IMG/VR virus record: IMGVR_UViG_3300037882_001062
Coordinates: 1-24,469 of that record
Source: a virus
DNA length: 24,469 bases
Reading direction: 5' to 3' (one strand)
Of this stretch, positions 1 through 24,469 are shown one piece after another (the first letter of the stretch is position 1; each line of letters starts with the position of its first letter). The notes below the pieces were generated by a model that saw only the letters and a list, made by a program, of their open reading frames with translations, was not told the DNA's origin and made no database searches. Both the position numbers and the translations under genes were made by a program.

Positions 1-186
1 CCGGATCCGGTAGCATTGAACGATAGCGTCTACACCCTCGACAAAGTACGCATGCTTGTTGCCGTTCTCGTCGGTCCGTAGTGCGAGATCGCCGGTTTCG
101 TCGAGTGCTAGATCTTTGAACGTGCGTACTCTTAGATCCGCTTCGCTCGAACCGCTCGACGGCTTGACGGTGTAGACCCAAGACAT
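1..186 (-). CDS. Baseplate wedge protein, gp25/Mu gp46-like (partial)
   Basis: The gene starts with ATG at 186 and runs off the left edge, leaving 62 residues. Its start overlaps the stop of the spike gene as ATGA. The visible part has the pattern 'DLALDETGDLALRTDENG' followed by 'GVDAIVQCYRIR'. This resembles the start of small baseplate wedge proteins of the GPW/gp25 and Mu gp46 (DUF2634-like) type, where a DLAL..G.l segment precedes a helix with AI.Q..R.RL. These proteins link the central hub and spike to the outer wedge in contractile tails. The position directly after the spike gene fits that role. The C-terminal half, which carries the most diagnostic residues, is outside the window, so the family call is by pattern and context. 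Confidence 0.6.
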   Translation of the reverse strand, partial: MSWVYTVKPSSGSSEADLRVRTFKDLALDETGDLALRTDENGNKHAYFVEGVDAIVQCYRIR

Positions 187-815
187 CAGACGCCCTTTAC
201 TTTCGTGAGAGCAGTAGCCGCCGGGGCATAGGGTGTGATCGTTACCGGAGCACCGGTATTCGCACCCCAAGCGGAAACCATCGCGCTTAGTGTCGCTTGG
301 ATCTTCCCTAGCTCGATTTGGATCTTCGTGTCATTGGTTACGAAGTCCGTAGCAAGCGGAGCGCCTAGTCGGATCTCGTCGGCTTCGATGACGAACGCCG
401 GTTGACTTGAGCCAACGATCGGCGTTGCGTCCGGCTTCCAACCAGGGAAAAAGACGGCGTTGCTTTCGTGGTGCGGTCTGAGGTCCCCAGCGTTGCCCGG
501 CGTTGTTCCGTCGCCAGCACGCCAAGCTTGCGCGCTATACCGAAGACACACGAGCAAGCCAGAATCGCCCGGTTCGATCGGCCAAGTAACGGAACAACCG
601 CCGCCGCCGGGGAACATGACGGGAATCGATTGGAGTACGTTTCGATCGATGTTTACGATCTCGCCGTTCTCACGTGCGAGAGGCCGGCGAGTACCTTGCT
701 GAATGTTCGCGGTACGGGTTGCTGAGTCGTACGACACGACGTAACCGACGCCAGCAGTTTCTATATCTGCAATGCGGCTTTCTAGAACACGGCGGATAGC
801 GTCATCGGGTAACAC
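186..815 (-). CDS. Baseplate central spike, Gp138/gpV-like
   Basis: A 209-aa protein with a GTG start, one base after the hub stop. The N-terminal half resembles the OB-fold domain of the Gp138/gpV spike family. It has 'GYVVSYDSATRTANIQQG', then 'IPVMFPGGGGCSVTWPIEPGD' features (a P-V-x-FP turn followed by a P.ePGD loop), then 'DLRPHHESNAVFFPGW'. In this family the N-terminal OB domain docks on the hub and a C-terminal beta structure forms the membrane-piercing tip. The region after residue 130 is short and ends without an obvious long beta-helix, so the tip is probably small. The hub gene upstream and the wedge gene downstream support the assignment. No metal-binding HxH tip motif was seen. 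Confidence 0.75.
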   Translation of the reverse strand: MLPDDAIRRVLESRIADIETAGVGYVVSYDSATRTANIQQGTRRPLARENGEIVNIDRNVLQSIPVMFPGGGGCSVTWPIEPGDSGLLVCLRYSAQAWRAGDGTTPGNAGDLRPHHESNAVFFPGWKPDATPIVGSSQPAFVIEADEIRLGAPLATDFVTNDTKIQIELGKIQATLSAMVSAWGANTGAPVTITPYAPAATALTKVKGV

Positions 816-816
816 G

Positions 817-1644
817 TCAATACCTCGTTGCTTTTACCGCAACCGTCCAGTTTGACGATCCGTGTGTGTCGCACTGGTAAGAACATTCCGTTATACGGTA
901 AGACCCTTTAAGCCGTACCGAATCGAGTACGAGCAAACGGCCCGGGGAGATCGCCGGATTCAGTAGAGACGACACAAGCAACACACCCTTAGAGTCCACA
1001 GAAGGGAAGCCTACCATACCCGTTGCACCGGATAGGAAGATCGCTTGCCCTTCGAGCACCTTGTTTCGTTCGGTGAATTGTAGTGCTCCGTTCTGTACGC
1101 TCCACTCGAGATCGAACGTACGGCAAAGCGCGGTAAGTTCCCGGGCGGCGTTGCCGGCTACGGTGGTTCCAAACGGGAACGGATTCTTTCCTCCGAACTT
1201 GGACTTTACCAGACTGACCGCTTTGTCTAGGTTGCCCGGCAATACACCGATTGACGAAGCCACGAGACGGAGCACGGCATCAGCCGAAGTCCCCTTGGGT
1301 AAGGACGCGTCAGCACGCTTGGACCTCAGCGCTTTTTCACCGTCGCCGGATTTGATCGTCGTAACTCTCGAACCGTCCGATTCATACACCGTGTCGCTTG
1401 CGCGCAAGTCGCCAAAGAAAAGCGTTTGGGATCCATCCTGGTACCCGGCGTCGAGTTGAACCGGAAACGTCACTTGTTGCTCAAGCGAGGCGATCGTTTC
1501 CTCGGCTAGGTTGTATACCGTGATTTCGGCTTTGTTCGGTGTCGGCGTCAGCGTCTTGGTTACGTTGAACGCACAACGAAGCCCCTTGATCTCTTTGGTA
1601 CCGAGAACAAGCCGATAGTAACGATCGTAAAGGAGTGTGCTCAC
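817..1644 (-). CDS. Baseplate hub protein (gp27/gpD-like)
   Basis: A 275-aa protein with a GTG start at 1644 that overlaps the stop of the plug gene as GTGA. It begins 'YDRYYRLVLGT..IKGLRCAFNVTKTL' and continues with 'PNKAEITVYNLAEETIASLE', a pattern common to phage baseplate hub proteins that carry tandem beta-barrel domains. It ends with 'GSYRITECSYQCDTHGSSNW', as is common for hub proteins just before the spike. In contractile tails the hub is a trimer that joins the tail tube to the spike. No peptidase or lysozyme motif is apparent. The function is inferred from the pattern, the length and the gene order plug, hub, spike. Confidence 0.7.
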   Translation of the reverse strand: MSTLLYDRYYRLVLGTKEIKGLRCAFNVTKTLTPTPNKAEITVYNLAEETIASLEQQVTFPVQLDAGYQDGSQTLFFGDLRASDTVYESDGSRVTTIKSGDGEKALRSKRADASLPKGTSADAVLRLVASSIGVLPGNLDKAVSLVKSKFGGKNPFPFGTTVAGNAARELTALCRTFDLEWSVQNGALQFTERNKVLEGQAIFLSGATGMVGFPSVDSKGVLLVSSLLNPAISPGRLLVLDSVRLKGSYRITECSYQCDTHGSSNWTVAVKATRY

Positions 1645-2015
1645 TCGACTACTAGCTCGCTAACGGCTTCCGTTGCGGGTACAGCTTCGAGATACACGAG
1701 AGAGACACGACGCCCGAGATCGGCAAAGCCCGGCGCTTGTACGCTGCTAGACGCCGTATCGGCGAACATCAACACACCCTTAGGCGTACGGTCGTCGTAC
1801 CGAGCAAGGCGAAGCGCTGAGGTACCGGACGTAATTTTAACCCCCTTGCGGATCGGTGAACCGGTCGAGTCGTACAGAGAGAAGAACCAGCGATCCTCGC
1901 GTTGCGAGTAGTCGAACCGTAGTACGTACTCTAGCCCGTTAAGCGTTGCCCTAATCGTATATAGGGGTACGTCCGGGGAAAGCTGAATTGTTCGTGGTGC
2001 TTCGAGTGCGATCAT
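1641..2015 (-). CDS. Baseplate plug protein, Pam3 gp18-like
   Basis: A 124-aa protein with an ATG at 2015 that overlaps the stop of the preceding gene as ATGA. It has the short beta-rich pattern of the cyanophage Pam3 baseplate plug family: 'VPLYTIRATLNGLEYVLRF' followed by a W-F-x-L-x-D turn ('RWFFSLYDSTGSPI') and a 'G.K....' strand. The family sits in the lumen of simple contractile baseplates between tube and hub. Its size matches the family, which is about 100-130 aa. The neighbours, Dit-like upstream and hub downstream, are the expected ones. The identification rests on remembered pattern rather than a search. Confidence 0.65.
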   Translation of the reverse strand: MIALEAPRTIQLSPDVPLYTIRATLNGLEYVLRFDYSQREDRWFFSLYDSTGSPIRKGVKITSGTSALRLARYDDRTPKGVLMFADTASSSVQAPGFADLGRRVSLVYLEAVPATEAVSELVVE

Positions 2016-2683
2016 AGGCCAAACAACTTGTTATAGTCGCCATCCCAGAGACTAGCACCTAGGCTCTTGATACGGGCTTTCCGTTCTTCGTCCGTCAGCG
2101 TCTTTGCTTGCGCTCCTTGCTCTTTCAGCGCGGCGCCGCGTGGTTCGGCTGGATTAGGTGCCGATACCGTTGCACTGGTAACCGTCAGTATTTGCTGAAA
2201 CGAAATAGTGAATCTACCTCGGCCGAGTGACAGTTGTTCGCGCGGGAGTTCGATGCTCGTGATGATCATGTTCTCGTAGTCTTTTAACGACGTGATCACG
2301 GTCATTTCGACGCCGGCTAGCCGTAGCGCGCTGAGCTTCTCGTGTGTCTCTGTCACGAGCGAGCGAGCAGGATCCAGCTTTGCGTTCCCGCGAAACGAGA
2401 CGGGAACCGGCGTGACTACTCGCTCGACAATGCTTGCTAGATAGCCCGTGCCTTCGACTGTCCCCACGACGCTGAGATCCAGCATCGGGACGTGTGGGCT
2501 TTCTGTTACCTCGACCACACACGAGAATGTGGTCGGTTCGTGGATTAGATGATCGGCGATGACGCCGCCCGTCTCGATAGGAAACGACGTCGGTACCGAC
2601 GACTCGACGTGGTTCTCGCTAATCGTGACAGAGAACTCGACGATCTCAAACGCCGGATCTTCAGGCACCAACCAAACGCTCAC
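2012..2683 (-). CDS. Dit-like baseplate/tail protein
   Basis: A 223-aa protein with a GTG start at 2683 that overlaps the tape-measure stop as GTGA. The N-terminal domain (about residues 15-60) contains 'ENHVESSVPTSFPIETGGVIADHLI', whose E.H.SS..T.fPIE.G..i.DH pattern is characteristic of Dit-like N-terminal domains in myophage baseplates. The following 'PTTFSCVVEVTES' matches the next strand. Dit-like proteins form the ring around the tail tube at the baseplate. The C-terminal 45 residues are charged and helical ('ALKEQGAQAKTLTDEERKAR') and may be a flexible tail. The position after the tape measure and before the plug agrees with the family. Confidence 0.72.
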   Translation of the reverse strand: MSVWLVPEDPAFEIVEFSVTISENHVESSVPTSFPIETGGVIADHLIHEPTTFSCVVEVTESPHVPMLDLSVVGTVEGTGYLASIVERVVTPVPVSFRGNAKLDPARSLVTETHEKLSALRLAGVEMTVITSLKDYENMIITSIELPREQLSLGRGRFTISFQQILTVTSATVSAPNPAEPRGAALKEQGAQAKTLTDEERKARIKSLGASLWDGDYNKLFGL

Positions 2684-4350
2684 GCGTGCACCGTTTCGAG
2701 TGACGAAACAAGGTCATCGTTCGCGTCAGAAAGACCGCGAGAAACGCCCCGGCGAACGTCCTCGACACTTCCCCCGGCGGCGTTGACGTAAACGTTCTGT
2801 GTGGCTCGTACTTGGTTGGCGTTCGTGCTGGCGTACGTCACGTTACCGCCCGCCGGTTGCCTGCTTGCCACGGTTCCAACCGGTTGCGTAGGACTACCAC
2901 CGCCGCCGGGTAGCTTGAACCCGATCTTGAGTACGTTGGTTAGATCCATATCGGTGAATTTGTCTTTCAACGCCTTCACCATATCGTCGGCTAGCGTACC
3001 CATGTTCTCAATTAGGTCGCCTGCTCCTTCCTTGATCGCCTTCCAAATGTCGTCGGGGATATCTAAGCCCATCTTGCGCCACTTCTCTTTTTGACCGTCG
3101 ATGTACTCGGTCAGTAGTGTGTTGAGCTTGCTATACCCCTCACTGATTTTCGAGATTAGCCCGATCGGATTTAGCGAACTCGCAACCACTAGAGCGTAAT
3201 CGATGAACTCGCCTTTACCGGACGCAATCTTGGCGGAAGCGATGTCAAACGCTTCGTTTAGATCGTCGGCGAAGAACTTAACGAGCGAGGCGCCGAGCGT
3301 CGAGAAAGATTCTTCGATCTTGCCCATGAGTGTGGGCTGTTTTTCCATTTTACGATTCAGCGCTTCGATGTCCTTTCCGATCTCAGAAAAGACGGAATCG
3401 CCAGCACCTTCACCAAAGACCTTATCCAAGAACCGACCAGTCAGCGAGTCTCCGCCTTCGAGTCCGGTTTTCAGATCGTCCACTACCAGGATGATGCCAG
3501 CGATTAGCGCAAGCATTGGCAGATAGGGGACCATCATCTTGACGCCGGCAGCAAAGCCAGCAACGCCCATAACAGTCATAGCGGTTCCTAGTTTCTTGCT
3601 CGCTCCTTCGCTATTACTGAACGTTGCTGCCATCTTCGTTACTCGGTCAACCACGCTCGTTAGTGTTGGCATGATTGCGAGCGCTAGCTTGCCCTTTAGC
3701 GACGTTACAGAAGCGTTATATTTGATCGTTGCATCGTCAAGCCCGGCCATCGCTTCGATCGCGTCTTCGGTCAAGCCGCCGCCGGTCGCTTCGAGTTGAC
3801 CTAGAAGATCCTCGATACCTTCGGCACCGCGTGAGAACATCGGCCCGAGTGCTGCGCCTTGCTTGCCGAATACCTCAATCAAGCGCTTGTTGCGGGTACC
3901 AGCGTCTCCGATCTCGGCGATGCTTCGCGCAACGGTCAGGAGCGTTCCCGGCGTGTCTTTGGCGGCGGCGTTAAGATCCTTGATCCCTAGGTTCTTAAAC
4001 GCACTAGCCGCTTCGCCGCCATCCTCAGCGGCTTTCGCTAGGTTCACCTGAAACTTAGTCAGCGAACCGTTAAACGCTTCCGTCTCTACGTCCGAGAGGT
4101 TCGCCGCTAGTTGCCATTGCTGAAGCGCCGTCGTACCGATACCGAGCTTATCGGCGGTTGCGGCTATACCGTCTCCGAGATCTACCATCTCGGTTATGAA
4201 GTTCTTAACGCCGCCCGCAATCTCAGCGCCGATGAGCGCTCCTCCGACGTCACGAAGCGAGCCCACGAAGGCGTCAACCTTCTTGCTTGCGCCGGTAAGC
4301 TTGCTCGTGTCGGCGTCTACAGTGAACCGGGCGATAACTTCGCGTAGCAT
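2680..4350 (-). CDS. Tail tape measure protein
   Basis: A 556-aa protein starting with ATG at 4350, immediately after the frameshift product of the tail chaperone. It begins 'MLREVIARFTVDADTSKLTGA', typical of tape-measure N-termini. Long helical stretches follow, then a strongly hydrophobic segment at about residues 256-291 of the kind thought to enter the host membrane. The glycine- and asparagine-rich C-terminus resembles tape measures that dock on the baseplate. At roughly 1.5 angstrom per residue, a rule of thumb for helical tape measures, it would specify a tail of about 80 nm. No lysozyme or peptidase motif was seen. Position between chaperone and Dit-like gene confirms the role. Confidence 0.9.
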   Translation of the reverse strand: MLREVIARFTVDADTSKLTGASKKVDAFVGSLRDVGGALIGAEIAGGVKNFITEMVDLGDGIAATADKLGIGTTALQQWQLAANLSDVETEAFNGSLTKFQVNLAKAAEDGGEAASAFKNLGIKDLNAAAKDTPGTLLTVARSIAEIGDAGTRNKRLIEVFGKQGAALGPMFSRGAEGIEDLLGQLEATGGGLTEDAIEAMAGLDDATIKYNASVTSLKGKLALAIMPTLTSVVDRVTKMAATFSNSEGASKKLGTAMTVMGVAGFAAGVKMMVPYLPMLALIAGIILVVDDLKTGLEGGDSLTGRFLDKVFGEGAGDSVFSEIGKDIEALNRKMEKQPTLMGKIEESFSTLGASLVKFFADDLNEAFDIASAKIASGKGEFIDYALVVASSLNPIGLISKISEGYSKLNTLLTEYIDGQKEKWRKMGLDIPDDIWKAIKEGAGDLIENMGTLADDMVKALKDKFTDMDLTNVLKIGFKLPGGGGSPTQPVGTVASRQPAGGNVTYASTNANQVRATQNVYVNAAGGSVEDVRRGVSRGLSDANDDLVSSLETVHA

Positions 4351-4351
4351 C

Positions 4352-4926
4352 TCAGCGCTTTCTGTTTAGGGCCGCTTTCGTGTCAGCAATGCTCTGTTGT
4401 ACCACGATCATTCGGGCCGCGATGCAGTCGTCTAGCGTCCAATGTTCTTCCACTTCATGAAGCGTCGCTAGGTGCTCACGAACCGGTAGCCAAATCAGAT
4501 CGTCGATCCAATCCGGTAGCGGTTCGTGCGTGCGTGTTTCTTCGTGCGGTAGTCGAGCGAGTAGATCCGCTAGTCGGTCTTGGGCGTGTTTGACTTCTTG
4601 ACTGCGCCTAAAAAACTTTCGTAGTTCACCTTTACCCCGAACTCGATCCACTCGGCTAGCAAGTGGAGTTCACCCGCGAAGTAGTCATCGAAGATCGGCC
4701 CGAGTTCGAGCGGTAGATCGGCGCTTGCTCCTTCGGCGTTGCTGACTGAGCGAATCAACTTCGTGCAAGGGATCAACGCTTCGCGCATGTTGGCCCAACA
4801 CTTGCGATCCCCGGCCTTCATACCCTCAAGATCGAACATCAGATCGTGTGCTTGACGGGTACCCCAACGGGTAATCCGGACTCGATCCCCGTTGCTTAGT
4901 GTGTGCTCGTGTGTCGTTTTGCCCAT
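4352..4926 (-). CDS. Tail assembly chaperone, -1 frameshift extended form (gpGT-like)
   Basis: This is the product expected if ribosomes reading the 118-aa chaperone gene slip back one base at the heptamer at 4609-4615. The first 106 codons (4926 to 4609) are read in the zero frame, then reading resumes at base 4609 in the -1 frame to the TGA at 4352-4354, giving 191 aa. The downstream frame encodes a charged helical domain starting 'RRSQEVKHAQDRLADLLARL'. It overlaps the zero frame by about 80 nt and has no convincing ribosome site of its own; an internal ATG at 4651 exists but is not needed. Paired short and long chaperones between tube and tape-measure genes are the rule in long-tailed phages, where they keep the tape measure soluble. 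Confidence 0.82.
4570..4926 (-). CDS. Tail assembly chaperone, short form (gpG-like)
   Basis: A 118-aa protein starting with ATG at 4926, two bases after the tail-tube stop. It is the zero-frame product of the frameshifting gene pair and lies where lambda gpG and myophage equivalents are found, between the tube and tape-measure genes. It begins 'MGKTTHEHTLSNGDRVRITRW' and has an 'HDLMFDLEGMKAGDRK' helix. It ends 12 codons after the slippery site in the zero frame at a TAG. The sequence itself is not strongly conserved between phages; the call rests on position, length and the frameshift signal. Confidence 0.82.
   Translation of the reverse strand: MGKTTHEHTLSNGDRVRITRWGTRQAHDLMFDLEGMKAGDRKCWANMREALIPCTKLIRSVSNAEGASADLPLELGPIFDDYFAGELHLLAEWIEFGVKVNYESFLGAVKKSNTPKTD
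4609..4615 (-). promoter_or_regulatory. -1 programmed ribosomal frameshift site (T TTT TTA)
   Basis: On the minus strand the sequence reads AGT TTT TTA GGC in the chaperone frame, so the heptamer T TTT TTA fits X XXY YYZ exactly and in phase. Slipping back one base continues as AGG CGC AGT into the 85-codon downstream extension. The overlap of the two open frames runs from about 4570 to 4651 and includes the site. The same heptamer is known from HIV-1 gag-pol. A weak GGCG/CGCC pairing downstream was seen, but no strong stimulatory stem-loop or pseudoknot could be defined by eye. Confidence 0.85.
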
Positions 4927-4928
4927 TG

Positions 4929-5360
4929 TCAGTTACCCCCAAGGAAGAGATCGCAACCGGCCGCCAGTATTGGCCACTCTTGTGAGCTTGCCTTGCTCCC
5001 TCGTGCGACGTTAGGCATTTGCTGGATAACACCAGCATCGGCTTTGAATTTGTCAGCACCGAGCGTGTCTTTGAACGCGACCGGTAGCGCGAGCTTCGTC
5101 AGCGCTTGTACGTTGTAGATAGCCGACATAGCCGAGTTCATCGGGCTAGTCTGAAGTAGATTGATCTTGACCATGTAGAGCCGGCTACCGGTGTCGGAGA
5201 AGGCGACCGAACCGTCTACTCCTTCGGTCGCTAGCCAACTGGGAGACACCGGTTCGATCGTGAACGCATCGCCTTCGCCGAATCCGCCGGGGATCAAACC
5301 ACCGAAGAACAAGACAAGGTTAGCGAGCGAGTAAGAGCGCGGAAAATCAGGCAGACCCAT
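4929..5360 (-). CDS. Tail tube protein, DUF3277-like
   Basis: A 143-aa protein. An in-frame TTG lies six bases further upstream, but the ATG at 5360 is preferred because GGAG lies about 7 nt before it and the sheath stop is two bases upstream. The sequence 'LANLVLFFGGLIPGGFGEGDAF..EP' and later 'GVDGSVAFSDTGSRLYMVKI' matches the small tube proteins (DUF3277 type) found next to DUF3383 sheaths in myophages. These proteins stack as hexamers to form the inner tube driven through the cell envelope. Sheath upstream and tail chaperone downstream are the standard neighbours. Length is typical of the family. Confidence 0.85.
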   Translation of the reverse strand: MGLPDFPRSYSLANLVLFFGGLIPGGFGEGDAFTIEPVSPSWLATEGVDGSVAFSDTGSRLYMVKINLLQTSPMNSAMSAIYNVQALTKLALPVAFKDTLGADKFKADAGVIQQMPNVARGSKASSQEWPILAAGCDLFLGGN

Positions 5361-5362
5361 TG

Positions 5363-6721
5363 TCAAACTCCTACGTTGATCACGACGTCGCCGCCGTGGA
5401 TTGCGCCGCTAAAGCGGGCGGTTATCGTGATACCTGTAAGACGCCGGGCGTCCCGATCGCTTGCTTCCGTATCAGCAACCGCAATCGGGTTGACGATCGG
5501 GGGAACGTCGAGAGAAAAGATCTTGTTTGGTGCTTTGGTGCACTTATCGACTCGAGATTGAAGCACCATCAGACACGAATCGATGCCGGCTTGATCGTAG
5601 GGTACGATCTTCGCTGAGGCGAGATAGCCGAAGAAATCCTCTTTGCATCGGGCCGCTACGAAATCCGACGCGACAACTTGATCGAACCATCCGCCGTTCT
5701 TGGGCGTCTTACCCTCGAACGTGACGTTTACCGAGTTGCCGCCTTCGTAGACGGTACCACGCTTCGCTAGCACCGCGCTTCGCTCGCTCGACTCGAGTAC
5801 ATCGATCGTAACGCCTACCAGTTGTTTTAGCGCAACCGTGTAGCTTCCTGGCTCGTCCGGAAGGCAAGCGGCGAGCAGGGCTAGGTCTCGATAGTCATTG
5901 CTCGAACCTTTGGCAAAGAGCATCACCATTCGGTCCTTGCTGGCCGCTACGGCTGCACTGAAAGCGTCATCGGTATCGCCGGGGTCTGATACCTCGGAAT
6001 TCGTCTGACGCCCGGCAAACACCTTCGTACGGCTTTGAACCCACGTAGAAGCGGCGGCGAACTCTGCCTTGCTGCACGAGTCGAGCGAAAACCCGTACCA
6101 CTCGAGTCCGACAGTTGAGGAGGTCTCAAGCTCAATCGCCGTGAGATCGGTAGCGATGCCCGGATCGGTTGTCGTGTCGGCGTAGAGTAGCTTTGAGCGA
6201 GCAGGTAGCCGAGTGTAATTCACCAGCAAGCCGACATCAGTCACGCACGTAATTACCGCAGCGCTTGACGTGGACGCAATACCGGGAACCGCTTCGATCA
6301 AAAGCTCAAGCGCCGTCGCTACTTGAGTTGTAGTCTGTGCTGCCGGTACCGTATAGAGGATCCGGTTAACAACACCAGTAGCATCAACGATATCGAAATC
6401 GTAAACAGTACCGGCGGTCGCATCAACTACGGTCAGCGTAACGGTCTGAGTAAACGGAAGCGCTCGACGTCCGACAACGAATTTCTTAGGTGTCACTTTC
6501 TGGGAAAAAGCGAGATTACCGCCAACCGCTACAGGATGAGCGAGAGTACCGCCGCCCGCCAGCACCGCCGCTTGAACCTCAGCGGCCGAACTAAACTGCC
6601 TTACGCGTTGCGGCCAGAGAGTGTGATAGGCAACGAAGTTAGGAACACCGAAACCAGCGCGGGATGGAAATACCGAGTTACGCGCTACGTTGACCGTGAT
6701 TATTTCGTTAACGATACTCAT
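5363..6721 (-). CDS. Contractile tail sheath protein, DUF3383-like
   Basis: A 452-aa protein with an ATG at 6721 immediately after the stop of the neck terminator gene. The central part has 'DYRDLALLAACLPDEPGSY' followed by a 'LKQLVGVTID' strand. The C-terminus has 'PIVNPIAVADTEASDRDARR' followed by an 'ARFSGAIHGGDVVINV' strand. Both are hallmarks of DUF3383 sheath proteins. The sheath surrounds the tube and contracts to inject DNA, so the virion is a myophage. The N-terminal half contains an inserted beta-rich domain (about residues 85-170) that probably decorates the outside. Length and gene order agree with the family. Confidence 0.88.
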   Translation of the reverse strand: MSIVNEIITVNVARNSVFPSRAGFGVPNFVAYHTLWPQRVRQFSSAAEVQAAVLAGGGTLAHPVAVGGNLAFSQKVTPKKFVVGRRALPFTQTVTLTVVDATAGTVYDFDIVDATGVVNRILYTVPAAQTTTQVATALELLIEAVPGIASTSSAAVITCVTDVGLLVNYTRLPARSKLLYADTTTDPGIATDLTAIELETSSTVGLEWYGFSLDSCSKAEFAAASTWVQSRTKVFAGRQTNSEVSDPGDTDDAFSAAVAASKDRMVMLFAKGSSNDYRDLALLAACLPDEPGSYTVALKQLVGVTIDVLESSERSAVLAKRGTVYEGGNSVNVTFEGKTPKNGGWFDQVVASDFVAARCKEDFFGYLASAKIVPYDQAGIDSCLMVLQSRVDKCTKAPNKIFSLDVPPIVNPIAVADTEASDRDARRLTGITITARFSGAIHGGDVVINVGV

Positions 6722-7279
6722 TTAGATACCTCGGATCGTTGGTACGTCGGCGTTATCGATCGTGGCGTACTCGGTTGGGTCGGTTTCTCGGACGTGTATG
6801 TTCATCGCGAGATCGATATAGCCTGTTGAGCTAATCCGATCGTCCGTCGTGTCATTTAGTGTGCCGTGGCTAAGCACTCTATCATAGCCGACGCCGATTG
6901 TGTTCAGGGCTTGCGTAATCGAGCGCCATCGTAGCCGAGTCCTAGCTCGCTCGGTATAGGTCTTGGATTCGTGCCCGCCAGTGTGATCGTAGCAGACGAT
7001 TTTAATCCTCAGCGTGAAGGTCCTACGCCCAGAAACAGTCTCGACAATCGGCGCGCTTCTACCTCCGAACGGTACACCGAACGGGCTTGATTCGTCTGCG
7101 ATTCGGTCAAGTGTGGAGTCATCTACACCGACGCCAGCAAAGCCAAGCAAGGAGTAGCGAGCCTTCACCTTACCGAAGGAGTTAGCGCCGTCTTGTTGCT
7201 CGACATCGCGCAACTCCAAACCGGTCAAGTTCGCAACGATCAAAGCAAGCGCTGGTTTGAGTGCGGCGAAATCGATCAT
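6722..7279 (-). CDS. Neck/tail terminator protein (gp12-like)
   Basis: A 185-aa protein whose ATG overlaps the preceding stop as ATGA. The pattern 'VANLTGLELRDVEQQDG' near the N-terminus and the beta-rich middle ('RRTFTLRIKIVCYDHTG') resemble the phage neck terminator family that precedes the sheath gene in this type of myophage. These proteins cap the tail end and join the head connector. The late segment 'DDRISSTGYIDLAMNIHVRE' fits the last strands of the fold. The assignment comes mainly from gene order (gp10-like, terminator, sheath) and from resemblance. Confidence 0.68.
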   Translation of the reverse strand: MIDFAALKPALALIVANLTGLELRDVEQQDGANSFGKVKARYSLLGFAGVGVDDSTLDRIADESSPFGVPFGGRSAPIVETVSGRRTFTLRIKIVCYDHTGGHESKTYTERARTRLRWRSITQALNTIGVGYDRVLSHGTLNDTTDDRISSTGYIDLAMNIHVRETDPTEYATIDNADVPTIRGI

Positions 7280-7710
7280 CCTTCGACCTTACCCGTAATG
7301 CTTGATCGCATTTGCCCGGTGTCGATTAGCGGCTTAGACGATCCCTTTTTCATGATCGTACTTATCGCGTTAGGCGGATCGATACCGGCGGCGATCTTCT
7401 CTTGCACTTCCCCGGCACACTTGAGCGCAAGCGCTTCGAGGTTCTGACGTGGGTTGCCTGTACCTTTCAGACCGGTGGCAACCGCTTTGACCATCCGAGC
7501 AACGATCGTTGCTTCGTTTGCGTCGGCGTAGCTACCAATGAAGGAGCGCTGAGGTACACCGAGTCCGAACTCATGACGTTCAGCGTTCTCTAGATTTTCG
7601 CCGCCCGCGTCAGCGTGTACACCGACCGTCAACACAAGGTGCTTTGTCGACTCGATCGCCTTCGTTACTGCTTTCGCTCCCTTGTCGCGGTCAGAAATAA
7701 CGAAGGCCAC
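7276..7710 (-). CDS. HK97 gp10-like / virion morphogenesis neck protein
   Basis: A 144-aa protein with a GTG start at 7710 that overlaps the preceding gene by 20 nt. It has 'VLTVGVHADAGGE' followed by 'ERHEFGLGVPQRSFIGSYAD', the HEFG...P.RSFi signature of gp10-like and Mu gpG-like head-completion proteins. The C-terminus 'KPLIDTGQMRSSITGKVE' matches the conserved L.DTG.m..si..... ending. Such proteins sit in the neck between connector and tail terminator. The longer than usual overlap with the DUF4054-like gene suggests tight translational coupling. Confidence 0.82.
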   Translation of the reverse strand: MAFVISDRDKGAKAVTKAIESTKHLVLTVGVHADAGGENLENAERHEFGLGVPQRSFIGSYADANEATIVARMVKAVATGLKGTGNPRQNLEALALKCAGEVQEKIAAGIDPPNAISTIMKKGSSKPLIDTGQMRSSITGKVEG

Positions 7711-7972
7711 AAGTCACCTGCTCTTTGAGCGTTTGAAGCTCTTTGCCGTATGTGGTCTCGCCGGTCTTGCTTACTAGTTTTGCCATTTGACCGAACGGCG
7801 AAAGAGATAGCGCGTGAGCTAGCGTTAGTTCGACGGCTTCGTCCGTTTTGTCTTTCCAGATCGAGGCATCAACCTTCGTGATTGCGTAGGCTAAATGGGT
7901 CTCAAGATTCAAGAGACCGACCGCAGAAGCGAACTCGGGCCGCGACGCGAGGAAAGACTCGACGGTTACCAC
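7691..7972 (-). CDS. Head-tail connector (adaptor) protein, DUF4054-like
   Basis: A 93-aa protein with a GTG start at 7972, one base after the preceding stop. The pattern 'FLASRPEFASA', then 'AITKVDASIWKDKTDEAVELTLAHALSL', then 'TYGKELQTLKEQV' follows the DUF4054 connector family (y.EF...d..v...l..A...vd...W....d.a..l..AH). These small helical proteins form the ring bound below the portal. The size fits, although family members are often 110-130 aa. The neighbours, a 155-aa protein after the capsid gene and a gp10-like gene, are usual. Confidence 0.75.
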   Translation of the reverse strand: MVTVESFLASRPEFASAVGLLNLETHLAYAITKVDASIWKDKTDEAVELTLAHALSLSPFGQMAKLVSKTGETTYGKELQTLKEQVTCGLRYF

Positions 7973-7973
7973 G

Positions 7974-8441
7974 TCAAGCCGTCTCGCGCTTCTCTCGGGC
8001 CTTCAACGCACGAGGATCTCGTCGGTTACCGTCCGGCATGACTTCCGCAAGGTTGTCCAGGTGACGCTTCATTTCCTCGGCTTCGAGTCCGCGCGGCGTT
8101 ACTGCCACGGTCTTTCGGACGTGCTGCCCGGGTGGCCAAGGAATGACGTTTCCGGCAGCGTCTACCATGGCCCAATCATCCGTCAGACGACGAAGGAAAT
8201 TCACCTTGCTCGATTCCGGTACTTCGTGGATTTCGCCGGGAGACGTCATAACCAGTTTGATCGGAATCGCGTTCAGCTCAGCATGCAACCGATCAAGCTC
8301 TGTACGCTTGGCCATCGTTTCGCCGATGTCGCGCGGCTTCATTGCCTGTAGTGCGTCAACCTCGGCTTGTAGCGCTTCGCGCTTGGGGTCGTGTTCGCGC
8401 CAACCAAATCGAATTCCTTCACTAACGTTCTGTACTCGCAT
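7974..8441 (-). CDS. Uncharacterised head-region protein (155 aa)
   Basis: An ATG start at 8441, 58 bases after the capsid stop, with an AGGGG that could be the ribosome site inside the 3' arm of the upstream hairpin. Residues 17-60 are rich in charged residues and Leu and probably form a coiled coil ('EALQAEVDALQAMK', 'TELDRLHAELNAIP'). The middle is beta-like, with a distinctive 'DAAGNVIPWPPGQHVRK' stretch, and the C-terminus is basic and helical. I do not recognise the family. Its place between capsid and connector genes suggests a virion or head-completion role. Confidence 0.75.
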   Translation of the reverse strand: MRVQNVSEGIRFGWREHDPKREALQAEVDALQAMKPRDIGETMAKRTELDRLHAELNAIPIKLVMTSPGEIHEVPESSKVNFLRRLTDDWAMVDAAGNVIPWPPGQHVRKTVAVTPRGLEAEEMKRHLDNLAEVMPDGNRRDPRALKAREKRETA

Positions 8442-8449
8442 ACGCCGAA

Positions 8450-8480
8450 AGCCCCTATGGTCATTACACCATTAGGGGCT
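8450..8480 (-). terminator. Terminator-like hairpin after the capsid gene
   Basis: In the minus-strand RNA, AGCCCCTAATGG pairs with CCATAGGGGCT, giving 11 base pairs with one bulged A and an 8-nt loop, followed by only TTTC. The U-tract is short, so this may be a partial (attenuating) terminator that keeps capsid mRNA more abundant than downstream genes. The 3' arm also contains an AGGGG, about 11 nt before the ATG of the next gene, so the hairpin could hide its ribosome site instead. Confidence 0.6.
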
Positions 8481-8499
8481 AAACAGCGTCGGTTAGCGT

Positions 8500-9471
8500 T
8501 CAGTCGTTCAAGCCGTCAAAGTAGGCTTGCGCCATCGGTCGAGTAACGACGGTACCGCCGATCCTCGCACGACACGGAACCTTGAACCCGAGATCTACAG
8601 CTTGCGGGGGGAGCGTCTCCCACTCGATCGCAACGATGGCTTCAAGGTTCTTGCTGTCTTTCGAGTAGACAACCGCCCGCTCGCCGTCGCCTTGTGCGTC
8701 AGCGAGATCAAGTTCAGTCCACGGCTCGATTGAAGTGATCATCTTCTGCGACGCGAGGAACACCGCCGCAACGCTGGTTCCGTTGCCGTTGTCTACCGAG
8801 TACGGCTTTGAATAGATCGCTTTGTAACACTCGGTGCCCAACAAAAGCGTCATGCCGCCGCCGCCGTGCTTTTGCTTCGTCTGCGTCCAGACTTGAAACG
8901 CCATGGTCATGAGATCGGCGAACATCTCTTGAGCGGTAGCGGCGCCGTTCCAGTCGCCGTTCAGTCCAGCCGTCACCAAGGGAACGCCGGTAGCCGTCAG
9001 GAATCCAGGGATGCCGGCTTTCGGGTAGCCATGGGCGAGCACGATATCAATCAAAGCTTCCATCGCTTCGCGAGCGATGTTCCCTTGCCGCGTCGTAAGC
9101 GGGTAACCGGCTTTCGCGGCTTTCTCGAGATCGCTGACGGAGTAGGAGTACGAAACGCCGGCATCCTCGATCGGCGTTACTACCTTCATTCCGTACTCGG
9201 AAACGTTCGGCAAATCGGTCGCGTACGCCGCAATCATTTTGGCGATACCGGCACGGTTCATCCGATACCAAACGTAGGTTTCGGCACCGCGCTCGACCGT
9301 TGCCATGGGTAGGAGCGTTTTGGACTTTCTTTCGTTGTAGTCCGTCTCGACGATCTCTGTTTTTACGTGTTCGAGCTTCTGCAAAAAGATCGCTGTCTCG
9401 TTGGCGTCGAGTCGGATTCCCTTCGCACGTAGCGCGTTCAGCGCGTCTTCTTGAAATGCGGTAAGCGTCAT
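8500..9471 (-). CDS. Major capsid protein, DUF2184-like (HK97 fold)
   Basis: A 323-aa protein starting with ATG at 9471 after a 50-nt spacer with a GAGAG ribosome site. The sequence resembles the DUF2184 major capsid family. It has 'ETDYNERKSKTLLPM', 'GAETYVWYRMNRAGIAKMI', 'LPNVSEYGMKVVTPIEDAGVSY', a tail-ward 'IDIVLAHGYPKAGIPGFL', and a C-terminal 'PPQAVDLGFKVPCRARIGG' with 'VVTRPMAQAYFDG'. The family assembles the icosahedral shell on a scaffold that is later removed. Here the scaffold is probably the C-terminus of the DUF2213-type protease two genes upstream. A cement gene upstream and a terminator-like hairpin downstream fit a highly expressed structural gene. Confidence 0.87.
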   Translation of the reverse strand: MTLTAFQEDALNALRAKGIRLDANETAIFLQKLEHVKTEIVETDYNERKSKTLLPMATVERGAETYVWYRMNRAGIAKMIAAYATDLPNVSEYGMKVVTPIEDAGVSYSYSVSDLEKAAKAGYPLTTRQGNIAREAMEALIDIVLAHGYPKAGIPGFLTATGVPLVTAGLNGDWNGAATAQEMFADLMTMAFQVWTQTKQKHGGGGMTLLLGTECYKAIYSKPYSVDNGNGTSVAAVFLASQKMITSIEPWTELDLADAQGDGERAVVYSKDSKNLEAIVAIEWETLPPQAVDLGFKVPCRARIGGTVVTRPMAQAYFDGLND

Positions 9472-9521
9472 TTGTTGTTCTCTCGTGATTGGTGGTTAGT
9501 GGTTGGTGCGCCCGTTCACAA

Positions 9522-9992
9522 TCACGGGAAGTTGACAGCGAAAGTACCGATCTGGCCGTCGGTTCCGCCCTTGATACACTTGATAAAGTGTCCGGCGGGG
9601 AGCGGGGTGGTGGTTGAGTCGTCTACGGCAGAAGGAAGCCCGGTCGCGTGCGCAATGTAAAGCGCCGTGGCTCCGTCAGGGATGGTACCCGAGCACTTGA
9701 GGTAGACCCTACCCCGGCGCAAGCAAGGAACCATATCATCCTCTTGATAGTGAGGAACGGTCGGTTCCTTCGTCAACTGGTAGAGTGCGAAACCGACCGG
9801 CTTTGCCACGCTATTAGCGTCGGTCGAAAGCGCTCCTACACCCTCGCTTGCTCCCTCGACAATCAACACGCCGGCGTCGACACCGGCAACGGTGGAAAGT
9901 GCACGTGAGTCGACTTCGGGCTTGCTGCTATCAGCGAGCATGCCAGCAAGCCCGGCGGCGGGTAGTGACGTGTATGAAGTCTGAGCGGTCAT
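9522..9992 (-). CDS. Capsid cement/decoration protein (Gp24-like)
   Basis: A 156-aa protein whose ATG at 9992 overlaps the protease stop as ATGA. The start 'SYTSLPAAGLAGMLADSSKPEVDSRAL' follows the pattern of phage structural cement proteins (p.A..GmlaD...pe..Sr....). After it come beta-rich repeats ('VGFALYQLTKE', 'RRGRVYLKCSGTIPDG') and the ending 'GQIGTFAVNFP'. Cement proteins sit on the capsid surface and stabilise the expanded shell. The location directly before the major capsid gene agrees. The assignment is by pattern and context. Confidence 0.75.
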   Translation of the reverse strand: MTAQTSYTSLPAAGLAGMLADSSKPEVDSRALSTVAGVDAGVLIVEGASEGVGALSTDANSVAKPVGFALYQLTKEPTVPHYQEDDMVPCLRRGRVYLKCSGTIPDGATALYIAHATGLPSAVDDSTTTPLPAGHFIKCIKGGTDGQIGTFAVNFP

Positions 9993-11167
9993 CGGCTGGA
10001 TCCTTTCGCGCTGTTACGCGCTTCGCGTTTCTCGCGGAGAATGTCCGCTTCGGTCTTAGTCGGTTTCGGAGCGTTCAGCGGCCCGGAACCGCCGCCCCTT
10101 GCGGCATCGATCCCATCCGTTCGCGGCGGCCCGGGCGGGGGGTCTGCGGGCGGTTTGGGTGCGTCGCCGGGCATTGCATCGGGCTTATCCCCCGGCGCTG
10201 CATCGGGCTTGCTACCGGCCTTCCCGGCGGTTTGCTGTAGAAGCATCATGAGTTGCTCGTGACTCAGCGCCAAAGCACCGAAGTCCAAGCCCGGATGGGC
10301 GTCTTTGAGAATTGACAAAAGGATCTCATCGTCGGTTCCTTCGTCAAGCTTCTTGCCATCCAGTTTGATCTTGCGGGCGGCGGCTTCCGTCAGCAGTGAA
10401 GCCCGACCGGCGGCGGCTTTGCGGATTGCTTCCGGCGACGCTTTCAGCTCAGCAGCGGCCCGGGCTTTGTCTGCCACATCAACGCGCTTTTCAGCGTCGC
10501 TGACTTGCGAAACAAGAGCAGCGATCTTCGCGTCAACCGCCGAGATATGCTCGGCGCTTCCTGCGGTAAAGTCCTTGCCATCGATTCGGTGAATGGTCAT
10601 TAGTGCGCTTTCGTTTGATTGTTCATCGTAGTCGAGTTCGGCCGCATCGGTTCTCAGCGAAACATCGCGCCCTAACCGCCCGCTACCCTTCGGTAGCAAT
10701 GCAACGTGATTATAGACAATCTGCGTTTGTACTGCATCGTAAATTTCGCCGCTGTCTGTCACGCCAGGCGTATCGAGTAGCACGCAATCGTAGCCGCACG
10801 ACAGATCCCCAGCATCACCCGAGTCGACTTTAGCGATCTCGGTAGCCGATGAAACGACTACATCACTAGTGACATAGTCAGACTCTACGTTTACGACGTC
10901 AGAGACATGACCGATCGACAGATCTTTCCAGTTATCGGCGCTTACGAACTCGGTAGGGTGAAGCCACGTTAGAGTGATACCGCGCAACGTGGCAAGCGAC
11001 GCCGGGGAAAAGACCTCAGCGGGCGGGCGGTACTCACGAATACGTGCACCGTCATCGCGTCGATAGACAGCCACGCACGATTTCGTAAGGTTGGCCTTAG
11101 CTCGCAAAGAACCGTCAAGCATGCGCTCGAACGATACCGAGTCTAGTCGAGTGAACCGGGCGGTCAT
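9989..11167 (-). CDS. Prohead protease with scaffold-like tail, DUF2213-like
   Basis: A 392-aa protein with an ATG at 11167 that overlaps the preceding stop as ATGA. The N-terminal 170 residues have the DUF2213 pattern: 'GARIREYRPPAEVF', 'GITLTWLHPTEF', 'DLSCGYDCVL' and 'YNHVALLPKGSGRLG'. By analogy with U35/S78-type prohead proteases, Ser123, His70 and His154 are the likely active-site candidates; this is inferred. Residues 200-310 are helical and probably act as internal scaffold. The last 80 residues are rich in Pro, Ala, Gly and Asp with a short KPDA.PGD repeat, then a basic C-terminus. A protease fused to a scaffold explains why no separate scaffold gene is present before the capsid gene. 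Confidence 0.8.
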   Translation of the reverse strand: MTARFTRLDSVSFERMLDGSLRAKANLTKSCVAVYRRDDGARIREYRPPAEVFSPASLATLRGITLTWLHPTEFVSADNWKDLSIGHVSDVVNVESDYVTSDVVVSSATEIAKVDSGDAGDLSCGYDCVLLDTPGVTDSGEIYDAVQTQIVYNHVALLPKGSGRLGRDVSLRTDAAELDYDEQSNESALMTIHRIDGKDFTAGSAEHISAVDAKIAALVSQVSDAEKRVDVADKARAAAELKASPEAIRKAAAGRASLLTEAAARKIKLDGKKLDEGTDDEILLSILKDAHPGLDFGALALSHEQLMMLLQQTAGKAGSKPDAAPGDKPDAMPGDAPKPPADPPPGPPRTDGIDAARGGGSGPLNAPKPTKTEADILREKREARNSAKGSSR

Positions 11168-11535
11168 GGTAGCGGGGGATCTCCGCCTTCTTCGGTTGGC
11201 GGCGTTAGTGCAAGGATACGTTCGCGCTCGGCTTGCTCGGCGGCGGCTTGCTCGGCGGCGGCTTGTTGGTCCGCTATTCGTGCAAGCTCTTCTAGTTGCT
11301 CGTCGGTCAATCGAGAAAGCGTCTCTTTGATTGCGTCCAAGCCTTCGGCAGTAACGGCTACTTTTGGTACCGCTTTATTGAGTTCGTGAAACTCTCGCAC
11401 GACTCGAAGCTTAAGCATGATGTCTTCTACACCGTTCGGCTTATCTGCATCAAACGCTTGCCGAAGTCTTCGACGCTCGATACCGCTCAGTGTCGAGTAC
11501 CCTGGTTCTCTGCTAGTGAATTCTTTCCACTTCAT
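11164..11535 (-). CDS. Uncharacterised protein with Ala/Glu/Gln-rich coil (123 aa)
   Basis: The open frame extends further upstream, but the ATG at 11535 ('MKWKEFTSREPGYSTLSGIE') is preferred because it follows the stop of the Mu gpF-like gene by four bases and has a GGGAGGA ribosome site. The middle reads 'PNGVEDIMLKLRVVREFHEL', followed by a predicted helix with a repeated AAAEQ unit, encoded by an imperfect 15-nt direct repeat near 11228-11268. It ends in an acidic, proline-rich tail. I do not recognise the family. Its location between head morphogenesis and protease genes suggests a minor head protein. Confidence 0.72.
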   Translation of the reverse strand: MKWKEFTSREPGYSTLSGIERRRLRQAFDADKPNGVEDIMLKLRVVREFHELNKAVPKVAVTAEGLDAIKETLSRLTDEQLEELARIADQQAAAEQAAAEQAERERILALTPPTEEGGDPPLP

Positions 11536-11539
11536 GCGC

Positions 11540-12235
11540 TCATTCCTCCCACGGCAAAACCGGTATTGCCACGCATCTGCATTGGTAGTCTTGCCCGGGG
11601 TGGTTCGTGTCTCCGGCTTCGTTTGTCGCCGGCGGATCATCCCAGGATTGCCGGCTACCGTCTAGGGACAAATGCATATCCCTCACGCGTTCGTCGGCGG
11701 AAGCACTCCACACGTATTCGGTAATACCGGCGGCGGCTTGCCTCGCTTGCGCCATGTCGGCGTTCAGTTTCAGCACTTGATCCCTAGCGAGTAGATCCGC
11801 CTTCGATCGAGCAACGCTGAACTTGTCTTCTATCTCTTTGCGGATCGTCTCTACTCGTTTGCCAGTAGCGAAACCTTCGTCAAGAATATCGCTAATCTCG
11901 TTTAGTTGATAGTCCGCTAGTGACTTAATCAACGTGACGTTCTCTTTGCGAAAGCTCGCTAGCAGTCTTTTCGGTACTTGTGTTTTAATGCCGATCAAGC
12001 GCTTTTGCTCGGCTTCGTTCGTCTTGTCGACTCGGCCGAACACTCGATCCAACTCCTTCGGATCCACAGCAACAGAGAACCGAGACGGTAGCGCGTCGGT
12101 CCGTTTGGCGTACGCTTCGATCTTCGGCTCTAGGTATCGATAGATCTGGGCTTGTACGTCCGACAACGCGCGGCGTAGCGTGCGGCGGTATTCGAGTTCC
12201 GCCGGGCTTGCTCCCTTGCGTGGACGCGGCTTCAT
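11540..12235 (-). CDS. Head morphogenesis protein, Mu gpF-like
   Basis: A 231-aa protein. The ATG at 12235 overlaps the portal stop as ATGA and is chosen over an in-frame TTG at 12253. The C-terminal half shows the Mu gpF-like domain: 'RSKADLLARDQVLKLNADM', 'GITEYVWSASADERVRDMHL' and a closing 'NHPGQDYQCRCVAIPVLPW', the HPg..yqCRC..iP motif of the family. These minor head proteins follow the portal gene and may be injected or help the connector assemble. The N-terminal 100 residues are helical. Gene order and motif together make this a firm call. Confidence 0.88.
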   Translation of the reverse strand: MKPRPRKGASPAELEYRRTLRRALSDVQAQIYRYLEPKIEAYAKRTDALPSRFSVAVDPKELDRVFGRVDKTNEAEQKRLIGIKTQVPKRLLASFRKENVTLIKSLADYQLNEISDILDEGFATGKRVETIRKEIEDKFSVARSKADLLARDQVLKLNADMAQARQAAAGITEYVWSASADERVRDMHLSLDGSRQSWDDPPATNEAGDTNHPGQDYQCRCVAIPVLPWEE

Positions 12236-13920
12236 GACTCGATCGCGCGCCAAGCGACGCGGAAAGAGGGGGCGCCGTCTCGCAGGATGACGGATCCTTT
12301 TTCGTCAAGCTCAAAACCTCGATCGCGCTCGATTCCGCAAAGCCGGCATTTGTTCGAGTACCCGTGCTCACATTTCGCAACGCCTCGCTTGCCGGTTTGT
12401 GGATCTACGTACTCCGTCAGCGCCCGGGCCAGCTCAGCGCCACGTAGCGGCGTTTCTTGTGAGTCCCCTTCGTCATCGCCACCAGTGACGGGCAAAGCCT
12501 CAGCAACCGGCAACGGCGGCCCGGGAACGGGTAGCGGCGTTCCCTTGGCTTCGAGCATGGCACCATATTCGGCCAGACTCATCTCACCTTCAGGCCCGGG
12601 AAGCGGCGGCAAGCCAAGGTTGGCCCGGGCTTCGTTGACTTTCACCACTCGTGCGGCGTCGGTCGGTGCAAGCTCGAAACCGGCGGTTGACGTACTTCGC
12701 AGAGACGGATCGGCGTTCGGGTAGATTCGTCGGACGTTGTAAAGCACTTCGTCAGCAAGGACCACCCCGGCATCAACGTAAGCTTTATCCCGATCGGCTT
12801 CGAGCTTCTCACGCTCGGCTTTCTCTTTGTTCGTCTCCTGCCACAAGCTAGGCCACTTGATCGGCCGATCGATTCTGGCAATTCGCAAAAGCTTCTTGCA
12901 CTGAGGTTCGATCATATTCGAGCGGTACGCTTGCACGACGTCATACCATGATCGGATGTCGCTTTCGCCGGTCGCGTTCAGCCCGGCCGGGGCTTGACCC
13001 ATGAGACGTGTAACAGGAATCCGACAAGCCGCCGAAAGACGAACGGCTAACCGGTCTAACACGTCGGGAATGCCGGCGAAGGAGGTGCTTACCTTCGTGT
13101 AATCTTCGCCTTCGGCGTCAAGCATCGTTACTCGCGCCACGCTTCGAGTTAGCGCGATTAGCTGTGCTCGCGTTTCGATGCTCTCTTTTTCGCCGCCCGC
13201 TAGCGCGTTGATCAAACCACGGATCTTTAAGACGCCTTGCGACGCGTCTACCATCATCCGATTAGCGGACATGAAACCGTCATTGAACGATCGAACAATC
13301 GAATAGACGATCTGGAGTACCGAATCTTCCCATCCACTAAGTTGCTCGCGTTCTTGCTCGGCGGTTAGCTCACCGCCAAACACAAGCAAGCGCGAAACGT
13401 GAACCACCGATTGATTGCCGTAAAGCGGAGTTACACGGAACAACTCAGAGTCAGACAGCGATGACAACTCCCCGCGCAAGCGTTCGGCGCGGCGGCGGTC
13501 ATACACCTTAAGCCACCGGATCGGGCCGACCCTATCGAGGTCTAGCGGTTCGTCACTCCTACGCCCATCATCGGCACCGATGACAACCACAGCACCACCG
13601 GCAGCACGTCCAAGGATCGCGCCTTCGGCGATCTTGCTGAGCGCCGTATAGCCCTGAGACATGAAGTCGAGTTCCGGGAACTTATCTTCTCCCCAACCCA
13701 AGCGAAGCGCATCGTCTACATGCAAACTACAGATTAGCTTACAGAGATCGTCGCCGTGGAATAGATCCATGCATGATTCCACGCTGATATTGTTGCGTGA
13801 AAATCGAGTATGACTTGTTGGATCGAGATCCGTTCCAAGCCTGGACCATGAGTTAGACCATCCGTCGATTCGTGAAATCGACTTGAGCTTATCCCACACG
13901 AGTTGAACGGTTGAACCCAT
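12232..13920 (-). CDS. Portal protein, DUF1073-like, with a C-terminal zinc-finger-like extension
   Basis: A 562-aa protein with an ATG at 13920, 13 nt after the terminase stop. It shows the DUF1073 portal pattern: 'HVDDALRLGWGED' near residue 68, 'GRAAGGAVVVIGADDGR', 'SVVHVSRLLVFGGE', and 'RIPVTRLMGQAPAGLNATGESD' with the following helix. The portal is the dodecameric DNA channel and the motor docking site. The last 100 residues are Pro/Gly-rich, then carry Cys517, His519, Cys525 and Cys528 (C-x-H-x5-C-x2-C), which looks like a small metal site, and a 'FELDEKGSVILRDGAPSFRV' strand pair. That extension is unusual for a portal and may contact neighbouring proteins. Confidence 0.88.
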   Translation of the reverse strand: MGSTVQLVWDKLKSISRIDGWSNSWSRLGTDLDPTSHTRFSRNNISVESCMDLFHGDDLCKLICSLHVDDALRLGWGEDKFPELDFMSQGYTALSKIAEGAILGRAAGGAVVVIGADDGRRSDEPLDLDRVGPIRWLKVYDRRRAERLRGELSSLSDSELFRVTPLYGNQSVVHVSRLLVFGGELTAEQEREQLSGWEDSVLQIVYSIVRSFNDGFMSANRMMVDASQGVLKIRGLINALAGGEKESIETRAQLIALTRSVARVTMLDAEGEDYTKVSTSFAGIPDVLDRLAVRLSAACRIPVTRLMGQAPAGLNATGESDIRSWYDVVQAYRSNMIEPQCKKLLRIARIDRPIKWPSLWQETNKEKAEREKLEADRDKAYVDAGVVLADEVLYNVRRIYPNADPSLRSTSTAGFELAPTDAARVVKVNEARANLGLPPLPGPEGEMSLAEYGAMLEAKGTPLPVPGPPLPVAEALPVTGGDDEGDSQETPLRGAELARALTEYVDPQTGKRGVAKCEHGYSNKCRLCGIERDRGFELDEKGSVILRDGAPSFRVAWRAIES

Positions 13921-13933
13921 CCGGGAAAGGGTA

Positions 13934-15391
13934 CTACATTTGTTCCCGGATTGCTCGCATTGCCTCGCTAAACAAGTCTGAGTCCCTTAGCCAACTTATC
14001 GCCTGACTTGCTGCGTCTTGTTCGTCGTCTCGACGGACGCGAGGAAACGCCGGGAACTCGGTTCGCCATCGATCAAGGTAGGCCCCTTCTACGTGGATTA
14101 CCCGGCTTTCTTGGTACTCATCCGCAACGGACATCATGCGAGCTGGCTTGCTCCCTTGAGGGTTCACTAGCTCGATAAAGCCCGGCATCGAATGACGTAG
14201 ATCGTTCTCTAGCGCCGGTCCGTTTGCTTTGTCCTCTACCAGACAGCGAGAAGCTTTCCACGTTTTGCGCCGCCAACGGATCTCACGTTTGCAGCTTACG
14301 AAGTCTAAGTGTTTGAACAATGGTTCGCTAGCGAGCTGAAAGAATGTTCGTTCACCGTTGACGATACAGCAACGCCACCATTGCCCGGCTACGAAGTCGG
14401 ATCCGTCCGTAGCTTTGAAGGTGAGATCCCATGATTGGATCGTTAGCCCCTTCGGCACTTCGTCAAACCGGCAAGTGAGCTGCATCCACAGAGGATTGAT
14501 AATGCTTCCGCCTTTCGCGTTAGGTCGTAACTGGTACTGCGTATCCCATGCGTTCGTACCCGCCGAATTGACATCCTTTTTTAGTTGCGACATGGCTTCT
14601 GGCGGGAAGCGCTTCGCGTCGAGCGGTTCACCTTCCTCAGTCCTAGGATCAAGCGGATCGGGGTGGTCGGCTTCGTACTCCATAGGTAGCCGAGTGATAC
14701 CCCAACCGGCCTTCTGAGCTTGCTCGACCGGATCCCCAAGGGCTAGCCGTTGCATCGTCAATAGGCGGACATACGACGCGGCATCGTTCGTACGGCTTGC
14801 GTAGGTCTCAGCAATCGTTTTCCAGGCTTGTTCGAGTGCGATACCGCTTGTAGCGGTTGCGTCTTTCGCTTTTAGCGGATCGTCAATGACGTTAACCGAT
14901 CCGTGGTAGCCGGTACCCTTTCCACCAAAGGAGGTATTGAGCCGCCCGCCGTGCTGTAGCGTTTGGAAGTCACTAACCGGTACCTCATGATCCGGCAACA
15001 CGTGCCCAAATAGGTCAATGTACCAAGAAGAGCGAAGGAGGTTGAAAAGCTTAACCGTCGCCTTATTCAGTAGATCGTCATCGTACGATGCGTAAAAGTA
15101 CTGTTCGGTAGGCTTGACTAGTCCCCAAGTCCAAGCCGGCCACATAACGCCGGTTACCATCGTTTTACCTGTACCTGGCGGAAGCGTCAGCACGTGGTTC
15201 CGCTTGCGTCGATACGTCAGATCTTCGAGTACCGAACACATTGATCGGACGTGCCAAGCGTCGCTAAATATTGGGGTAGGATCCTCAGCGTGCGGCCAAG
15301 CGTCACGAATGAACAAGTACAAGCCGCCCGGCTTCCTGTACGCCCGCCGGGCTTGCTCGCGTTGAATACTGGTAGCAGACGGAAGGGTCAT
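13934..15391 (-). CDS. terL: Terminase large subunit
   Basis: A 485-aa protein with an ATG one base after the stop of the methyltransferase gene. The ATPase domain has Walker A 'LPPGTGKTM' (about residues 70-78) and Walker B 'VNVIDDP' (166-172). The nuclease domain has 'SWDLTFKATDGSD' with Asp322 and 'LVEDKANGPAL' with Glu386/Asp387, and ends with an 'RRDDEQDAASQAISWL' helix, the usual third acidic cluster. The protein cuts and pumps DNA into the prohead through the portal. No small-subunit gene was recognised next to it; the usual position is occupied by the adenine methyltransferase. Confidence 0.95.
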   Translation of the reverse strand: MTLPSATSIQREQARRAYRKPGGLYLFIRDAWPHAEDPTPIFSDAWHVRSMCSVLEDLTYRRKRNHVLTLPPGTGKTMVTGVMWPAWTWGLVKPTEQYFYASYDDDLLNKATVKLFNLLRSSWYIDLFGHVLPDHEVPVSDFQTLQHGGRLNTSFGGKGTGYHGSVNVIDDPLKAKDATATSGIALEQAWKTIAETYASRTNDAASYVRLLTMQRLALGDPVEQAQKAGWGITRLPMEYEADHPDPLDPRTEEGEPLDAKRFPPEAMSQLKKDVNSAGTNAWDTQYQLRPNAKGGSIINPLWMQLTCRFDEVPKGLTIQSWDLTFKATDGSDFVAGQWWRCCIVNGERTFFQLASEPLFKHLDFVSCKREIRWRRKTWKASRCLVEDKANGPALENDLRHSMPGFIELVNPQGSKPARMMSVADEYQESRVIHVEGAYLDRWRTEFPAFPRVRRDDEQDAASQAISWLRDSDLFSEAMRAIREQM

Positions 15392-15392
15392 T

Positions 15393-16232
15393 TCAGTTAG
15401 CGCATAGTAGGAGTTCTCTAACCTTGCCTCGACCTTCGGCTTTGCCTGATACCGAACTAGACGAAGCGAGTTCTATTACAGTAAAGCCTTTATAGAGTGC
15501 TCTTGTTTCTGCGGTGTCGCTATTGCTGACGCGCACACATACACCCTTTTCCGCTAACCAGTGCGCCCACTGAGCGCAAGCACGATGGTCGAATGCGCCG
15601 GCGTATGCAGTGAACGAAGAAAGACTAGCAGGTACGTAAGGCGGATCGGCGTACACGATCGCTTGGCGCAGCCCTTCTTCGTGGGGGTGGACTAGATCGT
15701 GGAAATCCCCGCACTTGAATTGAACATCTTTGATCTTGTCGCTGAACGCTAGGAGTTCGTCAAGCGTCGGTAACGCAGCAGGAAGTCCAGACGCTGAGCA
15801 CCCTTCGGGTACGTTGAACTTGCCGTGCTGGTTTACCCGGTGAAGCCCGTTGAAGCCCCGTCGGTTAAGGTAGAGGAACAACGCCGCACGCTCAATAGAA
15901 CCGCTTAGGCGACCAGAGTTGTGTTGTGTCGAGCGGCCGAAGTTGAAGCAATCACGAGCCACGACATACGACACGGTTTCTAGGATCTGAAGTTCAGACG
16001 CTACCAGTCGCGGGCGGTACTTGATCTCGCGGTAGGTTGTGATCAGCGGTTCGAGCCGGTCTGACATCCCTACATGCTCGAACCTTCGGCCTAGTTCCCT
16101 GAGCCGAAGAAACACCGCAGCACCGCCGCAAAACGGTTCAAGGTAGTACGGAAGTTTCTTCGGGAACGTTGCAATGATTTGATCGGCTAGTCGGCGTTTG
16201 CCGCCAACCCATTTAAGGATCGGACGCGTCAT
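15393..16232 (-). CDS. Dam-like DNA adenine N6-methyltransferase
   Basis: A 279-aa protein. The ATG at 16232 overlaps the preceding stop as ATGA and opens with 'MTRPILKWVGGKRRLADQ', so the longer reading frame from 16301 is unlikely. The motifs are those of the Dam/MboI alpha group: KWVGGKR (7-13), 'YLEPFCGGAAVFLRL' as the AdoMet site (EPFCGG at 32-37), 'LNRRGFNGLHRVNQHGKFN' and the catalytic DPPY at 196-199. The likely target is the adenine of GATC or a related site, which is an inference from family membership. It could protect phage DNA from restriction. GATC is strongly enriched in this window, consistent with a protected site. Confidence 0.92.
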   Translation of the reverse strand: MTRPILKWVGGKRRLADQIIATFPKKLPYYLEPFCGGAAVFLRLRELGRRFEHVGMSDRLEPLITTYREIKYRPRLVASELQILETVSYVVARDCFNFGRSTQHNSGRLSGSIERAALFLYLNRRGFNGLHRVNQHGKFNVPEGCSASGLPAALPTLDELLAFSDKIKDVQFKCGDFHDLVHPHEEGLRQAIVYADPPYVPASLSSFTAYAGAFDHRACAQWAHWLAEKGVCVRVSNSDTAETRALYKGFTVIELASSSSVSGKAEGRGKVRELLLCAN

Positions 16233-16939
16233 GAGCACAACGGACAAGGGCAACCGCGCTTGACCTCCGGTCCTAGGGGCTTGATATGTCCGAGCAACCA
16301 TCGCTTCATGCGTTCGCCATTGTCCCGGACTGAGCGGCTCGACTCGGTACCCGCGATGCGCTCAAGCTCAGCGCCGATCAAGCAATTGTCTAGCGTTTCG
16401 ATGAACGATGAAAGGATCGCTTGACGGTTGTCGGGTTGCTCGGGTTGCTCGGGTTGCTCGGGTTGCTCGGGTTGCTCGGTCTGAGCGGGCGGATTAACCG
16501 CGAGATAAATCGATCCACAATACGGACAAGCCGGGAAGTCAGAGAACCGGTTAACGCCGCAATTCAGACACTCACTGTAGCCCTTTTTTACGTGTTCTTC
16601 GGTCGGTCTCGGTGTCGGTTTCGGTACTTCGGGCCGATCGTCGAGTTCCGGCATATTGCGTAGCTCGAAGGCAAGCAACACAATGCACCCCCAAGCAGCT
16701 TGCGCAATGTTCCTCAGTCCGGTTCCGTCCAGATCAAACGTCTCACGCTTCTGGAACCAGTCTGTCAGATGTCGCTGAGTGCTAGAGAACACACGGGAAT
16801 AGGCCAAGCCTTTCTCCCAATTGCGTTGCTCGTATTTCTTCGCGCCTTCGGTGAACACTTTAGCTAGTTCCCGGATTGCGTCCCAAGGGAGCAAAGCGAA
16901 ATTGTCTTTGTCTGAGTCGTACTTGATACCTTTGGTCAT
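16229..16939 (-). CDS. MazG/MazZ-like dNTP pyrophosphohydrolase with zinc ribbon
   Basis: A 236-aa protein with an ATG at 16939 and an AAGGG ribosome site. Residues 1-95 match the dATP/dGTP diphosphohydrolase N-terminal family (DUF5664, MazZ-related). They run 'KYDSDKDNFALLPWDAIREL', then 'VFTEGAKKYEQRNWEKGL', a 'RHLTDWF' helix and 'DLDGTGLRNIAQAAW'. The all-alpha MazG-type fold hydrolyses dNTPs to dNMPs and pyrophosphate. Next is a CX2CX10CX2C zinc ribbon (about residues 123-142), then five E-Q-P units as a linker, a helical domain and a final 'CPCPLC' cluster. The ribbon, linker and C-terminal part are additional to the enzyme domain. In phages with 2-aminoadenine DNA the homologue removes dGTP/dATP, but no purZ is visible here. 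Confidence 0.75.
   Translation of the reverse strand: MTKGIKYDSDKDNFALLPWDAIRELAKVFTEGAKKYEQRNWEKGLAYSRVFSSTQRHLTDWFQKRETFDLDGTGLRNIAQAAWGCIVLLAFELRNMPELDDRPEVPKPTPRPTEEHVKKGYSECLNCGVNRFSDFPACPYCGSIYLAVNPPAQTEQPEQPEQPEQPEQPDNRQAILSSFIETLDNCLIGAELERIAGTESSRSVRDNGERMKRWLLGHIKPLGPEVKRGCPCPLCS
16432..16476. repeat. Five perfect 9-bp tandem repeats
   Basis: Five exact copies of cgggttgct (plus strand) encode the EQP units in the linker of the pyrophosphohydrolase. The perfect identity suggests recent expansion by slippage and a copy number that may vary between relatives. Confidence 0.95.
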
Positions 16940-16942
16940 CGG

Positions 16943-17041
16943 TCAACCCTTCTTTCTAGGCGGCGAATCGATAATCACTATGATCAAAAGAGCAAGAAAG
17001 AAACTACCCAATAACGTAAGTAGTAAATGGCTAGGCGTCAT
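16943..17041 (-). CDS. 32-aa single-pass membrane peptide
   Basis: ATG at 17041 overlaps the stop of the preceding gene as ATGA, and the TGA lies three bases before the ATG of the pyrophosphohydrolase, so the peptide exactly fills the gap. The sequence has a polar start (MTPSH), an uninterrupted hydrophobic helix from about residue 6 to 24 (LLLTLLGSFFLALLIIVII), then DSPPRKKG. The positive C-terminal end suggests the N-terminus faces out and the C-terminus the cytoplasm. The function is unknown; small membrane peptides in phage early operons often act on host functions. It was found by joining the neighbouring stop and start signals. Confidence 0.6.
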   Translation of the reverse strand: MTPSHLLLTLLGSFFLALLIIVIIDSPPRKKG

Positions 17042-17583
17042 CTTGGCCTCACTACCGGTTTAGAAACCTCGAAAAACTCGACACCGGGGATCTCTTCGGT
17101 CCGGCTCGCTTTGATTTTGTCACGGTCCGGCGAGCAGTATTCCCGGGGTACTCGGTCGGCGTCTACCACGCGAAAGTCACGACTGACGCGGTACGTAATG
17201 CCGGGCACGTCAACGGGCGGCGGCGGTACCACCACGGCGGCGAGCATGGCGGTTCTTCGCTCGGCTTCCCGCATTTGCTGAAAGCTCGATAGGCCGGACT
17301 TCATGATCGCTTCCAAGCGCTTCAGTGGGTCCAAGCCTTGCGCGAAGAACGCATTGATCCGGCGCTGAGTCTCGAGTGCTGGCTCCGCTAGTCGCTTGCG
17401 CGTTTCGTCTAGTTGTTTGATCTTCGCCTTTACCTCTAGCAGGAGTTGCCCGATCGTTATTGACTGAGTGTCGCTTGTGATTTTCCAGTCCGGCCGAGTG
17501 ACGATAGCGATTGCTTCGTTCGTCTGCTCGGCGGTCGCTTGGACGATTGACGTAGCGATCGGATCGATGTCGGGGGTGCTCAC
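17038..17583 (-). CDS. Uncharacterised phage coiled-coil protein (181 aa)
   Basis: GTG at 17583 overlaps the resolvase stop as GTGA and is preferred over a GTG at 17610. Residues 30-110 are strongly helical ('LLLEVKAKIKQLDETRKRL', 'EAIMKSGLSSFQQMREAERR'), with a conserved-looking 'P.....RIN.FF....DPL' segment. After a proline run the C-terminal part reads 'VPGITYRVSRDFRVVDADRVP' and ends 'EIPGVEFFEVSKPVV'. This layout, a helical N-terminus followed by two beta segments with VvDa..VP and iPGVe, occurs in many phage proteins encoded in replication or recombination operons, usually without a known function. No catalytic motif is visible. Confidence 0.72.
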   Translation of the reverse strand: MSTPDIDPIATSIVQATAEQTNEAIAIVTRPDWKITSDTQSITIGQLLLEVKAKIKQLDETRKRLAEPALETQRRINAFFAQGLDPLKRLEAIMKSGLSSFQQMREAERRTAMLAAVVVPPPPVDVPGITYRVSRDFRVVDADRVPREYCSPDRDKIKASRTEEIPGVEFFEVSKPVVRPR

Positions 17584-18005
17584 GGTCCGGCCAGCCTTCC
17601 GAGTTCCCACAAGCCCAAACCAACCGCGTCTAGAATGTCTCCGGAAGCCTCTTTGAGCAACGCGAGTTCATCGGCACACAACGCCGCTTTGATTCTGGGG
17701 TGGTGCACGTTCTTGGGGACGCTCCCTTTCCACTTGCGGGGGTGGACAAGCTGAACGCGTTGCTCTAGTTGCCCGTATCGACCGGCGACGATACCCGCGC
17801 GAATACCGAGTGTGATCAGACTGTCCGGGCTCGCCTTCGTGTTTTTGCCACGCCAGCAAGGGATCTCTACTATCACTCGGTTCTCGTTTTTGGCGGCGGT
17901 CGGTGCAAGATAGTGCGGGTAAAGGAACTCCTTCGATACCTCGACTAGCGACGGACCGTGAAAGCGTGCGTAGCCTGGCTTACCGCCCGAATCATGGGCA
18001 ATCAT
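17580..18005 (-). CDS. RuvC-like Holliday junction resolvase/nuclease
   Basis: A 141-aa protein whose ATG at 18005 overlaps the stop of the 53-aa gene as ATGA; a GTG 15 bases upstream is less likely. The RuvC pattern is visible: Asp5 in 'MIAHDSGGKPGYARF', Glu47 in 'VIVEIPCW', a basic 'LVHPRKWKGSVPKN' segment, then 'HHPRIKAAL' and Asp123/Asp126 in 'SGDILDAVGLGLWEL'. The acidic residues would hold the metal ions. Phage RuvC-like enzymes resolve branched DNA before packaging. The location between polymerase and methyltransferase suits this. Length is slightly under that of cellular RuvC, as is common in phages. Confidence 0.75.
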   Translation of the reverse strand: MIAHDSGGKPGYARFHGPSLVEVSKEFLYPHYLAPTAAKNENRVIVEIPCWRGKNTKASPDSLITLGIRAGIVAGRYGQLEQRVQLVHPRKWKGSVPKNVHHPRIKAALCADELALLKEASGDILDAVGLGLWELGRLAGP

Positions 18006-18163
18006 GAATCTAGCCCCCACTCAACCGTCAGAAGCGCTGCTACCTGCTCTACTGTCTTGTCTTGGTGTTTCGCTAGTTGCTGTAAACAAGACATGTAAGA
18101 AGCACCGGGCAGTAGCTTCTGTAGCTTTCTGGCTTGCTGTTTCTGTTTTTTCTTGTCACTCAT
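18002..18163 (-). CDS. Small basic protein (53 aa)
   Basis: ATG at 18163 overlaps the stop of the 43-aa gene as ATGA, and its TGA overlaps the ATG of the resolvase, so it is coupled on both sides. It starts with a very basic stretch (MSDKKKQKQQARKLQKLL) followed by 'PGASYMSCLQQLAKHQDKT'. The 'A.KLQK.....SY..CL' pattern recalls small phage and actinobacterial proteins with a similar ARKLQK...Y..AL core. It might bind nucleic acid. The function is unknown. Confidence 0.65.
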   Translation of the reverse strand: MSDKKKQKQQARKLQKLLPGASYMSCLQQLAKHQDKTVEQVAALLTVEWGLDS

Positions 18164-18291
18164 GTTCGGTCACCCGCTAGATCGTCGTACGGTTGCGCTT
18201 CTTTGCAACTGGTAGGAGCGGCTTCCTTTCGTTGCTTGGCTAGTAGCTCGAAAATCCGCCCGAAGATTTCGGCGCTGTATCTATCGCTCAT
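18160..18291 (-). CDS. Small protein (43 aa)
   Basis: ATG at 18291 overlaps the polymerase stop as ATGA, and the TGA overlaps the next ATG in the same way. The peptide opens with an amphipathic helix (MSDRYSAEIFGRIFELLAKQ) and continues polar and acidic. No family is recognised. The double ATGA overlap is the main evidence that it is translated. Confidence 0.6.
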   Translation of the reverse strand: MSDRYSAEIFGRIFELLAKQRKEAAPTSCKEAQPYDDLAGDRT

Positions 18292-20225
18292 GTCTGGAAC
18301 AACCTTTCTTTTCCGTCAGAACCTAAACCGTAGTGATGGATCGTGTCTTTGTCAATCCTGATGCATCGAGTCCAGGGCATTAGCCGCCCGTTCTCATAAA
18401 GCCCGACGACCTGCTTAGACCATCGCATCATGGCATCGATCTCGACCTTCGGCGGCGGTACGTGCTTCAGCCAGATCTTCGCCGCTTCCGTCATTAGCCG
18501 AGCGAGTTCTAGCGCGGCTTCATGCTGACGCCCTAGCGGAACCTCCAAAATAAACTCATCGTGTATGAAGTTGACGATCCGGCAACCGAATAGCGGGCTA
18601 GTCGTGTCGACGTAACACGCTTTCGATATTAGCAGACCGGCGGTTTTGCTTATGTCGGAAGCCAAGCCCTGAAAAAGCGAGTTGCATGCTTCGGTGTAGG
18701 AGCAACCGCCGCGAACTCGACCCGAGTAGATCTGCTCTAGTACGCCGCCGGTGTCGGTAATCCTCGCGATGTATTGCGAGTAGTCCCTCATTTCGACGCG
18801 GACGGACCACCAGAGATCGCGCAAGCGCTTCGCTTCTGGCTCGCTCAACTCGACGTCGTACTGAGCTTTCGCAGCGAACTTCAACCGAGCGGCACCACCA
18901 CCGCCCGGGCACATAAAGTTTAAGACCTTGCCCGTTTGTCGTGCGTTCTCTACCTCGGGCCGCTTCTTGTTCGCCTTGCACCATTCGTAAGGTTGGTGAA
19001 GGATCTCCCCGGCGATCGTTGCGTGCGGATCAATACCGGCTTTCAGCTCGTCACCCAACGTCGAGCGACCAAACAAATGCATACAGACTTCGGCCCAAGT
19101 GTAAAGCTCTTGTCCGCCGTAGTCGGCCGACACGAAACAGCAACCCGAGCGAGGAACGAAGCACTCTCGCACGCCTACCTTGCGCGGTAGGTTCGTTATG
19201 TTCGGAGCGCTGCTACCCGCCCGTCCGGTCTCTTTGAGCGAGTCGAAATAAGAGTGTATTACCGCGTGCGATAACAAAGGAACATCGGTGCTGATTTGCT
19301 TCTTGAGGCTACTGAAGTCGGCGTAAGCGGTCAGCGCCGGATCGTCCACTTCCCGAAGCACCTTTTTATTAAGGCTTATCGCGCCGGTGCCGGTTATGAA
19401 TCCGGCCTTTACGCGATCCGCGTGACTGATTTCGGTAATCAATGAAGCCATGCGCGATTTCGTTGCTTTGGTGTCGCGGGAACCAGCGACCGTTAGCCCC
19501 TTCCTCGGCCCGGACTTAATGACTCGATCGGGGCGTAAAAGACCTTCCCGGCGTAGGTACTCCCCGATCTCGGCGTACTCGGCTTCGAGTCCGGACTTGA
19601 ATAGGTGAACCGCCGTGGGATCTGTCGTGATACCCCAACCGCTCATGAGCTTTAACCACCACGCGTGCGCGCATTGCCGTTCTTGTTCCCCGGCGAGCAC
19701 GTTGGCGTAGTCACAAGCGGTTTGGGCTGTCAGGATAGGGTGACAGATCAAAGCGTCGTTTAAGGCGTACTCCCGCGCGCGCGTAGGCCATTGATCGATC
19801 GGTACGTCGGCTAGCTCAGCGAAGCGCTTGCGGTACCCGTCTTCGCCTTTGTCGAGTGTGCCGAATCCGTAGCGCCGGGCTAGGTCAGCGAGTCCGTAGG
19901 AGTTCACCGATCGATCGCCGGTTGCGATGTCGAGCAACTTTTGACGAACGGCAAGATCCAGCACTAGCCCGGCTTCGTGCTTCGCGAACACCAACGGCAT
20001 CAGATCCGGTGACATCGCGCAAGATACGCCGAAGTCGTAGGCCAGCGTGTGACCGATAATCGTTACTGAGTCATCGGTTAGCAGTTCCCGGACACTAACG
20101 ATCGTCTGAGCGGCGTTGACAATTACGCCGTCTTTGCTGCTAGTAGCAAACTGACCGCAAACAATCGGGGGGAATTGGTTCCCCGGGGAAAAGGGAAGCG
20201 TTTCGGTGTCGAAGGAAACGAGCAC
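18288..20225 (-). CDS. Family A DNA polymerase with 3'-5' exonuclease
   Basis: A 645-aa protein starting at GTG 20225, which overlaps the stop of the 59-aa gene (TAGTG); the upstream TTG at 20294 would overlap that gene by 70 nt. The exonuclease domain has Asp6/Glu8 in 'VSFDTETLPF', 'IIGHTLAYDFGVS' with Asp64, and 'YALND' (153-157). The polymerase domain has motif A 'FVSADYGGQELYTWAEV' (Asp368), the O-helix starting 'ARQTGKVLNF' (Arg429, Lys433, Phe437) and motif C 'NFIHDEFILEVP' (His555-Asp556). The O-helix continues as MCPGGGG, so the Tyr that closes the active site in E. coli Pol I is replaced by Gly. It probably replicates the phage genome. Confidence 0.92.
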   Translation of the reverse strand: MLVSFDTETLPFSPGNQFPPIVCGQFATSSKDGVIVNAAQTIVSVRELLTDDSVTIIGHTLAYDFGVSCAMSPDLMPLVFAKHEAGLVLDLAVRQKLLDIATGDRSVNSYGLADLARRYGFGTLDKGEDGYRKRFAELADVPIDQWPTRAREYALNDALICHPILTAQTACDYANVLAGEQERQCAHAWWLKLMSGWGITTDPTAVHLFKSGLEAEYAEIGEYLRREGLLRPDRVIKSGPRKGLTVAGSRDTKATKSRMASLITEISHADRVKAGFITGTGAISLNKKVLREVDDPALTAYADFSSLKKQISTDVPLLSHAVIHSYFDSLKETGRAGSSAPNITNLPRKVGVRECFVPRSGCCFVSADYGGQELYTWAEVCMHLFGRSTLGDELKAGIDPHATIAGEILHQPYEWCKANKKRPEVENARQTGKVLNFMCPGGGGAARLKFAAKAQYDVELSEPEAKRLRDLWWSVRVEMRDYSQYIARITDTGGVLEQIYSGRVRGGCSYTEACNSLFQGLASDISKTAGLLISKACYVDTTSPLFGCRIVNFIHDEFILEVPLGRQHEAALELARLMTEAAKIWLKHVPPPKVEIDAMMRWSKQVVGLYENGRLMPWTRCIRIDKDTIHHYGLGSDGKERLFQT

Positions 20226-20404
20226 TACATCACCCGCAAGCCGCGAAGAACCGGCGATCCGTCTGACTCCACGGCTACCGAAGCAAGGCGGCAACCTAGT
20301 GTTATGTCACGATCTGTCTTTTCGTCGTATAACAGGGCTTCAAGGTAGGCCTCAGCGCTAGGACTAAGCCGGTCAAGTTCCTCTTTGAGTTCGTGGACCT
20401 TCAC
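20225..20404 (-). CDS. Small phage protein (59 aa)
   Basis: A GTG at 20404 follows the TAA of the preceding gene after two bases. The frame ends TAG at 20225-20227, overlapping the polymerase GTG by one base (TAGTG). The sequence begins 'MKVHELKEELDRLSPSAEAYLE' and then becomes beta-like. Many small phage proteins share a start of the form V.EL...L..L..dA. The function is unknown. The gene is supported by the stop-start spacing on both sides and lacks a strong ribosome site of its own. Confidence 0.6.
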   Translation of the reverse strand: MKVHELKEELDRLSPSAEAYLEALLYDEKTDRDITLGCRLASVAVESDGSPVLRGLRVM

Positions 20405-20406
20405 GG

Positions 20407-20790
20407 TTAGAACCCACGAAGCTCAAGCGTGCCATCGTCCAAGAACCGAACGTCAGTTAGAAACGTAGTGACTTCGTTTTCTTGCCATTCGTTGCCGGTG
20501 TACTCCCATTGCTTCGTGGTAATCATGACGGGCGGTACTTGCTCGAACTTGAGTTCTCCGGTTTTCCACTTCTCACACACGAAAGCGAAATGCCGATCAA
20601 TCGCTTCTTTGAGTTGCCCGGGCCTGACCTCGTGGACTGAGGGAGCGGCGGCGTTGCGTTTGATCCTCGCTTTAAGGTCTAGCTCAAGCGGTAGCCGCAA
20701 CTCGGGCGGCAACGCCAGCACGTCAAGCGCGGTAAGTTCCGGTGCTTCTTTCTGTTGGCCGTCAGCGGTAGGGTAGAGTTTGTGTGACAC
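20407..20790 (-). CDS. Uncharacterised protein (127 aa)
   Basis: GTG start at 20790 with an AAAGG ribosome site about 8 nt upstream. It is the first gene after the 262-nt structured gap. The N-terminal half has a helical 'LTALDVLALPPELRLPLEL' segment and 'LKARIKRNAAAPSVHEVRPG'. The C-terminal half looks beta-rich ('PPVMITTKQWEYTGNEWQE', ending 'LDDGTLELRGF'). No family is recognised. Being first after a terminator-like hairpin and upstream of the polymerase, it may lead its own transcript. Confidence 0.72.
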   Translation of the reverse strand: MSHKLYPTADGQQKEAPELTALDVLALPPELRLPLELDLKARIKRNAAAPSVHEVRPGQLKEAIDRHFAFVCEKWKTGELKFEQVPPVMITTKQWEYTGNEWQENEVTTFLTDVRFLDDGTLELRGF

Positions 20791-20831
20791 GGTAAGCCTT
20801 TCGTTGATTGTTGAATTGATAGATCGTTTTG

Positions 20832-20904
20832 CTGCGTCCCTTGGAGTTGAACCAAGGATCGTCCACTGTTACCAGGGATCGGCTTTACCTTTAAGCGAGA
20901 CGCA
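20832..20904 (-). ncRNA. tRNA-like element with a tetraloop in place of the anticodon loop
   Basis: In the minus-strand RNA a 7-bp acceptor stem forms (TGCGTCT with GGACGCA, one G-U), then a D-arm GCTT-AAAGGTA-AAGC with the usual A14, G18G19 and A21, and a T-arm CTTGG-TTCAACT-CCAAG with a consensus T-loop. The 25 nt between them do not make a 5-bp stem with a 7-nt loop and T33. They fold best as TCCCTG-GTAA-CAGTGGA, a hairpin with one bulged base and a GNRA tetraloop. Only one base separates acceptor and D stems, and CCA is not encoded. It may be a degraded tRNA gene or a tRNA mimic. Confidence 0.5.
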
Positions 20905-20944
20905 AAAACACGATCCGGTGTCGTCCCTCGAAAACACCGGATCG
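20904..20944 (-). terminator. Intrinsic terminator
   Basis: A perfect 11-bp inverted repeat, CGATCCGGTGT and ACACCGGATCG, with a 12-nt loop is followed on the minus strand by TGTTTTT. It would end transcripts from the AT-hook, helicase and SSB-like genes before the 127-aa gene. The T-tract overlaps the first base of the tRNA-like fold downstream. The 3' arm GGATCG could also pair with CGATCC present twice in that fold, which would allow an anti-terminated state; this is speculative. Confidence 0.72.
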
Positions 20945-21052
20945 CACGGGTTCAACGGCCAAGCGGGAAAAGGTAAAACGCTTGTTCGCCGTGTTGCACG
21001 GTCCGTTAGCCGCCCGCTCGAAGCGGAACCCGTTAGCGGCTACGTGAAAACT

Positions 21053-21730
21053 TCAGCGTGGCGCGAGTACCCAAGGATGTGCCGGGGATTGGCGGATGTA
21101 GTACCCGTCCGGGCTTCGTTCCCACGCCGGGGCCGACATGGGCAAGGGCGGCGGCGGCGGAGGAGGCGCCGCGTACATCGGACCGACCGGCGGCGGCGGT
21201 TGGTGTGAACCAGTCGCTACCACGTCAAGCCGAGGTTGCGTGCCAGCGATCCGCATGGCGGCAAGCGCTTCTTGGTGTGAGTTGTACCAGGGTTCCCAGT
21301 TGCAGATCGTGATCGTCTTCTGGTTCTGTTTCGTCACTTTGGGAAACGTCGCACAACGAATCCGCATGCCTTGCAGTGGTTGCCGGATTGGATCGATCGC
21401 CTGCTCCCACATTGCTTGACTGTTACGGTTGGCCCATTCTTCGCCTTCTGGGGTGACCGCTCCAAAGCCCATCAAGCGGAGCATGAAAGTTCGGATCTCA
21501 GCATCGAAGTACTCGCCGTCGCTCCCTTGGTAGAAGGAAAACCGCTTACCGACAAAGGCCGGTTGATCACACTCTATCACGTCGAGTTCAACACAAATCG
21601 CGTCCGGTTTCTTGCGTGGTGAAACGACCTTAGCCATTGCGATCTGTAGTACGTACTTCGCGTCAATCGGGGGGAAGTAATCGCCGTTGCTCTGAGTCTT
21701 AGCAGTGTTGATTCTGTCGAATAGTCCCAT
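21053..21730 (-). CDS. Single-stranded DNA-binding-like protein
   Basis: A 225-aa protein. Two ATGs lie six bases apart; the one at 21730 is chosen because AAGGA is 9 nt upstream, whereas it is only 2 nt from the first. It begins 'MGLFDRINTAKTQSNGDYFPP', similar to DUF669-type and related phage SSB-like proteins. A beta-rich core follows, with 'YFDAEIRTFMLRLMGFG' and 'MRIRCATFPKVTKQNQKTI'. The last 60 residues are proline-rich, including a run of seven Pro, and end aromatic rather than in the usual acidic tail. The helicase operon context supports a DNA-binding role. The family call is tentative. Confidence 0.6.
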   Translation of the reverse strand: MGLFDRINTAKTQSNGDYFPPIDAKYVLQIAMAKVVSPRKKPDAICVELDVIECDQPAFVGKRFSFYQGSDGEYFDAEIRTFMLRLMGFGAVTPEGEEWANRNSQAMWEQAIDPIRQPLQGMRIRCATFPKVTKQNQKTITICNWEPWYNSHQEALAAMRIAGTQPRLDVVATGSHQPPPPVGPMYAAPPPPPPPLPMSAPAWERSPDGYYIRQSPAHPWVLAPR

Positions 21731-21744
21731 GGTCATCGTCCTTG

Positions 21745-22062
21745 TTAGTGTTCAGTTTCAGCGAGTAATAAGCACGTAAGATCGTTTTGCCCCGTGCGGG
21801 CGGTAGTCGAGCGTTTCGACGCGAGCGCCTCCGCAGTTATCTCTACCGGCAGATCTTGCGGGAGTGTAACGAGGATCGCCACCAGTTGCGCAACGGTTAG
21901 TTGACCGTCAGCGACGCTAGCAACGGGCGGTTCTGTGTCGGCCCGGGCGGCGGCTTCCGCCTTCATTTGGTCAAGCGTCGCAATCGATGCAGCGTCAAGC
22001 GCTTGCAAAGATCTCGCTTCTTGTTCTTCGTAGCTCCGCGCTTGTTCGTCTTCCTTCGTCAT
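21745..22062 (-). CDS. Uncharacterised protein (105 aa)
   Basis: The ATG at 22062 follows the helicase TAA by two bases; the open frame extends further upstream inside the helicase gene, but that part is not needed. The N-terminal half is charged and helical ('MTKEDEQARSYEEQEARSLQ'). The second half contains 'QLTVAQLVAILVTLPQDLPVEI', similar to small phage proteins with a t..eL...L..lP.d.pV.i motif. The function is unknown. A similar type of motif appears in the 59-aa gene. Confidence 0.68.
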   Translation of the reverse strand: MTKEDEQARSYEEQEARSLQALDAASIATLDQMKAEAAARADTEPPVASVADGQLTVAQLVAILVTLPQDLPVEITAEALASKRSTTARTGQNDLTCLLLAETEH

Positions 22063-22064
22063 CG

Positions 22065-23705
22065 TTATATTACCTTGTCCGCGTATATTAGTTTTTGTTC
22101 TTGCTGCATTACTTCTTCTTGGAATCGCGACATGTTCAACGCTTCGTCCCAAGCGGCTTCATGCTCCGGTGTCAGAATGAAAACGTCATACTCGACTGAG
22201 TCCGCTTTTTGCCCGTCTCGGTGAAGCCTTCCGAGGTTTTGCTCCCATAGCGCGGCGTTCATCCCCGGCGACACCACAAGTGCCCTTGACCAGTGCTGCA
22301 AGTTCCTTCCTGTACTATTGGCCTTTATAGACGCAATGCAAGCGGAATCGGTAGGGTGGCTTTCGATTGTTTGGCCGTAGCGGTTTACTCCCCGGCGACC
22401 GTAGTAGGAGATCCCTAGCTCTTTCTCGAGACGCTCAGCAAAAGCGCGGTGCTCCGTCCAGACAATACCGGGCTTGCGGATCCATTCTCTGACTCGCTCG
22501 ATTCCCCAGTTTGAGATCCAAACTGGTTCGGTACGCGGCTCGAAGGAGTCTTTGATGTTTGACCAATCTCGATAAGCAAGCGCCGCGGTTGGGTAATCGT
22601 GGGGGTGCTGTAGTATGTGGTTGACCACGGCGAATTGCGTATCAAGGTTCCGTTGATTGTTCCTCAGCACTTTCCGACAGTTCGCACTCCAAACCTTGCG
22701 CGCTTCTAGCCAGTCTTTCGGCGGGCGAGGATCCCACCTGTAGAAAAAACCTAGGGCAAGTTCCCTAGCGTGGCGCTGAACGTCCTTACCGTCGAATAGT
22801 GGCCACTCGTCAGGTGTCTCCCACTTGTCTCGGAGCGTCGTTAGTGCGGCTTGCAAGTCCGGCGGCGGCGTATGTCGCACGTGTCGAATCACGAGTGAGC
22901 AACCAATGTCGTTTGGACTGTCATGGGTTGCGACGATACCCGGCGTTTCGTTCAGTCTCCGCCCGTACCCGAGACGAACTCGAGTTCGCGGATCCTCCCC
23001 AAACGACTCAGCAAGGGCGATCAAGGCGCCCGGTTCTATATCGGTATCTTTGGCGTCTAGCAGTGACGCCCAGTCCCTTAGTTCGCGCTTGTGGATAGGT
23101 ACCGGGGCGTTTACGGCGCCGAGACACCACCTAAGCAAATGGGCAAAGTCTAAGATCGAAGTGCGCGTAAAAGTCCCGCTAGCGGCAACGAACACACATT
23201 CGGGGTGTTCTTCGCGGTAGCGAGCTACTCGACGTGTGACGCCGGCGTCCAAATTCTTGAGCTTGTGGGCTTCGTCACAAAAAACCAAGTCCGGACCGTA
23301 CGCGTCAAGAGCCGTCACACTACCGATCCTGCTCAGCGTTTCGTAGGACTCGATCCGGTAGTAATTGGGGACGTCCCAGTGTTCGGACAGATGGCCAAAC
23401 TCGATTTTCGTTTTCCCGACAAGGGATGCCGGAAGGAGTAGGAGCGGTCGCTTTGAGCCGAGCACCGCCGGCGCTAGCGCGCTGATAAGCGTTTTCCCGC
23501 TACCAACGCGCTGAGGTAGTGCGGCTCCTCGGTGCTCTGCCATTTCATAAAGCGCTTGCGCTTGATTTGGCCTAAGCTGCATCCCACGTTTGCGACGGGC
23601 TAGAACTCGCGTTAGTTCCGCCGCAAACGTTTTATCGTCTGTCCAGACTCTACGCGGTAGCGAGAGTATCCGGGCAAGATCGGGGGATGCGCAGATCGCT
23701 TTCAT
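22065..23705 (-). CDS. SF2 (Snf2/DEAH-type) DNA helicase
   Basis: A 546-aa protein starting at ATG 23705. An in-frame GTG at 23732 lies inside the tRNA-like T-arm and is rejected. Motifs: 'LRPNQAQALYEMA' (Q-like), Walker A 'RVGSGKT' (about 66-72), Walker B 'LVFCDEAHKLKN' with DEAH at 144-147, motif III 'VAASGTFT', and motif VI 'QNLGRLHRDGQKAD' (489-502), which is typical of the Snf2-like group. A 110-residue insertion separates the two RecA-like lobes. It probably remodels or unwinds DNA during phage replication or recombination. Its Shine-Dalgarno GAGGA (23713-23717) lies within the acceptor stem of the tRNA-like element, with a 7-nt spacing to the ATG. Confidence 0.9.
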   Translation of the reverse strand: MKAICASPDLARILSLPRRVWTDDKTFAAELTRVLARRKRGMQLRPNQAQALYEMAEHRGAALPQRVGSGKTLISALAPAVLGSKRPLLLLPASLVGKTKIEFGHLSEHWDVPNYYRIESYETLSRIGSVTALDAYGPDLVFCDEAHKLKNLDAGVTRRVARYREEHPECVFVAASGTFTRTSILDFAHLLRWCLGAVNAPVPIHKRELRDWASLLDAKDTDIEPGALIALAESFGEDPRTRVRLGYGRRLNETPGIVATHDSPNDIGCSLVIRHVRHTPPPDLQAALTTLRDKWETPDEWPLFDGKDVQRHARELALGFFYRWDPRPPKDWLEARKVWSANCRKVLRNNQRNLDTQFAVVNHILQHPHDYPTAALAYRDWSNIKDSFEPRTEPVWISNWGIERVREWIRKPGIVWTEHRAFAERLEKELGISYYGRRGVNRYGQTIESHPTDSACIASIKANSTGRNLQHWSRALVVSPGMNAALWEQNLGRLHRDGQKADSVEYDVFILTPEHEAAWDEALNMSRFQEEVMQQEQKLIYADKVI

Positions 23706-23790
23706 TGGTGAATCCTCGTGGAATCGAACCACGTTAACCCTACTTTAAGATGCATCCTGTAGGGTTGTCCTACCGCTAGACGAAGGATCC
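23706..23790 (-). tRNA. tRNA-like gene with CCA but an enlarged, non-decoding anticodon arm
   Basis: The fold is GGATCCT/AGGATTC acceptor (one G-U), T8-C9, D-arm GTCT-AGCGGTA-GGAC, T-arm CGTGG-TTCGATT-CCACG, A73 and an encoded CCA, all matching tRNA consensus. Between the D and T arms, AACCCTAC pairs with GTAGGGTT (8 bp), enclosing 15 nt with a near-palindrome (GGATGCATCT), instead of 5 bp and a 7-nt loop. No placement gives T33 and a normal anticodon. Total 85 nt with CCA. The CCA is followed directly by the helicase ATG. It could be a disrupted tRNA, a tRNA mimic or a cis-acting processing element. Confidence 0.6.
23713..23717 (-). promoter_or_regulatory. Helicase ribosome binding site inside the tRNA-like acceptor stem
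   Basis: GAGGA lies 7 nt before the ATG at 23705. These bases are positions 65-69 of the tRNA-like fold, at the junction of T-stem and acceptor stem, so folding would hide the site. Processing at the 3' CCA would remove it from the helicase mRNA. Confidence 0.6.
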
Positions 23791-23812
23791 AAACACCCCG
23801 ATTAAGGGGCGT
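23791..23812 (-). terminator. Weak terminator-like hairpin before the tRNA-like element
   Basis: ACGCCCC pairs with GGGGTGT in the minus-strand RNA (one G-U, which would be a mismatch on the other strand), with a 6-nt loop and a short TT after it. It could end part of the upstream transcripts or mark the 5' leader of the tRNA-like RNA. Confidence 0.4.
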
Positions 23813-23817
23813 AGGTG

Positions 23818-24162
23818 CTACAGGAAAAACGGAGCAAGCACGTTCAGCTCAGACAGAGAAGTGAACGGTACCGAGAAGTCATAGCCGCCGTATCGGTTGA
23901 CGATCCGTGAAATGTCGGTCTGCTTTCCGATTGGTCGAATTGAGTAATTGATTTTTCGGATCGGTGTCGAAACCGAGCACTCGACTTCCCAACAAACAAC
24001 CGCGTCAAGATTCGTTAGAACCGCCCGGGCGATCGGTGCAATATCGTCAATCGACCGAAGATCGCCGTTGATGATGAGGAAATCTTTTCCTTCGAGTACA
24101 CCGAGCATGCCACGACCAATTGCGCGCCTAGCTACGAATTCCCGATCGATGTCTCGATCCAC
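23818..24162 (-). CDS. DHHA1-like small protein (114 aa)
   Basis: GTG at 24162 follows the TAA of the upstream gene by three bases, with GAGG about 10 nt before it. The C-terminal half reads 'IRKINYSIRPIGKQTDISRI' and continues VNRYGG. This resembles the DHHA1 domain of DHH phosphoesterases such as NrnA, where SlRs.g.vDvs.iA..yGGGGH is typical. Here GGGGH is replaced by GGYDF, so the nucleic-acid-binding glycine loop is altered. The N-terminal catalytic DHH domain is absent. It could be a relic, a stand-alone binding domain, or a coincidental resemblance. It is the last gene before the tRNA-like element. Confidence 0.5.
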   Translation of the reverse strand: MDRDIDREFVARRAIGRGMLGVLEGKDFLIINGDLRSIDDIAPIARAVLTNLDAVVCWEVECSVSTPIRKINYSIRPIGKQTDISRIVNRYGGYDFSVPFTSLSELNVLAPFFL

Positions 24163-24165
24163 GGC

Positions 24166-24469
24166 TTAGGGATCCTCGCTATCGTCGGACTCGCGCAAGC
24201 CCTCGAGGTCATCGGCCAACCGCCTCAGCGCATCGGCTAGATCGGCCCGGGTAATCGCCGTAACGTCGCGTGCGAGTTCCCCGGCGGCTACGGCGGCGGC
24301 GTTCTTCTTGGGTCTACCACGTCCGCGCTTGGGTGCGGCGGCTTCGATGACGGTGGCGGCGGCGGCTGGTTGCTGTGCTTCAATCGCTGAGGCGGGAACG
24401 TATGCGTGAGTTCCTGCGCCGGGGTGGGGGGAAGGTACGTACGCTTGCGGCGGCGGCGGCGGCGGCGGC
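24166..24469 (-). CDS. AT-hook protein, C-terminal 100 residues (partial)
   Basis: An open frame enters from the right edge and ends with TAA at 24166-24168. It starts inside a run of seven Pro codons. The visible part has 'QAYVPSPHPGAGTHAYVP', an Ala-rich stretch, then 'PKRGRGRPKKN', a clear AT-hook core (RGRP with flanking basic residues), a helical 'ADLADALRRLADDLEGLRE' and an acidic end (SDDSEDP). AT-hooks bind the minor groove of AT-rich DNA. The N-terminal domain that would define the enzyme or structural type is outside the window. It is probably the first of the DNA-metabolism genes on this transcript that can be seen. Confidence 0.72.
   Translation of the reverse strand, partial: PPPPPPPQAYVPSPHPGAGTHAYVPASAIEAQQPAAAATVIEAAAPKRGRGRPKKNAAAVAAGELARDVTAITRADLADALRRLADDLEGLRESDDSEDP
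24448..24469. repeat. CGG trinucleotide run at the window edge
   Basis: Seven CGG units (plus strand) encode the polyproline run of the AT-hook protein. The run continues to the end of the window, so its full length is unknown. Confidence 0.9.

What the first reader, a model, noticed from the sequence alone, without database searches (positions are those of the whole stretch)
23706..23790. tRNA-like element without an anticodon loop, fused to the helicase start
Seen: acceptor, D and T arms and an encoded CCA are near consensus, but the anticodon arm is an 8-bp helix with a 15-nt loop and no T33. The CCA is directly followed by the helicase ATG, and the helicase Shine-Dalgarno is part of the acceptor stem. 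Known: tRNA 3' ends are cut by host RNases and CCA is the signal for stopping. Inference: each transcript could yield either a tRNA-like RNA or translatable helicase mRNA, so tRNA processing may control helicase expression, or the RNA may act as a tRNA decoy for host enzymes or anticodon nucleases.
Basis: partly seen in the sequence, partly recalled or inferred. Interest (0 to 1): 0.78.

Follow-up and report, generated by a model that had tools for sequence, protein, structure and literature searches.

The report
Phage tRNA mimic without anticodon loop
An uncultured phage carries two RNAs that fold like transfer RNAs but have no loop that could read the genetic code, and similar code-less tRNA look-alikes turn up in many other phages, so they may be functional mimics (perhaps decoys) rather than merely broken tRNA genes, although decay is not ruled out.

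Summary
At 23790→23706 (minus strand) there is a cloverleaf with a 7-bp acceptor, 4-bp D arm, 5-bp T arm and encoded CCA. It scores 35.1 bits against Rfam tRNA (cut-off 29). The anticodon arm is an 8-bp helix with a 15-nt loop and no U33. CCA is followed directly by the helicase ATG. The closest useful relative has an ordinary tRNA-Gln(UUG) at that second position and no tRNA before its helicase. The joint to the helicase is not special: ordinary phage tRNAs also have CCA|ATG joined to a gene (e.g. rusA). Elements with an intact acceptor, D and T arm but a remodelled anticodon arm are frequent in phage contigs, cluster in particular phages, and one subfamily shows covariation in the enlarged arm. 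My best reading is a tRNA-derived, non-decoding RNA acting in trans, possibly a decoy for a host tRNA-binding enzyme; helicase control is less likely. No close relative exists, so decay of a tRNA gene remains a serious rival. New variant of a known kind (phage tRNAs and tRNA mimics).

The parts
23706..23790 (-). tRNA-like element 1 (whole): cloverleaf with remodelled anticodon arm and encoded CCA
23784..23790 (-). acceptor stem, 5' strand GGATCCT
   Evidence: pairs 7/7 with 23710-23716
23767..23781 (-). D arm GTCT-AGCGGTA-GGAC
23736..23766 (-). anticodon-position arm: 8-bp helix AACCCTAC/GTAGGGTT with 15-nt loop AGGATGCATCTTAAA; no 7-nt loop, no U33
23717..23733 (-). T arm CGTGG-TTCGATT-CCACG
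   Evidence: only exact GGTTCGANTCC in the window
23710..23716 (-). acceptor stem, 3' strand AGGATTC (holds part of the helicase Shine-Dalgarno GAGGA, 23717-23713)
23706..23708 (-). encoded CCA, directly before the helicase ATG
22065..23705 (-). SNF2-like DNA helicase gene, ATG at 23705
   Evidence: PHROG 62 DNA helicase 2.4e-20; relatives' N-termini align near this start
20829..20904 (-). tRNA-like element 2: 6-bp acceptor, D arm GCTT-AAAGGTA-AAGC, arm closed by a GTAA tetraloop instead of an anticodon loop, 6-bp T stem CCTTGG/CCAAGG, tail GCAA
   Evidence: MFE is a cloverleaf, z -3.1 on mononucleotide shuffles; same gene context as G002's tRNA-Gln
23818..24162 (-). 114-aa ORF of unknown function upstream of element 1; with element 1 it is extra relative to G002, where the Pro-rich ORF directly precedes the helicase

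Best explanation
Element 1 (and element 2) are tRNA-derived RNAs that keep everything needed to be made, processed and recognised as a tRNA (acceptor, D and T arms; CCA in element 1) but whose anticodon arm has been rebuilt so that they cannot decode. Shown: the structure, the tRNA homology, the absence of a decoding loop, a second copy in the same phage, and recurrence of the architecture in many phages with at least one covarying subfamily. Inferred: the RNA is cut from the early transcript by RNase P and 3' processing, accumulates, and acts in trans by engaging host tRNA-binding proteins, most simply as a decoy or titrant for a tRNA-targeting enzyme that reads the acceptor/T-arm elbow or the shape of the anticodon arm. 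The helicase start immediately behind it is compact packing. A cut exactly after CCA would leave a leaderless helicase mRNA; an uncut transcript would have its Shine-Dalgarno inside the fold.
For: Structure and homology. Two elements in one 24-kb phage, both non-decoding, none canonical. Among helicase/terminase relatives two further tRNA-like genes have non-standard loops with an intact anticodon stem (G008 6 nt, G005 8 nt) against four ordinary ones; 4:4 versus 7:439 in other phage contigs, p 1e-5. A pattern for type-I D arm + T arm with an enlarged middle hits more than 120 viral contigs. In phage contigs, non-canonical elements still pair their acceptor 6-7/7 in 67 of 82, against 76 of 82 for canonical ones, and T stems are equally intact. 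They co-occur in the same contigs (15:151 versus 7:439, p 5e-5). Subfamily A2 covaries in acceptor, T and enlarged arm (12 pairs changed on both sides, 0/500 shuffles). Precedents for tRNA-targeting defence: anticodon-loop variants of phage tRNAs (PMC10264068) and Cas12a3, which binds T arm, acceptor stem and CCA (PMC12851939).
Against: No close relative of this phage was found, so neither conservation nor covariation of element 1 itself could be tested. G002 has an ordinary tRNA-Gln at element 2's position, as expected if the window's copies are degenerate descendants. Element 2 lacks CCA and has a bulged arm. G15 lacks its usual C48 partner in element 1. No RNA, processing or binding data. 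The comparison sets were chosen after seeing the element; G005 and G006 are distant terminase relatives only; co-occurrence could also reflect phages in which tRNA genes are under relaxed selection.
Confidence: 0.43

Rival explanations
1. A decaying tRNA gene: an ordinary phage tRNA (Gln-like) suffered an insertion in the anticodon loop and is drifting, with the other arms not yet eroded.
For: G002 and G006 carry ordinary tRNA-Gln(UUG) genes; element 1's V region and T arm differ by one base over the last 20 from G002's tRNA-Gln; element 2 sits where G002 has that tRNA, lacks CCA and has a bulged arm. Chryseobacterium tRNA-like genes appear to carry a dispersed palindrome in the arm.
Against: Acceptor, D and T arms are fully paired; the remodelled arm itself is a perfect 8-bp helix; two such elements and no canonical one in this phage; class-level acceptor retention and covariation.
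Confidence: 0.36
2. Cis-acting control of the helicase: the fold hides the helicase Shine-Dalgarno, and tRNA 3' processing or unfolding decides between a tRNA-like RNA and translatable mRNA.
For: SD GAGGA is inside the T/acceptor stem and CCA abuts the ATG; the fold is stable in context.
Against: The helicases of relatives checked have no such element; CCA|ATG joints also occur behind ordinary tRNAs; element 2 is not joined to a start codon; other elements of the class lie at varied distances from the next gene; pairing of the D arm with early helicase codons is not significant (p 0.07).
Confidence: 0.12
3. A decoding tRNA whose extra nucleotides are removed as a small intron.
For: Archaeal tRNA genes with small introns are found by the same pattern.
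Against: In those archaeal genes U33 and the anticodon are visible 5' of the insert (CUGUUA etc.); here no U33 lies there, and the only excision that restores U33 removes nucleotides 5' of the anticodon and gives UAA or AAA. There is a bulge on one strand only, not a bulge-helix-bulge. The encoded proteins match phage families of bacterial type.
Confidence: 0.03
4. An attachment-site remnant of a host tRNA.
For: Phages often carry tRNA 3' halves as attP (PMC10865867).
Against: The element is a whole cloverleaf including the 5' half, lies in the replication region, and no integrase was noticed among the ORFs (not searched for specifically).
Confidence: 0.02

Closest known systems
Ordinary phage-encoded tRNAs (e.g. 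G002 tRNA-Gln(UUG))
   Same: Acceptor, D and T arms; V/T region nearly identical; position in the early replication region
   Different: No 7-nt anticodon loop, no U33, anticodon arm 8 bp + 15 nt
Phage tRNAs with anticodon-loop changes that escape anticodon nucleases (PMC10264068)
   Same: Phage tRNA altered at the anticodon loop
   Different: Those still decode; this cannot
T4 RNA C (species 1 RNA), stable RNA of the T4 tRNA region, role unknown (PMC3014915)
   Same: tRNA T arm and a partial acceptor at the 3' end with a large replaced middle; phage-encoded
   Different: T4 RNA C is 139 nt and has no clear D arm or complete cloverleaf in my scan; no encoded CCA in the annotated RNA
tmRNA tRNA-like domain
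   Same: Acceptor and T arm without anticodon
   Different: No tag ORF, no G3-U70 wobble pair, ARAGORN tmRNA search negative
Bacterial/phage Y RNAs (YrlA) that mimic tRNA (own knowledge)
   Same: Non-decoding tRNA mimic
   Different: No YrlA match reported in Rfam scans; no Ro60/TROVE gene in the window or 19 other records; here the acceptor end is free with CCA

Membership tests
tRNA (Rfam RF00005) | covariance model score above the curated cut-off | tested here: met
   35.1 bits, cut-off 29; element 2 not reported even at E 10
tRNA (decoding) | 5-bp anticodon stem, 7-nt loop, U33, readable anticodon | tested here: not met
   8 bp + 15 nt, no U33 in any register; ARAGORN none
tRNA (processing) | matured RNA with 3' CCA | not testable with these tools
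   CCA is encoded; no RNA data
archaeal-type intron-containing tRNA | U33 and anticodon 5' of the insert, bulge-helix-bulge at the joint | tested here: not met
tmRNA | Ala identity G3-U70 wobble pair, tag ORF, pseudoknots | tested here: not met
   A3-U70 pair by sequence; ARAGORN tmRNA search negative
YrlA-type Y RNA | Rfam match and Ro60 (TROVE) partner | tested here: not met
non-decoding tRNA-like elements in phages (class described here) | intact acceptor/D/T arms, non-decoding anticodon arm closed by a helix | tested here: met
   element 1; class:
non-decoding tRNA-like elements in phages (class described here) | enlarged arm maintained by covariation | tested here: inconclusive
   met for subfamily A2; no homologues of the window's own arm found

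The most novel reading that the evidence does not exclude
Phages widely encode a class of non-decoding tRNA mimics, tRNA genes with the anticodon arm replaced by other hairpins, which act as decoys against tRNA-targeting host defences or as tRNA-scaffolded regulatory RNAs. The window's phage carries two of them.
Probability: 0.3. Interest if true: 0.82.

Novelty: new variant of a known kind. Interest (0 to 1): 0.52.

Why it matters
tRNA finders require a 7-nt anticodon loop or report such genes as undetermined or pseudogenes, so a class of intact but non-decoding tRNA-like genes would be filtered out of phage annotation. Host defences increasingly turn out to act on tRNAs, and the authors of the Cas12a3 study state that phages would need a yet unknown means to counter cleavage of tRNA tails (PMC12851939). 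A tRNA mimic that offers acceptor, T arm and CCA without taking part in decoding is an obvious and testable candidate.

Tried and rejected
Near and distant DNA searches, and protein searches for helicase, terminase and capsid relatives: no close relative; best helicase relatives are 40-46% identical. A D-arm pattern for same-type enlarged elements in viral contigs: 0 hits strict, 11 weak hits loose. Helicase-start fusion as a conserved regulatory device: rejected as the main reading. Archaeal-type intron: rejected. tmRNA and Y RNA: rejected. A D-arm/helicase-codon switch: p 0.07, not pursued. A coding ORF over the element: no ORF of 20 aa or more except the helicase extension and antisense frames. 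The upstream 114-aa ORF: no family. A weak cloverleaf-like hit after the helicase of MW202816 (score 35) is within noise. Literature searches found no description of such a class; the library held is open-access only.

Full report
What is there. The window is a whole virus record of 24,469 bases; the main genes, with phage packaging, head and replication functions, lie on the minus strand. Between the end of a 114-aa ORF (23818) and the ATG of an SNF2-like helicase (23705) the sequence is filled by a tRNA-like element, 23790→23706. Acceptor (7 bp), D arm (4 bp) and T arm (5 bp) are fully paired, the D and T loops have the consensus bases, and CCA is encoded. The anticodon arm is an 8-bp helix with a 15-nt loop; no register gives a 7-nt loop with U33. 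It is a real tRNA relative: RF00005 at 35.1 bits, cut-off 29. ARAGORN and a filtered whole-window scan miss it. In a cloverleaf scan that ignores the anticodon region it scores 51; nothing in 8 Mb of random sequence of the same dinucleotide make-up exceeds 38.

A second element. The same scan finds another at 20904→20829 (score 47). Its MFE structure is also a cloverleaf: 6-bp acceptor, U8, D arm GCTT/AAGC, an arm ending in a GTAA tetraloop with one bulge, a 6-bp T stem, and GCAA instead of CCA at the end. It lies between a gene weakly similar (24% identity, E 0.011 for this single comparison) to the one before the ordinary tRNA-Gln(UUG) of relative G002 and the next ORF, so it is probably the positional counterpart of that tRNA. 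The phage thus has two tRNA-like genes and neither can decode.

Relatives. No close relatives were found in the collections. Distant ones come from terminase and helicase. I fetched nearly all of their records and scanned them (a short part of one long record was skipped). G002, G006, G013 and G014 have ordinary tRNAs. G008, the best helicase relative (46%), has a cloverleaf with a perfect stem but a 6-nt loop. G005 has an 8-nt loop, which ARAGORN calls 'tRNA-???'. None of the helicases of G002, G008, G009 or G010 has a tRNA directly in front. In G002 the Pro-rich ORF that lies further upstream in the window directly precedes the helicase, so the 114-aa ORF plus element 1 look like an addition in the window's lineage.

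The joint to the helicase. Of about 85 sites examined most are ordinary tRNAs followed by short frames, but several run straight into genes, such as L141, tRNA-Arg(ACG) into a RusA-like gene, L126, tRNA-Met into a DNA-methylase-like frame, and L111, tRNA-Gly into a 117-aa frame (the names RusA and methylase are my reading of the translations). So CCA|ATG with part of the ribosome-binding site in the acceptor is compaction that also occurs with ordinary tRNAs and not a sign of a special device.

The wider class. Many of the 80 read in detail have 7/7 acceptors, 5/5 T stems, a normal V region and, in place of the anticodon arm, hairpins of about 30-60 nt. In unselected phage tRNA loci the rate of such non-canonical elements is 7 to 439 canonical. 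In contigs already carrying one it is 15 to 151 (p 5e-5), and several of the extra ones have a perfect stem with only a 4- to 6-nt loop. Their acceptors are nearly as intact as those of canonical genes (6-7 pairs in 67/82 versus 76/82). One subfamily of six keeps a conserved core (TCAWGGYNAAGGRCC) and covaries in acceptor, T and enlarged arm: 12 pairs changed on both sides, 0 of 500 shuffles as high. With only six sequences this is supportive, not final. The same pattern in cellular genomes finds mainly archaeal intron-bearing tRNAs, which serve as a control and look different (U33 and anticodon 5' of the insert), plus a few bacterial elements.

How it most likely works. Shown: structure, homology, loss of decoding, recurrence. 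Inferred: processing into a stable RNA and action in trans on a tRNA-binding enzyme. The decoy reading fits what host defences recognise: many cut anticodon loops, and Cas12a3 binds T arm, acceptor and CCA (PMC12851939; PMC10264068). Other trans roles, such as a tRNA-scaffolded regulatory hairpin, are equally compatible. Decay of a tRNA gene is the main rival; for the window's own elements I could not exclude it because there are no close relatives.

Known precedents. T4 RNA C, a stable RNA of the T4 tRNA region with no known role (PMC3014915), has a tRNA T arm and a large replaced middle. tmRNA and, from my own knowledge, YrlA Y RNAs are established non-decoding tRNA mimics; neither fits here. 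I found no paper on this class in the library, which covers open-access papers only.

Caveats. The scanner and comparison sets were made after seeing the element; the baseline comes from contigs chosen for a CCAATG motif; 'relatives' such as G005 and G006 share only a 25-30% identical terminase; and no RNA evidence is available.

Noticed in passing
window 20829-20904 (-): Second non-decoding tRNA-like element with a GTAA tetraloop in place of the anticodon loop, at the position of G002's tRNA-Gln; missed by ARAGORN and by Rfam even on the short stretch.
   Followed up: yes
L204:2480, L236:3200, L248:2451, L254:10997, L259:1137, L251:5151 (coordinates on the matched strand): Subfamily of phage tRNA-like elements with conserved core CTCAWGGYNAAGGRCCNAAAYGC in the enlarged arm and covarying stems; the 5' side reads like a CAU/CAA anticodon loop. 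L248 lies near a GOLLD RNA.
   Followed up: partly
L326, L345, L348, L356, L361, L363, L379, L381: Chryseobacterium species share tRNA-like genes whose anticodon arm holds a palindrome (ACTTTYCGCT..AAAGTTCCTAT) that also occurs dispersed just downstream, as if a REP-like repeat had entered the tRNA gene; acceptor, D and T arms are kept across at least eight species.
   Followed up: partly
L237:589-670 (-): tRNA-like element in which the anticodon arm is a near-perfect long hairpin (ACCATCTTCGATGGCCATCGAAGATGGT).
   Followed up: no
L205 (two elements at 3589-3657 and around 1205-1305, -): A 5.5-kb phage contig with two non-decoding tRNA-like elements of different loop type and an SNF2-like helicase-type gene nearby, like the window.
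   Followed up: no
L141, reverse strand, T-arm match at 3770: Ordinary tRNA-Arg(ACG) whose CCA runs directly into the ATG of a RusA-like gene.
   Followed up: partly
L310 1409-1547 (T4 RNA C): T4 RNA C ends in a perfect tRNA T arm (CCGGG-TTCGAAT-CCCGG) and a partial acceptor; role unknown.
   Followed up: partly
window 10154-10201 (-): Weak CRISPR-DR29 Rfam match (25.2 bits, below cut-off 39), inside a coding region; probably chance.
   Followed up: no
window 23791-23815 (-): Hairpin ACGCCCC-TTAATC-GGGGTGT directly upstream of element 1, possibly a terminator or processing site for the upstream gene.
   Followed up: no
window 23704-23757 (-): Short frame of 17 codons starting with an ATG in the enlarged loop and ending at a TGA that overlaps the helicase ATG (ATGA); could allow coupling but is compatible with chance.
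   Followed up: no
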